From contig DUSX01000017.1 of NCBI GenBank assembly GCA_012842395.1, forward strand, positions 1-64,000: DNA of 64,000 bases. Reading direction: 5' to 3'. Below are positions 1-64,000 of the stretch, in pieces. Every line of letters starts with the position of its first letter. Positions within the stretch are counted from its first letter, which is position 1. Below the pieces are notes generated by a model. It searched no databases. It saw nothing but the letters and a program-made list of their open reading frames with translations, and was not told the origin of the DNA. The position numbers were made by a program, and so were the translations under genes. The DNA comes from Bacillota bacterium. Its GTDB lineage: Bacteria; Bacillota; SHA-98; UBA4971.

Positions 1-1064
1 TAATATTCGTCCCAGTTAGACATATTCCTGCCTGGCTACATATCCCTCCTGTGGTTGCAGGGTCCGAATGACCTGCTCCCGGCACCGCGGGAGAACACCG
101 GACTGAGTGTGAGAAGGTGACACATGCACCGTTGCAGGCCACCAGCTTGGGGTAGACGGTAGCGGAAAATGGAGCGGGCGGGGCCGGCTGTCACCACTTC
201 CTTTTTCCGCCGTAGCAGTACGGCAAGCGTGTTTGCCACCGGTCTATTTGTCTGCGTCTATGGGGGGTGGGGCTCCGAAAGATCGCAAGAAAACAGGTTG
301 ACTATAGTATGACCCCCAGGAAAAACCTCCTGTTTAGGGGGACATTAAGGGTCAGCGCGGATGTACAAAGGAGGCCGCGAGTGGTCAGGCCATTCTTCTA
401 TGACAGGAGCACCCCAGGTGGTAAGTCCGAGATTTGTGGCGGACAGTTGAGAAGTCTGCAGCCTCCTTGCTATAATGCGAATGTATACGAACACATGTGC
501 AACATTGTCCGACATAAGCCGCCCGGTGATTGATCCCATTAAACTCGATGGTCGTTGATGAAGTCAGATAATCTCCCGGAACGCTCTCAAGGCGGTATCC
601 ATCATGAGGGCTGAAAGGGGCGCTAGGTCACGCCGTTCATGCCCCGTTCAGCATCGGGATTGTACTTGGACGAGGGCCGCAGTTGGCAACTGCACCTCTC
701 AGCCGAAGTCTAATCTGGGGCGAGGTTCGGGTAGAGGTCCGGTAGTCTGCTAATCATTTGCTAATGAACTACCTGAAACCAGGGATCATCAGTCGGACGG
801 ATTAGCATGAGGTGTCGCCTGAAGCGCAGCTAGGATATCATTTGACGGACGGGCGATCACGAGGCAGAACTGGGCAACAGGTGCCCCCCTGGAATCCCCC
901 CTTCGGCACCAAGCTTTTGTACGGAATTCGTCAAACAGGCATTCTAGCGCTGAGCAGGGCTTTTGTGGTCCTGCTCAGTGTCCTTTATGTCGCCGTCGGA
1001 ACCCTCGAAATCGGAAATTGGACGGAGAATGGACGATGACGTGTAGCTAGCCGAAAAGGAAAAC
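1..1064. other. gene-poor stretch, no supported gene
   Basis: About 1 kb with no convincing gene. Base composition looks less GC-rich than the rest of the window. The short open frames here lack ribosome sites, recognisable motifs and coding-like composition. I see no RNA gene, tandem repeat or insertion sequence. It may be decayed sequence downstream of the leftward xre pseudogene. Confidence 0.5.
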
Positions 1065-1080
1065 CCCGGCGTGAGCCGGG
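1065..1080 (-). terminator. intrinsic terminator after xre pseudogene
   Basis: CCCGGC and GCCGGG arms enclose a 4-nt loop. On the minus strand the hairpin is followed by a GTTTTCCTTTTC tract. It lies 25 bp past the stop codon of the leftward xre remnant, so it is most likely that gene's original terminator. Confidence 0.55.
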
Positions 1081-1104
1081 ATGGCATAAAGTATGTGGAA
1101 AAAC

Positions 1105-1546
1105 CTACTCCTCCACCTGAAACAGGTCCTCCACGTTGCAGTTCAAGGCCTTCGCCAACTTCAATGCCACGCTCACCCTCGGATCCCGCCACTGCCCGAG
1201 CTCTACGTGAGGATGCGTTAGTCCTTGCCCCATTTCCAGTAGTTGCCGGGTTGCCGGTGTTGCACTCGGGGACGGCGCCCCAAGCGGGGCGCCTTGACAG
1301 AATCCGGCCCATTAGGCCAGTGGCCGGATTCTGACACCCCTCGTGCATTCACCGGCAACCCCTCCCAAAAGTCGGGAGCATTTCTGCACCCCCACTTAGC
1401 ATCGATATCGCCCAGTGGGAATAACCGAGCATCCGGCCGAGCCCGGTCTGAGACAGCCCCAACGCACGACGCCGCTCGCAGATCCGGTTGCCGCTCTTCC
1501 GCAGAGACAGACTCCAAGCACCACTAGGGAGCTTACGACGCGGCAT
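1105..1546 (-). pseudogene. Xre-family HTH regulator split by a repeat element
   Basis: This is a small DNA-binding regulator of the Cro/CI (Xre) type in two pieces. The N-terminal piece (1399-1546) reads NRICERRRALGLSQ, then LGRMLGYSHWAISML, which is helix 1 through the recognition helix. The C-terminal piece (1105-1203) reads ELGQWRDPRVSVALKLAKAL, then NCNVEDLFQVEE and a TAG stop. Between them lies a 191-bp repeat (1206-1396) flanked by TA on both sides (1204-1205 and 1397-1398). Removing the repeat and one TA rejoins the codons as ATG CTA GAG CTC and gives an intact protein of about 82 residues, the usual size for single-domain Xre proteins. The start is uncertain: ATG at 1546 is the nearest good candidate, and a longer frame opens at 1618. 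As it stands the gene cannot make a complete HTH. Confidence 0.8.
1206..1396 (+). repeat. MITE-like repeat, copy 1 (complete, inserted in xre)
   Basis: This is the best-preserved copy of a family present six times in the window. The outer ends are near-inverted: CGTGAGGATGCG on the left and CACCCCCACT on the right. A second inverted pair, GGGTTGCCGGTG (1248-1259) and CACCGGCAACCC (1350-1361), encloses two internal hairpins: GGCGCCCC/GGGGCGCC (1274-1293) and AGAATCCGGCC/GGCCGGATTCT. The predicted fold is a long stem with two side hairpins. There is no coding capacity. A TA dinucleotide flanks both sides, as expected of a target-site duplication from an IS630/Tc1-mariner-type transposase, though no such transposase is in the window. 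Confidence 0.75.
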
Positions 1547-1734
1547 GGTGACTGCGTGACGGCGAACGTCTCGCCCAACAGAACCGGGCACGCTGTCCCC
1601 ATTCTGACCGCTGCACAAGATTCGTCATCACCTGCACCTCTTTAAAGCTGGCGCCATACAGTACGAGTGTCACGGACAAGAAAGGCTCTTGAGGCCTCTC
1701 CGTCCTGACGACTAGACTCTGAGAGGTGAAAGCC

Positions 1735-3273
1735 ATGTCCCAAAGGCTATTCTACAACTTGTTTGCCACTGACGGTTTCATTGACCTGCCCATAGACCCC
1801 ACGGGAACGGAGCCTCGTCGTAGAGTCTATATCTTCGGTTTCGTCGGGGGGTTGTTCAAGACTCAACCGATATCCTTCGGTGTGCCCACAGGTCCAGCTA
1901 CGGTGGTGAACCCCCAGTTTGACATCACCGTGCCGGCGAACCTCGACGCACTCAGGGGCAAGGCGGTGATTCCGTCACCGAGAATCGACATGGAAATCGG
2001 CGACGAACTCTACATCACCCTTGTGAACCTCGGCCTTTATCTGACCAGTCCTCCCATCCTCGACGTCCACACGATTCACGTACACGGCGGCCACGTGGCA
2101 AACCAAGTCGACGGCGTTCCTGAGACATCCTTTGGCCTTCCGGTAACCCCACCGGGTACGCCGGGGATTCCCGTGACTTACTACTTTAAGCCCGAGAAGC
2201 CGGGAACGTACTTCTATCACTGCCACCAAGAGGCTTCGGAACACGTCCAGATGGGCATGTACGGGGCCCTCATCGTCTACCCGTCCGCCCTCAGCTTAGC
2301 ACAAGCGGGGATTGTGAAAAGCCAGACCTCTGGGCGCTGGTTCTTCAAGGGCAGGCCGCAGCCGCAGATTCCTCCCACCGCCACGAACAGAAATTTCGCC
2401 TACAACGACATCAACTCGTTCTTCAACAGCGACTGGGTGTTGCTCTTCTCGGACATCGACACGCGCTGGCACGATGCGGTGTTTGCTCAGACCGACTTCA
2501 ACCCGGTTGACTACAGGCCGGATTACTGGCTCGTCAACGGCCGCGCCTTTCCGGACACTCTGCTACCTACCGCCCTACCCCCGGTGCTCGTGCCCAACTT
2601 CGGCTACAGCATACCCGACGGGTACGACTGCTTCGTGAAGGTGTCAACAGGGGATCCGAAAAGGCGCATACCACCGGACAAGTTCCTGCTCCGAATGATA
2701 AACATCGGCTATCAGCCGGTGCCGTTCCACGTCCACGGCTGGCACGGCATGATAGTCGGCAAGGACGCCAACCCGCGCACAGCAGGGGAGATGAACTTCA
2801 CCACCCTGGTTGGCTCGGGCGAAAGCTACGACGTTCTGTATGTCGCCGATGACAAGAGGCCAATCTACGCGGACTACATCTTCTGCGGAAAGGCAGGCTT
2901 CCCGTCGCTGAAGAATCAGATTGCCACGGCCACTGCCCAATCAATGGCAGTCGGCACATTCATCCCACCCTTCCCCGGCGCGACGGATCTGTGGGCAAAC
3001 ATCATCCTGAAGACCAGTCTGGGCCAAGGGACATTCATTCCTCCGTACAACTGGGTGCCCTGGAACTATGGCACCCCCACCGCCGATAACTTCATGTTCC
3101 CGCAGTTCTATCTGGCTCACAATCACGACGACTACAAGGTCACCAATAACGGTGTGTACCCTGGCGGGCAGCTGATTCTAATCGAGACTGACTTCCCAGG
3201 CTCTGACTACAAGGCAACTCCCCCAGTGATAACCGAGCCTCCGCATGTGTGCCCTCCGACACCGATTCCGTAA
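1735..3273 (+). CDS. multicopper oxidase
   Basis: This is a copper-dependent oxidase of about 512 residues that would couple one-electron oxidation of a metal or organic substrate to O2 reduction. The start is ATG 1735, preceded by GAGAGGTG at good spacing; GTG 1726 is less likely. Four His-x-His motifs that would build the type 2/3 centre are visible: HVH (about 115-117, in IHVHGGH), HCH (162-164), HVH (332-334, in FHVHGWH) and HNH (462-464). The only HCH, which supplies the type 1 copper Cys, is in the second motif, in the N-terminal cupredoxin domain, followed by H170 and M175. In CotA/laccase-type three-domain enzymes it is in the last motif. There is no signal peptide, so it may be a cytoplasmic or spore-coat enzyme like CotA. 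A strong hairpin follows at 3379. Confidence 0.85.
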   Translation: MSQRLFYNLFATDGFIDLPIDPTGTEPRRRVYIFGFVGGLFKTQPISFGVPTGPATVVNPQFDITVPANLDALRGKAVIPSPRIDMEIGDELYITLVNLGLYLTSPPILDVHTIHVHGGHVANQVDGVPETSFGLPVTPPGTPGIPVTYYFKPEKPGTYFYHCHQEASEHVQMGMYGALIVYPSALSLAQAGIVKSQTSGRWFFKGRPQPQIPPTATNRNFAYNDINSFFNSDWVLLFSDIDTRWHDAVFAQTDFNPVDYRPDYWLVNGRAFPDTLLPTALPPVLVPNFGYSIPDGYDCFVKVSTGDPKRRIPPDKFLLRMINIGYQPVPFHVHGWHGMIVGKDANPRTAGEMNFTTLVGSGESYDVLYVADDKRPIYADYIFCGKAGFPSLKNQIATATAQSMAVGTFIPPFPGATDLWANIILKTSLGQGTFIPPYNWVPWNYGTPTADNFMFPQFYLAHNHDDYKVTNNGVYPGGQLILIETDFPGSDYKATPPVITEPPHVCPPTPIP

Positions 3274-3378
3274 CAAACTGACGGGCGCGAGGGGCGGCCA
3301 GCAAACGCCCCTCGCAAAGGCAAGTCTGGAGGATAGCAATCCTGGTGGCTCTCTGCTCTCCCAGATAGTACAGCAAAA

Positions 3379-3403
3379 GCCCGGCCCCCCGAAGGGGCCG
3401 GGC
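3379..3403. terminator. bidirectional terminator between MCO and YjcZ-like gene
   Basis: A perfect 10-bp GC stem (GCCCGGCCCC / GGGGCCGGGC) lies between convergent genes. On the minus strand it is followed by TTTTGCTG, so it best serves the leftward small gene at 3446-3568. It would also stop the oxidase transcript. Confidence 0.6.
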
Positions 3404-3445
3404 TATAGAAGGAGCCGGCTCAGACGTCAGGTGCGTAGAGGCTGG

Positions 3446-3568
3446 TTACTCGCTGAAGATGGGGAAGAAGCAGAAGCAACAACACAGTATCAGAATAACG
3501 ATGATAACTATGATTATGATCCACCACCATGAGCCTCCGCCCCCACCCGGCTTAGTGATGTCGGCCAT
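3446..3568 (-). CDS. YjcZ-like small membrane protein
   Basis: This is a 40-residue protein: a short Gly-rich head (KPGGGGGS), a Trp triplet, then an unbroken run of Ile, Val and Leu forming one membrane helix, a CCCFCFF cluster and a short tail. The start at 3568 follows a clear GGGAGGTG ribosome site. The pattern (Gly-rich head, hydrophobic helix, Cys cluster) matches the YjcZ-type sporulation proteins of Bacilli and Clostridia, whose biochemical role is unknown. Family membership is inferred from composition rather than alignment. It lies between the multicopper oxidase and another small protein gene that may also be spore-related. Confidence 0.6.
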   Translation of the reverse strand: MADITKPGGGGGSWWWIIIIVIIVILILCCCFCFFPIFSE

Positions 3569-3849
3569 AGCACCCACCTCCCTTGAACAGCCCTCGATAG
3601 AGGATCGTCCGCCGCGTGTTCCCTGCGGCCGTGATATGATATGCCCATCTGGACGAGGATGATACAAAGAGTCCATGCTGGCACACGCATGTAAACAGCT
3701 CGGCCCCCGAAGGGACCGGGCATGAGGAATTCCACCCGTTCATTCTCTCAAAATGGCCACACGGTAACACCATCGGGCTGTCTCGCATAACTTGTATTGG
3801 CACGAGACGGGTTCACGCTGAACCTCAAACGCCAAGGAGGTTACAGAAC

Positions 3850-4170
3850 ATGGAAGCATCAGGAGAGAAGCAACCCGTGGATGCGGATCCCATGGGCCAC
3901 CCATTACTTGCGGGGCTCAGGCACTTCGGAGATCTCGAGAACCTGTGCATCGCTGTTGAATTCGAATGTGACGACTGCTGCAAGAAAGCTCTGAATGCAA
4001 GGATCCTAAAGATAATATGCGAATTCCTGGTCTTAGTAGGTTTCGGAGACGGATGCATTCTGGTGAAGACGATAAGCGGCGGCGAGCTAGTAGAGAAAGA
4101 ACTAGTCAAGGCAATTGTCATTCCGCTCGACAGGGTTTGCAGCATAGAGATCGGTGCCGTGCAAGTATAG
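3850..4170 (+). CDS. conserved-looking hypothetical protein
   Basis: This is a 106-residue soluble protein that I do not recognise. The gene is real on signals: AAGGAGG stands about 9 nt before the ATG and a terminator hairpin follows at 4227. It has an acidic segment with a Cys cluster (ECDDCCKKA, about residues 38-46), then a hydrophobic amphipathic stretch (ILKIICEFLVLVGF) and a beta-rich C-terminal half. There is no signal peptide or clear membrane helix. The Cys pairs and the position beside a YjcZ-like gene and a laccase-like oxidase would fit a spore-coat component, but this is only context. Confidence 0.7.
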   Translation: MEASGEKQPVDADPMGHPLLAGLRHFGDLENLCIAVEFECDDCCKKALNARILKIICEFLVLVGFGDGCILVKTISGGELVEKELVKAIVIPLDRVCSIEIGAVQV

Positions 4171-4226
4171 CCAAAGCGGCTGCGGTTGATCCTGAAAGAG
4201 CGGAGATTCCACGTCCCTCCGACCTA

Positions 4227-4249
4227 GCCCGGCCCCCAGGAGGCCGGGC
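4227..4249 (+). terminator. rho-independent-type hairpin
   Basis: GCCCGGCC and GGCCGGGC form a perfect 8-bp stem around a 7-nt loop, 57 bp after the hypothetical gene ends. The following tract is only TCACTGTC, so termination efficiency is uncertain. Confidence 0.45.
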
Positions 4250-4371
4250 CTCACTGTCGTCATCACTGCCTGACACAACTACGGTCTGAATTCGACACTC
4301 ATGGCGAGCGCCGGTTCCAGCGTTAACCCTTGGGGCGTCATCACAACTCGAGCACTCACACCTGCTGCAAA

Positions 4372-4632
4372 CGAAATGAACTGCCCGTAACTCAACATGA
4401 CAGCCCATGCGTCCTTGGCCGCTTACAGCGTTTCGTATCGCCTTCCGTCAAAGCTGATGAACAGATTAGTGAAGTCGATCCCGCCGGTGACGAGGCTGAC
4501 CATCGGCGTTAGAATGTCGCTGACAAGTGATGTCACTATCTTCCCAAATGCCGTCCCTATGACGACACCGGTGGCCGGATCTACGACGTTGCCCTTCATG
4601 GCGAAGTCCCTGAACTCTTTGATTATCGACAT
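4372..4632 (-). pseudogene. mscL: large-conductance mechanosensitive channel, interrupted
   Basis: MscL is the emergency pressure-release channel of the inner membrane. The first 70 residues are excellent MscL: an N-terminal helix ending [13 protein letters not shown], then TM1 ([18 protein letters not shown]) and the start of the periplasmic loop. The start at 4632 has an AGGTGG ribosome site. A TAA stop (4423-4425) follows FDGRRYETL. The same frame then continues with AAKDAWAVMLSYGQFIS, the expected loop-to-TM2 sequence (family: AKAAGAVTLNYGQFI), after which similarity is lost and no TM2 can be found in any frame. Family members are about 130-150 residues, so this copy is inactivated and decaying. 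Confidence 0.8.
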
Positions 4633-4657
4633 GTCATACCCACCTCTCTTGACCCGT

Positions 4658-5866
4658 CTAGTTTTCGCTAGCCGGCACCTGCGCAGCTCCGCCTCTGGCC
4701 CGGCGCTCACGCGCCAAGTGCTCGTTGACCGCGGATAGCACCAACATCACCCCGCATCCGAGGGGGATGAGAGCCATCCCCCGGCCCAGCGAGTACGCAT
4801 CGGAGACGAGACCGATGAGCCCCGGGAGAATCGCCCCTCCCACCGCTCCCGCGGCCACGAGCATGCCGGTGACGCTTCCTGTTGAACTTGGGAAAAGCGA
4901 CGTCCCTTGGGCGACGACCGTGGGGAATATGCCCGAGAAGAAGAACCCCAGCGAAACAAAGGATACGACCGCCGCACGAGCACCCATCCCTGTTGTCGCG
5001 AACAGCCCGAGCGCACTCGTGAGAATCGCCCCAACGCAGCAGCACAGGACGAACAACTCATGGCCGAGCCGTTCGGAAGCGTACGCTGACAAGAGCCTAC
5101 CGAGGGTCAGCGACGCCCAGAACAAGGAGACTGCGGACGTGCCCACTTCCGGGGTCGTCCTCAAGGTTTCGGTCAGAAACGAGAACATCCACGCGCTCAC
5201 TCCGCTTTCGAGCCCCACGTATACACATATCAGCGCCCCAAGAAGCACCAGCCGCTTGTCAACGAGCAAAGACGCGAAACGCTCGGGACTCGCCTTCCCC
5301 TCTCGCAAGGGCGGCCTGACGCGGCAGGCGCCGAACGCGAGGAGAAACACGAACGAGCACGCGGCCATCGCGAGGTAGGCGTATCTCCAACTCAGTGAAC
5401 TCGCGACGATCCACCCCGCGCCAAGAGGCCCGAGGAACGCGCCGACACCGAAGAACGTGTGGAGAAGGTTCAGGGCGAAGGCTCTTCTTTCCGAATTGAG
5501 GTCCCCGACCAGGGGAGCCAGCCCGGCGTCAAAACCCCCGAACCCGATGCCGGCCGTGCAAAAGCCCAGCGTGAGGAGCCACGTATTGTGGAAGCATCCG
5601 ATGAGGAGCAAACCGCACGTCAGAATGGCCGTTCCAACGAGAAGGAACGTCCGTTTCCCGAAGGTGTCCGCGATCATGCCACCGACCAGCACTGAAAGCA
5701 CGAAGCCGGCGAACTGCACGCTGAAAAGGCTCCCCGCCTGCGAGAGACTGAGCTGGTAGTCAAGCCTGAGCGATGGCAGCAACGGACCGGACATCGTGTT
5801 CGCAATCCCGAAGAGCACAAAACCTGCCGCAAATACAGTTCCCAGTCCAGACCTCGTCGTCGCCAA
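4658..5866 (-). CDS. MFS transporter
   Basis: This is a 402-residue polytopic membrane protein of the major facilitator superfamily with about 12 predicted helices. The cytoplasmic loop 2-3 signature is present as [15 protein letters not shown] (about residues 62-76), and a related motif recurs in the second half ([12 protein letters not shown]). The start used here is TTG at 5866 with an upstream AGGAG, so the exact N-terminus is uncertain. The substrate cannot be told from sequence; loop features resemble the FucP/NarK-like sugar and drug branches only loosely. It stands alone, upstream of the broken mscL in the same direction with 25 bp between. Confidence 0.8.
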
Positions 5867-6120
5867 ACCTTCTCACACTCCTGCGACACCGACCTCATGA
5901 TGAGGTATTCCACACAGAGCGACAGTAACCCTGCGTACCGGCGGGACTCACTCCTCAACTTCAGCCTTCAGCCGACCGGACAGCGGACCTTCTTACCGCA
6001 CGGCCATACGACGCCCGTGACTACGACGAGCTGCGGCAGGACGCCGGCTTCCTTGAGCGCAGGGAAAGACGGCTGTGGGTCCGTGAGGATGGGTCCCGGA
6101 GGTGAGCTCGCCAGCTTGGC
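5867..6120. other. intergenic spacer
   Basis: About 250 bp between the transglutaminase remnant and the MFS gene. It presumably holds the MFS promoter, but no clear -35/-10 pair or hairpin stands out. Confidence 0.4.
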
Positions 6121-6621
6121 TCACACCTTCTTCGGCGCCTTCCGCCGCTCCAGCGCAGCCCCGACACACCCCAAGAGCGCCGATGCGACAAGCGCGTTCA
6201 CCAGGCGTCCGTCCCACCGTCTCTGCACGATCACTTCGGGCAGGACGGTCACGCCTTCAACGCCCGCCCCGGCGACAAACCGCAGAGGAGCCGACATGGC
6301 GCCGACCACTGCGCCCCGGCCCTGCACAAGCTCCATGGTTTCCTCGTAGGCGCGCATCGCCACCGACAAGTCGCCGTACGAGAGGTGCGTCCCGTCGTTG
6401 CGTCCGAAATGGAGCCACGGCGCAATGCCGGCCCAAGAAGGGTCAGCCATGAACCATCGGCTGCCGTCGTAAAGCTCCACCCACGCGTGTGCCCCGGCAG
6501 GATGGCCCCAGGTGCGTCTTGACGACAGAAACGGAAGCGGCGGCGCGCTGGAAAAGGCCAACCCGCCCACCATGCGGGAGGGAAATACGTGGGAATCAAC
6601 ACCTGCCCTACGCGCCGCCTT
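6121..6621 (-). pseudogene. transglutaminase-like protein, N-terminus lost
   Basis: This is the C-terminal half of a transglutaminase/protease-like protein. The frame begins directly after the stop codon of the formate transporter and reads KAARRAGVDSHVFPSRMVGG, then GHPAGAHAWVELYDGSRW and ADPSW. This supplies the His and Asp of the Cys-His-Asp triad (HAWVE, D in ADPS). The preceding Cys-bearing segment is absent and there is no start codon with a ribosome site; the first ATG is at 6573. A C-terminal membrane helix (RLVNALVASALLGCVGAAL) suggests the parent was membrane anchored. The gene seems to have been cut when the transporter gene arrived next to it, so it is not expected to be active. 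Confidence 0.7.
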
Positions 6622-7527
6622 TCAGACAGCCCTGGAAACTTTCGCAACGTCTCCCTTTTCGCCTTTCAGGTATACATACCAGTAGGCCATACCTACGAAC
6701 AAGCCGGCACCCACGATGTTGCCCAGCGTCACCGGGATGAGGTTGTTCGAGAAGAATGTCTTCCATGTAGCCCTCAGGACAGGAACCTGCGCAGCAAGCG
6801 CCTGCGGGGTCCGAGCGAAGGCAACGTATGCCGGGTCGCCACCCGCGAAGATGCCGAGCGGCACGAAGAACATGTTGGCCACGGAGTGCTCGAAACCGAT
6901 TGCCGCGAAGGCCATGATTGGCCACCAGATGGCAAGCATTTTTCCTATAATGTCTTCGGCGCTGAAAGCCATCCACACGGCGAGCGCCACGAACCAGTTG
7001 CACCCCGCGCCTCGCAAGAACGCCTGCGACCAAGGAAGCGCGGTTTTGGCGTTAGCGATCCCAACAGCGAAAGTCGCCCAGGGCATCTGAGTCACTACGC
7101 CGCCGACCTTCACGGGTTCCATGATTATCCCAGAAAGGTACGCCAGGACGAAGGCGACGAAGACGGCACCGGTGAAATTGGAGAGATAGACGAGAGCCCA
7201 GTTCCTCATGACCCCGTCGATCCCGATCTTCCGGTCGAGAAAGGCTAAGGACTGAGTCATGAAGTTGCCGGTGACAAGTTCAGCTCCGGCTATGATGACC
7301 ATCATCAGGCCGACCGGGAACACGCCTCCGAAAACAAGCCTCTGCAAGCTCCCCAAGAGCTCCTTGGGCAGCGCCCCGCTCGCGCGCACAGCTAGAAGGC
7401 CTCCCAGGGCAACGTAGGCACCGGCGAGGAAACCGAGAAGCACCATTTTGCCCGGCGGCAGGCTGGCCTTTGTGACCCCCAGTTGCGCCATGCCCACAGC
7501 CACTTCACTCGGAGACTTGGAAGCCAT
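6622..7527 (-). CDS. formate/nitrite transporter (FNT) family
   Basis: This is a 301-residue inner-membrane channel of the FocA/NirC family that moves formate, nitrite or hydrosulfide. The start ATG 7527 follows GGGGGAGTG. Six helices are predicted with the family signatures GAELVTGNFMTQ (P-loop/TM3), CNWFVALAVWMAF (TM4-5) and GFEHSVANMFFVP (with the central His). Length is normal, slightly long at the N-terminus. It is not beside pflB here, but the pfl genes at 61.8-64 kb make formate a likely substrate (inference). Its stop codon runs straight into a transglutaminase remnant in the same frame. Confidence 0.9.
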   Translation of the reverse strand: MASKSPSEVAVGMAQLGVTKASLPPGKMVLLGFLAGAYVALGGLLAVRASGALPKELLGSLQRLVFGGVFPVGLMMVIIAGAELVTGNFMTQSLAFLDRKIGIDGVMRNWALVYLSNFTGAVFVAFVLAYLSGIIMEPVKVGGVVTQMPWATFAVGIANAKTALPWSQAFLRGAGCNWFVALAVWMAFSAEDIIGKMLAIWWPIMAFAAIGFEHSVANMFFVPLGIFAGGDPAYVAFARTPQALAAQVPVLRATWKTFFSNNLIPVTLGNIVGAGLFVGMAYWYVYLKGEKGDVAKVSRAV

Positions 7528-7740
7528 GAGACACTCACTCCCCCTGTTCGGGAACAACTACATGAGAGCAGGCAGCATCGGCCTCTGACACGCGGCGATT
7601 GACGAGGCCATATCAGCGGTCCGGAAGCCCGATTGCCGTCCGCGAGGACGCTTTACGTTCCAGAGAATTGGAGCACGCCCCACAGTTGAGCCCACAGAAC
7701 CCCATCATCGCCATCGTCAGTAGACCTCCTCATCTCCACT

Positions 7741-7872
7741 ACGGCCTGGCCGCAGATGGTTTCGACGCGTCCACAATCCAGCCCGTCAGGCCGACGGCCG
7801 GATTCTGACACCCTCGTGGAGTCAGGGGAACTCCTCCCATGAGCCGGAAGCGTTTCTACCGTACCCTCACTT
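7741..7872 (+). repeat. MITE-like repeat, copy 2 (left part lost)
   Basis: This copy aligns to copy 1 from the AATCCxGCCC hairpin through GGCCGGATTCTGACACCC to the right terminal repeat TACCCTCACT at 7862-7871. The region to the left has diverged. Its right end overlaps the degraded 3' end of the DUF2330-like gene, so this copy also seems to have entered or truncated a gene. Confidence 0.6.
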
Positions 7873-8505
7873 GTGCACGCCAGTTAGCCGCATGCCGCCG
7901 GGAGCCCTCGACCACTTCCGTGCCAGCGGCTACCACGCGCCCGCCGCCTCCGCCGCCGAACGTATTGGTCGTCTTGAGCGGGTAGAAGAGCTCTCTGCTC
8001 TTGAACCTGTACGCGATGGGCTCCACGACTGGATCTCATTGACCTTCACGACGGTGATGTCGTGGGCACCGAGCCGAGCGTTCATGCGGATCTCGACCGG
8101 CTCAGCGGACCGGTCGCCGCCCTTTGACGTCGAGACGAAAACCAGCTTGTGTTTCCTCATCAACTCTGCGACGGCTGCAAACGGGTCTCCTTCGGGGAGA
8201 CTAACCTGAGGCTCCGATGGAAACGGTATGAACCTGAGGATCGTTGTCTCTCTGTCGGCCTCGAGGTCCGTTCCCAGGATCAGAACCTCTTCCTCGAGGT
8301 TGTGGAGAATGATGGCTTTCTGGGCCGTCTCCTCAACTCTCGCTTCTGTTGTGCGTATCCTTCCCATGTCAGCGCTGGACACCTGCGAAAAAGACAGGGC
8401 CACCAGAACGGCCAAGGCGACGACGCCCGGCGCCATCGCCTTCGTGACGGAAAGGTTCCCGACACGCACCACCGCACGCCCGCCCGAATGAATCGTGCCG
8501 CTCAT
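7857..8505 (-). pseudogene. exported DUF2330-like protein, frameshifted and truncated
   Basis: The first part encodes a signal peptide (APGVVALAVLVALSFS, cut after VSSA), then ADMGRI, then TAQKAIILHNLEEEVLILGT and an RFIPFPSEPQVSLPEGDPF segment. This ADMG/QKAIIL/PxPSEPxV pattern recalls the exported DUF2330 family of unknown function. At about 8026 the reading changes frame: the original frame turns into low-complexity Ser/Arg sequence, while the next frame reads VEPIAYRFKSRELFYPLKTT, a plausible continuation. The segment normally lying between the two is short or missing, and the 3' end runs into repeat copy 2 with a stop at 7856-7858. The original frame stays open to 7930, but the tail is not expected to be a real protein. 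Confidence 0.55.
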
Positions 8506-8520
8506 GCCGCCACTCTCCCA

Positions 8521-9762
8521 TCAAGACGACGACTTCGCCGGGTCGGACAGCCGACCCATGAAGAGGATGCTCCCGGAACGGAGATCGCGGATGGCGAAGA
8601 CAAACGGGTGATCCGCGAGGAAGAGACGCGGTCTGTCCACAATCATCGATTTCGCGTTCATTACGACGGCTGTCGCGGCCGCTGCTTCAGTCCCTTCTTC
8701 GTTGACCTCGACGAACGCTTTGTGAATCACCATGCTTATGTACAAGTCGGGACCGGGAGTCATTCCGGAGAAGTCGGCCTTCATCTCGTCGAACGCGTCT
8801 CTCATCCCCAACCGCTGCAGCTCTTCGTTCAACACGAATCTCTCTTCCAGCCTGAACCTGGGCAGGAACACCTCCACTTCCTCGGTGGAAAGCTCAGAAA
8901 GCCAAGACTGGACAAGATCGGGGCGGAGCATGCCCTCAAGCTTTGCCAGCTCGTAACCGGGCTTCGGAAGGAGAATGACCATCGACAGGTCGCCGCCGGC
9001 ATACGGCAGCTCCAAAACCTGAGCTTGGTCGTTCTCAGCGTAGTTGAACTTGGCAGCCTGATGCATCATGGGAACGTCCCTTGTCTCTTCGGCTGAGACA
9101 TGGAACGGCATGGTCTTCGTCGCCTCTAGCTTGAACTGGATCTGCCACTTGCCCTTGAAGTATATGGCATTGGTCAGAACAAGCCGAGTGAGCTCGGTGA
9201 GGTCGTCAGGCTGGAGGATGTCCTTTATTCTCCCGTTGGTCTTTCCCTCCACCCATTTGTTGATCGTCTGTCTCGCCTGTTCGCGCGCTCCAACGTAATC
9301 GACCTCCTTGAAGCCTGCCCCATAGTACTTGTTGGTGGTCTCGACGAAGTCAGGTAGGAACTCGTAATCAACCTGCCCCCACAACGCGTTGGCCACGGAA
9401 AGCTGGTAGTCCTTTCCCGGAGCGTTGAACATGCCCGTAAGCTCGGAGAACGCGGGATGGAGCTTCTCCTGTGCCAGGCTGAAATGCATGACCTCAGCCA
9501 TCTGCCTGGCGGTCTCCTCCCGAGCCCCCGCGTAGGTCATAGCCAGCGCGGAGGAGATGCTGAACGGGGAGAAGAAAAGGTTGCCCTCGTTCTCCGCGAG
9601 CTGTCTGTATAGATCAAGGGCGAAAGCGTTGTTTCCCGCAACAAGGGAGCCGACACCCGCCTCGTCGACGCTGGAGCATGTGATTCCCGAACCGGAGCAT
9701 CCCGCGCTCAGGACGCACGCCAGCAGAAGCACCGCTCCCGCGACCGCATACCGGTTCTTCAT
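8521..9762 (-). CDS. serpin, predicted lipoprotein
   Basis: This is a 413-residue serine protease inhibitor of the serpin fold. The start is ATG 9762 after GGGAGGTCGCAGGA. Residues 1-23 form a lipoprotein signal with lipobox LSAGC, so it should be anchored outside the membrane. The serpin body is complete: NLFFSPFSISSALAM near the N-terminus, NAIYFKGKW, and the C-terminal LFLADHPFVFAIRD and GRL. The hinge NEEGTEAAAATAVV has the small residues needed for loop insertion, so it should be inhibitory. Counting from the conserved Gly (P15) puts Lys at P1 and Ser at P1', suggesting trypsin-like targets. Known bacterial serpins of thermophiles and cellulosome-bearing Clostridia protect surface enzymes from proteases. 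Its own target is unknown. Confidence 0.92.
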   Translation of the reverse strand: MKNRYAVAGAVLLLACVLSAGCSGSGITCSSVDEAGVGSLVAGNNAFALDLYRQLAENEGNLFFSPFSISSALAMTYAGAREETARQMAEVMHFSLAQEKLHPAFSELTGMFNAPGKDYQLSVANALWGQVDYEFLPDFVETTNKYYGAGFKEVDYVGAREQARQTINKWVEGKTNGRIKDILQPDDLTELTRLVLTNAIYFKGKWQIQFKLEATKTMPFHVSAEETRDVPMMHQAAKFNYAENDQAQVLELPYAGGDLSMVILLPKPGYELAKLEGMLRPDLVQSWLSELSTEEVEVFLPRFRLEERFVLNEELQRLGMRDAFDEMKADFSGMTPGPDLYISMVIHKAFVEVNEEGTEAAAATAVVMNAKSMIVDRPRLFLADHPFVFAIRDLRSGSILFMGRLSDPAKSSS

Positions 9763-10169
9763 GATTCCTGCGACCTCCCTTTCGGTCTTTCCTTCAAGGC
9801 TCCCGACACGGGTCGACACACGGACTCGGCACCCCAGCGCCTGTCGTCCTCCAGGAAGAGACCTGCCCTGACGACACGACGGCGCACGTCGCGCACGTTC
9901 AGCGTTGTTGGATTGTTTCGACACCGCGTAACGAAATCCCTCCCCCCGCTAACGATGCAACGAAGGTCCACCTGCCACAGCTCGGCATGCCCCTGCAGCC
10001 GGCATTGCCCACCTTTCCACCTCGAGGAATAGCCTGTGCGACGGTCTCGCGTACGTACATAGAGAAAGGCGGGGACTCCACGCCCCCGCCCTTAGCCGCG
10101 CGAGCGCCTCCACTACAGACTGCCGCATCGAGGCATCGGGAACCTGCGTATTTCCACACGCGGGGTTCC
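9763..10169. other. intergenic, no gene seen
   Basis: About 400 bp between the serpin and the nitroreductase. Short overlapping frames exist on both strands without ribosome sites or motifs. No hairpin or repeat-family copy stands out. Confidence 0.4.
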
Positions 10170-10703
10170 TCATTCGACCACCGTTACTACTTCCTCCCAT
10201 GGCCTCTGGGGCCGTGGACGCTTGCCAGCAGGGTCACGCTTCGGATAACCTATGGGAATCATCGCGACGGGCCGCACATCCTCGGGCAAGTTGAGAGCGC
10301 GCCTCGCCTCGCCTTCGTCGAATGCCCCGACCCAACAAGCGCCGAGGCCGTATGCCACCACTGTGAGGAGGATGTTCTCGATCGCCGCGGCCGTGTCCTG
10401 GATGCAGTAGAGATCGGACCCACGCTTTCCGTATTTGGCCGCGCTCCGCTTGGGCTCGGCCGCCACGACCACCACGACGGGAGCTTCCTCGACGAAGCCC
10501 TGTCCGAAGGCGGCGCGCGCGAGGGCGGCTTTGACCTCCGGGCGCTTCACGACCCAAAACCGCCACGGCTGCACGTTCCCCGCTGTGGGCGCCATCAGGG
10601 CGCAGCCGACAATCCGGCTTATGGTTGTGTCGGGCACCGGGTCCGGCTTGAACTCCCTCACGCTCCTGCGCTGTTCGATCGCGTCGATGAGGTCCTTGGT
10701 CAC
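10170..10703 (-). CDS. nitroreductase family flavoprotein
   Basis: This is a 177-residue FMN enzyme of the nitroreductase superfamily that would reduce nitro groups, quinones or enones with NAD(P)H. It starts with GTG 10703 behind GGAGGG. Typical features are IEQRRSVREFKPDPV near the N-terminus (FMN phosphate contacts), APTAGNVQPWRFWVV (residues about 38-52), AAAIENILLTVVAYGLGACWVGAF, and a C-terminal IPIGYP. Length is that of the short subfamily. The natural substrate is not predictable. Confidence 0.9.
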   Translation of the reverse strand: MTKDLIDAIEQRRSVREFKPDPVPDTTISRIVGCALMAPTAGNVQPWRFWVVKRPEVKAALARAAFGQGFVEEAPVVVVVAAEPKRSAAKYGKRGSDLYCIQDTAAAIENILLTVVAYGLGACWVGAFDEGEARRALNLPEDVRPVAMIPIGYPKRDPAGKRPRPQRPWEEVVTVVE

Positions 10704-10752
10704 TCCGCATCACCCTCCATCAGTCAATTCCGCGCTAACGATACCCCCGTGC

Positions 10753-11634
10753 TCAGGACGCGCGGCCGGAGCATACGCCACAGGCGGGCGGGACGTCCGG
10801 AGCGCCCGGACCACGCACCTCACAGTGACGACGCTGGGACACTTCGTGCTCGATCCACAAGTAAGAGAGCAGCCGGTGGGCGGCGGATGTCCGCGTTTCG
10901 CTTGCGCCTCGGGACAGGCGGCGGGTCTCCATCTCGTCCCGAACGTTCTTCCACAGGCTGCGGAGGACGGGATCCTCGATACTCATGGGGATATGCGGCC
11001 TGACCACCAGCCGCAAGCAGCGTGCGGAGACACGACCGACGAGCTCTCTGACCTGGGGCAGGGCGTCCCCGGGGACGAACGCCGGGCTCGTGGCCACCGT
11101 TACCAGGGCGGCCCGGCTATTTGGCATGACGAAACGGTCGTGGGGCACTATCTCCACCTGAACCTCGTGTCCCACGCGGCACCGGCAGCGACCCGTCTCG
11201 TGATACGACAGCGCCGCCCGTCGCTTTCTCAGCCACACGCCGGGGGTGTCCCATCGTTCCCATTCGCCGCTGTCATACAGCCATCGGGGAACGACCCACA
11301 CGACTTTCGAGAACAAGCCGTCTTCCACTGCCTTCCGCAAGAAATTGCCGCAGTGGACAAGCCACGGAAAAGTGTCGTAGAAGTCAGAATGGGCGTCCAC
11401 ATGGACCAGGGTGGCCGAGTGAGCACCCCATTCCTTCCAGACGAAGTACGCTTCCTTGTGGTCGGTGAAGACTGCGACCGGACTTGCGCTCCAGTCGAGC
11501 CCCGCCTCCTCGAGCCGCTCCACGAACTCGGCCGGCGCTATCCAGCAATCCTGCCGAATCCGTGGATTCCCGCCCGTCCTCGGCTGGAACATGAAATCCG
11601 CGTCGATGTCCAGGTATACACCCATATCCCGCAC
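10753..11634 (-). CDS. UPF0489 / peptide-arginase-like protein
   Basis: This is a 293-residue protein with an arginase/deacetylase-like metal site: LDIDADFM (residues about 8-15), TDHKEAYFVWKEW, and LVHVDAHSDFYD (about 76-87), the last being the metal-binding DAHxD-type motif. UPF0489 proteins with this pattern include the peptide arginases (OspR type) that turn arginine into ornithine in ribosomal peptides; others are uncharacterised. I see no precursor peptide or radical-SAM partner next to it, so a RiPP role is unsupported. The start may be GTG 11634 or ATG 11625; AGGA lies just upstream. The final 40 residues (SQRRHCEVRG onward) look poorly conserved. Confidence 0.7.
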   Translation of the reverse strand: MRDMGVYLDIDADFMFQPRTGGNPRIRQDCWIAPAEFVERLEEAGLDWSASPVAVFTDHKEAYFVWKEWGAHSATLVHVDAHSDFYDTFPWLVHCGNFLRKAVEDGLFSKVVWVVPRWLYDSGEWERWDTPGVWLRKRRAALSYHETGRCRCRVGHEVQVEIVPHDRFVMPNSRAALVTVATSPAFVPGDALPQVRELVGRVSARCLRLVVRPHIPMSIEDPVLRSLWKNVRDEMETRRLSRGASETRTSAAHRLLSYLWIEHEVSQRRHCEVRGPGAPDVPPACGVCSGRAS

Positions 11635-11791
11635 CGCTTCCTGGTGTTCCGGGGTCTCGGGCGCAGCCCCCGCGACTTGAGAACGTGGGGAGGCTGCCTC
11701 CTTCCAGCGGTTGGCCTCTTTATTCCAGAGTGTACACAGACGCGCGCGGAATTCAAGCCCCCGTCCGCCCGCCCTCTTGCGGAAGTCGGGG

Positions 11792-12238
11792 TCAGTGTAC
11801 GTCGAGCCTGTAGACCTTCCCTTTGGCTTCCTCAGCCTTGGGGATGACCACCTCCAGGACGCCGTTCTTGAAGCTGGCCCGCGCCTGGTCGGGCTTCACC
11901 TTCGTCGTTATCGGCAACGTCCGGGCGAACGTGCCGTAAGCCCGCTCGCGGCGGTACACGTTCTTGTCCTCGATCTCCTTCTCGTACTTCGACTCACCCT
12001 TTATCGTAAGGGCGCTGTCCGTGAGCGTTACCTCCACGTCCTTCTGGCCCACACCAGGTAGGTCTGCCCGCACCACGACTTCGTTCTCGGTCTCGTACAT
12101 GTCGACCGACGGCTGCCACGCGCGACCGAACCCAAAACCGCCCATACCGCGTCTGGCGAACGTCTCGTCGAACACCCTGTTCATCGCGTCCCGAATCGTA
12201 GCAAGCTCGTCAAAGGGATCCCATCTGACAAGGCTCAT
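11792..12238 (-). CDS. Hsp20/alpha-crystallin small heat-shock protein
   Basis: This is a 148-residue ATP-independent holdase chaperone. The start ATG 12238 has AGGAGG 7 nt upstream. After an N-terminal arm (MSLVRWDPFDEL) comes the alpha-crystallin domain, beginning PSVDMYETENEVVVRADLPG and ending with the A-x-(F/Y)-x-N-G-V-L motif as ASFKNGVLEVVIPK. The usual C-terminal IxI/V anchor is replaced by VYRLDV. It is monocistronic; no CIRCE or HAIR operator was seen upstream. Confidence 0.93.
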   Translation of the reverse strand: MSLVRWDPFDELATIRDAMNRVFDETFARRGMGGFGFGRAWQPSVDMYETENEVVVRADLPGVGQKDVEVTLTDSALTIKGESKYEKEIEDKNVYRRERAYGTFARTLPITTKVKPDQARASFKNGVLEVVIPKAEEAKGKVYRLDVH

Positions 12239-12416
12239 CTGCCAGCCTCCTCTTTCCGTTTTCTCCGCCCCGGTTCCACCTAGGGCGGCACGCGTCGCAC
12301 ACATAGTGTTCCACGAGCGTGCGGGCGCTAAACGGTTTCGGAGGCCGCTCCGATGCCTAACAAATTGAACTACGTGCCGCTTTCTCCCTGCACCCGTGCC
12401 TGTGCCCGCCCCGTGG

Positions 12417-13283
12417 TCAGTATTCTTGCGGCATATCCAGAAGCTGTCTATGTGTGAACACCGGGCCGTCGCGGCACACGTACTTGCTGCCTATGTTGCA
12501 CCTGCCGCACTTCCCTATGCCGCACTTCATGCGCATCTCGAGCGTGGTCACTACCTGCTCGGGCGCGAACCCAAGCTCCGTCAAGACGGAGAGCACGAAC
12601 TTGATCATCACCGGCGGCCCGCACGTCACGACGACCGCGCCCTCCGGCCGCGGGGCCACCTCCTTCAGAACGGCGGGCACGAACCCCACGCGTCCCGTCC
12701 ACGCCGGCTCAGGACGGTCGATGGTGACCACTTGGTCGATGTCGGCCCTTTCGCCCCACCGTTCGAGCTCCGGCTTGAAGACCAAGTCCCCCGAGCTCCT
12801 CGCGCCGTAGATTATCCTGACCCGACCGAATTCGGCCCTGTGTTCCTCGGAGAGGACGTAGTTGATGAGCGAGCGGAGCGGCGCGAGGCCGATCCCGCCA
12901 CCTATGAAGACCAGGTTCTTGCCTTGCATGTCCGCGACGGGAAACGTGTTGCCGTAAGGGCCCCTCACCCCGATCACGGAACCCTCAGGCGAGTAGTGGA
13001 GCGCCGTGGTCACCTGGCCCATCCTCTTCACGCTGAACTCGAGGTATCCCCGCTGGGTTGGAGACGAAGTGATGGAAATGGGCGCCTCCCCCACGCCGAA
13101 CACCGAAACCTCGGCGAACTGACCGGGCATGTACCGGAACCTCTCCCACGCGGACGGGTCACGGAACTCCACGCGGAAGGTCTTGACGTCGTTCGCGCCG
13201 GTTTCGCGCATGACGTGCGTAATCACGGCAAGGTGCGGCACGTACGGGTTGACGCCCGCATCGTATGTGAGCGCCCCACTCAT
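12417..13283 (-). CDS. flxA: FlxA-like NAD(P)H-binding FAD/[2Fe-2S] subunit
   Basis: This is a 288-residue ferredoxin-NADP reductase-type flavoprotein, the probable NAD(P)H entry or exit subunit of the Hdr/Flx complex. The start ATG 13283 has GGGAGGATG. An FAD-binding barrel (FRYMPGQFAEVSVFG; APISITSS) is followed by the nucleotide domain (NLVFIGGGIGLAPLRSLI; VVVTCGPPVMIKFV) and a C-terminal cluster site MKCGIGKCGRCNIGSKYVC that binds [2Fe-2S]. The same layout is found in AsrB, HyhG/HydG and FlxA. Being last in a leftward run of Flx- and Hdr-type genes supports FlxA. Whether NADH or NADPH is used cannot be told. Confidence 0.85.
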   Translation of the reverse strand: MSGALTYDAGVNPYVPHLAVITHVMRETGANDVKTFRVEFRDPSAWERFRYMPGQFAEVSVFGVGEAPISITSSPTQRGYLEFSVKRMGQVTTALHYSPEGSVIGVRGPYGNTFPVADMQGKNLVFIGGGIGLAPLRSLINYVLSEEHRAEFGRVRIIYGARSSGDLVFKPELERWGERADIDQVVTIDRPEPAWTGRVGFVPAVLKEVAPRPEGAVVVTCGPPVMIKFVLSVLTELGFAPEQVVTTLEMRMKCGIGKCGRCNIGSKYVCRDGPVFTHRQLLDMPQEY

Positions 13284-13371
13284 TCGCTCATCCTCCCAGC
13301 CCCTCGCGCGCTCCGACTCGTCGTGCAGCGCGGCAGTCACGACGCGCGGGACGCGGTTTTTCGGCGTGACC

Positions 13372-14496
13372 TCACAGCGCGGCGAAAGCCTCAAGAACCT
13401 TGCGCACGTCCAAGTTGACCGGGCAGTTCTCGACGCAGCGCCCGCACCCCACGCACGCTACAACTCCGTTGTTCTCGACGAAGTAGTTGAACTTATGCAT
13501 GATCCTCTGCCTGAACCTCTCCTTGCGGGACGGCCGCGGGTTGTGGCCAGACGCGTGGAGCGTGAAGAGGGGGAACATGCACGAGTCCCAGTTGCGCACC
13601 CTCTCCCCGCCTGTCCTCGTGGCTTCGTCGCCTATGTCGAAGCAGTGGCACGTGGGGCAGAGATACGTACAGACCGCGCAGCCAAGGCATTTCCGGTACG
13701 CGTCATCCCACGCAGGGTGGCCGAACGCGCCTTCGAGCCTCGATACGGCCGCGTCCACCGGAACGGCCCGGCTGGCCATGCGCGCCTCCGCCCTCGCCCG
13801 GGCTTCCCCCGAGGCCTCGAATTCCGCCTCTCCGGCCTCCCGCAGCGCCTCGAACCCTCGAATGAGATCCTCGCCCTTCGCTGACAACAGCCTCACTAGA
13901 TACGCCTCGCCCACCTCAGCGAACACGACGTCCGAACCCGTCTCGTCGAACGGGCCGCCCCCAACAGACGTGCAAAAACAGGCCACACCCGGCTCGGGGC
14001 ACGCGAACGTGACCACCGCCGTCTCCCTGCGTCGGCTGACGTAGTACGGGTCCCTGTGGTCGGCGGCGTCGAACACAAGGTCGAGGAGGGTCAGGCTCCG
14101 CGCGTCGCACGGCCGCGCCCCGAAGGCGACCCTGACCACGTCGGATGGAGAGGATACCAGCCGTTCGTCTCGTGCCCGCGCCCGTCCACGGTCATCCCCG
14201 AGTGCCGGTGCCTTCACGCCGGCCGCCGTCTCGATCCCACCATGCGCGTCGAAGGCGAAGAGCGTCTCCTGCTGCGGGAAGAAGAGCTCCTTCAAGGGCC
14301 TCGTCGAAAGAAACGGGTCGCCCTCAAGGCTCCGAGCACCGCGGGCGCCGTCAGGACACGCGGCGACAAAACGAGTCACCCCTCCCTCGTCCACCGGAAC
14401 GAAAACCACGTACGAGGCCGCCAAATGGGTAACGAATCGGCCGAGGTCTCGTTTAGTCATCACAAGAGCTTTCCGGGGCCGCCCCTCTTCCAGCAT
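13372..14496 (-). CDS. 4Fe-4S electron-transfer subunit (FlxB/AsrA/HyhB-like)
   Basis: This is a 374-residue cytoplasmic iron-sulfur protein with two ferredoxin-type motifs at the C-terminus: CLGCAVCTYLCPTCHC (about residues 257-272) and CVGCGRCVENCPVNL (about 348-362). The N-terminal two thirds (VRVAFGARPCDARSLTLLDL; AVVTFACPEPGVACFCTSVG) are those of the beta subunits of sulfhydrogenases and AsrA-type sulfite reductases. The start ATG 14496 (MLEEGRPRKALV) has AGGTG upstream; a longer frame to 14598 lacks this. It would relay electrons between FlxA and the Hdr/MvhD modules. Confidence 0.8.
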   Translation of the reverse strand: MLEEGRPRKALVMTKRDLGRFVTHLAASYVVFVPVDEGGVTRFVAACPDGARGARSLEGDPFLSTRPLKELFFPQQETLFAFDAHGGIETAAGVKAPALGDDRGRARARDERLVSSPSDVVRVAFGARPCDARSLTLLDLVFDAADHRDPYYVSRRRETAVVTFACPEPGVACFCTSVGGGPFDETGSDVVFAEVGEAYLVRLLSAKGEDLIRGFEALREAGEAEFEASGEARARAEARMASRAVPVDAAVSRLEGAFGHPAWDDAYRKCLGCAVCTYLCPTCHCFDIGDEATRTGGERVRNWDSCMFPLFTLHASGHNPRPSRKERFRQRIMHKFNYFVENNGVVACVGCGRCVENCPVNLDVRKVLEAFAAL

Positions 14497-14594
14497 GCGT
14501 AGTTCACCTCGGGGCCGCAAAACTCGCTCCCGCAGCACATTCCGACCGCCCGTACCGCTCGAGCATCCCCGACGCTTTCCTGCCCGAACCCTGC

Positions 14595-15590
14595 TCAAAG
14601 GATGAAATCGCCGGGGTCTTCCCGCTTATACGTCGCAAACACCGGCACGGCCGTAAGGTCCACGCCCGGCTCGTGCCCGAAAAACTCGAGTACATCCTTC
14701 TCTATACGTTTCGCGAGGAGCCTGAGATCGATCCCAGCGGGGCACGCCCTTCTGCACGCGCCACAATCCACGCACCGGCCCGCCGTGTGCAGGACGCGGC
14801 CGAGGTGGAACACCATCTTGTCGGAAAGGTCGCGCCACCTGCCGACCCACTTCGGGCTCTGGCGGTCCACGAAGCATTCGGGGCAGTAGCATAAAGGGCA
14901 TGCCTGCCTGCATGCGTAGCACTCTATGCAGCGCTCTATTTCCCGCGCGAAATACGCGAAGCGTTCCTCCGGGCCCCGACTCGCGAACGCATCCACATCG
15001 CTGTACGCCTGCTCCTTTGGGCACGCCCGCCGAGCGGCCTCATCATCGCCCGCCAGGAAGTCGTGGACGACGGGCACAGGATGGGTGCACGCGACGCAGG
15101 ACGCCGACAGAACATCCTCAATTGGAACGGCTTTCTCGAAGCCGTCACCCGCGACCACGACCACGCCGTCCGCGGTCTCCGCGGCGCTGCGGATAGTCTC
15201 GTGCCCCTCCCCGAGAGCAGCCGCAAGCTTCCGGCGGTCGACGACGCCTCCGCATGGCACGCCCACGATCTTCACATCGTCGCGACGTACTTGCCGCTCG
15301 ATGATGAGGTTCACGAGCGCGCGCGCGTCGCAACCCTTGACCACCACGCCCACCCGCCCTTTGGGCTCGGGCAGGTAGACAGCGAGGTTGTTCTCACACA
15401 TGTGGTTCCATACCAGGCGCGACACGTCGTCCGGGCGCGTCAAGAAGGCAGGGGACGTTCGAAGAGGAAGGGTCCCCTCCTCATATCCGATGAAGACATC
15501 GATCTCTCCCGTGGCAAGCAGGTCCGCCGCGATCTCCCGGAGCCGCCCGGCGACCTCCGCAGTCCGGCCCGATGAACCCCGTGTGAGCAT
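14595..15590 (-). CDS. 4Fe-4S dicluster subunit (FlxC / FrhB-like)
   Basis: This is a 331-residue iron-sulfur protein. The N-terminal half carries the FrhB/FdhB-like pattern GVVVKGCDARALVNLI, then KIVGVPCGGVVD. The C-terminal half has CIECYACRQACPLCYCPEC (about residues 222-240) and CVDCGACRRACPAGID (about 272-287), room for two [4Fe-4S] clusters. Its ATG starts directly after the stop of the upstream MvhD gene with no spacer, indicating translational coupling. Together with the next gene it makes the Flx iron-sulfur relay. Confidence 0.8.
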   Translation of the reverse strand: MLTRGSSGRTAEVAGRLREIAADLLATGEIDVFIGYEEGTLPLRTSPAFLTRPDDVSRLVWNHMCENNLAVYLPEPKGRVGVVVKGCDARALVNLIIERQVRRDDVKIVGVPCGGVVDRRKLAAALGEGHETIRSAAETADGVVVVAGDGFEKAVPIEDVLSASCVACTHPVPVVHDFLAGDDEAARRACPKEQAYSDVDAFASRGPEERFAYFAREIERCIECYACRQACPLCYCPECFVDRQSPKWVGRWRDLSDKMVFHLGRVLHTAGRCVDCGACRRACPAGIDLRLLAKRIEKDVLEFFGHEPGVDLTAVPVFATYKREDPGDFIL

Positions 15591-16046
15591 TTACCTTTGC
15601 CTCTCCTTCACGAGCCTCGTGGGTTTGCCGAGCGCCTTCACGCTCTCCGTCACGCGCCTCACGACGTCGGCGAACTTCTCGCCCTCGGCCGCGGACACCC
15701 ACGAGAAGTGCACCCGGCCTCTCTCGATGCCGACGAAATGGAGCAGATCCGCGAGGAGCGCAAACTTCCTCCTCGCAAGGTAATTCCCAGCTATGTAGTG
15801 GCAGTCTCCAGGGTGGCACCCCGATACGAGCACCCCGTCAGCCCCTTGCTGCAGGCACTTCAGAATGAGGAGCGGATCTACCCGGCCCGAGCAGGGCACG
15901 CGGACGATGCGCACGTTGGGCGGGTACTGCATCCGGCTCGTCCCAGCAAGGTCGGCACCCGCGTAGGAGCACCAGTTGCAGAGGAAAGCCACGATCCTTG
16001 GCTCCCACGCCTCGCCAGTCTCGTCACGGGCGCGGCCCGGGGCAAT
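15591..16046 (-). CDS. MvhD-type [2Fe-2S] subunit, second copy
   Basis: This is a 151-residue protein that links an HdrA to an electron donor, as MvhD does between hydrogenase and HdrA. Conserved cysteine blocks are FLCNWCSYAGADLAG, VPCSGRVDP and GCHPGDCHYIAGNY. The frame is open back to 16223, but that part overlaps the end of the upstream HdrA and does not look conserved. The only strong ribosome site in the gap, AAGGAGGG at 16051-16058, precedes an in-frame ATT (16044-16046), so an unusual AUU start is possible. A start further upstream without a ribosome site is the alternative. It sits between the tandem HdrA and the FlxC-like gene. Confidence 0.8.
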   Translation of the reverse strand: MAPGRARDETGEAWEPRIVAFLCNWCSYAGADLAGTSRMQYPPNVRIVRVPCSGRVDPLLILKCLQQGADGVLVSGCHPGDCHYIAGNYLARRKFALLADLLHFVGIERGRVHFSWVSAAEGEKFADVVRRVTESVKALGKPTRLVKERQR

Positions 16047-16117
16047 AGAACCCTCCTTGGTGGCCCGCGGGTCCTCCGCCCCGTCGCAAGCCCGTTGCCG
16101 TCCAAAGTGCTCAACGT

Positions 16118-19100
16118 TTAGCAAAGCGCGCCCACCTCCGCGAGGAGCTCCTCGTCGGTGAACCCCTTGAGTGTGATGGCGCCGCACCGACACGTCGCCG
16201 CGCACAGGCCGCACCCTTTGCACAACGCCGGGTTCACCTCCGCGACGTTTTCGACGGCGTCAATCTCGATGGCCTTGTACTGGCACACTTCGGCGCACAG
16301 GCCGCACCCAGCACACCGCGTTTTCGTGACCTCCGACTTTATCCCCTCGGTGGTGATGGCGCCGCGAGCGAGCAATGCGGAGGCCCTCGCTGCCGCCGCA
16401 TGGGCCTGGGCGATGGTCTCATCGATGGTCTTCGGCGCATGAGCGAGCCCTGCGAGGAAGACGCCCTCCGTGGCAAAATCCACCGGCCTGAGCTTCACAT
16501 GGGCCTCCAGGAAGAACCCGTCCTCGTCCAAGGGCACCTTGAGCATCTGCGCCAGCCTGCCGTTGCTTTCGTTCGGCACTATCCCTGCGCTCAGGACCAC
16601 AAGATCGGCGGGAATAGCGAGCCTTTCGTCGAGGAGCGTGTCTGTGACCTCCACGACGAGCCGCGAGCCGAGGGGCGGTCCCGGTCGTGACACCACCGGC
16701 ATCTGCCCCTCGGGGTATCGCACGAACACCACCCCTCGGCGCCGCGCCTCTTCGAAATAGACCTCCATTTTACCGTAAGTGCGAATGTCCCTGTAGAGGA
16801 TGTACACCTCCGCGTCAGGAGCCGCCTCTTTGATCCGGATGGCATTCTTCACGGCCTCGCTGCAACACACGCGGCTGCAGTAGCCGCGTTCCTCGTCGCG
16901 CGAGCCCACACACTGGATCATGACCACCGACGCCGCGCCGCGGCCCCGGGGGCCCAAGCAACAGCTTTCCCTCACGCTGCCCTGCCCGCCGCGGCACGCC
17001 CCGGGCAGGTCTGTCCCTTCGGCTGCGCCTTGCCGCGAGGGCCCCAGGTCTCGGTCTCGCGCAGGTTCCAGGCCGGCCCACCGCGCCTCCCGGGCCACCG
17101 GCCGAAGCCCGGACGCCAGGGCCTTCTCGAGCTCGGACTGGGTCACGACAGCCGGATGCTCCCCGTACAGGAACCCGGCCGGGCGGTGCTCCTGCGCGCC
17201 CGTCGCGACGATCACCACACCGTGACCCACCACGAGCTCACGGATTGCGCCCGCCTCCCCGTCGCCCCGGCTCCGGTCCACCACGCGTGACCGAAAGTTC
17301 CCGACGTACCCCGCGACCTCGGTCACCTCGGACGATGTGTGAACCTCTATCAAGGGATGGGACTCAACCCTTCTCGTGAGGTCTCGCAGGAACGCTTGGA
17401 CGTCCTCCCCGCTCAACGTAAAGTAGATGCCCCGCAGGTGGCCGCCGAGCTCGGCGCAAGCCTCCACAAGGTAAACCTTGAACCCCTGGTCTGCAAGGTC
17501 CAACGCCGCGATCATCCCCGCGAGCCCCCCGCCGATCACAAGGGCGGACTTGTCGACCTGTATCGGCACGCGCTCGAGTGGCTCCAGGAGCGCCGCCTTG
17601 GCCACAGCCGCGCGAACCAGATCCTTCGCCTTCTGGGTGGCCTTCTCGGGCTCGCGCATGTGGACCCAAGAGCACTGGTCCCGTATGTTCGCCATCGCGA
17701 AGAGGTAACGGTTGAGTCCCGCCTCCCGGATCGTCTCCTGGAAAAGCGGTTCGTGCGTGCGGGGCGTGCACGAAGCCACCACAACCCGGGTGAGCCCGTG
17801 CTCCTTGATCTTCTCCTGGATCCTCTTCTGGGTGTCTTGCGAGCAGGTATACAGGTTTCGCTCGGCGTACACCACATTCGGGAGGGTCCTCGCGTACTCC
17901 ACGACCGCGGGAACGTCCACGACCCCGCCGATGTTTATCCCGCAGTGGCACACGAACACGCCAATGCGCGGGCCCACTCCCCTCAGGTCCTTTTCGGGAG
18001 GGTAGAGCTTCTCGCGGACTCGCGTCCCGCGGGCGCCTCTGAGAAGCGTTCCAACCACGCCTGCGACCCCGCTGGCTTGCGTCACGGTCTCGGGGATGTC
18101 CTTCGGGCCTTGCATCGCGCCGCATACGTACACGCCGGGCCTGGTGGTGGAAAGGGGATCTAACGGGCCCGTTTTCGCGAACCCGCTTTCGTCGAGGTCT
18201 ATTCCAAAGACCCGCGCAAGCCGCTCAACGTTGTCTGGGGGCTCGAGCCCCACGGAGAGCACGACGAGGTCGAACTCCTCCTTCGCGACCGTGCCGTCGC
18301 CCCGCTCGAACGACACGATGAGGTTATGGGTCGCGGGGATCTCGGACACCCCGGCAACCCGCGTGCGGATGTACCTCACGCCGTGCTCTGTCTTCGCCCG
18401 CTCTACGTATGCATCAAACCTCTTCCCATAGGACCTCATGTCCATGTAGAAGATGGTCGCCTGGATGCCCGGCGCATGCTCCTTCGCGATCACCGCTTCT
18501 TTCGTCGCATACATGCAGCACACGGAGGAGCAGTAGCGGGCCCCACGCGCCCGGTCGCGCGACCCGACGCACTGTATGAAGGCTATCCTCTCGGGAACGT
18601 CGCCGTCGGACGGGCGCAGCACGCGCCCCTCATACGGCCCTGAGGCGCTCAGGATCCTCTCGAATTCCATGCTGGTGAGGACGTTCGGATATCTGCCGTA
18701 CCCATACTCGTCACGGAGCGACGGGTCTAGAAGGCGAAATCCGGGAGCGAGCACGATCGCTCCCACGGAAACCGTACGCTCGCGCGGCGCGTCGTCGTAG
18801 CGGATGGCGCCGGCGAGGCACATGTTCTCGCACAGGCCGCACCCGACGCACGCGTCGCGGTCTATCACATAAGTGAGGGGCACCGCCTGCGGGTAATCGA
18901 TGTAAATGGCGGGCCGCCCCGTGAGCCGCGCGTTGAAGGTGTCGCGGGCCGCTCCCACAGGGCAGTGCTGAGCACAAATGCCGCACCCTGTGCATTTCTC
19001 GGCGTCAACATAGCGCGGCCTGCTCGACACGGTCACCGTGAAATCCCCGGGCCTCCCTTCGACTCTTTCCACCGTGGAATTGGTTATCACTTCAATGTTG

Positions 19101-19339
19101 AGGTGGCGTCCGCACTCGACCAACTTGGGAGAGAGTATGCACATCGAGCAATCGTTCGTAGGGAATGTCTTGTCCAGTCGCGCCATGGCGCCGCCGATGG
19201 CCGGGCTCGATTCCACGACGTACACAAAGAAGCCTTGCTCCGCCAGGTCGAGCGCGGCCTGCATGCCTCCGATGCCCCCGCCGACCACTAGCACCGCACC
19301 CACAGCCTCTCCACCTGAACCGCTCGCCCCGCAACCCAT
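16118..19339 (-). CDS. hdrA: tandem-fused HdrA (long form)
   Basis: This is a 1073-residue flavoprotein made of two HdrA units joined head to tail. Unit 1 (about residues 14-440) has the FAD fold (GAVLVVGGGIGGMQAALDL), the Cys segment FPTNDCSMCILSPKLVE and two ferredoxin motifs (CTGCGICAQHCPVG; CVGCGLCENMCLAG). A linker domain with VFVCHCGINIGGVVDV (about 460) is the usual HdrA N-terminal domain of unit 2. Unit 2 has ALVIGGGLAGMIAALDL and CVGSRDEERGYCSRVCC. The C-terminus carries CAGCGLCAEVCQYKAIE and CKGCGLCAATCRCGAI. In unit 2 an Arg/Gly/Pro-rich insert of roughly 50 residues (about 745-800) interrupts the normal join before CVGSRDEE. HdrA is the bifurcating FAD centre of heterodisulfide reductase complexes. 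Fused long forms occur in other anaerobes; why this block has a second HdrA is unclear. Confidence 0.88.
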   Translation of the reverse strand: MGCGASGSGGEAVGAVLVVGGGIGGMQAALDLAEQGFFVYVVESSPAIGGAMARLDKTFPTNDCSMCILSPKLVECGRHLNIEVITNSTVERVEGRPGDFTVTVSSRPRYVDAEKCTGCGICAQHCPVGAARDTFNARLTGRPAIYIDYPQAVPLTYVIDRDACVGCGLCENMCLAGAIRYDDAPRERTVSVGAIVLAPGFRLLDPSLRDEYGYGRYPNVLTSMEFERILSASGPYEGRVLRPSDGDVPERIAFIQCVGSRDRARGARYCSSVCCMYATKEAVIAKEHAPGIQATIFYMDMRSYGKRFDAYVERAKTEHGVRYIRTRVAGVSEIPATHNLIVSFERGDGTVAKEEFDLVVLSVGLEPPDNVERLARVFGIDLDESGFAKTGPLDPLSTTRPGVYVCGAMQGPKDIPETVTQASGVAGVVGTLLRGARGTRVREKLYPPEKDLRGVGPRIGVFVCHCGINIGGVVDVPAVVEYARTLPNVVYAERNLYTCSQDTQKRIQEKIKEHGLTRVVVASCTPRTHEPLFQETIREAGLNRYLFAMANIRDQCSWVHMREPEKATQKAKDLVRAAVAKAALLEPLERVPIQVDKSALVIGGGLAGMIAALDLADQGFKVYLVEACAELGGHLRGIYFTLSGEDVQAFLRDLTRRVESHPLIEVHTSSEVTEVAGYVGNFRSRVVDRSRGDGEAGAIRELVVGHGVVIVATGAQEHRPAGFLYGEHPAVVTQSELEKALASGLRPVAREARWAGLEPARDRDLGPSRQGAAEGTDLPGACRGGQGSVRESCCLGPRGRGAASVVMIQCVGSRDEERGYCSRVCCSEAVKNAIRIKEAAPDAEVYILYRDIRTYGKMEVYFEEARRRGVVFVRYPEGQMPVVSRPGPPLGSRLVVEVTDTLLDERLAIPADLVVLSAGIVPNESNGRLAQMLKVPLDEDGFFLEAHVKLRPVDFATEGVFLAGLAHAPKTIDETIAQAHAAAARASALLARGAITTEGIKSEVTKTRCAGCGLCAEVCQYKAIEIDAVENVAEVNPALCKGCGLCAATCRCGAITLKGFTDEELLAEVGALC

Positions 19340-19392
19340 GTCATGCGCCCCCGCTCGAAGTGCACCCTCCCGAAGTGGACCCTACGCTGACT

Positions 19393-20235
19393 CTACACCC
19401 TGGCGCCCCGCAGCACGTACCTTGGCGAGTGGCCCAGCACGTCATATGGCTCTATGACGCCCCGGCGCTTCAGATAGGCGGCCTGTTCCAGGACGATCTG
19501 CGCCGAGACTCCGAGACGCGCGGCGATGTCCTTGACCGACACGGGCGCCTCCGCGGCGAGCACCTCTATGGCCGCACGCACGCACTCATCTGCGATGACG
19601 CCTTGCAGCAGGGTGGCCACCTTCTCCGGCAAGATCCTCTCGCCATACACGTTGCCCTGCTCGCAAAGGGCCTTGCTACGCCCCACGAGCCACCTGAACC
19701 TCTCGCTAGCAGCCACGCGTCTTGCGATCTCGCTCCGAAACACGAACTCGTCCCGCGAGAGCCCTTCTCTGGATGCGGAGCCTCCGCCCGCCGGGCCGAG
19801 GGCCCTCACTTGCTCGACAAAGCAAGACACCATGTCCGCGAATCTGGCACCCTCTGCCGCCAAGACCCAGTCGAGATACAGCCGCGCACGATCAATCCCG
19901 AGATGATCGAACACCATCCACAACGTGCGGACCCGCTGTTCCGCCTGATAGTTCCCGCTCAGGTAGTGGCAGTCCCCGGGATGGCATCCGAGCACCATGA
20001 CCGCGTCAGCCCCGCGAAGGAACGGGTCGACCATTATCTCCGGGTCCACACGGCCGGAGCACATGACGCGGACGATGCGGAGGTTCGCGGGATAGGCGAG
20101 CCGCGACGTGCCCGCAAGGTCGGCTCCTGCGTACGAACACCAGTTGCACAGGAATCCGATCACCCGTGGTTCAAACCTTTGGAGCTCTTGCCCATCTTCC
20201 CTGCGCACAGGACCCCCGGACGCGAGACCCGCCAT
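19393..20235 (-). CDS. MvhD-type subunit with C-terminal winged-helix extension
   Basis: This is a 280-residue protein. Residues about 20-150 are MvhD: FLCNWCSYAGADLAG, VMCSGRVDP, GCHPGDCHYLSGNY, giving a [2Fe-2S] site that docks on HdrA. The extra C-terminal 110-130 residues end in a helix-turn-helix-like segment (APVSVKDIAARLGVSAQIV, then AAYLKRRGVIEPY) of winged-helix appearance. The start ATG 20235 is 1 bp after the hdrA stop with GGAGGTGG upstream, so it is coupled to HdrA. The tail might bind DNA or only be a structural docking domain; this cannot be decided here. Confidence 0.82.
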   Translation of the reverse strand: MAGLASGGPVRREDGQELQRFEPRVIGFLCNWCSYAGADLAGTSRLAYPANLRIVRVMCSGRVDPEIMVDPFLRGADAVMVLGCHPGDCHYLSGNYQAEQRVRTLWMVFDHLGIDRARLYLDWVLAAEGARFADMVSCFVEQVRALGPAGGGSASREGLSRDEFVFRSEIARRVAASERFRWLVGRSKALCEQGNVYGERILPEKVATLLQGVIADECVRAAIEVLAAEAPVSVKDIAARLGVSAQIVLEQAAYLKRRGVIEPYDVLGHSPRYVLRGARV

Positions 20236-20236
20236 T

Positions 20237-22228
20237 CTAGCCCACCTCCAGGAGCGCTTCCGCCTGCGCAACAAGCTGGCTTGTGGAGTAATGCTTCATC
20301 GTTATCGCCCTCGTGGAGCACGAGGCACCGCATACGCCACAGCCTTTGCACGCAACTTCAACGGCTCTCGCTTTGTACCCCCTGTCGGTCCTTTCCATCT
20401 TGATCGCCCCGTATGGGCAGAGCGTCTCGCATAGCCTGCAGCCGATGCAAAGCTGCTCGTCGATGACCGGGCCAAGCGGGTCCATTTCTATCCGCTCCCG
20501 CGAGCACGTCGCCGCAGCGGCCGCTGCGGCGCCTCCCGCCTGGGCGACGCTGTCAGGGATGTCCTTGGGAGACTGAACGCAGCCCGCGAGGTAGACACCG
20601 TCAATGGACGTCTCGAAGGGGCGAAGCTTCGGGTGCCCTTCCAAGAGGAACCCGTCCGCGCTGCGCGAAAGGTTCAGACGCTGGGCGAGCTCTGCGAGGC
20701 CCCTGGGCGGCGCGAGCCCCACCGCGAGCACCACCAGGTCGAAACGCATGTCGAGAACGCACCCGGAGTCGAGGTCTTCGCAGACCACGCGGAGCGATCC
20801 GTCTGGCTCCCCACGGACCTCGCCTGGCTTGCCCCGAACGAAGACTATTCCCTGCGCTCTTGCGCGCCGATAGAACTCCTCGAACCCCTTCCCGGCGGTC
20901 CGCATGTCGGTGTGGTATACGTACACCTCGATGGCGGGGTCCTTTTCCTTGATCATGAACGCCTGCTTCGCCGTGATCATGCAGCACACGCGGGAGCAGT
21001 AGGCCCCAGCTCCGTCCAGGCGATGCTCGTCGCGGGATCCAACACACTGTATGAACGCCACGCGCTTCGGAGCTCTCCAGTCGCCCGGCCTCTTCAGTTT
21101 GCCGTGGGTGGGTCCGTCGGCGCAGATGATCCTCTCGAAGTCGAGACTGGTGATGACATTGGGGTAACGGCCGTAGCCATACTGCGGCTTTTTCGACGCG
21201 TCGTATGGCTCGAACCCTGCAGCCACGACGATGGCGCCGACCTCGACCGTCTCCACGCGGTCAGTCTGGTCAAGCGCGATCGCACCGCGCTCGCACACCT
21301 TGTCGCACACCCTGCACTTGCCCTCTGTCAGATACCTGCAGTGTTCCACGTCGATCACATACACGGGCGGAATGGCCTGAGGAAACGGAATGTAGATTGC
21401 CTTCCGCTCACCCATGCCACGGTTGAACTCGTCGGGCGCCCTCACGGGGCACTTGGACGCGCACTGCCCGCAACCAGTGCACTTGGCCTCATCAACGTAG
21501 CGTGCCTTGCGTCTCAGTTGCACTCGGAAGTCCCCGACCTGACCATCGACTTTCTCCACCTCAGAGTAGCTCAAGACCTCGATATTCTCATGCTCGGCGA
21601 CCTCCACCATTTTGGGTGAAAGGATGCAGAGGCTGCAGTCAAGGGTCGGAAACGTCTTGTCGAGCATGGCCATATGGCCTCCGATGGACGGCTCGCGCTC
21701 AACGAGATAGGTCTTTATCCCCGTATTGGCCAGGTAGAGCGCGGCGGATATTCCCGCAACGCCGCCTCCCACCACCATGGCCTTGGGCACGACCCGCCCC
21801 TGGCTGCGAGAAAGCGGGACGAGAAGCCTCGCCCTGGCCACAGCCGACCGCACGAGCGCCTTGGCCTTCTCCGTTGCGGCCGCAGCGTCACCCGGGTGCA
21901 CCCATGAACATTGCTCCCGTATGTTCGCCATCTCGAGAAGGAACGGGTTGAGACCGCACTTTTCAAGGAGCGTCCGAAACGTCTTCTCGTGAAGCCTCGG
22001 CGAGCAAGACGCGATCACCACGCGGTCAAGCGCGAAGTTCCTGATGTCGTCGGCGATGGTTTTCTGCCCGACCTCGCTGCAAGTGTACTTGTTGTCGCGG
22101 GCGATCACCACCCCGTCGAGCAAGGAAGCGGCCTCCCTCACGGAGACCACGTCGACAACGCCGGCGATGTTAAGGCCGCAGTGGCACACGTAAACGCCGA
22201 TTCTCGGCTGTGGCGTAGATGCCCGCAT
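20237..22228 (-). CDS. hdrA: heterodisulfide reductase subunit A
   Basis: This is a 663-residue standard-size HdrA, the bifurcating FAD and iron-sulfur subunit. The N-terminal domain starts VYVCHCGLNIAGVVDV. The FAD fold AMVVGGGVAGISAALYL is near residue 150. The Cys-bearing FPTLDCSLCILSPKMVE, an inserted ferredoxin (CTGCGQCASKCPV) with an atypical second site (CRYLTEGKCRVCDKVCERG), and C-terminal CIGCRLCETLCPYG and CKGCGVCGASCSTRA follow. The start is placed at ATG 22228 (MRASTPQ); a longer frame to 22255 is possible. It is followed at 1 bp by the MvhD gene and preceded by hdrB with about 160 bp of GC-rich, low-complexity spacer. Confidence 0.9.
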   Translation of the reverse strand: MRASTPQPRIGVYVCHCGLNIAGVVDVVSVREAASLLDGVVIARDNKYTCSEVGQKTIADDIRNFALDRVVIASCSPRLHEKTFRTLLEKCGLNPFLLEMANIREQCSWVHPGDAAAATEKAKALVRSAVARARLLVPLSRSQGRVVPKAMVVGGGVAGISAALYLANTGIKTYLVEREPSIGGHMAMLDKTFPTLDCSLCILSPKMVEVAEHENIEVLSYSEVEKVDGQVGDFRVQLRRKARYVDEAKCTGCGQCASKCPVRAPDEFNRGMGERKAIYIPFPQAIPPVYVIDVEHCRYLTEGKCRVCDKVCERGAIALDQTDRVETVEVGAIVVAAGFEPYDASKKPQYGYGRYPNVITSLDFERIICADGPTHGKLKRPGDWRAPKRVAFIQCVGSRDEHRLDGAGAYCSRVCCMITAKQAFMIKEKDPAIEVYVYHTDMRTAGKGFEEFYRRARAQGIVFVRGKPGEVRGEPDGSLRVVCEDLDSGCVLDMRFDLVVLAVGLAPPRGLAELAQRLNLSRSADGFLLEGHPKLRPFETSIDGVYLAGCVQSPKDIPDSVAQAGGAAAAAAATCSRERIEMDPLGPVIDEQLCIGCRLCETLCPYGAIKMERTDRGYKARAVEVACKGCGVCGASCSTRAITMKHYSTSQLVAQAEALLEVG

Positions 22229-22387
22229 CGCACCGTCACACCACCTTTGCGTCACGTCACACCTATCGCTGTGAAGCCTCGTCAGCCGCGCTCGCCGCGC
22301 GCTGGCCGCGCTTGCCGTGCTCGCCGCAACGCGCGTCGCTCGTCTGCTGGCCGGGCGCGGCTCGCCGCCATGCAGCCCGGTGGCAGC

Positions 22388-23260
22388 TCATGAGATCTTC
22401 GCCAAGAGCGCCTTCGGCTTTATGGGATTCTGGGAGAGGCCCAGCTCTTCAGCGTCGATGCCCATGGCAAGCCCCAGGACCTGTGGATAATAGAGGATTG
22501 GGAGGTCGTACCTGGTGCCATACTTCGCCTGGATCTTGCGCTGGTTCGCTCCGTACATGACGCTGCAGAACGGGCATATCAAATTGATGGCGTCGGCCCC
22601 GTGGGCCTTTATGTCGTCCAGCTTCGCCCGGCTCATCTGAAGGGCAATGTTCTCGTCCACCCCGAGGATCGCGCCGCCGCAGCACTCCTTCTTTGTGGCG
22701 TAGTCGACGGGCTCAGCTCCTGTGACGGCCACGAGCATGTCGAGGGACCTGGGCACTTCGGGGTGGTCGAACCCGTCGTAGATTCCGGAAGGCTTGAGGT
22801 AATGACACCCGTAATGAGACGCAATGCGAAACGCATCGAGCGGCCGTCTTACCGTCTTCTTGACCCTCTCCAGGCCCACGTCTTCGTATATCACGCGTGC
22901 CAGGTGTTTCACCTGTACCTTGCCGGAATACCTCCGTCCGATCGCTCCGAGGCGTCGGTTCACCTCCTCAAGCAAACCCTCGTCCGCCGCGAGTTGTCGG
23001 GCCGTCTCGGTCAAGACGGACGTGCACGCGCTGCACAAGGTGCAGACGTCACACCCCTTTTCCTCGGCCAAAGAGAGATTCCTCGCCGCGAGGAGCAGCG
23101 ACGTTTCGTGGTGAACCGACTTCACCGGGTAACCGCAGCAGCCAAAGTCCGGGATGTCGGCAAGCTCGATGCCGAGTTCAGCGGCTACGCGCCTTGCGGA
23201 CAGCTCATAGCTGAGATTACGCACTGGGACCGTGCAACCCAGGAATATCGCGTACCTCAC
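22388..23260 (-). CDS. hdrB: heterodisulfide reductase subunit B
   Basis: This is a 290-residue catalytic subunit with two CCG domains. Motif 1 runs from FLGCTVP through DFGCCGYPVK to CTLCSACT; motif 2 from SHYGCHYLKP through KKECCGGAI to LICPFCSVM. These bind the two noncubane [4Fe-4S] clusters that cleave disulfides in methanogen HdrB, and all ligand cysteines are visible. The start ATG 23260 is 6 bp after hdrC. In bacteria the acceptor is unknown; a protein or small-molecule disulfide is inferred. Confidence 0.93.
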   Translation of the reverse strand: MRYAIFLGCTVPVRNLSYELSARRVAAELGIELADIPDFGCCGYPVKSVHHETSLLLAARNLSLAEEKGCDVCTLCSACTSVLTETARQLAADEGLLEEVNRRLGAIGRRYSGKVQVKHLARVIYEDVGLERVKKTVRRPLDAFRIASHYGCHYLKPSGIYDGFDHPEVPRSLDMLVAVTGAEPVDYATKKECCGGAILGVDENIALQMSRAKLDDIKAHGADAINLICPFCSVMYGANQRKIQAKYGTRYDLPILYYPQVLGLAMGIDAEELGLSQNPIKPKALLAKIS

Positions 23261-23266
23261 CGCTCA

Positions 23267-23797
23267 TCACGCACCTTTGCGGGAAAGTAGGTCTGCGAGC
23301 CCCGTCATCCCGAATATCTCCACCGCCTCGACCAAGTCGCTCTGAAGAGCCGGAAGCCCGAGTTCCGCGCGCTTCTCGTTGGTAAACTCGTCGATCTCGT
23401 ACAGCCGCCCGTGTCCGCCGACGAGCTCAGCCTGCGCCCGGAAGGCTGGGTGTATGTACCCGGCCTTCACGGCCATGTTCTTGAGGGCGTTCATCACCTC
23501 GGTGATTCTCACGTCTTGCGGGCAGCGCTCATAGCAGGTATAGCAGGTAGAACACAGCCAGATGAAATCGCTCGACAGCACCCGCTCCCGCATCCCGAGG
23601 ATCGCCATGCGTATGATGCGTCGCGGGTTATACCTGCTGTCGAGCTCCGCCACGGGGCACCCTGACGTGCACGTGCCACACTGGAAGCAATACTTGATGT
23701 TCTCGCCCCCGGGCTCGCGGGCGATCTCGTGCTTGAACTCGGGATCGAGGACGGTGACGACCGCTCGGTCTTTCTCTCCCCACGTGCCGGACTCCAC
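23267..23797 (-). CDS. hdrC: heterodisulfide reductase subunit C
   Basis: This is a 176-residue ferredoxin-like subunit that wires HdrA to HdrB. The two [4Fe-4S] motifs are CFQCGTCTSGCPVAEL (about residues 37-52) and CSTCYTCYERCPQDV (about 81-95). GTG 23797 has AAGGGGG at good spacing; TTG 23803, two codons upstream, is the alternative. It is the first of the hdrCBA run, transcribed leftward. Confidence 0.92.
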   Translation of the reverse strand: MESGTWGEKDRAVVTVLDPEFKHEIAREPGGENIKYCFQCGTCTSGCPVAELDSRYNPRRIIRMAILGMRERVLSSDFIWLCSTCYTCYERCPQDVRITEVMNALKNMAVKAGYIHPAFRAQAELVGGHGRLYEIDEFTNEKRAELGLPALQSDLVEAVEIFGMTGLADLLSRKGA

Positions 23798-24013
23798 GGC
23801 CAAAACCCCCTTGCGATGCAGCCTGCCGAAATGGCAGGACGCTCAATGCAGATCGCCGCAAACCCCGCTGCTTTTCAGCGCCGAGGTGCCGTCTAGGGCT
23901 GCCGGCGTCGCCCTCCGACGGGGGTTCGCCCCGCGTGGCGAATCGTTCGAATCCAGCGCCCGGGCTAGCCGGATTTGCGGCGCCCCATCGTGCAAGCCCT
24001 GGCAACCCTGACG

Positions 24014-24041
24014 CGCTCAGGACGAGACGCTCAGGACGAGA
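24014..24041. repeat. 14-bp perfect tandem duplication
   Basis: The unit CGCTCAGGACGAGA occurs twice in direct succession in the 318-bp gap between the gcvH-like gene and hdrC. It could be slippage or a regulator binding pair. Nothing else was recognised in the gap. Confidence 0.6.
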
Positions 24042-24115
24042 GACGAACACTCATGTCATGGCTCCCTCCTGCCCAAGCGTCGTCAAGACCGCGCTCGCCG
24101 TGTCGTTCACGCCGC

Positions 24116-24541
24116 TCATTTCGCGTGCTTTTCTATCTCTTCCTCGAGCCACCTGACCGCCCTGTCTCCCCGCATCAGATTCGCCAGCTGCGCGGGATCA
24201 TCCATTTTCACCTTGAAGACCCAGCCCTCTCCATACGGGTCTGTGTTCAGAAGCGTCGGGTCGTCTTCCAGATCCTCGTTCACCTCGATGACTTCGCCGG
24301 TGACAACCGCGTACACGCGTCCCACCCACTTGCCGGATTCGACCGCGGCCGCGGGCTTTCCTTGGTGCACCTTCCTGCCGACCGCCGGGAGATCCACCGA
24401 CACGAACTCCCCCGCAAGCTTCTGGGCGAAGTCGTTGATCCCGACCGTCACGACGTCGCCCTCCACCCTGCCCCAGCTATGATTCGGCTCGTAGTAGAGG
24501 TCGTCCGGGAGAAGGTAGCCTTTGACTTCCACCCGCTCCAC
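24116..24541 (-). CDS. gcvH: GcvH-like lipoyl carrier protein
   Basis: This is a lipoyl-domain protein of about 141 residues. The core runs from GYLLPDDLYYEPNHSWGRVE through VGINDFAQKLAGEFVSVDLP to the lipoylation hairpin AAVESGKWVGRVYAVVTGEV, with Lys in the ESGK motif where classical glycine-cleavage H proteins have ESVK. The C-terminus EEEIEKH is longer than usual. No gcvT or gcvP is nearby; instead it heads the Hdr/Flx block. Lipoate-binding GcvH relatives (LbpA) work with sulfur-oxidising sHdr complexes, so a role as a lipoyl substrate of this Hdr is an attractive inference. The GTG 24541 start is uncertain, as several in-frame GTGs are close. Confidence 0.8.
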   Translation of the reverse strand: MERVEVKGYLLPDDLYYEPNHSWGRVEGDVVTVGINDFAQKLAGEFVSVDLPAVGRKVHQGKPAAAVESGKWVGRVYAVVTGEVIEVNEDLEDDPTLLNTDPYGEGWVFKVKMDDPAQLANLMRGDRAVRWLEEEIEKHAK

Positions 24542-24675
24542 CCCCGATCCTGTCCCGTAATCTCCCTCCACACACTCACGCCCGCCGCCCCGGCGGCGTA
24601 CGCAGGCCCCGCTCCGACCCGGTCCGTGGCTTCTTCCGTGAGATGAGCGGTGCCCTGAGCACCGCCTGTTTTCAT

Positions 24676-24797
24676 GCTCTGATTCCAACTCCCCGATTCC
24701 CACGCTTGGTTCCGACAGTCTGATTCCCTCAGCGTGTCCCGCAGCGTGATTCTCACGGCTTGATTCCGGCGGCTCGATTCCTACGGCTTGATTGTTC
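24676..24797. repeat. degenerate GATTC-bearing tandem repeat
   Basis: About eight imperfect units with a GATTCC core occupy the stretch upstream of the gcvH-like gene. The last three are regular 14-mers in register (CGGCTTGATTCCGG, CGGCTCGATTCCTA, CGGCTTGATTGTTC at 24756-24797). Earlier units vary in spacing. Confidence 0.6.
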
Positions 24798-25414
24798 TAC
24801 GCAGCGGTGCCTGAATCCTCCTTCATTTTCGTACGCTTTCGAACGTAAAGAGCCCATTAGGGAAATGCGTGGGATGCGCGGTGTGAGGAAAACCTGCGGA
24901 GAATCTGCGGCGGCGAGCCTGTGGGAGGTGTGCGGGAGGCACACACCGGACGCCGGGGTATTGGACGCGGGGGCGGATGCGCGAAAGATCGAGGTACGGA
25001 GACTGTTGAGCTTCCCCGGTGACTGCCGATTTGCCCGACCCCAGCGCCATCTCTGCGGGCTTCAAGTGGCCCGGGATGGCGTAATACCATCGGGTCCTTG
25101 CGCTCAAGCATCCCCACGCTCAAGCACCATCAGCATCAGCGGCTTTCGGTCGGCAGCTCTGGATGGACGGATGAACTTCATCTGCCGAAAAGCGGCTGCC
25201 GAAAAGCGGCGCGGATTCCTGGCAGTCCAGCCAGAGGCCGCCCGAAAGGAATGCGCCGGACGCGCTAGAATAGTGTATTTGAGTAGTGCGTTTGCACGAA
25301 TACGGGTTAGGGCGAGCCGCGCACCGTTCGGGGCGCCATCTCCGTGTCCGGCGCTGGCAACCGACCGACTAAGCGTGGCGCCACAAGTCTTCGTCTCCTT
25401 TCTTGACGGCGTTA
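24798..25414. other. intergenic, no supported gene
   Basis: About 600 bp between the GATTC repeat tract and the repeat-family copy at 25415. Long open frames cross it on both strands but none has a ribosome site, a family motif or a consistent composition. Confidence 0.4.
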
Positions 25415-25580
25415 GGGTTGCCGGTGCTTGCACCACGACGCGGCGTGGAGGATTCGGCCGTCTTGAGCGCCGAATTCGGACAAGGCGCGCCGCAAGCGCG
25501 CCGTCCCCGGAGGGCGAGGCCGATAGCCTTAGGCAGGGCCGTCCCGCCGAAAAGTGGCGCGAACTTTTGGCGACATACTT
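25415..25580 (-). repeat. MITE-like repeat, subfamily 2, inverted copy
   Basis: This matches 39423-39574 in reverse complement. A 58-nt block ending CGACATACTT differs at only 5 positions, and the block beginning GGGTTGCCGGTGCTTGCAC is shared. The element shares the GCACCGGCAACCC arm and the GGGGACGGCGC segment with copies 1 and 4, so it belongs to the same family with a different outer arm. Confidence 0.75.
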
Positions 25581-25764
25581 GGGCAACTGGTGGAGGAAGG
25601 ACAAGAGCCAATGCACGACACCCTTGAGTCGCCTCAATAACTGCGAATTCGGGTGACCTTGGCGACGGCGACGGCTTTGTGGGCCTCGGTCGGGGTGAGG
25701 CATCATAGTGTGGGAGATTTCAGCAGTCTCACGCACGCTTACTCAAAAGGGAGGGGTTTCAGGC

Positions 25765-26322
25765 ATGGATGTGACGATAGGTAGAACCTTGCTGAGGCTC
25801 GTCCAAGGCGACATAACCCAACAGGAGACAGACGCCATAGTGAACGCGGCAAACTCGGAGCTCGCTGGAGGCGGGGGCGTGGACGGTGCCATCCACAGGG
25901 CAGGCGGGCCAGTGATCTATGAGGAGTGCGCACGGATACGCAAGGAAAGGGGACGCCTTCCTGCGGGGCAGGCGGTGATCACCGCTGGGGGTCGACTCAA
26001 GGCGAAATACGTCATCCACACCGTAGGACCGGTTTGGCACGGCGGCACCCACGGTGAGGAGGAGACTCTCGCAAGCGCCTACCGCAGCAGCCTCAAGCTC
26101 GCCACGGAGCACGGCCTTCGAACGGTGGCGTTTCCCTCGATCAGCACGGGGGCTTACGGGTTTCCGGTTGAGCGGGCCGCCCGCGTCGCATTGCGTGCTG
26201 TGAAGGATTTCCTAGTGAGCCCAATGGGACGGGCCCTTGACGAAGTTCGGTTCGTGCTCTTCAGCTCCAGAGATCTCGAGGCGTACGAAAAGGCGCTCGC
26301 GGACATCCACCGCTCCGCGTGA
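25765..26322 (+). CDS. macrodomain protein (ADP-ribosyl/O-acetyl-ADP-ribose hydrolase)
   Basis: This is a 185-residue single macrodomain of the MacroD/YmdB class, which removes ADP-ribose from proteins or deacetylates O-acetyl-ADP-ribose. ATG 25765 follows GGGAGGGG. Motifs are [20 protein letters not shown] (residues about 15-34), the [14 protein letters not shown] loop, HTVGPVW, and the phosphate loop [10 protein letters not shown]. Length is typical. It stands alone, convergent with the membrane protein gene 25 bp away. Confidence 0.93.
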
Positions 26323-26346
26323 CCCCCGTCGATCGCTCACATTGCC

Positions 26347-26973
26347 CTACCGCCTCCGCCGACCCGAGCGCCGCCCAAGCCAACGGACCGCCTCGCGCAC
26401 ACTCACGGCCAGCACGCCGACGCCAAGGAGGACCCACCCCGCCAAGGCCATGTATTGCCCAAGCTTCGGCACATCGGCAACGATCCTCGCAAGCGCCCAC
26501 GACCATGTTGCAGCCCAGATGACATCGGTGACAACAAGCGCGCGCAACGTGCGCTCGCCGTCATCGCCGAGGGCTCCGAGGACCCAGAATACCTGGCTGT
26601 ATCCCACACCTACCCAGCGGAGCGCGAAGAGCCCGAGCACGGCGCGTGGCCGCCCGCGGCTCGCGGATGCCTTCAGGTACGCGAGCACGCGCGACAGCGA
26701 AGGGAGACGACGGGCAAGCGTGTCCATGAGATGACGGCCGGCAGCGCGAAACACCGCGTACGAGCTAACGTGCCCGGCTGCAGTGAAGAACCCCACCAAG
26801 AGGGCGGTGTAGGCCCACGGCCAGCGCTCGGCACGCATCGCCGCAGCCGCGAAGCTGAACATCGCGAGCGAAGAGATGGGTACGCCCACAGCCATCAAGA
26901 AAAAACCACCGCCCAGGAACGCAACAGACGGAACCCAGGCGGTGATCATGCCATCAAGGCCCATGGACCTCAT
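26347..26973 (-). CDS. DedA/VTT-like membrane protein
   Basis: This is a 208-residue protein with about five hydrophobic segments. The pattern of an early GVPISSLAMFSFAAAAM segment, a GFFTAAGHVSSYAVFRAAGRH re-entrant-like region and an Arg-containing ALRWVGVGYSQVFWVLGALG segment resembles the DedA/SNARE-associated (VTT) family of lipid-scramblase or flippase-like proteins. Similarity is weak and the classical Gly-Arg-Gln signature is not clear. The start at 26973 (MRSMGLDG) has GGAG at good spacing. The last residues are Arg-rich. Confidence 0.55.
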   Translation of the reverse strand: MRSMGLDGMITAWVPSVAFLGGGFFLMAVGVPISSLAMFSFAAAAMRAERWPWAYTALLVGFFTAAGHVSSYAVFRAAGRHLMDTLARRLPSLSRVLAYLKASASRGRPRAVLGLFALRWVGVGYSQVFWVLGALGDDGERTLRALVVTDVIWAATWSWALARIVADVPKLGQYMALAGWVLLGVGVLAVSVREAVRWLGRRSGRRRR

Positions 26974-27176
26974 CCTCGAATCTCCTGCGCAGCGATTGCG
27001 ATGAGCGTGCGCCGGGGTTTCAGGTCTCTCCGCGACATAACGCGTGACACGCCATGACCCCCTGCCTCGCCCAGCCCCTCCGCGCCGTCTCGCTGCTCCA
27101 GCCTGCCGATGGAAGAGAGGTCTCAGCTGCAAGACAAGTCCCCGGCAGAAGAGAGGTCTCTAGCAGAAAGAGGTCT

Positions 27177-28217
27177 CTACTTGAATAGAGCCATCGCTTC
27201 TTTATAAAGGGACTCCGGCACCGACTTGGTCTTGCCGACAGCGGTCGCGAGGTCAACCACCCTGATCTCGCCACCAGCAAACGCAGGCATCTTGCCGAAC
27301 TCCCCACGACTGACGAGGTCAACGGCTGCCATGCCCAACCTCGTTGCGTAGAACCTGTCGTTCACAGTGGGCGACCCACCACGCTGAATGTGGCCGATCA
27401 CCGCGACCCTGGTTTGGATGCCGGTCCGCTTCTCGATCTCGTTGCCCACGGCGTGCCCGACGCCGCGCAGACCGAGCCTAACGTGGCCGAACGCGTCGAC
27501 ATCGCCGGTAGGCTCCTCCGAAACACCGGGAAGCTTCACGCCTTCTGAGACCACGACGACCCCGTACTTCTTGCCGGACGCGCGAAGGTTACGCAGGTGG
27601 TTGCACATGGCGTCCAGGTCCGGCTCGACCTCGGGAATGAGCACCCAGTCAGCTCCGCCGGCCATTGCGGTGACCAACGCGACCCACCCGGCGTCCCTGC
27701 CCATCACTTCAAGCACCATGATCCGCCTGTGCGACCGCGCCGTATCGCGCAGTCTCTCGACGGCGTCCACAGCCACTGTCACAGCGGTGTCAAAGCCGAT
27801 GCAGTAATCTGTGCCCGATACGTCGTTGTCCATGGTCTTCGGCACTCCGACGCACGGCACCCCGCGCCCGGTGAGCTTATTCGCAACGCCCAGCGTATCG
27901 TCGCCCCCGATGGCGACTACCGCATCGAGCCCCAGCTTCTTTACGTTCTCGATACATTTTACGACGTCTTCTTCCTTTTTGAACGGGTTGGTCCGGGATG
28001 TGCCCAAAACCGTTCCCCCATGAGAGAGGATCTCCCTGACGTCATCAATGCCGAGAGGCGCCGCGTCAGCGTTTATGAGCCCAGCCCAGCCGTCATGGAT
28101 CCCCAGGACCTCATAGCCGTAATCGGCCGCCCTCATCACAACGCCCCTGATCGCCGCGTTGAGCCCTGAGGAGTCGCCTCCACCAGTCAAAACCCCGATT
28201 TTCTTGATCTCAGGCAT
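27177..28217 (-). CDS. 6-phosphofructokinase, probably PPi-type
   Basis: This is a 346-residue phosphofructokinase. The start at 28217 (MPEIKKIGVLTGGGDSSGLN) has GGAGGGTGC upstream. The active-site loop reads GGDDT rather than GGDGT, and the catalytic loop reads PKTMDND rather than PGTIDND. Asp and Lys at these two positions mark pyrophosphate-using enzymes; ATP enzymes have Gly there. It would catalyse reversible fructose-6-P/fructose-1,6-bisphosphate conversion with PPi. It lies directly downstream of class II aldolase in the same direction. The second PFK in this window (31311-32309) has the ATP-type residues. Donor use is inferred from these two residues only. Confidence 0.88.
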   Translation of the reverse strand: MPEIKKIGVLTGGGDSSGLNAAIRGVVMRAADYGYEVLGIHDGWAGLINADAAPLGIDDVREILSHGGTVLGTSRTNPFKKEEDVVKCIENVKKLGLDAVVAIGGDDTLGVANKLTGRGVPCVGVPKTMDNDVSGTDYCIGFDTAVTVAVDAVERLRDTARSHRRIMVLEVMGRDAGWVALVTAMAGGADWVLIPEVEPDLDAMCNHLRNLRASGKKYGVVVVSEGVKLPGVSEEPTGDVDAFGHVRLGLRGVGHAVGNEIEKRTGIQTRVAVIGHIQRGGSPTVNDRFYATRLGMAAVDLVSRGEFGKMPAFAGGEIRVVDLATAVGKTKSVPESLYKEAMALFK

Positions 28218-28277
28218 TTCAAGCACCCTCCTCCGCAAACCCCAAGCTCCAAGAGATCCGGTGTTTTCCCACGCCAC

Positions 28278-29129
28278 TCAGGCCTTTCCCGAGCACCCGA
28301 AAAGGCGCATCTTCGCCTTCACGGCTTCCTTCATATAGTCGCGGCCCACTCCGGCTATGCGCCTCGGGTCGATCTCGTCGGGATTCTTCTGGAGCGCCTC
28401 GCGTATGCCGCGCGTGAACGCCTTGTTGAGCTCGGTCGCTATGTTGATCTTGCATATTCCTGCCGCGATGCCCATCTTGTAACCTTCGTCAGTCACACCG
28501 GACGCGCCGTGAAGCACGAGCGGCACGCCCGTGAGCTCCCTGATCCGCGCTATCCTTTCCACGTCAAGCTTGGCAGCTTGGGTCGTCATCTTGTGTACGC
28601 TCCCAACGGCCACGGCGAGCGAGTCGACCTCCGTCTCCTCGACGAACCTCTTCGCCTCTTCGGGGTCGGTCATAAGGGCCTTGATTTCTTCCTCGGTCAC
28701 GTGGCCCGCAGTGGCCACCTTGCCCAGCTCAGCCTCAACAGGGATGCCCGCCGCATGCGCCATTTCCACGATCTTCTTGGTTATGGCGACATTCTCCTCA
28801 AAGGGGAGAGACGAGCCGTCGAACATCAGGGAGGTGAACCCGGCAGCGAGGCATTTCACGTTTTGCTTGTAGTCAGTGCCGTGGTCCAGGTGGAGCGCCA
28901 CTGGCACACTCGCCTCTTCAGCCGCAGCCTTTACCATGGCCACGACCATCTTGAGCCCGGCGTACTTGATCGCTCCCTGGCTCGCCTGGAGGATTACCGG
29001 AGCTTTCTCTTCCTCCGCAGCCTCGATGATGGCCTGAACGTACTCGAGGTTATTGGCGTTGAAAGCGCCAACCGCGTAGCGCTCGGCCTGGGCTTTCTTG
29101 AGCATTTCCTTCGTTGTCACCAGCGGCAT
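28278..29129 (-). CDS. fba: class II fructose-1,6-bisphosphate aldolase
   Basis: This is a 283-residue Zn-dependent aldolase splitting fructose-1,6-bisphosphate to GAP and DHAP. The start ATG 29129 has AGAAGGAGG. The Zn and catalytic motifs are VALHLDHGTDY (His and Asp), VEAELGKV, the AVGSVHK histidine and LHGASGV. The GINKINIATEL-type phosphate site is CKINIATEL. Length and layout match FbaA/GatY-type enzymes. It is followed 60 bp later by the PPi-type PFK, so the two probably form a unit. Confidence 0.93.
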   Translation of the reverse strand: MPLVTTKEMLKKAQAERYAVGAFNANNLEYVQAIIEAAEEEKAPVILQASQGAIKYAGLKMVVAMVKAAAEEASVPVALHLDHGTDYKQNVKCLAAGFTSLMFDGSSLPFEENVAITKKIVEMAHAAGIPVEAELGKVATAGHVTEEEIKALMTDPEEAKRFVEETEVDSLAVAVGSVHKMTTQAAKLDVERIARIRELTGVPLVLHGASGVTDEGYKMGIAAGICKINIATELNKAFTRGIREALQKNPDEIDPRRIAGVGRDYMKEAVKAKMRLFGCSGKA

Positions 29130-29519
29130 ATGCACATTCCTCCTTCTGTCTTGCACCGTTCGGGCCTTCCCGGGCACGCTTGACGGAAACCCTCGTCGCG
29201 ATCCTGAGGGCCCGGGACATCAACGGTCCCGCCGGGTCGCCTGCGCCCCCGGAAAAACGCGTCGGCTCCTACCTCTCGCCACGCGTCATCAAAGGTCGTC
29301 ACGGTATAGGATTCGCCCGCCAACCTTTTCTATTCTCCAGTCGCCCTCGTATTCCTTCTTCATAACGGACCAACTTTCGCGCGCCCTCGCCGCCAAGGCC
29401 GCGAGCTGCGGGCCCTCAGGCACGCCCCCGTTCCGCCCGGTCCGGCGCCCGAAGGGCCTCAACCTCACCTGCTCCGGCAATGACCCGCCGTCCGCCGCAA
29501 CACGAACCCTGGCACGCTG
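29130..29519. other. aldolase-pyruvate kinase spacer with a possible small ORF
   Basis: A gap of 390 bp. A leftward frame at 29289-29480 (63 codons) ends in a protein-like segment (ESWSVMKKEYEGDWRIEKVG), but no ribosome site is seen at any of its starts, so I do not call it a gene. The aldolase promoter should be here; no convincing -35/-10 pair was found. Confidence 0.35.
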
Positions 29520-30938
29520 TCAAACCCTGTGGGCTTTGAGCATGTTCGTCGTCCCGGGAACGCCTGCTCTTACCCCCGCTGTGATGATCACGAGATCCCC
29601 CCGGCTCACCATGCCTAGCGACACCGCCGCCTCGATGGCCACATCGAGGACGTCGTCGATATTGGCCGCCTTGCGCACGAGAGTGGGAAGCACCCCCCAG
29701 ACGAGGCTCAGCTTCGCGGCGACCCTCGGGTTGGGTGTGGCAGCGATTATCGGGGCTCGGGGGCGGTATTTCGATACCATACGCGCAGTCGCGCCAGACT
29801 CGGTCGAGGTGAGTATCGCTTTGACACCAAGGTCATGCGCGGTTTGACACGTGGCATGACTGATCGCGTCCGCGACGCTCCTCGAGGGCGCGACACCCTT
29901 GGCCCGCAGGATGTCCTCGTACGGGAGGCCGCTTTCCGTGCTCTCCGCGATCCGCGACATCATGGACACGGCCTCGACAGGGTACTTGCCGACAGCAGTC
30001 TCAGCGGACAGCATCACCGCGTCGGTGCCATCGAAGATCGCGCACGCCACGTCAGTCACTTCGGCCCTCGTCGGCCTAGGATTCTCGATCATGGACTCCA
30101 GCATCTCCGTGGCGGTGATCACCGGCTTGCCTGCGGCGTTGCACTTTTGTATTATCACCTTCTGAACGAGAGGCACCCGCTCCGGGGGCGTCTCCACGCC
30201 CAAATCACCCCTGGCCACCATGACGCCGTCTGCAACCCTCATTATCGAGTCGATGTTCTCTATCCCTTCGCTGGATTCGATCTTCGCGATTATGTGACTG
30301 TCAGACCCCGCCGCGTCCAGGAGAGCCCGGACCCGGACCACGTCCTCCGCGGTTTGCACGAAAGAGCACGCTACGAAATCGACCTCTTGAGCCGAGGCGA
30401 ACTGAATGTCGGAGACGTCCTTGCGCGTTGCCGCCCTGAACCTCACCTTCGCACCGGGCAGGCTCACGCCCTTGCGCGACGCGAGTTCGCCGGAGGTCTT
30501 GACCAGGCACACGACCTCGCCATCGCCCACATGATCCACCTCAAGCTCGATCAGGCCGTCGCTGAGAAGGATCTTGCCGCCTGGGGACACGCTCTCGAGA
30601 AGCTCGGGGTAATTCACGAACACCCTTGTCGCGTCCCCCTCCTCGTCCCCGGGCACCAGGGAGACGAACGAGCCTTCTTTAAGCTCGACCTTGCCCCCTT
30701 TTATAGGACCTGTGCGGATCTTGGGACCAGCAAGGTCGAACATGATCCCCACATGCTTTCCGCATTCCCTGGCCGCATCCCTCACACGCTTTATGCGGGA
30801 CGCGTGTTCTTCATACGTACCATGGGACGCGTTGATCCTGGCGACGTCCATGCCCGCCCTCACAAGAGCCTCTAGGACGCCGGGCTCGTCCGTGGCGGGC
30901 CCGAGCGTGCACACGATCTTCGTCCTGCGCACGTGCAT
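29520..30938 (-). CDS. pyk: pyruvate kinase
   Basis: This is a 472-residue enzyme making pyruvate and ATP from PEP and ADP. The start ATG 30938 (MHVRRTKIVCTLGPATDEPG) has GAGGAAGGGGG upstream. Motifs are INASHG, GIMFDLAGPKIRTG, the metal-site Glu in HIIAKIESSEGIENID and MVARGDLGVE. ITATEMLESMIENPRPTRAE is the signature segment. The C-terminal PEP-synthase-like extra domain found in Bacillus PykA is absent, so this is the short form. It is the end of the dnaE-acc-pfkA run. Confidence 0.95.
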   Translation of the reverse strand: MHVRRTKIVCTLGPATDEPGVLEALVRAGMDVARINASHGTYEEHASRIKRVRDAARECGKHVGIMFDLAGPKIRTGPIKGGKVELKEGSFVSLVPGDEEGDATRVFVNYPELLESVSPGGKILLSDGLIELEVDHVGDGEVVCLVKTSGELASRKGVSLPGAKVRFRAATRKDVSDIQFASAQEVDFVACSFVQTAEDVVRVRALLDAAGSDSHIIAKIESSEGIENIDSIMRVADGVMVARGDLGVETPPERVPLVQKVIIQKCNAAGKPVITATEMLESMIENPRPTRAEVTDVACAIFDGTDAVMLSAETAVGKYPVEAVSMMSRIAESTESGLPYEDILRAKGVAPSRSVADAISHATCQTAHDLGVKAILTSTESGATARMVSKYRPRAPIIAATPNPRVAAKLSLVWGVLPTLVRKAANIDDVLDVAIEAAVSLGMVSRGDLVIITAGVRAGVPGTTNMLKAHRV

Positions 30939-31310
30939 ACCCCCTTCCTCACCTTCCTCATAGGGACGCGCCGTATGCCAGTCCCTTCTTGTTTCTCCCT
31001 GATACACCGAAACCCTTCCTTAAGGGAAGGGCTTCACACCGATGCCGCTGTCAAAATACCGTGTCGAGAGGGCGTTTCCCCTGCTGGCCCGTCCCGCAAG
31101 CACTGGCCCCTCCCGCAAGCCCGCACCGGGAGGCGCCGGTCCGTTGTTGCGAGCAGGGGGCCGGGGCGCGCGGGCCCCAGGCCACATCTGGTGCGCACCA
31201 GCACCAGGTGCGTGGCAGGGCACGCAGCCGGGTGCAAGGCCGGGCATGCTGCCGGGGCGGGGGCACCCGACCACCGGAGAGGCAACCACCGGAGAGGCAG
31301 AGGCCCGGGT
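30939..31310. other. GC-rich pfkA-pyk spacer with short repeats
   Basis: A gap of 370 bp. It contains a 14-bp perfect palindrome (CTGGTGCGCACCAG, 31188-31201) and a 15-bp tandem pair CCACCGGAGAGGCA(A/G) at 31271-31300. No gene was recognised. It may separate the pyk transcript from the operon. Confidence 0.5.
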
Positions 31311-32309
31311 TCACACCTTCGAAAGCATCACAGCCACATTGTAAAGGCTCAGATCAACCTTCTTGCGCGTTGCCGTGACCTCGTCGACGTCGAAAACCCG
31401 GATCTCGTCGCCCACCACCCCAACAACCTTAGCGGCTTGACCATCCTTCAGCAACTCAACCGCTTTGCATCCGAACATCGTCGCAAGCAACCTGTCGCGG
31501 GCCGTGGGCGTACCACCCCTCTGTATGTACCCGAGCACAGTAACCCTTGTCTCAAGGCCGGTCCGCTCCTGCACAGCCTCGCCTATCTTGAACCCTATGC
31601 TCTCATGGTGGGGCTCGTCGGGAGAATGATATCCGCCCACGCCCTCGGCCACCACGATTATGCTGTGGGTCTTGCCGCGCCTATAACCTGCCTTGACGCC
31701 CTCACATATCGCGTCAAGGTCGTAAGGCACCTCGGGGATCAAGATGTACTCCGCCCCGCCGGCCAACCCGGCGGCAAGCGCGAGGTGACCGGTGTCCCGC
31801 CCCATGACCTCTATCACGTTGCTGCGGCCGTGCGAGCTTGCAGTATCCCGTATCTTCGTGATCGCGTCGACGGCTGTGTTGACGGCCGTGTCGAACCCGA
31901 GGGTGTAATCGGTGAGCGAGATGTCGTTGTCGATGGTCGCGGGGATTCCGACCACGGGCGTGCCCATGTCCACGAGCGCGCGAGCACCGCGAAACGTGCC
32001 GTCACCGCCGATGACCACCAGGCCTTCTATCCCGTGTCTCGACATTTGGTCCAGGGCCTTCCTGCGCCCAGCATCGGTCATGAACTCGTCAGACCGCGCG
32101 GACCGCAACATGGTCCCCGCGCGTTGGATGATGTCTCCTACGCTGCGGGAGGTCATGTCGAACATGTCGCCTTCGATAAGTCCCTGATACCCTCGGTTCA
32201 CTCCGACTACTGACATCCCGTTGTACAGCGCGCACCTGGTCGCGGCCCTGATCGCCGCATTCATGCCCGGGGCATCGCCCCCGCTCGTGAGAATCCCTAT
32301 TCGTTTCAA
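31311..32309 (-). CDS. pfkA: ATP-dependent 6-phosphofructokinase
   Basis: This is a 332-residue PFK phosphorylating fructose-6-P with ATP, a committed step of glycolysis. The start is TTG 32309, overlapping the accA stop as TTGA, with GGGAGAGG upstream, so it is translationally coupled. The N-terminus IGILTSGGDAPGMNAAIR is canonical, and the donor-site residues are ATP-type: GGDGTFRGA and PATIDND. Effector-site and substrate segments (IEVMGRDTGHLAL, LGYIQRGGTPTARDR) are normal. Gene order accD-accA-pfkA-pyk matches Bacillus. Confidence 0.95.
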   Translation of the reverse strand: MKRIGILTSGGDAPGMNAAIRAATRCALYNGMSVVGVNRGYQGLIEGDMFDMTSRSVGDIIQRAGTMLRSARSDEFMTDAGRRKALDQMSRHGIEGLVVIGGDGTFRGARALVDMGTPVVGIPATIDNDISLTDYTLGFDTAVNTAVDAITKIRDTASSHGRSNVIEVMGRDTGHLALAAGLAGGAEYILIPEVPYDLDAICEGVKAGYRRGKTHSIIVVAEGVGGYHSPDEPHHESIGFKIGEAVQERTGLETRVTVLGYIQRGGTPTARDRLLATMFGCKAVELLKDGQAAKVVGVVGDEIRVFDVDEVTATRKKVDLSLYNVAVMLSKV

Positions 32310-33367
32310 GATCTGGCCTCTCCCTTCGGGCCTCCGGGCCCGGCCGCCGCCTGAACCGAGCCGCCCCCGCTTGCCAAGGCAGTCTCGGGGAACCCTTCCT
32401 GCGCGGCCTCGCGAATCATGAACTCGCCTATCCTGCGAAGCCTGGCATAACGCCTCTCGATCAGCCTGCGAGGCGGGATTCCGGCGAGCTCATCTATGCT
32501 TCTTATGAGAGCGTCCTTGATAATGCGCGCCATCGCGTCCCGGTCTTTGTGAGCGGCGCCCAAGGGCTCAGGGAGCACCTCATCGACGATCCCGAGCCTC
32601 TTCATGTCCGGAGCGGTGAGTTTCAGCACGTCGGCAGCCTCCTGCGCCTTCGACCCGTCTTTCCACAGGATCGCGGCGCACCCCTCCGGCGAGATGACGG
32701 AGAAATACGCGTTCTCGAGCATGAGGAGCCTGTCGCCGACCCCTATGGCGAGGGCACCGCCGCTCCCTCCCTCACCGGTTATGACCACCACGATGCACGT
32801 GGCAAGCCTCGAGATCTCCTCCAGGTTACGGGCGATGATCTGGCCTTGCCCGCGTTCCTCGGCCTCAACACCCGGGTAGGCGCCGACCACATCTACGAAG
32901 GACACGACAGGCCTGCGGAATTTCTCAGCCTGTCTAATCAGCCGCAGCGCCTTGCGATATCCCTCCGGGTGAGGCATTCCGAAGTTTCGCGCGAGGTTCT
33001 CCTTGGTATCGCGACCCTTCTGCGTTCCGACCACCGTGACGGGACGACCGGCCAGGCTCGCGATCCCGCCCACGACCGCTCCGTCGTCGCGAAAGGCGCG
33101 GTCGCCGTGCAGCTCGATGAACTCGTCGAAGATGAGGTTTATGTAGTCCAGCGTCGTGGGACGCCTCGGGTGACGCGCTATCTGCACGCGCTGCCAGGGC
33201 GTGAGGTTATCGAATATCTCGCGCCGAAGCATCTCGGCCCTTTTCTCCAGGGTAGCTATCTCCTCGGACAGGTCGATCTCCTTCTCGCGACTGAAATTCC
33301 GGAGCTCCTCGATTCTCTTCTCCAGCTCCACCAGGGGCCTTTCGAAGTCCAACGTGGGGTTGATCAT
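32306..33367 (-). CDS. accA: acetyl-CoA carboxylase carboxyltransferase alpha
   Basis: This is a 353-residue alpha subunit of the carboxyltransferase that makes malonyl-CoA for fatty acids. ATG 33367 overlaps the accD stop as ATGA. A coiled N-terminus (LEKRIEELRNFSREKEIDLS) is followed by the crotonase-fold core RHPRRPTTLDYI, GDRAFRDDGAVVGGIA, GMPHPEGYRKALRL, DVVGAYPGVEAEERGQG and ITGEGGSGGALAIGVGD. The C-terminus beyond residue 320 is longer than in E. coli (about 319). It works as a heterotetramer with AccD. Confidence 0.95.
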   Translation of the reverse strand: MINPTLDFERPLVELEKRIEELRNFSREKEIDLSEEIATLEKRAEMLRREIFDNLTPWQRVQIARHPRRPTTLDYINLIFDEFIELHGDRAFRDDGAVVGGIASLAGRPVTVVGTQKGRDTKENLARNFGMPHPEGYRKALRLIRQAEKFRRPVVSFVDVVGAYPGVEAEERGQGQIIARNLEEISRLATCIVVVITGEGGSGGALAIGVGDRLLMLENAYFSVISPEGCAAILWKDGSKAQEAADVLKLTAPDMKRLGIVDEVLPEPLGAAHKDRDAMARIIKDALIRSIDELAGIPPRRLIERRYARLRRIGEFMIREAAQEGFPETALASGGGSVQAAAGPGGPKGEARS

Positions 33368-34230
33368 CCCACCTCGTGCCTCCTTTCGTGGAGCGCGAGC
33401 AAAGAGGCAAGGGTCTTCTTCATGTCGCGTCGCTCGACTATCATGTCTATCATGCCGTGTTCCATCACGAATTCGGCGCTCTGGAAGCCGGGCGGCAGCT
33501 TCTGTCTGATGGTCTCCTCGATCACCCTCTGGCCCGTAAAGCCTACGAGAGCGCCCGGCTCCGCGATGATGATGTCGCCGAGCGAAGCGAAGCTCGCCAG
33601 GACGCCAGCAGTGGTCGGATTCGTGAGTACTGAGATATACAAGACCCCTGCCTCCGACAGCCGCGCGCACGCCGCGCTCGTCTTGGCCATCTGCATCAAG
33701 GACAACACGCCCTCCTGCATCCGGGCACCCCCGGAAGCGCAGAACATCACCACGGGAACACGCTGCCGCGTGGCCCGCTCGAAGAGGCGGGTCACCTTCT
33801 CTCCAACGACCGAGCCCATGCTCGCGCCGATGAAGGAGAAATCCATGACTCCTATCATGACCGGGTAGCCGTTTATGGTTCCCTGCCCCGTGATCACGGC
33901 TTCCTCGAGCCCGGTGGCCTGCCTCGTTCTTTCCAGCTTGGCGGCGTACCCCGGGAACTCGATGGGATCGGCGGAGACGAGGTTTGAGTCGAACTCCGTG
34001 AAACTCCCCTCATCCAGAGTGATCGACAGCCTTTGGGCCGCGGTGAGCTTGAAGTGAAAACCGCACTTGTGGCATACGAGGAGGTTGTGGGCGAGCTCCC
34101 TTGTGTACGTGAGCTCGCCGCACTGCGTACATTTGGTCCACAACCCTTCGGCCCGTTCCTCCTGCACGCTCACGGCCTTTACGGTTACGTACTTCTGTTT
34201 GCCCTTGAAAAGGTCCTTAAAAGCAGGCAT
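33364..34230 (-). CDS. accD: acetyl-CoA carboxylase carboxyltransferase beta
   Basis: This is a 288-residue beta subunit. An N-terminal zinc ribbon (CTQCGELTYTRELAHNLLVCHKC, ligands at about residues 35, 38, 54 and 57) precedes the crotonase fold (GVMDFSFIGASMGSVVGEK, VVMFCASGGARMQEG, GALVGFTGQRVIEETI). ATG 34230 follows AGGTAGGTACGT. The gene overlaps accA by 4 bp. Length is normal. Confidence 0.95.
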   Translation of the reverse strand: MPAFKDLFKGKQKYVTVKAVSVQEERAEGLWTKCTQCGELTYTRELAHNLLVCHKCGFHFKLTAAQRLSITLDEGSFTEFDSNLVSADPIEFPGYAAKLERTRQATGLEEAVITGQGTINGYPVMIGVMDFSFIGASMGSVVGEKVTRLFERATRQRVPVVMFCASGGARMQEGVLSLMQMAKTSAACARLSEAGVLYISVLTNPTTAGVLASFASLGDIIIAEPGALVGFTGQRVIEETIRQKLPPGFQSAEFVMEHGMIDMIVERRDMKKTLASLLALHERRHEVG

Positions 34231-34236
34231 ACGTAC

Positions 34237-34437
34237 CTACCTTCCGAACGCTGCAGTTAGAAGCTCCTGCGCGTCCTCAGCCTCGGATTCCGGCACGAGC
34301 ACCTCGACATTCGCTGAGTTGCCCATGTGGGGCACGCCCACCGGGCGCAACATCACAAGCATCCCCTCTTTTTCGAGCATCTCCTTCATCATCTCTGCCA
34401 TTGCCTTGTTTGCGGCGATGTACACGACAGTCCACAT
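34237..34437 (-). CDS. small DUF2007-like protein
   Basis: This is a 66-residue protein starting WTVVYIAANKAMAEMMKEML, with a GMLVMLRPVGV strand and an acidic ESEAEDAQELL helix. ATG 34437 has AGGAGG 9 nt upstream. The ferredoxin-like beta-alpha-beta pattern (extract value, compare, ELL ending) resembles DUF2007 'putative signal transducing protein' domains, role unknown. It ends 6 bp before accD and is clearly in the same transcript. Assignment is tentative. Confidence 0.75.
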   Translation of the reverse strand: MWTVVYIAANKAMAEMMKEMLEKEGMLVMLRPVGVPHMGNSANVEVLVPESEAEDAQELLTAAFGR

Positions 34438-34639
34438 TCGCTGTTTCCTCCTCTGCAAGACAGGAAGACGCCGGATGTAGTATGTCCACCCACGTTTATG
34501 CTCTTTTCTAGCCCGCCCTCGAATATCCTTCTTGGCCGCAAGCCCGTCAGGCGAACGGACCCCCACACGGCACCGCAGCACCACGGCACCGCGCAATTCA
34601 GGATCTGCTTAGCGGCCAAGCCGCCCGAGGCCACACTGC

Positions 34640-35122
34640 TCAACCCGCGGCTTCGCCCCGGTGCGCAATGCGCGCGGCCGCCGCGCCGGCTATTCCTGCG
34701 ACCAGGTCATCGAGAAAGGTGTTGACTCTCGAGCCGGACCTGCCCGCTTGTGCGTTGAGCCCGCGAAGCACCCCCATTTTCCTTTTGTCCACGTACCCGA
34801 AATTCGTGAGCCCCACCGTGCCGTATATGTTCGTTATGCTGAGAGCCAGGATCTCGTCGACCCCGTATAAAGGGTCATCCGTTTTGACAAGCGATAGGAG
34901 TGGCTCCGGCAGTGCGTCGCTCTCGGCAAGCATGTCAAGGGCGATCCCCGTGAGCACGGCGTGCTGAACCTCCCTTTTCTCGAGGACCTTCTCGACACTT
35001 CTCAAGCACTCGTCCACGGTCAGATCCGGTCGATAGGGTCTTTGAAGCTCAACCACGATCCGGGCGATCTGCTCCAGCCGCACTCCTCGGGATGCGAGCA
35101 TATCCACCACCAAATCCTTCAC
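34640..35122 (-). CDS. pgpA: phosphatidylglycerophosphatase A family (YutG-like)
   Basis: This is a 160-residue protein of the PgpA family in the shorter YutG form known from Bacillus. Motifs are DMLASRGVRLEQIARIVVEL, REVQHAVLTGIALDMLAE, YGVDEILALSITNIYG, GLTNFGYVDKRKMG and NTFLDDLVAGIAGAAAARIA. The D-E-x-x-A and DD residues match the PgpA metal site. No membrane helix is obvious, as in YutG. GTG 35122 (VKDLVVDML) has GGGGAGAAGC upstream. It follows dnaE at 110 bp. Confidence 0.85.
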   Translation of the reverse strand: MKDLVVDMLASRGVRLEQIARIVVELQRPYRPDLTVDECLRSVEKVLEKREVQHAVLTGIALDMLAESDALPEPLLSLVKTDDPLYGVDEILALSITNIYGTVGLTNFGYVDKRKMGVLRGLNAQAGRSGSRVNTFLDDLVAGIAGAAAARIAHRGEAAG

Positions 35123-35232
35123 AATGCTTCTCCCCTTCCCACCGGGCGTGTCCGCCCTTCCTCGGTGCGCTACCATGTCCACTGCCTGAGATGCCTTCGC
35201 CGAACCGATTTCGAGTCCGCCCCAGCGCCTCC

Positions 35233-38200
35233 TCACCTACCGGTCCCGAGCGCTTGCCTCACCTCGTCTCGGCGCTCGCCCCCGGCAATGAGCGCGCTCA
35301 GGCTCTCCCTTGTTTCCGCAGATACCCACGTGTGCGGAGAAGTCGACACCACCGCTACCCCGACAGGCGTGGTCACTCGGAGAAAGACAGGGATTGTGCC
35401 GTTCCCGCCAGCGCCCTCGAGTTTCTTCTTCAGCCGCTCGAGCTTGGCCTTGGTGGTCGCCTCACCGTCCACCGGAATCACCACGGCGTCAGGGGAAAAC
35501 GGCAATACTGTGTTGGCGAGGAGTTTCGGCCCCTCTTCCTTCACGTCGAGCCTACCCTGCACCAGCACGATGGCATCCTCCGCTATGAACTTGAAGCACT
35601 CCTCGTAAACGCGCGGGAACACGACCACCTCGACCGAGCCCGTCAGGTCCTCCAGAGTGAAGAAGGCCATGGGCTGGCCAGTGTTCTTCGTGACGATCTT
35701 TCGGAACGCCGTGATGATCCCACCGACGGACACCTCGTCGCCGTCCGGGTGGTCGGCAAGCGTCGCCACCTGGGCGCTCACGTGTTCCCGCAGCTTCGGA
35801 GCGACTCCCTGCAGCGGGTGCCCCGACACGTACAGCCCGAGAAGCTCCTTCTCCATGGAGAGCCTCTCCCTCTCGCTGAACTCCGCCACGGACGGAAGCG
35901 GGACTTCGCTGGAAGCGAACTCGCCCTTCTCATCGAACAGATCGAAGAACGAGGCCTGCCCCTTTTCCCGCTCCCTGCGCCCGGCGGACGCCGCGTCGTA
36001 GGTGCTGTCGAGCACCATGAGGAGCGCCGCCCTCTTCGCGCCGGTGGAATCGAAGGCGCCGCAGCGTATGAGGCTCTCCAGGGCCTTCTTGTTGACCTCT
36101 CTGAGGTCCACCCTGTCGCAGAAATCCGCAAGGGACCTGAACCTGCCGCCGGCCGCCCGTGCCTCGATGATCGCCTGCACCGCTCCTCTTCCAACGTTCT
36201 TCACAGCGGCGAGGCCGAATCGAATCCTTCCCCCGACTGCCGTGAAGTCCTCAAGGCTCTCGTTGATGTCAGGCGGCAAGACCTCTATGCCTTTCTGGCG
36301 GCATGCGTCAACATAGAACGCGACCTTGTCGGAAGCGCCGGTCACGCTCGTGAGGAGAGCTGTCATGAACTCCACCGGATAGTGGACCTTGAGCCATGCC
36401 GTCCGGTATGAAATCATGGCGTAAGCCGCGCTGTGGCTCTTGTTGAAGCCGTACCCGGAGAAGAACTCCATGAGGTCGAACACCTGCGCCGCGGTCTCGT
36501 CGTCGACGCCGCGCTTTCTTGCGCCCTCCATGAACTTCTCTCGCTGCGCCGCGAGGACCTCGGGCTTCTTCTTGCCCATGGCCCGCCGCAGGATGTCCGC
36601 TTCCCCGAGAGTGAAACCGGCCAAGGTGCTCGCAACCATCATGACCTGCTCTTGGTAGAGCATGTTTCCGTAGGTCTCTTTCAAGACCGGCTCCAGGTCG
36701 GGGTGAGGATACTCGACAGGCTTCTCGCCGTGTTTTTGCTGGGCGAAGTCCTGGATGCGCCCCATCGGCCCGGGGCGACCGAGCGCCAGAATGGCGATGA
36801 TGTCCTCGAAGCACGTCGGCCGGACCTCGCGGAGAAGCCCTTGGAAGAGGCTGCTCTCGAGCTGAAACACGCCGAGCGAGTCGCCCTGTCTGAGCGCCTC
36901 GTATACGGCGGGATCGTCGAGGGGAATCTTGCTTATGTCAATATCCTCGCCACGCGTGCGGCGGATGATTTCAATGGCCTTGCCGATGACCGTGAGCGTG
37001 CGCAGCCCGAGGAAGTCCATCTTGAGGACGCCGATCTGCTCAAGGTCCTCCATGGCGAACTGCGTGGTGATGGCATCATCATTGGTCCGGTACAGAGGAA
37101 CGTGCTCCACCAGCGGGTCCTTCGAGATCACCACGCCTGCCGCGTGGACCGAGGCGTGCCTCGGCATCCCTTCCACGGCGCGCGCCATGTCTATGAGGTT
37201 CCTTACCTTCTCGTCCTGGTCATAGGCGGCTTTGAGCTCGGGGGACGATGCGAGGGCCTTCTCAATAGTCGTCCCGGGCTCTGTCGGAACCAGCTTGGCT
37301 ATCCTGTCCACTTCGTTGTACGGGAAGTTGAGCACGCGCCCAACATCGCGTATGGCCGCCCTCGCGGCCATGGTGCCGAAAGTGATGATCTGGGCGACCC
37401 TGTCGGATCCGTACTTCCTCGTTACGTAGTCGATGACCTCGCCACGCCGTTCGAAACAGAAGTCCACGTCGATATCGGGCATGGTCACGCGCTCCGGGTT
37501 GAGGAATCTCTCAAAGATCAAGCCGTACTTGATCGGGTCGATGTCGGTGATCCCAAGCGCGTAAGAGACGAGGCTGCCGGGCGCGGACCCGCGGCCGGGC
37601 CCCACGTAGATGCCCCTTTCCCTCGCGAACCTTATGAAGTCCCACACTATGAGGAAGTAGCCAGCATAGCCCATCTTGACTATTACGTCAAGCTCGTAGT
37701 TCAACCTTGCTACAAGATCCCCCGCTGCCTCGCCGTACCTTCTTTTCAGACCCTCCAAGCAGAGGTGCCTAAGATACGTCTCTTCCGTGTACCCCTCCGG
37801 GACCTCGAATGCGGGCACCGCGGACCTGCCGAATTCGAACTTGAAATTGCACCGCTCAGCGATGGCAAGAGCATTCTCCAGCGCTTCCGGCACGTCTTTG
37901 AATGCGGCTTCCATCTCCTCCGGGGACTTGAGGAAGAACTCGTCTGTGGGAAAGCGCAGGCGGTCTTTGTCATCGATGGTCTTCCCCGTTTGGATGCACA
38001 AGAGGACATCGTGCACTCGGGCGTCCTCGCGCCTCACGTAGTGGACATCGTTGGTCGCTACAAGAGGGATGCCAAGCTCGCGAGAGATCTCCATGAGCGC
38101 GGCGTTCACTTGGTCCTGCTCGCGGATGCCGTTGCTCTGGAGCTCCAGGTAGAAGTTATCGGGCCCGAACATTTCTTTGTACTCCGCGGCCTTGCGCTTG

Positions 38201-38664
38201 GCGCCCTCGCGGTTTCCCTGCAGGATAAGGGACGGGATCTCGCCCGCGAGACAGGCCGAGAGGACGATTATCCCGTCGCGGTGGCGATCGAGCGCTTCCA
38301 GGTCGACCCTAGGCTTATAGTAGAACCCGTCGACGAACCCAATGCTCGAGAGCTTCACAACGTTCCTGTAACCCGTGTCGTCCTTTGCCAGGACCACCAA
38401 GTGATGCTGGTCGTCGTCCACATGAGGGGTACGATCGTGCCGGCTCCTCTTCGCAACGTACAACTCGCAGCCGATGATAGGCTTTATGCCGTGCTTTTCG
38501 GCAGCCTTGTAGAACTCTATGGCCCCGTAGAGGACCCCGTGGTCCGTCATGGCAAGGGCCTTCACACCCACCTCGCGGGCCCTTGTCATGAGGTCGGGCA
38601 GCTTGCACGCCCCATCGAGGAGCGAGTACTGAGTGTGCAAGTGCAGGTGGGCAAACTCGCCCAT
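35233..38664 (-). CDS. dnaE: DNA polymerase III alpha subunit
   Basis: This is a 1143-residue replicative or lagging-strand polymerase of DnaE type. ATG 38664 has AAAGGGGAGGAG. It opens with the PHP domain (FAHLHLHTQYSLLDGACK), then the polymerase palm: YVGPGRGSAPGSLVSYALGI and the catalytic PDIDVDFCFERRGEVIDY. Also present are the fingers (NKSHSAAYAMISYRTAWLK), the duplicated HhH region and an OB domain near the C-terminus (VSVGGIITAFRKIVTKNTG). It lacks the PolC 3'-5' exonuclease. It is first gene of the dnaE-pgpA-accDA-pfkA-pyk block; a promoter and an inverted repeat precede it. Confidence 0.97.
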   Translation of the reverse strand: MGEFAHLHLHTQYSLLDGACKLPDLMTRAREVGVKALAMTDHGVLYGAIEFYKAAEKHGIKPIIGCELYVAKRSRHDRTPHVDDDQHHLVVLAKDDTGYRNVVKLSSIGFVDGFYYKPRVDLEALDRHRDGIIVLSACLAGEIPSLILQGNREGAKRKAAEYKEMFGPDNFYLELQSNGIREQDQVNAALMEISRELGIPLVATNDVHYVRREDARVHDVLLCIQTGKTIDDKDRLRFPTDEFFLKSPEEMEAAFKDVPEALENALAIAERCNFKFEFGRSAVPAFEVPEGYTEETYLRHLCLEGLKRRYGEAAGDLVARLNYELDVIVKMGYAGYFLIVWDFIRFARERGIYVGPGRGSAPGSLVSYALGITDIDPIKYGLIFERFLNPERVTMPDIDVDFCFERRGEVIDYVTRKYGSDRVAQIITFGTMAARAAIRDVGRVLNFPYNEVDRIAKLVPTEPGTTIEKALASSPELKAAYDQDEKVRNLIDMARAVEGMPRHASVHAAGVVISKDPLVEHVPLYRTNDDAITTQFAMEDLEQIGVLKMDFLGLRTLTVIGKAIEIIRRTRGEDIDISKIPLDDPAVYEALRQGDSLGVFQLESSLFQGLLREVRPTCFEDIIAILALGRPGPMGRIQDFAQQKHGEKPVEYPHPDLEPVLKETYGNMLYQEQVMMVASTLAGFTLGEADILRRAMGKKKPEVLAAQREKFMEGARKRGVDDETAAQVFDLMEFFSGYGFNKSHSAAYAMISYRTAWLKVHYPVEFMTALLTSVTGASDKVAFYVDACRQKGIEVLPPDINESLEDFTAVGGRIRFGLAAVKNVGRGAVQAIIEARAAGGRFRSLADFCDRVDLREVNKKALESLIRCGAFDSTGAKRAALLMVLDSTYDAASAGRREREKGQASFFDLFDEKGEFASSEVPLPSVAEFSERERLSMEKELLGLYVSGHPLQGVAPKLREHVSAQVATLADHPDGDEVSVGGIITAFRKIVTKNTGQPMAFFTLEDLTGSVEVVVFPRVYEECFKFIAEDAIVLVQGRLDVKEEGPKLLANTVLPFSPDAVVIPVDGEATTKAKLERLKKKLEGAGGNGTIPVFLRVTTPVGVAVVSTSPHTWVSAETRESLSALIAGGERRDEVRQALGTGR

Positions 38665-38755
38665 ATGCTCCTCCCCTTTCGGCCCCTCACCCACGGGCGT
38701 CGCATGCCGCGCCCGCGCAATACGATGAGGGAGAGCCCATCCGGCAGTAGACGCC

Positions 38756-38779
38756 GATGGCGGGCTTATACCCGCCATC
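38756..38779 (-). promoter_or_regulatory. 9-bp inverted repeat in the dnaE leader
   Basis: GATGGCGGG and CCCGCCATC form a perfect stem with a 6-nt loop, just downstream of the predicted start of transcription. No U-tract follows, so it is not a terminator. It could be an operator or a 5' stabilising hairpin. Confidence 0.5.
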
Positions 38780-38790
38780 AGGTACTACAC

Positions 38791-38818
38791 ATTATATCAG
38801 TTCTCGTTTCCGGAGCAA
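38791..38818 (-). promoter_or_regulatory. sigma-A-type promoter for dnaE block
   Basis: Read leftward: TTGCTC, 16 nt, TATAAT (38791-38796, perfect -10). It lies about 130 bp upstream of the dnaE ATG. The spacing and hexamers fit a housekeeping promoter. Confidence 0.6.
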
Positions 38819-38888
38819 GTTCCTCCCCGTCGGGAGACCCTGGGGGTCGTGCCTTGGGAAAAGGTGGCATAAGGTGGGCCCGCCGGCC

Positions 38889-39350
38889 TCATTCGGATGG
38901 TAGCGGGGCTTTCAGCTCCGCAAACACGTTTCTGAAAGAAAAGGTGATGCTCTCGTGCCTGGGACGCGTACGTATCCCCTGGCATACGACGAAGTCGGGC
39001 CACGAGTCGTCCTTGAACCCGTCCACATGCACCTCCACCATGGCCATGAGCGGATTTGACACCATCGACGGCCTGACGACCGCCGCCCGTCCCCTGATGC
39101 CCACGGCTATGTTTCCTTCGTCAAGGACCGCTATCATCACCTGCCCGCGCCGCTGGATGTTGGCCAAGGCCATGCTGCGACGTTCCAAAGCCATCCTTAT
39201 GATGGTCCCAGAAACCGACGTTATGGTATTGACCGGGGTCGTCCACGGGTCGCCCCACTCGTCCACCGTGGCAACAACCGCCGTCACGCCTCGCCTGCCA
39301 AGCAGATCCGCCACCCTCTCGTCCAGCGGGCCAGGGGTAATGACCTCCAC
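38889..39350 (-). CDS. FMN-binding split-barrel (PNPOx-like) protein
   Basis: This is a 153-residue protein of the pyridoxamine 5'-phosphate oxidase-like split-barrel fold. Segments are LGRRGVTAVVATVDEWGDPW (substrate strand with the ATVDxxGxPxxxP pattern), NTITSVSGTIIRMALERRS, ANIQRRGQVMIAVLDEG, and AVGIRGRAAVV. Most such proteins bind FMN, F420 or heme. The exact role is unknown. The likely start is GTG 39350, preceded by TTGGGGG. It is monocistronic, with dnaE downstream. Confidence 0.7.
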   Translation of the reverse strand: MEVITPGPLDERVADLLGRRGVTAVVATVDEWGDPWTTPVNTITSVSGTIIRMALERRSMALANIQRRGQVMIAVLDEGNIAVGIRGRAAVVRPSMVSNPLMAMVEVHVDGFKDDSWPDFVVCQGIRTRPRHESITFSFRNVFAELKAPLPSE

Positions 39351-39422
39351 TGCATTCAGCCCCCAAGGAGCGACACGTAGCGACGCAGCCGCCCGCTGTT
39401 ATCAATATGCCCCGGGACTCGT

Positions 39423-39574
39423 AAGTATGTCGCCAAGAGTTCGCGCTACTTTTCGGCGGGGCGGTCCTGCCCAAGGCTATCGGCCTTGCCCGCTGGGGAC
39501 GGCGCGCCTCGTTCGAATTCGGCGCGCAAGCCTGCCGAGTTCTCCACGGCCCGTCGTGCAAGCACCGGCAACCC
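39423..39574 (+). repeat. MITE-like repeat, subfamily 2, direct copy
   Basis: This is the reverse-complement partner of 25415-25580, 14 kb away. It ends in GTCGTGCAAGCACCGGCAACCC, the arm shared by the whole family. The inverted pair flanks the macrodomain-to-dnaE segment, so recombination between the copies could invert about 14 kb. Confidence 0.75.
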
Positions 39575-39631
39575 AGCACTTGCTGGCAACAACGCGGACA
39601 CAGACGCGCCCACTTGGCAAGGCGACCGGCC

Positions 39632-39856
39632 TCACTCGGGCCGGTCTTCCTCTGGTTCATCCTCGGGGTTCGTCCACAGGTTCTCTTCCGGGGCTTTCCC
39701 AAGGACCTCCGACGCCTCGTCCTCGTTGACCTCGGTCATGAGCATGTCGAGGAAGTCCTTCTCGTCGACGTCCAACGTCCTCCTGGTCCTCTTCCCTGGG
39801 TTCCTTCTTGAAAGGCGCGGATCTCTTGAAGGCGACTTCGATGTCACGAGTATCAC
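39632..39856 (-). CDS. small acidic hypothetical ORF
   Basis: This is a 74-codon frame. The C-terminal half (LDVDEKDFLDMLMTEVNEDE, then EDEPEEDRPE) is acidic and protein-like. The first 30 residues are basic and may be out of frame: another frame over the same DNA reads RWDGDTRDIEVAFKRSAPFK, which also looks protein-like, hinting at a frameshift near 39760. GTG 39856 has only a weak GATGGGAC upstream. No family was recognised. Confidence 0.35.
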   Translation of the reverse strand: MILVTSKSPSRDPRLSRRNPGKRTRRTLDVDEKDFLDMLMTEVNEDEASEVLGKAPEENLWTNPEDEPEEDRPE

Positions 39857-39879
39857 CGTCCCATCTTAAAGTTTGCGCA

Positions 39880-41436
39880 TCACGCCTCCAACTTATCAAG
39901 GATCTCCTGGACAAGCGGGGACGGGTCCACCGGACCTGTGCCAAGCCTCGCGGCGAGCTCTTCGACCGGGAGACGCTGTCCCTCGGAGAACAGCTCGCGC
40001 AGCGCGGCCCCAGTTTCGGCGTAGGCGTACCAACGCTCGCCGAAGCGTCTCGTGAGGAAGTCCCTCAAGTGAGCCTCGAACATCCAAGCCTTCAAGTATC
40101 GGGCCACGTAGAACCCGTCGTCGACATCAGCGAGGTAGTCGGTCTCGGGATATTGAACTTTCAGTGCGTCCGTCAGAATGCTCGCGTACTCGCCGGGCAT
40201 CTCTGATAGCGACCCCCCACCATGCAGGCGAAGCTCATACAGAAGCTTCGCGGCGTATCGCCTCAACATGTACGCCTTGTGGAGCATGGCGTGCGCGCGG
40301 TACTCGTCGATGAAGGCGCCCGTCGTGTGTTCCGCGAGCCACCGCTCGTTGCAGGCAAGATACTCGAACAAGAATGCATACGCCTCCGTGACCGAGTTGT
40401 CCCCGAGCCACTTGTATTCGAAGTCGAGGTCTCGGCGGACGCTCCCGTAGTGCCACGCGTGGCCAGCCTCGTGAAGGATGCTGTGGTAGTCGTCATGGCC
40501 GCCATGAGGCATTATGACCAGCACGACTCGCGCGGGCACGTCAAGAGGCACCGAGAACGCGCGCGGGGACTTGCTGTCCCGCGGTTCAGCATCTATGTGT
40601 ATGTTGGGGTACTCGTCGTGCGGCAGCCCCATGGCCGCGACGGTTGATTCGAGGGTGGCCACGACCCTGTCTCCGCGGAACATGTCGTCGAAGCGTGCCC
40701 CACGGAAAAGAAAGGCAAGGTCGTGGCGCCTCACATCCTTGAGACGCATTCCGAGGATCGCAGAGGTGGCCTTTTCCATCGCACGCGTGTACACGGCGTC
40801 CGTCTCATCGAGAAAGGCTTCCATCATGGCGGCGAGCCCTTCCAGGTCCATGCCCCCAAGGTCGGCGCAGAACGACTTGTAGTCGGAGAACCCGAGGTCG
40901 CGCACGAGCGAGTGAAGCGTCTCCATTCGCTCTTCACGCTTGGGGTTTATCGCCTCGGTGACCTGCTGCCGCGCGGCCTCGAGCGCGGCCCGTGCCCGCT
41001 CGTTGGGTTCGTTGGCGAGCAGCACCTGAGACATGCGAAATGGGATCGTCCTCCCCTCGAACTCCACGACCGCCCGCGTCTCCGCGGACACGATGGCGTC
41101 CGTCAGCTCTCTCGTGGCCATGTCAAGGTACCCATGGCACGCAAACTCCGCGAGATATCTGACGCTCCTCGCGGTGTCCGACTCTACCTCGAACGATGCC
41201 AGACCACCGTTGCCCCCAACCGAGCGCTCTTGGGGCGCGGCAGAGCGGGACGCCGCCGCGTCTCGCAGATCTCTGAGGGCACGCTCCACCTCGGCCCTGG
41301 TGAACAGGTCGCTGTTCCTCTCATATATCGGCGCCGTGTCCAACGAGGCCTTCAGCCCAGCACCATTCCGGTAGAACTCCTCGTTCAGCTCGCGAAGAAA
41401 GCCCTCCGCTCGCCGCCGATACTCGTCGAGTTCCAT
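39880..41436 (-). CDS. M3-like zinc oligopeptidase
   Basis: This is a 518-residue metallopeptidase related to the M3 family (oligoendopeptidase F/thimet type). Zn-binding helix HEAGHAWH is near residue 345, with the third ligand in the downstream SVTEAYAFLFEYLA helix. The N-terminal helical half and the YARYLKAWMFEAHL region fit. It lacks a signal peptide, so it acts on peptides inside the cell. ATG 41436 has GGGAGGGG 5 nt upstream; a longer frame to 41454 is not needed. It follows the M29 peptidase by 14 bp in one operon. Confidence 0.85.
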   Translation of the reverse strand: MELDEYRRRAEGFLRELNEEFYRNGAGLKASLDTAPIYERNSDLFTRAEVERALRDLRDAAASRSAAPQERSVGGNGGLASFEVESDTARSVRYLAEFACHGYLDMATRELTDAIVSAETRAVVEFEGRTIPFRMSQVLLANEPNERARAALEAARQQVTEAINPKREERMETLHSLVRDLGFSDYKSFCADLGGMDLEGLAAMMEAFLDETDAVYTRAMEKATSAILGMRLKDVRRHDLAFLFRGARFDDMFRGDRVVATLESTVAAMGLPHDEYPNIHIDAEPRDSKSPRAFSVPLDVPARVVLVIMPHGGHDDYHSILHEAGHAWHYGSVRRDLDFEYKWLGDNSVTEAYAFLFEYLACNERWLAEHTTGAFIDEYRAHAMLHKAYMLRRYAAKLLYELRLHGGGSLSEMPGEYASILTDALKVQYPETDYLADVDDGFYVARYLKAWMFEAHLRDFLTRRFGERWYAYAETGAALRELFSEGQRLPVEELAARLGTGPVDPSPLVQEILDKLEA

Positions 41437-41450
41437 CGTTACCCCTCCCA

Positions 41451-42416
41451 TCACACTCGCAGCGTGCCCTCTTCGATCACCGTCACCCCGTCTACCACGA
41501 GCGTGGGCTTGAGGATTATGCCGTCCAGATGGCTCGGGACGTCGACCGTGCCCCCGAAGCTCACGTTGTTACCGATCGCAATATGCACGGTCCCGAGCAC
41601 CTTTTCATCCTCGAGCACCTTCCCGGTGATCACCGCGCGATCGTTGGTCCCCACTCCCAGCTCCGCGATATTCCTGGCAGGTCTCCCCAGCTGAGCTATG
41701 GCCTGCTCAAGCGCCCTCGCGGCTTCTCCCCCAGAGATCTCCGTCACATACCCCTCCTCCACCTTCATCCTGATATGGTCCTCGAGCACGCCTGCGCCAG
41801 CCATCGCGCCGTCCACGACGATCACCCCGGTCGCCGTGCCCTCCACTGGTGCTATGTATGCCTCGCCGGCCGGCAGGTTTCCAAAATCGCCCGGGAGACG
41901 GTATATCCCGGTGTCGGGGTGACCTGTGCGTCCTTCAAGGGACATGGTGATGTCGGTGCCTGAGGGGCTCACCACCCGAGCGGTCGTGCCCGACGTCAAG
42001 ATATCCGCGACCCTCTTGCTCAACTCGGCGATGCGGGCGTAGTCCGCCGACAGGGTGCGGATCATGGCGTCTCGTGTTATGCCCGGCAACGTAGCGATGC
42101 GCGCCCCCGCCGCGCACGCCTCCCGCCTCGCGGCGGTATGCGAGAGAGATTTGCTCGTAGGCGCGAGCACCACGTCCACCGACTTCATGATGCGCGCGAC
42201 CGCAGCGGGCGGTTCCTCACCGTTCCGCGCCCTTGGTATGATCTCAAGGAGCATCGCTTCTGCGCCGAGTGAGCGCGCCGCCTCCCATAGGGCATACCCG
42301 ATCTCCCTCAGCTTGTCGTCGGTCACGACAAGCACGCTTTCTCCCGCGGACACTCCCATGCACTGAGCGAGCGCCGTATGCGCGGCGCGGCGCAGGTCTT
42401 CGCTTGCAACAACCAC
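41451..42416 (-). CDS. M29-type aminopeptidase
   Basis: This is a 321-residue protein of the thermophilic aminopeptidase (AmpS/AmpT, M29) type, which removes N-terminal residues with Co/Zn. Features are GESVLVVTDDKLREIG, GTDITMSLEGRTGH, LPAGEAYIAPVEGTATGVIVVDG, ELGVGTND and GTVHIAIGNNVSFGG, with Glu and His metal ligands in EGTAT and VHIA. Family members often reach 400 residues, so this is the short subgroup. GTG 42416 follows GGGAGGG. It probably works with the M3 peptidase in peptide scavenging. Confidence 0.83.
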   Translation of the reverse strand: MVVASEDLRRAAHTALAQCMGVSAGESVLVVTDDKLREIGYALWEAARSLGAEAMLLEIIPRARNGEEPPAAVARIMKSVDVVLAPTSKSLSHTAARREACAAGARIATLPGITRDAMIRTLSADYARIAELSKRVADILTSGTTARVVSPSGTDITMSLEGRTGHPDTGIYRLPGDFGNLPAGEAYIAPVEGTATGVIVVDGAMAGAGVLEDHIRMKVEEGYVTEISGGEAARALEQAIAQLGRPARNIAELGVGTNDRAVITGKVLEDEKVLGTVHIAIGNNVSFGGTVDVPSHLDGIILKPTLVVDGVTVIEEGTLRV

Positions 42417-42776
42417 TCACGATCCCTCCCAGCTTGGTGTCGCCTGCCCTCTGCTCTCTACCTCGAACTTCTTCTATTCATACTGCATTGACTTCCACCT
42501 GTTGCCAGGGTCCTAGCTGTAGTATGGGTAGTGATTTCTCCTCCATACGCCGTTCTCCTCCACGCGGCCAGGTTCTTTCGACACTGGTTGTCCGGGAGGC
42601 GGCGGGCGCGCAGCTGCAACCTGGCGCGCAACTGCAACTTGGCGCGAGCCCGCACGGAGCGGGCGAACCTGTGCGGGCGAGCTTTCCTGCCGCTCATGAA
42701 GGCACATAAAGACGGGCAAAGACAAGATAATAATACTGACATCAACAGCCATGCATGTAAGGAGTGATGGTGGCAC
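42417..42776. other. intergenic between divergent genes
   Basis: About 360 bp. It contains a short imperfect tandem repeat at about 42605-42650 (GCGCGCAGCTGCAACCTG, then GCGCGCAACTGCAACTTG). Promoters for both flanking genes should be here. An AT-richer run TAATAATACTGACATC at 42728-42743 may hold the rightward -10. Confidence 0.4.
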
Positions 42777-43097
42777 ATGCCGAGAAAAGCCATGCGAGAT
42801 CTGTTCATCGACAGGAGGGTGGCGGTGGACCCGATTCCACTCGCCAGCAAGAAGAAAGGAACAATCATGTACAAGGGTCTCCTCTCCATGTGCGGGGCCG
42901 ATGCCGTGTATCTTTACTCAGGATACGGCGACAACTGGGAGAACGCGCGTTTCACCCCCATGACCAAGGTGGACGACGTTACCTGGTCAGCCGATGTGAC
43001 TGTGGAGGGGGACAAGACCTTCAACTTCTGCTTCAAGGACGGCGCAGACCACTGGGACAACAATTCCGGCCTCAACTGGGGCGTGGAGATAGTCTAG
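42777..43097 (+). CDS. stand-alone CBM25-like starch-binding protein
   Basis: This is a 106-residue protein. After about 38 N-terminal residues comes one carbohydrate-binding module: ADAVYLYSGYGDNWENARFT, then TWSADVTVEGDKTFNFCFKD and DHWDNNSGLNWGVEIV. The aromatic YGDNWEN and W-DNN-GLNW pattern is that of family 25 modules, which bind alpha-glucans. There is no catalytic domain and no signal peptide, so it may bind intracellular glycogen. AAGGAG lies 12 nt before ATG 42777. A second such protein is at 46459-46971. Confidence 0.75.
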   Translation: MPRKAMRDLFIDRRVAVDPIPLASKKKGTIMYKGLLSMCGADAVYLYSGYGDNWENARFTPMTKVDDVTWSADVTVEGDKTFNFCFKDGADHWDNNSGLNWGVEIV

Positions 43098-43135
43098 CCC
43101 CTGGCCTCACCGGGCCACGCTCAGACCGGATTCCC

Positions 43136-43189
43136 CGCGATTTGCTGCGGGCGCGCCTCCCGCGTGGGGCGGGTCCGCGGCAAATCGCG
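43136..43189. other. 15-bp inverted repeat with 24-nt loop
   Basis: CGCGATTTGCTGCGG (43136-43150) pairs with CCGCGGCAAATCGCG (43175-43189), with one mismatch. It lies between the CBM25-like gene and the DUF1614 gene. There is no T-tract; it may be an mRNA 3' stabiliser or a processing hairpin. Confidence 0.55.
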
Positions 43190-43222
43190 TCTCGTCGGCT
43201 CCATCATCGCACACGAATCGGT

Positions 43223-43228
43223 TATAAT
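43223..43228 (+). promoter_or_regulatory. -10-like hexamer for the DUF1614 gene
   Basis: A perfect TATAAT stands about 150 bp before the DUF1614 start in otherwise GC-rich DNA. The -35 region (TCCATC at 17 nt) is poor, so the call is weak. Confidence 0.35.
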
Positions 43229-43377
43229 AGTGGTGGTCGTCGCCGCGCCGGCCGGCGGCTCTTTCCGCCCGTTCATCGCCCGGCCGCAGTCCGCCCGCAA
43301 CGCGCTCGCCGCGCACCGGCACCACGGGCGGCTAGGGGCCCGCGCAATCCAGCGGCGGCCGAATGGAGGACGTGCCG

Positions 43378-44022
43378 GTGTTTGGCTTGCTCCCTTTCGT
43401 CCTGCTCTTCATCCTGCTATTGCCGGCGCTCGTGTTCCTGTTTTACTTCAACGTCGCAGCGATATCCTTCACTAAGCTAGGGTTGTCGCCCGAAGGCGCA
43501 GTCCTGCTTTTCGGGCTCTCGCTCCTCGGAAGCGTCGTCAACATCCCCGTCGTCAGAAAGCGTGTCATTATCGAGGATCGATCGCGGCCCTTCTTCCCGT
43601 TCCTCTTCTATTACCCGCCCCAAGTGCGCGAACAGGTCATAGCCGTGAATTTCGGGGGAGCGGTGGTGCCCACGGTGTTCGCCTTTTATCTCCTGCAAAG
43701 GACCCCGGTCCTACCGGCGCTCGCTGCGACCGCCATCGTCGCATGGGCCGCTAAGTCCATGGCCCGCCTCGTGCCCGGCGTGGGCATCGCCCTGCCCGCA
43801 TTCATACCGCCGCTCGTGGCAGCGGGCGCTGCACTGCTCCTGGCCGGCGAATATGCCGCGCCCGTGGCGTACATAGGGGGCACCATCGGGACGCTCATTG
43901 GGGCCGACCTCCTGAATCTATCCAAGATCCGCACACTCGGCGCTCAACTCGTCAGCATAGGTGGGGCGGGCGTGTATGATGGAATCTTCCTGGTAGGGGT
44001 GGTGGCGGCGTTCCTCGCGTAG
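43378..44022 (+). CDS. DUF1614 membrane protein
   Basis: This is a membrane protein of about 214 residues with six or seven helices. It starts LLPFVLLFILLLPALVFLFY and contains the family core LGLSPEGAVLLFGLSLLGS, then VNIPVV, YPPQVREQVIAVNFGGAVVP, and the C-terminal YIGGTIGTLIGADLLNL, then GGAGVYDGIFLVGVVAAFLA. DUF1614 proteins are conserved in Firmicutes and archaea, function unknown. The start may be GTG 43378, with GGAGG 8 nt upstream; ATG 43363 is the alternative. Confidence 0.85.
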   Translation: MFGLLPFVLLFILLLPALVFLFYFNVAAISFTKLGLSPEGAVLLFGLSLLGSVVNIPVVRKRVIIEDRSRPFFPFLFYYPPQVREQVIAVNFGGAVVPTVFAFYLLQRTPVLPALAATAIVAWAAKSMARLVPGVGIALPAFIPPLVAAGAALLLAGEYAAPVAYIGGTIGTLIGADLLNLSKIRTLGAQLVSIGGAGVYDGIFLVGVVAAFLA

Positions 44023-44139
44023 GCGGCGAAGCACGCAAAGCCACGCAGCGAGATGTGCGCAGGGAAGCGCTGACTGGCAGTCTCGGAGTATCCGAGCCGC
44101 CGCACCTTGAGCCTTCTCCCGTGCAAAGGAAGTCACCCA

Positions 44140-44292
44140 AGTGAGGGTGCGTCGGTCTTTGCCCCGTTGCGAGCAGTCGCCGGGCTCCCGGTTTGCGCTC
44201 GGGGACGGCACCCGAGCGGAGGGCTTCGACGAAATCCGGCCCGTCAGGCAAGTGGCCGGGCTTTGACATCCCTTGTGCAATCACCGGCAGCC
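44140..44292 (+). repeat. MITE-like repeat, copy 4 (right end lost)
   Basis: The left terminal repeat AGTGAGGGTGCG is preserved and is followed by the same CTTTGCCCCGTT stretch as copy 1. GCTCGGGGACGGCACC, the AAATCCGGCCC/GGCCGGGCTTT hairpin and CACCGGCAGCC also align. Similarity stops at 44292, 46 bp short of the tRNA-Glu 3' end. The flanking dinucleotide is CA rather than TA. Confidence 0.7.
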
Positions 44293-44338
44293 ATCACAAT
44301 AAGACGTCTAGCAGCGTCCAGCAAACCAGTACATAAAA

Positions 44339-44414
44339 TGGTGGCCCCGACGGAATTCGAATCCGTGTCACCGCCTTGAGAGGGCGGTGTCCTGGGCCGC
44401 TAGACGACGGGGCC
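44339..44414 (-). tRNA. tRNA-Glu (anticodon CUC)
   Basis: Read on the minus strand it begins GGCCCCGTCGTCTAG, has anticodon stem-loop CCGCC-CTCTCAA-GGCGG with anticodon CTC, the T-loop GGATTCGAATTC and a fully paired GGCCCCG/CGGGGCC acceptor stem. The 3' CCA is encoded. It reads GAG codons. It lies in the same direction as and downstream of gltX, whose product should charge it. Confidence 0.93.
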
Positions 44415-44436
44415 ACACACTCTAGAAAACTTATTT

Positions 44437-44510
44437 TGGCTGGGGAGGGAGGATTCGAACCCCCGCAAACAGATCCAGAGTCTGTCGTCCTACCACTAGA
44501 CGACTCCCCA
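44437..44510 (-). tRNA. tRNA-Gln (anticodon CUG)
   Basis: The minus strand begins TGGGGAGTCGTCTAG, with anticodon stem-loop ACAGA-CTCTGGA-TCTGT (anticodon CTG), T-loop GGTTCGAATCC and encoded CCA. The U1 start is typical of tRNA-Gln. It reads CAG codons. The gap to tRNA-Glu is only 22 bp, so both are probably on one transcript after gltX. Confidence 0.93.
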
Positions 44511-44775
44511 GCGCCATTCGCTCTCGCTTATCGCATCAGAGGCCTCCCGCGGCCGCTGCCCGACCGTGGTGCCCCCACGTGCGAATTGTAACACAGCCTA
44601 TGCATCCGCGTCAAGCCCTCCCGCAGGCTCGAGCGGCGTTTCCTGCACGCCCGCGAGATGCGTCCGCGCACATGCCCCTCGCCTCCAGCAGCCTCGCCTC
44701 CACTGGAGAGGCCGCGCCGAGGCCGCACGGAGCCGCCGATCCAGCGCCGATCCAGGCGCCCTAGCCTGTCCCTAG

Positions 44776-46245
44776 TCAATTGCCCGCGGAAAGCCTGGAC
44801 AGGGCATCATCCAGCCGTGAGCACGTCGCCTCCCTGCCCAGCACCTCCAAGACCTCGAAAAGCCCCGGGCTTGCCGCGCGGCCTGTCACGGCCACCCGGA
44901 CCGGGTGGATCACATCGCCGGCCTTTCGGCCCAACTCTGCGGCGTAACCTCGTAGAACCCCCTCGATGCGCTCTGCCGTGAACTCATCCCCGATGGCCCA
45001 CAGCCTTCGCTTGACCTCGCCCAAGATCTCCGGTGCGTCCTCGCGAGCGAGAAACTTCTCAAAAGCCCCCGGATCATAGGAGACGTGCTCCGTGAAGAAG
45101 AAATCGCCCACAGTAACAACGTCTTTCACCGTGCGCATCCTCTCCCTGAGGAGCCCCATGATCCTCTCGATACGCGCCATTTCGCGATCGTCAGGAGCCT
45201 TCGGCACGAACCCGGCCCGCGCGAGGTGCTGCACGGCCAGATGCGCGAGGGTCCTCGCGTCGGTGGCACGCAGGTAATACCCGTTCATCCAGAGCAGTTT
45301 ATCCGGGTCGAACACCGCGGGATTCTTTGAAACCCTCTCCAAGGAGAACTTCTCGACGAGCTCTTCCCTGCTGAATATCTGCTGGCTGGAATCGTACGCC
45401 CACCCTAGGAGGACCAGATAGTTCACAAGGGCGTCGGGAAGATAGCCATCCTCGCGGTACTGCTCGATGGACGTCGCGCCGTGGCGCTTGCTGAGCTTCG
45501 TCCTGTCCGGCCCAAGTATCATCGAGACGTGAGCGAACTTGGGTACCTCGAACCCGAGCGCACGGTACATCATGATCTGCTTAGGAGTATTTGGAAGATG
45601 CTCATCACCCCGAATGATATGGGAGATCCGCATCAAGGTGTCGTCCACGACCGCGGCGAAGTTGTACATCGGATATCCGTCCGACCTCAGGATGACGAAG
45701 TCGTCGATGAACCTGTTCTCGAAACGGACCTCGCCCCTGATGAGGTCGTTCACCACCGTCTCACCGTCGTCCACTTTGAACCGGATCACGGGCTTGCGGC
45801 CCTCGGCCTCAAAGGCCCTGCGCTCCTCCGGTGACAGGTGTCTGCAGCGCCCGGAGTATCCGCTAGACTCGCCACGCTCTAGCGCCGCGGCCCGGGCTTT
45901 CTCGAGTTCCTCAGGGGTGCAGTAGCACCGGTAGGCATGTCCCGTCGAAAGAAGCCGCTCGGCGTACTCGCGGTATATGTCGAGCCTTTGCGACTGGAAG
46001 TACGGGCCGTACGCGCCGCCGACTATGGGGCCTTCGTCCCAATCGAGGCCCAGCCACCTTATGCTGTCGATGATCGCATCTACCGAAGCTTCCGTGGACC
46101 TTTCCACGTCGGTGTCCTCGATCCGCAGGACGAACGCGCCACCGTGATGCCGCGCGAAGAGCCAGTTAAAGAGCACCGTACGCGCCCCTCCGACGTGTAG
46201 ATGCCCTGTGGGAGACGGAGCGAACCTAACCCTTACCCGATCCAT
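44776..46245 (-). CDS. gltX: glutamyl-tRNA synthetase
   Basis: This is a 489-residue class I synthetase charging tRNA-Glu, and probably tRNA-Gln in a lineage that uses the amidotransferase route (inference). HIGH motif is GHLHVGGARTVLFN at about residue 14; KMSKS is KLSKRHG at about 245. The CYCTPEELEKAR zinc-like segment, GDEHLPNTPKQIM and the alpha-helical anticodon-binding domain are normal. ATG 46245 has GAGAGGGA. It is followed by its two cognate-type tRNA genes. Confidence 0.96.
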   Translation of the reverse strand: MDRVRVRFAPSPTGHLHVGGARTVLFNWLFARHHGGAFVLRIEDTDVERSTEASVDAIIDSIRWLGLDWDEGPIVGGAYGPYFQSQRLDIYREYAERLLSTGHAYRCYCTPEELEKARAAALERGESSGYSGRCRHLSPEERRAFEAEGRKPVIRFKVDDGETVVNDLIRGEVRFENRFIDDFVILRSDGYPMYNFAAVVDDTLMRISHIIRGDEHLPNTPKQIMMYRALGFEVPKFAHVSMILGPDRTKLSKRHGATSIEQYREDGYLPDALVNYLVLLGWAYDSSQQIFSREELVEKFSLERVSKNPAVFDPDKLLWMNGYYLRATDARTLAHLAVQHLARAGFVPKAPDDREMARIERIMGLLRERMRTVKDVVTVGDFFFTEHVSYDPGAFEKFLAREDAPEILGEVKRRLWAIGDEFTAERIEGVLRGYAAELGRKAGDVIHPVRVAVTGRAASPGLFEVLEVLGREATCSRLDDALSRLSAGN

Positions 46246-46458
46246 GCGACTATCCCTCTCAATCACCCTCGCAAGCCCTCATGGTTTGCATTATACCTTA
46301 CGAGCACCAGCTCTTCAAGGCGCAGAACGCAAGCCCTCGGGCTTTGCGGGCAAGACACGGGCATGGAGAGGGAGCCTGTGGATGAAAAGGGAAGGGGACG
46401 AGCCGGGCGTGGGCGCTCTCGCCTCGCGCGACGCAACGCGTGCAACAGGCCAGGCGCC

Positions 46459-46971
46459 CTACACGAGCAGCTCGCCGTCGTGTATCTCGTAGCTCCAGTT
46501 GCGTCCCCCGTTGTTATCCCAGTTTCCCGCGTCATCTCTGAAACAGAAATGGAGCCGCGATGTCTCCTCCAAAGGCAGGTCTATGCGGGCCTCGAAGGTC
46601 CCGGGAGCGGTTCTGGCCATCGGCACGTCCGTAACCGACTTCCAAGCGCCGATCCCGTAGCCCATATGCAGGTAAACCTGTGCGGCCCCGGATCTCGCTA
46701 GCAGCCCGCTGTACCTCACAGACACGGAGTCTCCCGCAGTGATCGGAGTGGGACTCACGTAGACTCCGTCATCCACGTCGGCGGGAGCCGCGCCTTCCAC
46801 GTGGGCAGCTTCACGCCGACCGCCCCCGTCATGCTCAGGGCTCGACGCGCGGCGGCCTTCCTTAGAAGCCTCGTCACCGGCGCCGGGTCGGCTCCCGCGG
46901 GCGATCTCCGCCGCGACCTCCACGTCAGTTCTATTGAGCCTCTTTGCAACCCAGTCGATAATGCCTGCCAT
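46459..46971 (-). CDS. CBM25-like protein with N-terminal linker
   Basis: This is a 170-residue protein. An N-terminal helix (MAGIIDWVAKRLNRTDVEV) and a charged, disordered linker of about 50 residues lead to one family-25-like module: GVYVSPTPITAGDSVSVRYS, AQVYLHMGYGIGAWKSV, and FCFRDDAGNWDNNGGRNWSY. The aromatic and Asn residues of the alpha-glucan site match the protein at 42777. There is no signal peptide. ATG 46971 has AGAGGAGG at 10 nt. A glycogen-granule role is possible but unproven. Confidence 0.75.
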   Translation of the reverse strand: MAGIIDWVAKRLNRTDVEVAAEIARGSRPGAGDEASKEGRRASSPEHDGGGRREAAHVEGAAPADVDDGVYVSPTPITAGDSVSVRYSGLLARSGAAQVYLHMGYGIGAWKSVTDVPMARTAPGTFEARIDLPLEETSRLHFCFRDDAGNWDNNGGRNWSYEIHDGELLV

Positions 46972-47169
46972 GGGCTGAATACCTCCTCTGAACCATGGAT
47001 GCGGACACCCGCATTCATAGTCTACCTGAGCAGAGGAGTGCGTATAGATGAAAATCCCTCCTCCGAAGCCCACCGCGAGGAAAGCTTGATTGCCCTCTGG
47101 CGCCTGCGAAGGGCGCGGAAGCCTTCCCACATGTTGCCTTTCACCTTTACGTGCATCATTCCCTGTGGC

Positions 47170-48396
47170 TCACTGCTCGTCGCCGTCGGGACGTTGCTCT
47201 CCGTCCTGGTCCGCCCGGCTAGCGGCGCCCCGTCCCGGTCGTCCCTTTCTCCTGAGCCCGAGGGCGCTTGCAAACTCCAGGCTCGCAAACCTCCGGATCC
47301 TCTTGCGCACCCCCTCCATGCTCCCCTCGTTGAGCAGCAGGAAGACTGCGCCCCCTAGGAGCACCAGGATACCGATCCAAGCCAGGGCCGACAGCGCCCC
47401 TCCCTGTTCACCAGCGGCGCGCCTCGCAGCCTCGCTTCCGGCAGTCGGCCCCTGGGGCGTGATTCCATACAAGATAGCGGGGATCGAGAGTATGAAGTTC
47501 ACCATGACCCGCTCGGCGGCTTCCTGGCTGTTCTCCTGGGAACCCATCTCGAAAAGCAGAGCGCGCGGTGACAGGTCCTGATTGAAGGTAGCGTCCCCGT
47601 AGAAGATGCCCCTCACGAATCCGGGGAAGTTCTTATCGGCAAAGCTTTTCACCGCGAACGCGAATTGCTCGTTGGCCTTGAGGTTCGGATTCTGCCTGCC
47701 CAGCACGATCATGACCTTCGCCCCGGGTTTGCCACCAACAGTCGTTGCGTACGCTTCCAGGGGCGCAGCGTCCCTGTGAAGGTCGAACAGGGCATCGGGG
47801 TTCCTGCGCAGAAGAGCCATGGCTGTCCGCCGGGAACGGTCGTAGGCTGCGCCATCGTGGGGCAGGTGCGAGGTCCATGATTGTATCACACGAAGCCCGA
47901 CCGAACGCTGCAACGCCGCTCTCACGACCGCTCCCACGTTGTAAACGTCCCCGTGCGGGGCCACGAATGGAGTCCCGCTCGTGGGAATGTACGACTCATC
48001 GCTATGGGTGTGGTATATGGCCACGAGCCGCCCGGCGGGCGCCTGAGCGAGGCGTCGCGGGGTCGCAAGTCCCGTGGTGGCAAGCTCCTGTCTCCACGCA
48101 GCGTAGAAGGCCGCAGCCCCGGCCTCGAGGTCAACCCGCTCGACGAGCCTCGCCCACGCGGTGTGACCCTCGACCCTCGTCACCCTGTATCGGTTGTTTT
48201 GAGGGTCCACGAACTCGTCGCCCACCACGACCACGTGGCAAGTGTGAAGCACGGTACCGCCGGTGTCCTCGTCCACTATGGTATACCAGTGCTCCGTGTC
48301 CTCCTCGCACCCTTGCGCTTCTATGCAGGGCGTGGCTACAACCGCGCACGCCACCACCAAGACCAAGCAGATCGCCACGAGCAATCGCAGATTCAT
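47170..48396 (-). CDS. spoIIP: stage II sporulation protein P
   Basis: This is a 408-residue peptidoglycan amidase/endopeptidase of the SpoIIDMP engulfment machine. An N-terminal membrane helix (LLVAICLVLVVACAVVA) is followed by the SpoIIP catalytic domain: LVAIYHTHSDESYIPTSG, DLHRDAAPLEAY, VLGRQNPNLKANEQFA, and LLFEMGSQENSQEAAERV. A second C-terminal membrane helix (ALAWIGILVLLGGAVFLLL) and a charged tail are unusual additions. ATG 48396 has no ribosome site; repeat copy 5 abuts it, so the native 5' region may be disturbed. The frame is open upstream to 48672. Confidence 0.9.
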   Translation of the reverse strand: MNLRLLVAICLVLVVACAVVATPCIEAQGCEEDTEHWYTIVDEDTGGTVLHTCHVVVVGDEFVDPQNNRYRVTRVEGHTAWARLVERVDLEAGAAAFYAAWRQELATTGLATPRRLAQAPAGRLVAIYHTHSDESYIPTSGTPFVAPHGDVYNVGAVVRAALQRSVGLRVIQSWTSHLPHDGAAYDRSRRTAMALLRRNPDALFDLHRDAAPLEAYATTVGGKPGAKVMIVLGRQNPNLKANEQFAFAVKSFADKNFPGFVRGIFYGDATFNQDLSPRALLFEMGSQENSQEAAERVMVNFILSIPAILYGITPQGPTAGSEAARRAAGEQGGALSALAWIGILVLLGGAVFLLLNEGSMEGVRKRIRRFASLEFASALGLRRKGRPGRGAASRADQDGEQRPDGDEQ

Positions 48397-48416
48397 GGGG
48401 GCACGCGCGCTGCGCA

Positions 48417-48530
48417 GGCTTGCCTGTGTCAAGCTCGGAGACGGCGCCTCAAGCGCAGCACGTTGACAAGACGCGACCCATCTGGCCAGCGGCCGGGTTC
48501 TGACACCTCTCGTGCGATCACCGGCAACCC
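48417..48530 (+). repeat. MITE-like repeat, copy 5 (core only)
   Basis: This copy aligns to copy 1 over GGxTTGCCxGTGT, CTCGGxGACGGCGCC, TTGACA, GGCCGGxTTCTGACACC and TCGTGCGATCACCGGCAACCC. The outer terminal repeats are not clear. It lies 20 bp upstream of the spoIIP ATG on the opposite strand, within the expected promoter or leader. Confidence 0.65.
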
Positions 48531-48705
48531 AAGGGCTCAGAAAACGAGAGAAGTCCAATGACCTCACGCCTAACACGGCCGCGGCAAGCTTCCTCCCAAT
48601 CATAGACTCGCGCTCCTCTATGCTGTCGATATGGATGTCACGAAGTGGAGAGACGATCAGGCAATGTTCCACGTTTAGTATGGGAGAACGCGGTCAAAAA
48701 GATAA

Positions 48706-48732
48706 GCCTCGCGGCGGAGGAGGCCGCGAGGC
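48706..48732 (-). terminator. intrinsic terminator of htpX
   Basis: GCCTCGCGGC and GCCGCGAGGC form a 10-bp stem, followed on the minus strand by TTATCTTTTTGACC. It lies about 50 bp after the htpX stop. Confidence 0.8.
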
Positions 48733-48780
48733 TAGAAGCGTGAGTTTGCAGACGCGAGCTTGCAGGCGCGCCGCTGCGAC

Positions 48781-49674
48781 TCACATGGACCTGAGCCTTG
48801 CTATCCTCTCTTCGATTGGGGGATGGGTGCTGTAGAGATAGCTTACGCGCCGGCCGGCGTCTTTGAAGGGGTTGACGATGTAAAGGTGGGCAGTGGCGCG
48901 GTTCGCGGCCTCGAGCGGTTCGGTGTCCCTGGCGATCTTCTCGAGGGCGTCGGCAAGCCCTGCAGGGTATCTCGTGAGGAGCGCACCATCGGCATCCGCC
49001 AGGAACTCGCGCTTCCGCGAGATGGCGAACCTTATGAGCTGCGCAGCCACCGGCGCCAATATCGCAAGGACAAGCGCGATCACGGCGATAAGCGCCCCGG
49101 CCTGCCCCGCTCCGTCGCGGTCCCGGCGTCGGCGCGTCCCACCCCACCAGAAAGACCGCAGCATCCAGTCGGAAAGCAGCGCCGCCACCCCAACGAGCAC
49201 CGCCGTCACGCTTGCGAGCAGTATGTCCCGATTCCTTATGTGAGACATCTCGTGGGCGATCACGCCTTCCAGCTCCTGCCGGTTGAGCTTCGACAGCAGG
49301 CCCGTGGTAACGACGATCGCCGCGTGCTCCGGGTCGCGACCAGTAGCAAACGCGTTCATGGCTGTGTCATCGATGATATAGGGCTTGGGCGCGGGAATCC
49401 CCGCAGCTATGGCGAGCCCTTCGACGGTGTTCCAGAGATATGGGTGTTCTTCCTTCGTCACCGGCCTAGCCCGGCTTACGCTGAGGACTATCTGGTCGCT
49501 GTAATAATAGCTCGCGAAACTCATGGCGACCGCGATGATGAGCGCGATGACGAGGCCGCTCCACCCAGCGCCCGACATCTCCCCGAACACATAGCCGAGA
49601 AGCGCCACCAGCGCAATGAAGAGGCCCATCAGGAGCCGCGTTCTGTTGATGTTGCTGGCTATCTGTTCGTACAT
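48781..49674 (-). CDS. htpX: HtpX-type M48 membrane metalloprotease
   Basis: This is a 297-residue zinc protease of the cytoplasmic membrane that degrades misfolded membrane proteins. Two N-terminal helices (LLMGLFIALVALLGYVFG; GLVIALIIAVAMSFASY) precede the HEMSH zinc site in EGVIAHEMSHIRNRDI (about residue 150). Two further helices and the Glu ligand in KREFLADADGALL follow. ATG 49674 has AGGTGAAG. A lemA gene is 70 bp upstream in the same direction, a common pairing. Confidence 0.94.
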   Translation of the reverse strand: MYEQIASNINRTRLLMGLFIALVALLGYVFGEMSGAGWSGLVIALIIAVAMSFASYYYSDQIVLSVSRARPVTKEEHPYLWNTVEGLAIAAGIPAPKPYIIDDTAMNAFATGRDPEHAAIVVTTGLLSKLNRQELEGVIAHEMSHIRNRDILLASVTAVLVGVAALLSDWMLRSFWWGGTRRRRDRDGAGQAGALIAVIALVLAILAPVAAQLIRFAISRKREFLADADGALLTRYPAGLADALEKIARDTEPLEAANRATAHLYIVNPFKDAGRRVSYLYSTHPPIEERIARLRSM

Positions 49675-49744
49675 GGACTTCACCTGCTCAACACGGAATC
49701 CCGCGAGCAAAGCGTTTCTTTGTCATGCCGCGGCCCGCCCCGCT

Positions 49745-50293
49745 CTAGAACTTCACCTTCACAGGCTCCCGGGCGGCTTCCTCGATCTCAAAGAAGTCCT
49801 CGGGCGAGAAGCCGAACATCCCCGCTATGAGGTTGGTCGGGAACACCTGCAAGGCATTGTTGTACTTCATCACCGTGTCGTTGTAGAACTGCCGTGCGTA
49901 CGCGATCTTGCTTTCCGTGCCAGAAAGCTCCTCTTGCAGCATGAGAAAGTTCTGGTTCGCCTTGAGCTCGGGATAAGCCTCCGCGACAGCGAAAAGCGTT
50001 CGCAGGGCACCGGTGATGGCGTTCTGTGCCTCCGCCTGCTCACTCACGGTTTTCGCGCTCGCCATCTGGGCCCGGGCTTTCGTGACCATCTCGAAGGTCT
50101 CCTTCTCATGCGCGGCGTAGCCTTTGACCGTCTCCACCAAGTTCGGGATGAGATCGTAACGTCTGCGCAACTGGACGTCTATCTGAGACCATGCGTTTCG
50201 GATCCTGTTCCGGAGCACCACGAGCCTGTTGTACGAGGTTATGAAGAACAGTGCGATGATAGCGACGATCGCAAGGATCACAAGAGTCGCCAC
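49745..50293 (-). CDS. lemA: LemA family protein
   Basis: This is a 182-residue protein with an N-terminal membrane helix ([20 protein letters not shown]) and the LemA helical domain ([60 protein letters not shown]). Start GTG 50293 follows GGGGGGGTG. LemA proteins often sit with M48 proteases or TPM-domain genes, and function in envelope homeostasis is suspected but undefined. Confidence 0.93.
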
Positions 50294-50415
50294 CAGAGTT
50301 CACCCCCCCTGTCTTGTTTTCCGATGTATTTCGCAACGCACGCCGGGACTCCTTCAGCACCACTCATACACCGCAAGGGGTCGCAACTGCCGGATTGCAG
50401 GCCGCAGGAAGCCTC

Positions 50416-51747
50416 CTACTTCAGCACCAGGGCTTGCGCCCGCTCCTCCGCGCGGGCAAGGACCTCTTCCTCGTCTACCGTGGTGATGACGCCATCTTCC
50501 ATCACGACTCTCCCGTCGATGATGACCGTCCTGATGTCGGAGGACCGCGCTGAGTACACGATGTGCGAGACCATATCGTGACGAGGATACATATGGGGCC
50601 GTCTCGAATCCATTAGGACTATGTCTGCCTTCTTGCCCTCGTCTATTGTCCCGATCGTCTCCTCGAGCCGGAGCGCTCTCGCGCTCCCGAGGGTTGCAAG
50701 GTACAGTGCCTCGCGCGCGGCCAGCACCGTCGGGTCGCTTGAAGCAAGTTTATGAAGAAAGGCCGCGATTCGTGCCTCCTCCAGAAGGTCAAGATTGTTG
50801 TTGCTCGCCGCGCCGTCCGTGCCGAGGCCGACCCTCACCCCGGCCTTGAGCATCTTCGGAACAGGAGCGATGCCGGAGGAGATCTTCATGTTGCAGCCAG
50901 GATTGTGCGCCACGCCAACACCTCTGGCGCTCAGGATCTCGATATCCCTGTCCGACACGTGCACGCAGTGTGCGGCAAGCACCGGGAACTCGAACAGGCC
51001 GTAAGTCGCCATGAGTTCTATGGGAGACAGCCCTCCGTGGACGGCCTTGCACTCTCTCACCTCCCCCTCGGTCTCAGAGAGGTGAATGTGCATTCCCACC
51101 CCGAGCTCGGAGGCCGCTTCCATGACCTTTTCCAGGAAACTCCTAGGACACGTGTATGGAGCGTGCGGCCCGAGCATGGTCGTGATCCTGCCGCCGCAGG
51201 CGCCGTTCCAGCGTTCGCACAGCTCCTTGCCCTCCGCGAGCCCCTGCTCCGCACCAGGCGCGTTTCCGATGAGGCCCCGCGAGAGCGAGGCCCTCATCCC
51301 GGTTCGGTCCACGGCCTTGGCGGTCTCGTCCATGAAGAAATACATGTCCGCGAAGGTCGTCACCCCAGCCCGGATCATCTCGACGCAGGCAAGCATCGTG
51401 CCCCAGTACACATCGTTGGCTTTGAGTCGCGCCTCCGCGGGCCAGATCTTCTGCGTGAGCCACGCCATGAGCGGCATGTCGTCGGCAAACCCCCGGAACA
51501 ACGTCATGGCGGCATGCGTATGCGCGTTTACGAATCCCGGCATGGCTACGAGGCCAGAGCCGTCTATGACCTTTGCTGCGCCTTGGAATTGGGGAGGAGC
51601 GGGAGACGGGCCTACATACGCGATCTTCGACCCCGAAACCGCGATGTCACCCTTCGGCAATACAAGCGGTCCTTCCTCACGCGGGGAGACGATCTGTGCC
51701 CCGCTAATGAGTATGTCCGGTCTCTCTGTCTGTCCGGTCTTGCACAC
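50416..51747 (-). CDS. mtaD: MTA/SAH deaminase-type amidohydrolase
   Basis: This is a 443-residue metal-dependent deaminase of the MtaD/TrzN/ATZ group. Motifs are MPGFVNAHTHAAMTLFRG (first metal histidines, about residue 70), HIHLSETEGEV, LAAHCVHVSDRDI and GLGTDGAASNNNLDLL (metal Asp). The N- and C-terminal beta segments (DILISGAQIV; VIIDGRVVMEDG) complete the composite fold. Such enzymes deaminate 5'-methylthioadenosine and S-adenosylhomocysteine in Firmicutes. GTG 51747 has GGGGTGAT upstream. Confidence 0.88.
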   Translation of the reverse strand: MCKTGQTERPDILISGAQIVSPREEGPLVLPKGDIAVSGSKIAYVGPSPAPPQFQGAAKVIDGSGLVAMPGFVNAHTHAAMTLFRGFADDMPLMAWLTQKIWPAEARLKANDVYWGTMLACVEMIRAGVTTFADMYFFMDETAKAVDRTGMRASLSRGLIGNAPGAEQGLAEGKELCERWNGACGGRITTMLGPHAPYTCPRSFLEKVMEAASELGVGMHIHLSETEGEVRECKAVHGGLSPIELMATYGLFEFPVLAAHCVHVSDRDIEILSARGVGVAHNPGCNMKISSGIAPVPKMLKAGVRVGLGTDGAASNNNLDLLEEARIAAFLHKLASSDPTVLAAREALYLATLGSARALRLEETIGTIDEGKKADIVLMDSRRPHMYPRHDMVSHIVYSARSSDIRTVIIDGRVVMEDGVITTVDEEEVLARAEERAQALVLK

Positions 51748-51925
51748 GGCGTATCACCCCTGCATCATCGTCGTGCCATAACAGGCGGGCGCCTCGCGTT
51801 TAGGTGAGGGCTCGCCGCCCGATACCCGATACTGAGTGTCCCTTGCCACACACGGCCCGCCGCCGGCGGGCGGGTCGGCGCCAGCACGAGCAAAGACGCG
51901 AGAAAGATGCGAACCTGCGCCCGCT

Positions 51926-52687
51926 TCACATGAGGGTCGACAGCTCGCGAATCGCCTTTCCGGCCCGAGCTAATTCCAGGACGGACAGGATGTACCAGCC
52001 CTTTTCCCTGTACGCGAGCCCGAGCAGGAGATGCGTATACTCGTTGGATGGGTCCAGGGCAAGGGCGCCTTTCAGCACCTCGATGGCCTTATCGAGCTTC
52101 CCTATCCTTGAAAGGCTCACGGCGAAATAGTGGCGGGTCCAGATGTTCTGGGGGTCCAGGCTCACGAGCTTCTCAAAACACTCGCTGGACCTCTCGAAAT
52201 CTGAAAACGCATAGTACGCGAAGGCAACTATGTTGAGGTTGAGGATGTCGTTCGCATCCTTTGCCAGGGCTTCCTCGGCCTTGGCGATGACCTTTCGGCC
52301 GAAATCTTCATAACCCGCCGCCTCGATAGCGCGGAACTCACGCGCGGCCTCCGGGACCATCCCTTGGTTGGCATACGCTATCGCAAGGTGGAGTCGTCCC
52401 TCAAGGTCGTCCGGGGGACGCCCCTTGTTCACCGCTACAATGGCGCCCCAGTCGATCCGCGATTCTGCGCGCGCTTCCGCGGGCGGCCCGCCGGCGGCCT
52501 GAGACTGCACCATAGCACGCGAATCCCCGCTAGCCGCTTCGGCGGCCGAGTAACGAAACAGCACCGCGCCGACCACTGCCACGAGGAAGAGGACTCGCCC
52601 GTAGGCCAGCAACGCCCCTTGTTTCGTACCCGTTCCCTTGCGCCTCATGCCGTGAGGTGTTCTACAGCCATCGCGCAAATCCTCCAT
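51926..52687 (-). CDS. membrane-anchored TPR protein
   Basis: This protein of about 253 residues has an uncleaved N-terminal helix (GRVLFLVAVVGAVLFRYSA) and tetratricopeptide repeats from about residue 105: LHLAIAYANQGMVPEAAREF, LNIVAFAYYAFSDFERSSEC, HYFAVSLSRIGKLDKAIEVL and LLLGLAYREKGWYILSVLEL. It is likely a scaffold at the outer face of the membrane. Partners are unknown. The start is uncertain: 52687 (AAGGGGAC nearby) or 52648. Confidence 0.75.
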   Translation of the reverse strand: MEDLRDGCRTPHGMRRKGTGTKQGALLAYGRVLFLVAVVGAVLFRYSAAEAASGDSRAMVQSQAAGGPPAEARAESRIDWGAIVAVNKGRPPDDLEGRLHLAIAYANQGMVPEAAREFRAIEAAGYEDFGRKVIAKAEEALAKDANDILNLNIVAFAYYAFSDFERSSECFEKLVSLDPQNIWTRHYFAVSLSRIGKLDKAIEVLKGALALDPSNEYTHLLLGLAYREKGWYILSVLELARAGKAIRELSTLM

Positions 52688-52819
52688 GTCCCCTTGCCGG
52701 TGCTCGCTAACGGCCACCCCCTCGCCACGCCGACCTGTCATCCTGCCGGCCGCTGGGCTCGCAAGACACCCTCCTCGGCACCCATGACCACGAGACTCCC
52801 TCGATTGGCGGTTCCCAAG

Positions 52820-54013
52820 TTAGCGTGCGCGACTCAGGACCTCGCCCATTCTGTCGAGGCCTTCGGCAATCCTCGCCATGGAGGTCGCGTACGAAAGCCT
52901 CACGCACGTATCGCACCCGAACGCGATTCCCGGCACAACGGCCACATGGCCGTGCCGCAGAAGCGCCTCCGCGAACGTGGTGGAATCCTTTATCACCACG
53001 TCGTCGATCCTGCGACCGAAGTAGCGCGATATATCAGGAAACGCGTAGAACGCGCCATCCGGAACCGGGCACGTCACATCGGGTATCTCGTTGAGCCGCC
53101 CCACCATATACTCGCGCCGCCTCGCAAACTCAGCCCGCATGCGCTCTACGGGTTCTTTCGGACCGGTAATGCCGGCGAGCGCCGCCTTCTGCGAGATGGA
53201 CGTGGGGTTAGACGTGACATGCCCCTGGATCGTCTCCATGGCCTGGATGACCTCCCTCGGCCCTGCAGCGTATCCTACACGCCAGCCGGTCATGGCGTAG
53301 GTCTTCGACACCCCGTTTATGACGATGGTGAATTGCTTTATGTCCGGTCCGAGCGAAGCAATGCTGACGTGCTCCACGCCGCCGTAGACGAGTTTTTCGT
53401 ATATCTCGTCGGATATCACGACCACGCCGTGGGCCACAGCAACCTCGGCGATCTCGTGGAGCTCCCGCCGCGAGTAAACCGACCCGGTGGGATTGCACGG
53501 GCTGTTCAGGATCATCGCGCGCGTCCTAGAGGTGATGGCTTTCTCGATGGCGGAGGCACTAGCCTTGAACCCATTGCAGATGTCGCCCTCGACCACCACG
53601 GGGACGCCCCCCGCGAGGCGAACCATTTCCGGGTACGAAACCCAATAGGGGCTCGGGATTATGACCTCGTCGCCCTCGTCACATAGAGCGAACACGGCGT
53701 TGAATATCGAGTGCTTCGCACCACACGACACGAGCACTTCTTGAGGGCTGTATACAAGCCCGTTGTCCGCTCGCAGTTTCTCGCAAATGGCCGCGCGCAG
53801 CTCAGGGATGCCGGCGGTCGGCGTGTACTTCGTGAACCCTGCTCTGATAGCATCGACGGCCCTGTCTTTGATATGGTCGGGCGTATCGAAGTCGGGCTCT
53901 CCAAGGCTGAAATTGACGATGTCCACGCCCCGGCTGCGCATCTCCCGAACGAGCGCGTCCACCCCAAACGTTTTTGACGGGCTCACCTGCGTCGTCCTCC
54001 GGGCAAGCCTCAT
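52820..54013 (-). CDS. class I aspartate-type aminotransferase
   Basis: This is a 397-residue PLP enzyme of fold type I, subgroup Igamma (Thermus/Bacillus AspC-like). Residues show NFSLGEPDFDTPDHIKDRAV, YTPTAGIPELRAAI, SCGAKHSIFNAVFAL, SPYWVSYPEMVRL, NSPCNPTGSVYS, the SDEIYEKLVYGG Asp, the PLP lysine in INGVSKTYAMTGWRVGYAAG and the substrate Arg in CVRLSYA. ATG 54013 (MRLARRTTQVSPSKTFG) matches family N-termini, though the ribosome site is poor. Confidence 0.93.
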   Translation of the reverse strand: MRLARRTTQVSPSKTFGVDALVREMRSRGVDIVNFSLGEPDFDTPDHIKDRAVDAIRAGFTKYTPTAGIPELRAAICEKLRADNGLVYSPQEVLVSCGAKHSIFNAVFALCDEGDEVIIPSPYWVSYPEMVRLAGGVPVVVEGDICNGFKASASAIEKAITSRTRAMILNSPCNPTGSVYSRRELHEIAEVAVAHGVVVISDEIYEKLVYGGVEHVSIASLGPDIKQFTIVINGVSKTYAMTGWRVGYAAGPREVIQAMETIQGHVTSNPTSISQKAALAGITGPKEPVERMRAEFARRREYMVGRLNEIPDVTCPVPDGAFYAFPDISRYFGRRIDDVVIKDSTTFAEALLRHGHVAVVPGIAFGCDTCVRLSYATSMARIAEGLDRMGEVLSRAR

Positions 54014-54074
54014 GCGACACGCCACAAAGGGGCTCCGCGTCCGCGGAACCCCATGGTGGCCTCCCTCCTCTCCA

Positions 54075-54662
54075 TCATCTCTTCTCCGGTTTCGGCCGAG
54101 CACCCTCTTCAAGAGAATACCCGTGCCGCCCGATCTTCTCCCCGAGTCGGTAGTAGTCTGGCCCCACATAGGCAAAGGGCCTCATGGCCTGCACATCGAT
54201 TCGCCCTTCGGCGGTGAGAACGCCCTCGCTTGCGTGGACCGCAACCACCTCGCCCACGAAGAGCTCGTGCGATCCTAGCACGATCTGGTGTCGCACCTTG
54301 CACTCCATGTTTATCGGGCAATCAGCAATGTAGTGGCATTCCACCTCGTCACACTCCGCGGCCGAAAGCCCGAGCGCGGCGAACTTGTCGACGTCGCGCC
54401 CGGACACGCTGCCGCAATAATCCGTGGCATAGAGGAGGTCCTCGCTTGGCACGTTCACGCAGAAAGCGCCGGTCTCCTTTATTATCCCGTGCGAGTACCT
54501 CGACAGGTTTACCGCGACTGACACCATCGGTGGCGTGCCGCAAGCGACACCCGTCCAAGCCACGGTGATGATGTTCGGCCGCCCGGAAGGTGCAGTGCAG
54601 CTCACCATGACGGCCGGTATCGGGTACAGGTAGTTCCTCAACCTGGCCAGCGTCTTGCGCAT
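54075..54662 (-). CDS. flavin reductase-like FMN split-barrel protein
   Basis: This is a 195-residue protein of the flavin-reductase/DIM6-NTAB family. Motifs are YPIPAVMVSCTAPSGRPNII, CGTPPMVSVAVNLSRYSHGI, GAFCVNVPSEDLLYATDYCG and a C-terminal VGEVVAVHASEGV. Related proteins from anaerobes bind FMN and act as flavoredoxin-like electron carriers. Four Cys residues around 110-120 (CDEVECHYIADCPINMEC) are notable. ATG 54662 follows AGAGAGGTG. It precedes the aminotransferase in the same direction. Confidence 0.85.
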   Translation of the reverse strand: MRKTLARLRNYLYPIPAVMVSCTAPSGRPNIITVAWTGVACGTPPMVSVAVNLSRYSHGIIKETGAFCVNVPSEDLLYATDYCGSVSGRDVDKFAALGLSAAECDEVECHYIADCPINMECKVRHQIVLGSHELFVGEVVAVHASEGVLTAEGRIDVQAMRPFAYVGPDYYRLGEKIGRHGYSLEEGARPKPEKR

Positions 54663-54704
54663 GGCGCCCTTGTCACCTCTCTCTATGCGTCACGTCATCG
54701 CTTG

Positions 54705-54890
54705 TCACTTGTCGCAATATAGCTTACCGGCCTGTGCAAAGTTCTCCTTCTTCATCTCTCGCAGGATGATGCTCACTGCGCTCTCAGGGCAGCCTACAGA
54801 TTCAACTACTGCCTTTGTGACCTTGTCCACGAGCACTCGCTTCTGCTCGACGGTCCTTCCCTCAATGAGCTCGATCTGAACGATGGGCAC
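54705..54890 (-). CDS. 4-oxalocrotonate tautomerase family protein
   Basis: This is a 61-residue tautomerase subunit. GTG 54890, with AGGAGG 8 nt upstream, is followed at once by Pro, the catalytic base after Met removal (PIVQIELIEGRTVEQKRVLV), then ESVGCPESAVSIILREM with the conserved Arg. A start three codons upstream would bury Pro1, so it is rejected. Substrate unknown. Confidence 0.88.
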   Translation of the reverse strand: MPIVQIELIEGRTVEQKRVLVDKVTKAVVESVGCPESAVSIILREMKKENFAQAGKLYCDK

Positions 54891-54944
54891 CTGTGACACC
54901 TCCTTCCTGTTTCGCGGTTCCGGCCTCGCGTTCGAGCCTTCGAG

Positions 54945-55400
54945 TCAACGCTCCTTCTCTCCGAACGCCCGGCTCATGAGCTTCAGAAGCGGCACGCCGA
55001 TGGCCAGCACCGAGATGGTTTCCGATGCGCCTATGCTGAGCACCAGCGCCCAATACGGAACCTTGGTGAGAAAGGTGAGGTAAGCGCTGACAAAGGCGGC
55101 GTTCAGCGCGATCGGGGAGACATAGGCGACGGGGCTTCGCCGGAACACCCGCGTGATGATGGCCGCAACCAAGGTGATGAGGCTGCCGAACACCACGTCG
55201 GGCAGGCCGTACGGCCCGAGCAAGTTGGCAACGAGGCACCCGACGAAAAGCCCGGGGACGGCCTCGGCGAAGACCATCGGGAGCAACGTGAGCCCTTCCG
55301 CCACCCTGAACTGCAGCGGCCCGAAGCTCAACGGCGCGAGCGCGTACGACACCGCCACGTAAACCGCGGCAACGAGCGCGCCGCGCACGATGCCCCTCAC
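54945..55400 (-). CDS. QueT-type membrane transporter
   Basis: This is a 151-residue protein with four or five helices. GALVAAVYVAVSYALAPLSF, then GPLQFRVAEGLTLLPMVFAE, GLFVGCLVANLLGPYGLPDV, and the C-terminal GASETISVLAIGVPLL match the QueT family (queuosine-precursor ECF S component). GTG 55400 has GGAGGG. No preQ1 aptamer could be recognised in the leader, and no ECF ATPase is adjacent. Substrate assignment rests on family only. Confidence 0.75.
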   Translation of the reverse strand: MRGIVRGALVAAVYVAVSYALAPLSFGPLQFRVAEGLTLLPMVFAEAVPGLFVGCLVANLLGPYGLPDVVFGSLITLVAAIITRVFRRSPVAYVSPIALNAAFVSAYLTFLTKVPYWALVLSIGASETISVLAIGVPLLKLMSRAFGEKER

Positions 55401-55796
55401 GACTCGCGACCCTCCATCCCGAACTCGCAAACCCGCGCTCCACCCCCTTCGGGGCGGGCCATCATGCGCCCGTGCGCCCCGCGGCCTGATAACGGTAGTA
55501 TTCTCCCCAAGCAACCAAAGTCCTCCGCGCTCGCGGAAAAACGGCGCAGTGTCACCGCGACCTCCTCGCCGACCCATGGCTTTCGAAGGAGGGACTTAGC
55601 GATTGCCCCATTGGCATCCGTTGGCAGACAGCCAGACAATCGGCACCGCGCCCGGGGCGCCTCCCTAAGGAAAGCAGGGTGCTATGACGCCGCGACAGGG
55701 CACAGCCTGTCCCCTGGTATCCGCGGGCGTTCCCGCCTGTCCGGTCAAGCCCGCCACCAGCCCCCAAGACACGTACTCTGGAGGCTCTTGACTTGA
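55401..55796. other. intergenic between divergent genes
   Basis: About 400 bp between the QueT-like gene and the M28 peptidase. It is GC-rich with several short complementary runs, including CCCCTTCGGGG at 55445-55455. No defined riboswitch or gene was recognised. Confidence 0.4.
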
Positions 55797-56966
55797 ATGG
55801 CGGCTTGGAAGTGCGATATGATGGCGTCGGGAGTTGGGAAGTCCGCGGCCTCGCGCTGCGGCGCGCTTGTGAACGCCTTGGGAAGGGAAGTGGGTCCAAC
55901 GGCAAGCTACTGTCGGCTTTCGCAAACGCTCGCCCGTTTCTGCAACTGCTGCCTGGTGTTGGGCTTCGTCATCGTATGCGCGTGTACCGGGTGCCGGGGC
56001 ACCACCGCTGCCGCAGGCTCCGGAATCGACAGGGGCGTTTTGGAGCCTGCGGTGCATGCGCCCGGTGCCAGTCCGGAGGCTGAGGGGAGCGCGGCGCCAG
56101 GCAACGCGGGGTCTCAGGACGCCTGGCATTACCTGGAGCGCCAGGTGAGCTTCGGCCCGAGGAATCCGGGGTCGGACGGCCATCGGAAGGTGGTTGACTT
56201 TATCGCCTCCGAGCTCGGGAGATCCGCCGATGTCGTCCAGGTGCGCCCCTTTGACGCCGTCTACGAAGGCACCGCGTATTCCATGGCCAACATCACCGCG
56301 CTCTTCAAGTCCGCGTCGGGCAAAGAGGAGCCATTCATTCTGCTCGCGGCGCATTTCGACACCCGCCCTCGTGCAGAGCACGACCCCCTTCCCGAGCGGA
56401 GGCTTACCCCCATAATGGGTGCGAATGACGGGGGTTCGGGAGTGGCCGTGCTTCTGGAGATCGCAGGCATGCTGGCGCGGACGAGGCCACCCGTTCCTGT
56501 GATGCTGGCCTTCTTCGACGGTGAGGATCTCGGCGCTTCGGCGGACTGCATGTTCCTTGGGTCGCGTCGCCTTGCAGAAAGCGTGGACCCAGGACAGGTG
56601 ACATACATGCTGCTCCTCGACATGGTGGGCGACGCTGATCTCAACATATGTGTGGAAGGCTACTCCCAGCTGAGCGCGCCCGACGTGGTAGACGCGGTAT
56701 GGTCTAGTGCTGAGCGCCTCGGCTACGGGGACACGTTCAGCCGTGAGGTTCGCTATCATATCCTGGACGACCACGTTCCTTTCATTGAAAGGGGCATCCC
56801 GGCGGTTGACATCATCGACTTCGACTACCCGTACTGGCACACAACCCTCGATACTATGGACAAGTGCAGCCCCAGGAGCCTGCAGATCGTGAAGGATGTT
56901 GTCCTCGACACCATCTTTCGGAACGGGGCGGCGCCTCCTTCCCTGCGCAAGCCTGATGGGTCCTGA
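55797..56966 (+). CDS. M28 peptidase / glutaminyl cyclase-like lipoprotein
   Basis: This frame of up to 389 residues encodes a zinc exopeptidase-fold enzyme. A lipoprotein-type signal (FCNCCLVLGFVIVCACTGC, about residues 48-66) is preceded by an unusually long N-terminus, so the true start is probably downstream of 55797. The catalytic domain has SFGPRNPGSDGHRKVVDFIA, ILLAAHFDTRP (His-Asp), GANDGGSGVAVLLEIA (second Asp), FFDGEDLG (Glu) and IIDFDYPYWHTTLDT (His). The DFDYPYWHT ending and GPRNPGS start are those of glutaminyl-peptide cyclotransferases within M28. It would act outside the membrane. Confidence 0.87.
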   Translation: MAAWKCDMMASGVGKSAASRCGALVNALGREVGPTASYCRLSQTLARFCNCCLVLGFVIVCACTGCRGTTAAAGSGIDRGVLEPAVHAPGASPEAEGSAAPGNAGSQDAWHYLERQVSFGPRNPGSDGHRKVVDFIASELGRSADVVQVRPFDAVYEGTAYSMANITALFKSASGKEEPFILLAAHFDTRPRAEHDPLPERRLTPIMGANDGGSGVAVLLEIAGMLARTRPPVPVMLAFFDGEDLGASADCMFLGSRRLAESVDPGQVTYMLLLDMVGDADLNICVEGYSQLSAPDVVDAVWSSAERLGYGDTFSREVRYHILDDHVPFIERGIPAVDIIDFDYPYWHTTLDTMDKCSPRSLQIVKDVVLDTIFRNGAAPPSLRKPDGS

Positions 56967-57276
56967 GTCAAAACTAATGCCTCCCGCGAAGCACAGACAT
57001 TCCTTTCCGATGCCAGCGCGGTTTCCAGCCCAAAGCCTCCAAAATTGGCATTATTACGTAGTAGACAATGCCTCCGGCCGGGTATAGACTCAACTACTGA
57101 AAAGATGGGCGCCCGAGGAAGCGCCGCGGAGGTGGTCATGGGGCCTGGGAGGCAACGCAAGGAGCCGAACAGGGTGGTAGAAAATCCTGGTCTACCGGAG
57201 GCGGGGGCTGCCCCGCTTACGAGATCAAGCCTGACATAACCAACCAGAGAACACCATCAATTAGTGAGGGATGACC
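56967..57276. other. intergenic, no gene seen
   Basis: About 310 bp between the M28 peptidase and the Ddl-like gene. It contains a short inverted GGCATT/AATGCC pair around 57049-57074. No clear terminator, promoter pair or repeat-family copy. Confidence 0.4.
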
Positions 57277-58332
57277 ATGGGATTTGTGGTAGGTCTGGCC
57301 TACAACCTCAAGAAGGATTGTCCCAGGTCTGAGATGGTAGTCGAAGACGCTGACGCCGAGTTTGAGGAACAGGCAACGGTAGACCGAATAGCGAAGGCCT
57401 TGCGAGCCGCAGGGCATCGTGTCGTGAGGATGCCGTACGGCCCGGGGTTGCTTTCGAAGCTGCAACGCGATCGCGTTGACGTCGTCTTTAACATAGCCGA
57501 GGGCTGGGAAGGCCGGTGCCGTGAGGCGATCGTCCCGGCGATACTGGAGTCTCTCGGGATCCCGTACACCGGCTCGGACCCGCTCACGTTAGCGGTGTGC
57601 CTTGACAAGGCGGTCACCAAGGCTCTCGTCTCATCGTACGGAATTCCAACACCTAAAGCAATCAAGGTCGAGTCCCCTGCAGACCTTCCCGACGACCTCG
57701 GCATGGAGTTCCCCCTCTTTGTCAAGCCCGCTTACGAAGGTTCCAGCAAGGGCGTGAGGAGTTCGTCGAAGGTCAATAACAGAAAAGAGCTAGCGGCCAT
57801 GGTGGAATGGATCACCGGGTCCTACAGGCAACCCGCCCTGGTCGAAGAGTTTCTGCCCGGGCGTGAGTTCACCGTGGGCATAGTGGGCAATCGTGAGCTT
57901 GAGACATTCCCCATCATGGAAGTGCGGCCCACGGCCGAGGTCGAGCCTGAGTCGTTCGTGTATTGCTACAACACGAAGCACAACAACCTTGAGAAATTCC
58001 TCTGTCCGGCGCCGATCCCCGGCGAGCTCGCGGAGAGGATTCGCGACGTAGCCATAAAGACGTTCCGGATACTCGAGTGCCGCGACCTCGCACGGGTGGA
58101 CGTGAGGCTTGACGGCGCGGGCAATCCCAACTTCCTCGAGATAAACCCGTTGCCGGGCCTGTCCGCCGTGAGCTTGTTCCCTATCGCCGCCATGGCCGGA
58201 GGGATCTCGTTCGAGGACCTGGTCCAGAAGATCCTCGATACCGCGGCGGCCAGGTTGAACCTGCAGGCGCGCAAGGCGGCGCAGGAAGCAGCGGCAGCGC
58301 GGTGTTCCCGGTCGGCGCTCGCCCGGTCTTGA
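57277..58332 (+). CDS. D-alanine-D-alanine ligase-like ATP-grasp enzyme
   Basis: This is a 351-residue ATP-grasp ligase. N-terminal domain VVFNIAEGWEGRCREAIVPA, then LGIPYTGSDPLTLAVCLDKA, leads to the ATP site FPLFVKPAYEGSSKGV (about residue 150), the LVEEFLPGREFTVGIVGN strand and the metal-site CRDLARVDVRLDGAGNPNFLEIN-type end, completed by PLPGLS. This is the Ddl layout, but EGSSKGV and the EVEPESFVYCYNTKHNN segment differ from housekeeping Ddl, so it may join other amino acids or peptides. ATG 57277 has GTGAGGG 6 nt upstream. Confidence 0.85.
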   Translation: MGFVVGLAYNLKKDCPRSEMVVEDADAEFEEQATVDRIAKALRAAGHRVVRMPYGPGLLSKLQRDRVDVVFNIAEGWEGRCREAIVPAILESLGIPYTGSDPLTLAVCLDKAVTKALVSSYGIPTPKAIKVESPADLPDDLGMEFPLFVKPAYEGSSKGVRSSSKVNNRKELAAMVEWITGSYRQPALVEEFLPGREFTVGIVGNRELETFPIMEVRPTAEVEPESFVYCYNTKHNNLEKFLCPAPIPGELAERIRDVAIKTFRILECRDLARVDVRLDGAGNPNFLEINPLPGLSAVSLFPIAAMAGGISFEDLVQKILDTAAARLNLQARKAAQEAAAARCSRSALARS

Positions 58333-58373
58333 CGGTCTTGGCTCGACTGTGTTGACTGAGCCCGAACGCAGCA

Positions 58374-58401
58374 GGCCCGGCGCAGTGCACTGCGCCGGGC
58401 C
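58374..58401 (+). terminator. perfect-palindrome terminator after Ddl-like gene
   Basis: A 14-bp GC-rich perfect palindrome (GGCCCGGCGCAGTG and its complement) is followed by TTTCTTTCC. It lies between convergent genes 41 bp after the Ddl-like stop. The T-tract is on the plus side. Confidence 0.8.
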
Positions 58402-58443
58402 TTTCTTTCCGTCCGTCACGTCACGGCCGTCTCTGCAGCAGGG

Positions 58444-59241
58444 TCACACCTCGAGAAGGATCCGGTCGTCCAGGAGCCTCTCGCCCCGGATGGCGTGAAA
58501 GCGCTCAAGAAGGTCGGCCACGGTCATCTGCGACCTCTCAGGGCCTCCTACGTCCAGCACTATCTCACCCTCATGCATCATGATGGTGCGATTCCCGTAG
58601 GCCAGCGCGTGACGGAGGTTGTGAGTCACCATCATGACGGTGAGGCCGTGACGCTTCACGAGACGGTCGGTCAGGGCGAGGATGTCCTGGGCCGTCTTCG
58701 GGTCGAGGGCGGCTGCGTGCTCGTCGAGGAGCAGGAGTTTCGGCTTCTTTATCGTGGCCATGAGGAGGGCCAGAGCTTGTCGCTGGCCGCCGGAGAGAAG
58801 CCTCACAGGCTCAGAGAGCCGCTCCTCCAGGCCCAGGCCGAGGAGCGCGAGATACTCCCTGAACGTCTCACGGTCCTTCTGCGTGACGCCCCATCTGAGC
58901 CGCCTCGGCTCCCCGCGCCTCGCTGCCATCGCTAGATTCTCCTCAATGGACATCGAGCCTGCTGTCCCTTGCATCGGGTCCTGGAACACCCGGCCGATCA
59001 TTGGAGCCCTCTCATGCTCGGGAAGCGAGGTCACGTCTTGCCCGTCGACGATGATCGTGCCGTCGTCCACCGGGAACACGCCTGCCACCGCGTTCAGGAG
59101 CGTGGATTTCCCCGCGCCGTTGCTCCCGATGATGGTCACGAAGTCGCCGGACGCAAGGTCCAACGAGACATCCCGAAGTGCCATGCGGCCGTTAGTGGTT
59201 CCTGGCAAAAACGTTTTCCGAAGATGCCTCAGCTTTACCAT
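58444..59241 (-). CDS. ABC transporter ATP-binding protein
   Basis: This is a 265-residue ATPase. Walker A is GSNGAGKST (about residue 40), the signature is LSGGQRQALAL and Walker B is LLLLDEHAAALDP, followed by the H-loop VTHN. The DEH instead of DEP is common in this importer group. Its start overlaps the upstream permease by about 50 bp, so the two are coupled. The set SBP-permease-ATPase is the PF04392-type amino-acid (TrpXYZ-like) importer. Confidence 0.93.
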   Translation of the reverse strand: MVKLRHLRKTFLPGTTNGRMALRDVSLDLASGDFVTIIGSNGAGKSTLLNAVAGVFPVDDGTIIVDGQDVTSLPEHERAPMIGRVFQDPMQGTAGSMSIEENLAMAARRGEPRRLRWGVTQKDRETFREYLALLGLGLEERLSEPVRLLSGGQRQALALLMATIKKPKLLLLDEHAAALDPKTAQDILALTDRLVKRHGLTVMMVTHNLRHALAYGNRTIMMHEGEIVLDVGGPERSQMTVADLLERFHAIRGERLLDDRILLEV

Positions 59242-60133
59242 GGCCGAGCGCCCGCCTCCTTTCCATGCCGAGGGTCCTCCTGATGACAGGCCCCGATAAG
59301 GCTATCACTACGAGAGCCGCTGTAACGATCTTGAGATCTGTCGGCGCGAACCCCAGCCGGAGCGCAACGAACACCGCGAATCTATAGATTACCGACCCGG
59401 CCACCACGCCGAACGTGGCGAGGCCCGTGGACGAAGGCGCGATGATGGCCCCACCGATGATGACGGACGCGAGCCCCGCGACAACCATGCCTATGCCCAT
59501 CCCGATGTCCGCGAACCCCTGGTACTGCGCGACCATGGCGCCGCACAACGCAACGAGCGCGTTGGACAAGCCGAGGCCGATGATCTTCATGGAGTCGGTG
59601 TTCACGCCCAGGCTGCGTATCATCACTTCGTTGTCGCCGGTCGCCCGGAGCGCAAGGCCAAACTCGGTGCGGAGAAACGCGTCCAGCAGCAATTTGGCCA
59701 CAAGCGCCGTGACCGAGAAAAGGATCAGCGCCGCGCAGCCTCCGGGCACACCGAGGCCTGTCAGAGTCGTCAGCACCGTCGCGCTCCTGAGAAGCGGGAT
59801 GTTGGCTCTCCCCATGATCCGGAGGTTCACCGAGTAAAGCGCGGTCATCGTCAATATGCCAGCGAGAAGCCCTGAGATCTTCAACTTGGTGTTGAGGACC
59901 CCGGTTGTCGCCCCCGCTACGAAGCCGAGAACCGGGGCGACCAAGGTCGCTACGACGGGGTCGCCCCCGGTGTATATCAGCCTCGCTGCAATGGCCGCAC
60001 CCAGCGGGAAACTCCCGTCCACGGTGAGATCGGGGAAATTGAGGACACGGAACGTAATGTACACCCCGAGAGCCATCACCGCGTACACCAGACCCTGTTC
60101 AAGGGCACCACTGAGCGCGCCTAGGGAGATCAC
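59192..60133 (-). CDS. ABC transporter permease (BPD_transp_2 type)
   Basis: This is a 313-residue permease with eight or nine helices. QGLVYAVMALGVYITFRVLN and FPDLTVDGSFPLGAAIAARL start it, and the ATPase-contact loop is EFGLALRATGDNEVMIRSLG. These are typical of branched-chain-like permeases paired with PF04392 binding proteins. GTG 60133 overlaps the binding-protein stop as GTGA. The substrate is likely an aromatic or other amino acid, inferred from family. Confidence 0.92.
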   Translation of the reverse strand: MISLGALSGALEQGLVYAVMALGVYITFRVLNFPDLTVDGSFPLGAAIAARLIYTGGDPVVATLVAPVLGFVAGATTGVLNTKLKISGLLAGILTMTALYSVNLRIMGRANIPLLRSATVLTTLTGLGVPGGCAALILFSVTALVAKLLLDAFLRTEFGLALRATGDNEVMIRSLGVNTDSMKIIGLGLSNALVALCGAMVAQYQGFADIGMGIGMVVAGLASVIIGGAIIAPSSTGLATFGVVAGSVIYRFAVFVALRLGFAPTDLKIVTAALVVIALSGPVIRRTLGMERRRALGHGKAEASSENVFARNH

Positions 60134-61131
60134 TGTATCACCTCATAAGCTTGGTCTATCAGCGATTGCGGGACGGTCACGCCCATCTTCTCCGCGGCCT
60201 TCAGGTTTATGACCAAGCGCACGTTTTCCTGATACTCGATGGGCATCTCGGACGGCTTGGCTTTCTCGCGGAGGATCTTCGCCGCCATCTTCGCGGTCTG
60301 CTTGCCCAGCGCGTAGTAGTCGATGCCGACTGTAGCGAGGGCACCACGCCTCACACCGTCTTCCTCGCCCACCACGAGCGGGATCCTGGACTCCTCGGCC
60401 ACCTTTATCACGGACTCGAGCGCGGATACCACCGTGTTATCGGTAGGCACGTACATCGCGTCCACCCTGCCTACGAGAGACTGGGCGGCCTCGTACACCC
60501 CGCTCGTCGAGCTCGCCGTCGCTTCAACGAGCTCGATGCCCAATGCCTGCGCAGCTTCCCTGGCGAGGTTCACTTGTACCACCGAGTTGGTCTCGCCCGC
60601 GTTGTACACGATGCCCACCCTCTGGGCTGTCGGGACGAGTTGCTTGAGCAGTTCCAACTGCTTCGCCACGGGCGTGAGGTCGGAGGTGCCCGTCACGTTC
60701 GTGCCGGGGCTGTCGATCGACTTTACGAGCTCGGCCGCCACCGGGTCGGTCACCGCCGTGATGAGTATCGGGATCGTGCTCGTGGCTTTCGCCGCGGCCT
60801 GCGCCGTCGGGGTCGCTATTGCGAGGATCATGTCAACCTTGTCGTTCACGAACTTCTGTGCTATGGACTGAGCGGTCGCCATGTCGCCTTGTGCGCTCTC
60901 CGACTCAAACTTGACATCCTTACCCTCGGTGAAACCCTCTTCAGCAAGGCCGTCCAAGAAACCCTTTTTCGCCGCGTCCAGGGCGGGATGCTCGATGATC
61001 TGCATGATTCCGATGGTCGTGACAGCGGACCTCTTCTGGATCGCGTTCGCAACAAGCAGCGCCGCGCCGAGCACCACAAGAACGGCCACGTAAAGGATCG
61101 CCCGTGACGCACCCGACTTTCTGGAAGCCAT
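60130..61131 (-). CDS. ABC transporter substrate-binding protein (PF04392 family)
   Basis: This is a 333-residue binding protein. The N-terminal helix (AILYVAVLVVLGAALLVAN) lacks a Cys, so it is an uncleaved anchor or a plain signal. The mature part has IGIMQIIEHPALDAAKKGFL, DMILAIATPTAQAAAKAT, PILITAVTDPVAAELV and ESRIPLVVGEEDGVRRGALA, the standard segments of this family. ATG 61131 has GGAGGGATC. It is first gene of the importer operon. Confidence 0.92.
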   Translation of the reverse strand: MASRKSGASRAILYVAVLVVLGAALLVANAIQKRSAVTTIGIMQIIEHPALDAAKKGFLDGLAEEGFTEGKDVKFESESAQGDMATAQSIAQKFVNDKVDMILAIATPTAQAAAKATSTIPILITAVTDPVAAELVKSIDSPGTNVTGTSDLTPVAKQLELLKQLVPTAQRVGIVYNAGETNSVVQVNLAREAAQALGIELVEATASSTSGVYEAAQSLVGRVDAMYVPTDNTVVSALESVIKVAEESRIPLVVGEEDGVRRGALATVGIDYYALGKQTAKMAAKILREKAKPSEMPIEYQENVRLVINLKAAEKMGVTVPQSLIDQAYEVIQ

Positions 61132-61186
61132 ATGGATCCCTCCTAAACAGTGCAGTAATAGCTAGGGCTGTGCGCGTCTCGAAACG

Positions 61187-61714
61187 TCATTCGGAGCCTG
61201 CCGCTTCGCAAAGTCCGTCTCGTCCATGGCTCCCACCCTCCTCCTCGATGCCGGCCCACCCGCTCCACGCCGAGCTTTCCTTGCACACCTTGAGAACGAG
61301 GGAGGTTTGGGATCCCGCGATCCCTGCCACCTTCCTCAGCTTGTGCGTGAGAAACTCGTAAAGCTCGTTGTTGGACTTGAGCACGACCTCCATCATGATG
61401 TCGTAGGCCCCGGTACAGATGGCGACGTACCTTACCTCGGGCAATTTCACGAGGTCGGCCACGACGCGTTCGGGCGAATCGCCCTCCACGCTTATGCCGA
61501 CCATGGCGACGAAGTTCATCCCGAGGCGGAACGGGTCGACCACCCCGGTGATCCTGGCTACCCCTTCCTCAAGAAGGCGCGCGACACGCTTCCTTACCGT
61601 CCCCTCCGCGACCTTGAGCTTCTCGGCGATGGCTGTGAAGGGCATCCGACCGTCCCGCTGGATGCACGACAGGATCTCCTTGTCGAGCTTATCCAGCACG
61701 ACCACATCGTTCAC
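61187..61714 (-). CDS. Lrp/AsnC family regulator
   Basis: This is a 175-residue regulator. The N-terminal winged helix (LDKLDKEILSCIQRDGRMPF, then TAIAEKLKVAEGTVRKRVAR) is followed by the RAM/AsnC effector domain (NFVAMVGISVEGDSPERVVA, VRYVAICTGAYDIMMEVV). GTG 61714 follows GGGGTGATTTTC. It is between the importer and pflA, all leftward, and may regulate the adjacent importer in response to amino acids. The last 20 residues are weakly conserved. Confidence 0.9.
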   Translation of the reverse strand: MNDVVVLDKLDKEILSCIQRDGRMPFTAIAEKLKVAEGTVRKRVARLLEEGVARITGVVDPFRLGMNFVAMVGISVEGDSPERVVADLVKLPEVRYVAICTGAYDIMMEVVLKSNNELYEFLTHKLRKVAGIAGSQTSLVLKVCKESSAWSGWAGIEEEGGSHGRDGLCEAAGSE

Positions 61715-61851
61715 GAAAATCACCCCAATCGGCCTTCTCAAATCTGATAATCGTAACGGACTGCGCGTATCAGCGCGCTCATCATGATTATGACTTAGCC
61801 TATTCGACGAATTATGCAATTGTCCTTCTCAACACCGTGGAAATTCTTTGG

Positions 61852-62625
61852 TCAGTCGGTTCTCAGGGGGACGCCGTGTTGGTGGAAAATACGGCGGGCT
61901 CTCGCGATGTCATCTGGCGTAGGCTCAGGCACGCCCTCAAGGGCGCAGTCGAGGCCGAGCTGTCTCCATTTGGCCACGCCCATCCGGTCATAAGGGAGGA
62001 TGTCCGCCCTCACCGTGCCGCCCTCTAGCGATGCCACGAGCGCCGCGACATCGTGAAGGTCATCGTCAGAGTCGTTAATGGCAGGTATGAGAACGTACCT
62101 CACCACGATCTCCATCCCGCGCTTGGCAGCAAGCCGCAGGTTCGCGAGGATCACGTGGTTCGTCACACCTGTAAGCCTCACGTGTTTCTCCTCGTCCACG
62201 ACCTTGATGGAGAAGAGGAGCAGGTCGGTGCAACCGAGAACGGATTCGAAGTCCCCGTGTTTGCAGTACCCCGCGGTGTCCAGCGCTCGGTGGAGACCAT
62301 GCCGACCGCACGCTTCGAAAAGGGCCCTCACGAACCTGTGCTGCAGGAGCGGCTCTCCTCCGGAGACGGTCACGCCTCCGCCCGACGCCTCGAAGAAGGG
62401 CTTGTAATCGAGGATCTCTTTCATGACCTCATCCACGCTCACCTCCCGACCCAAGCGCAGCCAAGTGTCTGGGTTGTGGCAGAACACGCACCTCATGGCG
62501 CACCCTTGCATGAAGAGCACGAACCTTATCCCGCCGTCGTCCACGGTGCCCATGGTCTCGATCGAGTGGATGTACCCCTTGACTGCACTCGTGTCGTCGC
62601 GTGTCTGCCTAGGGTGGTCGGTCAT
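61852..62625 (-). CDS. pflA: pyruvate formate-lyase activating enzyme
   Basis: This is a 257-residue radical-SAM glycyl-radical activase. The cluster motif is GCAMRCVFCHNPDTW (CxxxCxxC), then GGGVTVSGGEPLLQ (SAM-binding GGE), LDTAGYCKHGDFESVLG and RYVLIPAINDSDDDL. It installs the Gly radical on PflB. ATG 62625 is 7 bp after the pflB stop, and the ribosome site is weak, so coupling is likely. There is no extra ferredoxin domain, so it is the short PflA type. Confidence 0.95.
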   Translation of the reverse strand: MTDHPRQTRDDTSAVKGYIHSIETMGTVDDGGIRFVLFMQGCAMRCVFCHNPDTWLRLGREVSVDEVMKEILDYKPFFEASGGGVTVSGGEPLLQHRFVRALFEACGRHGLHRALDTAGYCKHGDFESVLGCTDLLLFSIKVVDEEKHVRLTGVTNHVILANLRLAAKRGMEIVVRYVLIPAINDSDDDLHDVAALVASLEGGTVRADILPYDRMGVAKWRQLGLDCALEGVPEPTPDDIARARRIFHQHGVPLRTD

Positions 62626-62632
62626 TTCTCGG

Positions 62633-64000
62633 TCATCTCTCGAAGATCGTCCTCGCCAGGACCTCCTCCTGCTGTTCACGCGTGAGCCTCACGAAGTTCA
62701 CAGCGTACCCGGACACCCTGATGGTCAGCTGCGGATACTTCTCCGGATGCTCCATGGCATCGAGCAGGGTCTCGCGCCGGAATACGTTCACGTTCATGTG
62801 ATGCCCGCCCTTGGCGAAGTACCCGTCTATGAGGCCGGCAAGGTTCGATACAGCCTCCCCCGGAGTCTTTCCGAGGGCCTTCGGTGTGATCGAGAACGTG
62901 TACGAGATGCCGTCCATAGCGTGCTCGTAAGGGATCTTGGCCACGGACGCGAGCGACGCGACCGCACCGTGGGTGTCGCGGCCGTGCATGGGGTTTGCGC
63001 CCGGCGCGAAGGGCTCTCCCCGCTTCCTTCCGTCCGGCGTGGACCCGGTCATCTTTCCGTACACCACATTGCTCGTGATCGTGAGGATCGAAAGAGTGTG
63101 CCTCGCGTCTCTGTACGCGGGGTGCTCCTTGAGCTTCTCATGGAACAGCACCACGGAGTCGCGGGCGAGAGAATCCACCCTGTCGTCGTTGTTGCCGAAT
63201 TTTGGGAAGTCACCCTCCACATCGAACTCCGTGGCTATGCCCCGCGAGTCGAACCGTGGGGTGACCTTCGCGTACTTGATCGCCGAAAGCGAGTCCGCGA
63301 GCACGGAGAGGCCCGCTATTCCGAAAGCCATGAACCTCCCCACGTGCGTGTCATGGAGGGCCATCTCAAGGCTCTCGTAGGCGTACTTGTCGTGCATGTA
63401 ATGGATGACGTTCATCGTGTCCACGTACTTGCCGGCGAGCCACCCCAGCATCCTCGTGAACGCGTCCCACACAGGCTCGAATTCCAGAGGTCCCTCCCCT
63501 GCCCGGTAGAACTCAGGCGCCACCTTGGCTCCGGAGATCTCGTCCAAGCCTCCGTTCAACGTGAGGAGGAGCGCTTTCGGCAGGTTGGACCTGGCCCCAA
63601 AGAACTGCATCTCTTTTCCAACCCTCATCGCCGAGACACAGCAGGCGATGGCGTAGTCATCTCCGAAAATCGGTCGCATGATATCGTCGTTCTCGTACTG
63701 GATGGAGCTCGTGTCGCAAGATACCCTGCACGCGAATTCCCTAAAAGGCCTGGGGAGGTCCCTCGACCACAGGACCGTGAGGTTGGGCTCGGGCGCAGGG
63801 CCGAGGTTGTAGAGGGTTTGCAGCACCCGGAAGCTCGTCTTCGTAACGAGCGGCCGGCCGTCCAGGGCCATCCCGCCGATGGATTCCGTGACCCACAGAG
63901 GGTCGCCGGCGAAGAGCTCGTCGTAAGCTCGCGTGCGAAGCTGCCTCGCCATACGCAGCTTGATCACGAAGTCGTCCACGAGCTCCTGGGCCTCTTCTTC
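62633..64000 (-). CDS. pflB: pyruvate formate-lyase, 5' part outside window
   Basis: This is the C-terminal 455 codons of a glycyl-radical enzyme that turns pyruvate and CoA into acetyl-CoA and formate. The catalytic Cys pair is in [13 protein letters not shown], and the radical loop [12 protein letters not shown] is at the end. [20 protein letters not shown] is the PFL segment before it. The CC pair distinguishes PFL from single-Cys diol dehydratase relatives. The reading frame is open at the right edge of the window, so about 300 residues are missing. Formate export may use the FNT channel at 6.6-7.5 kb. Confidence 0.95.

Follow-up and report, generated by a model that had tools for sequence, protein, structure and literature searches.

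The lipoate-binding proteins (LbpA) of sHdr-type sulfur oxidation are defined by a lysine and by two conserved cysteines close to the two termini, some archaea being exceptions (Cao et al. 2018, PMC6067878). Sulfur binding and an Lpd-mediated reoxidation were suggested for them (PMC6067878), and they are left unmodified by the machineries of E. coli or B. subtilis (PMC10332631). In Culexarchaeia, a GcvH encoded beside HdrA2B2C2 was proposed in 2022 to present a disulfide to HdrB (PMC9723716). The second acceptor of the Moorella MetVF-HdrCBA-MvhD complex is not known, and GcvH was weighed as a partner of MetVF and deemed unlikely (PMC8760232). Free lipoate and dihydrolipoate had no effect on the HdrCBA-MvhD-MetVF system in membranes of S. 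ovata (PMC9430772). What HdrABC reduces in bacteria lacking both CoM/CoB and DsrC has long been a gap in knowledge, and the Moorella and Sporomusa papers still leave the acceptor unnamed. The FlxABCD-HdrABC of sulfate reducers was reportedly described by Ramos et al. in 2015, a study that PMC9430772 cites, as an HdrABC with MvhD- and HydB-like Fe-S subunits.

The window analysed here is a stretch of 64,000 nucleotides from a Bacillota genome (G000; 3.14 Mb, 98.3% complete), in which the gene for a stand-alone lipoyl-type protein, here called Hlip, is the first of a cluster of Hdr genes. The favoured reading, with a probability of about 0.55, is that Hlip acts as a dedicated lipoyl carrier of a cytosolic HdrABC-MvhD flavin/Fe-S complex and that its disulfide is turned over at HdrB. 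The idea of a lipoyl disulfide for HdrB has already been published for the archaeal GcvH and fits Hlip; both are GcvH-like proteins encoded beside Hdr genes, but the Culexarchaeial one is archaeal and linked to an Ehe hydrogenase, and is likened here by gene neighbourhood (PMC9723716). The methylene-THF reductases of Moorella and Sporomusa share the HdrCBA-MvhD module, and metVF lies upstream of Hlip in sister genomes; the two papers report no lipoyl protein in the clusters that they describe (PMC8760232, PMC9430772), and G000 is without MetV. MvhD- and HydB-like Fe-S subunits accompany HdrABC in the Hlip cluster as in FlxABCD-HdrABC, but no FlxA-like NAD subunit was seen in the cluster. DsrC was found neither in this genome nor elsewhere in its class and was rejected as an alternative disulfide partner. 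No description of a cysteine-less lipoyl protein of the KW type (defined below) with HdrABC-MvhD or GlcDF was found in the open-access papers searched.

Hlip and the Hdr cluster in the window

The sequence-only reading had placed an ESGKWVG-bearing protein of lipoyl type at 24116-24541 beside HdrCBA. This was confirmed, with a match to Pfam GCV_H (PF01597; 141.7 bits, E=1.4e-41) and with HdrC, HdrB and HdrA next on the strand. The genes are all on one strand, in the order Hlip-HdrC-HdrB-HdrA-MvhD-HdrA2-MvhD2-FrhB-like-HydB-like.

24116..24541 (-): Hlip, putative GcvH-fold, LbpA-like lipoyl carrier, stand-alone, 141 aa (Pfam GCV_H, AlphaFold2 model)
24320..24340 (-): ESGKWVG motif of Hlip (sequence, alignment, model)
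24329-24331 (-): codon of the predicted lipoyl lysine, Lys71 in the listed numbering (sequence, alignment)
23267..23803 (-): HdrC (TIGR03290 4.5e-39, below cut-off)
22388..23260 (-): HdrB (PF02754 twice; TIGR03288 5.8e-81, below cut-off)
20237..22255 (-): HdrA, flavin and Fe-S, 672 aa (NF040770 HdrA2 3.2e-266, below cut-off)
19393..20274 (-): MvhD/FlpD with C-terminal extension (PF02662 9.9e-49)
16118..19339 (-): HdrA2, double-length HdrA, 1073 aa (NF040770 in three stretches, 1035 bits, below cut-off)
15591..16223 (-): MvhD2, second MvhD/FlpD (PF02662 6.4e-55)
14595..15590 (-): FrhB-like Fe-S protein (PF04432 1.6e-4 and Fer4 families)
13372..14598 (-): HydB/ShyB/AsrA-like Fe-S subunit (NF040829 2.2e-47, below cut-off; PF17179)

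The Hlip reading frame is a genuine gene; compared with four relatives its dN/dS is 0.05-0.09, which shows purifying selection. Translation more likely begins at GTG 24532 than at 24541, because the homologue in L009 begins at that position. Hlip contains no cysteine and scores above the NCBIfam cut-offs for GcvH (TIGR00527, 122.6 vs 115.85; NF002270, 148.7 vs 117), and the NCBIfam matches of HdrA, HdrB, HdrC and the HydB-like protein fall below the curated ones. An AlphaFold2 model made from seven input sequences (pLDDT 77.9) places Lys71, which is invariant across all Hlip sequences of alignment A2, in the turn of a predicted beta-hairpin between strands 63-69 and 72-77. The closest solved folds are true H-proteins, the best PDB match being that of T. 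thermophilus (1onl, TM 0.80); GcvH-L (5a35) is a weaker match (TM 0.68).

All parts of an HdrABC-MvhD complex are encoded beside Hlip. The motif scan of HdrB gave two intact CCG motifs (9-41/42-76-79 and 152-193/194-229-232), those needed for two non-cubane clusters. HdrC has two [4Fe-4S] motifs with eight cluster cysteines (Cys 39, 42, 45, 49 and 84, 87, 90, 94), HdrA has the FAD domain, and MvhD is present. The true start of MvhD2 is internal, the FlpD domain being residues 77-199 of the listed ORF. The FrhB-like gene is kept in L004-L007, L009, L010 and the archaeal L158, and the HydB-like gene is likewise a conserved member of the cluster. The gap between Hlip and HdrC (window 23804-24115) measures 312 bp; several relatives (L004-L007, L010) have a shorter one of about 20-110 bp. 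The Rfam matches in the window are two tRNAs only.

A gene for a macrodomain protein (25708-26322, plus strand) separates the Hdr cluster from the pfk/fba/pyk genes. It is very improbable that Hlip is a lipoyl relay or store, or a redox-stress switch of the GcvH-L type tied to this gene. The macrodomain protein is encoded 1.2 kb from Hlip and the GcvH-L fold is matched to some degree, but the gene is on the other strand from Hlip, no ligase is found beside Hlip, and true H-proteins are the closer folds. The macrodomain gene is near Hlip in L004-L006 and was not found beside it in L007-L010; the link was rejected as not conserved. By the strand and conservation of this gene, Hlip is also unlike the GcvH-L/SirTM module, an operon with macrodomain, SirTM and ligase genes.

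Hlip, GcvH and LbpA

The locus had been described as one without glycine cleavage genes. For the 64-kb window this is correct, as no gcvT, gcvP, lpd or lipoate-assembly genes were found in it with tblastn. It is not correct for the genome, where contig C9 encodes a complete glycine cleavage system that includes a GcvH (gcvT-gcvH-gcvPA-gcvPB-lipS1-lipS2-lplA; lysine motif DSMK) and contig C34 encodes Lpd. Hlip is thus neither encoded with gcvT/gcvP nor the sole GcvH of the genome. In the glycine cleavage operon (L003, 8148-16195) the lipS1, lipS2 and lplA genes are directly downstream of gcvPB, an arrangement that is identical in an archaeal genome (L126). The ligase of this operon is the sole lipoate-ligase-like gene found in G000; a second PF03099 match was rejected, as its sequence reads as a BirA-type biotin ligase.

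The tree of the H-protein family (89 proteins, 138 columns) does not settle the deep order. The glycine-cleavage GcvH proteins form a separate clade (support 100/95) with Hlip outside it. The clade containing the window Hlip (100/98) is placed beside the HdrCBA-linked proteins of G245, G028, G129 and G391 (93/82), and the sHdr LbpA proteins form a clade of their own (100/97), apart from Hlip in the best tree. In the AU test, one clade of the window group and the genome's own GcvH was rejected (p=0.002); a joint clade with sHdr LbpA (p=0.19) and one clade with all glycine-cleavage GcvH (p=0.24) were not rejected. Hlip is therefore not the housekeeping GcvH, a candidate that is also rejected by the gcvH of the C9 system and by the separate GcvH clade. 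The clustering with housekeeping GcvH that the sequence-only reading had named as its counter-case was not found. By sequence Hlip is a paralogue separate from the housekeeping GcvH, which it matches in fold and overall sequence and from which it differs in lysine motif, gene neighbours and clade.

ESGKWVG is present where ESVK would stand, but the motif is no oddity. In the sequences compared it marks a broad LbpA-like branch, true sHdr LbpA included, and it is unremarkable outside true GcvH. ESGK alone was rejected as a diagnostic feature, since the L101 H-protein with ESGKVASD groups with true GcvH. The L101 protein adjoins genes that read like CODH/ACS.

True LbpA was found in the sHdr loci of G331, G420, G422, G426 and G628, and in the first three its lysine motif is identical to that of Hlip. 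Hlip also shares with LbpA the GcvH fold and the adjoining Hdr genes or CCG proteins. The parallel drawn earlier between the two proteins holds for the lysine motif and for a conserved, class-exclusive link to HdrCBA, but not for membership in the sHdr system. Both LbpA cysteines are missing in Hlip, which has Tyr9 at the position of the N-terminal one. LbpA is encoded with sHdr genes and DsrE/TusA sulfurtransferases; DsrE2 (PF13686) was not found in G000, nor was sHdrB/sHdrB1 beyond weak general similarity to HdrB, and Hlip was rejected as a true sHdr LbpA on these three absences. The dedicated sLpl-LipS1/S2 set that is usually part of the sHdr cluster is also missing beside Hlip in the window. 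By the defining cysteines Hlip is not an sHdr LbpA, yet, judged from its neighbours, it is LbpA-like in having an Hdr partner.

A sulfur-oxidizing role, in which dihydrolipoyl-Hlip would take up sulfane sulfur and the Hdr proteins would release sulfite, is a rather unlikely account of the locus. The shared motif and the joint clade not rejected by the AU test are consistent with it, as are the DsrE-type genes beside Hlip-HdrCBA in G245, G028 and G129, the nearest kin outside the class, with an ArsR gene too in G245 and G028. The missing cysteines, the lack of DsrE2, sHdrB and DsrC in the genome, the separate LbpA clade and the HdrABC-MvhD type of the Hdr genes beside Hlip all argue against it.

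Conservation within the class and proposed mechanism

The order Hlip-HdrC-HdrB-HdrA-MvhD-HdrA2-MvhD2 is kept down to 72% Hlip identity (L004-L007, L009, L010; the comparison is interrupted by a contig end in L008). Of 17 genomes in the class, 14 contain Hlip (E below 1e-60), and exactly those 14 also encode an HdrB with 72% identity or more, always adjacent. Neither gene was found in G006, G014 or G016. Outside the window, G000 encodes another HdrB-like protein, which is less closely related (34% identical; C17:205624-206469, minus strand); the one further H-protein of G000 is encoded on another contig.

An extra hdrA and metV-metF are directly upstream of Hlip in L005, L009 and others. Hlip could on this account be a second one-carbon H-protein that links glycine cleavage, methylene-THF and MetVF-HdrCBA-MvhD by transferring aminomethyl groups or reducing equivalents. 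The missing second acceptor in Moorella and the AU test, in which a clade with all glycine-cleavage GcvH is not rejected, are in line with such a role. It nevertheless seems unlikely: the glycine cleavage system has its own GcvH, the motif is ESGKWVG instead of that of GcvH, and MetV was not found in G000 and seven other relatives that retain Hlip-HdrCBA. With MetV missing in these eight genomes, the Hlip-Hdr unit does not require it, and a strict dependence of Hlip on MetVF was rejected.

Because Hlip is distinct from GcvH and always found with the Hdr complex, its bound disulfide is suggested to be the missing natural partner of the complex. The role as a carrier is supported at the sequence level by the fold, the lysine motif, the gene order, the strict co-occurrence with HdrB within the class, the separation from GcvH and the CCG motifs. 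Lys71 would be lipoylated, probably by the LplA encoded beside the glycine cleavage genes together with LipS1/LipS2. The lipoyl disulfide would then serve as a 'heterodisulfide' attached to a protein. It would dock on HdrC/HdrB, and the non-cubane clusters of HdrB would reduce or re-oxidise it. Electrons would pass via HdrC to the flavin of HdrA, where they could be split, or joined with those of a low-potential carrier entering via the MvhD, FrhB-like and HydB-like subunits. Lpd/NAD+, or some disulfide or persulfide partner, may close the remaining half of the lipoyl cycle.

The E0' of lipoyl is about -290 mV, with NAD at -320 mV and ferredoxin at -420 to -500 mV. Lipoyl at this potential is a poor acceptor for NADH, and therefore either a donor of lower potential than NADH or a confurcating direction is expected; in the latter the complex would oxidise dihydrolipoyl together with reduced ferredoxin. 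The low potential for a bifurcation acceptor counts against Hlip as the carrier, and so do, by analogy, the inert free lipoate and dihydrolipoate in the S. ovata system. A further point against it is that no dedicated ligase or LipS gene lies beside Hlip in the window, unlike in most distant relatives. Hlip, being small, soluble and genetically tied to the complex and having a natural disulfide if lipoylated, is a concrete and cheap candidate for the disulfide of HdrB. If the assignment is correct, the roles of lipoate extend past sulfur oxidation, glycine cleavage and the 2-oxoacid dehydrogenases to a partnership in flavin-based electron bifurcation.

The wider family

Profile searches covered 398 Bacillota and 243 Thermoplasmatota genomes, after which the gene neighbourhoods were retrieved and the neighbours labelled by BLAST against hand-named references. 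KW-type proteins were defined by [ST][GASDE]KW[VTA][GA], by which the lysine is kept by definition. Neighbours of Hdr/GlcF type (CCG or HdrA/MvhD) were found for 51 of 57 KW-type proteins and for none of 35 SVK/SMK-type proteins (Fisher 1.5e-19, a descriptive value only, since the rows share ancestry and the search started from Hdr-linked proteins). Glycine cleavage genes adjoin 30 of the 35 SVK/SMK-type proteins.

The HdrCBA-linked relatives of Hlip (G245, G028, G129, G391) often occur with DsrE genes and with lipoate ligase/LipS1/LipS2. Other relatives adjoin GlcD-GlcF, of which GlcF is a CCG-type protein; most of these loci, too, contain ligase and LipS genes. In Thermoplasmatota the relatives of Hlip are found with HdrA-MvhD, and the pairing of a lipoyl protein with Hdr thus occurs in both Bacillota and Thermoplasmatota. 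It is possible, as a tentative generalization, that outside methanogens the CCG-type enzymes, HdrABC-MvhD as well as GlcD-GlcF, generally have as their physiological disulfide the lipoyl groups of LbpA-like carriers in these two groups. The sulfur-oxidising sHdr-LbpA would in that case be a specialised offshoot, with cysteines, of a broader lipoyl-redox system.

A fusion protein of 440 aa in L119 (G403; 15214-16536, minus strand) consists of a response-regulator receiver, an H-domain (134-275) and an HdrC (276-440), the last 64% identical to the HdrC of the window. The fusion adjoins an intact Hlip, HdrB and HdrA. Its H-domain is without the lipoyl lysine and therefore suggests that the H-fold docks at HdrC, but does not speak for redox by that copy. 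H-domains of this kind in relatives would also suit an Hlip that is an unmodified structural subunit of Hdr, its lysine carrying no lipoyl group, as would the lack of a dedicated ligase in the genome when even LbpA is left unmodified by the E. coli and B. subtilis machineries (PMC10332631). Such a subunit is quite improbable, as the lysine is invariant in Hlip (and, through the defining pattern, in its KW-type relatives) and the genome has LplA and LipS1/S2. Several further H-domain proteins in which the lipoyl lysine is missing were seen in L023 and L120 (Deltaproteobacteria SKW240) and in L119 (7772-8698); their N-termini have Cys-rich or membrane segments.

KW-type proteins directly beside GlcD-GlcF (an FAD oxidase and a CCG Fe-S protein) were seen in L091, L094-L097, L100, L102-L105, L124, L152 and L154. 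These loci mostly contain lipoate ligase, LipS1/S2 and a GGR-like flavoprotein, and sometimes genes for acetoin-dehydrogenase-like E1/E2. In L100, L102, L104, L094 and L097, two different H-like proteins are encoded a few kb apart, one with LQSGKWAGK and the other with IETGKWVGR or IESGKWVGK, the latter kind branching beside true GcvH in the tree.
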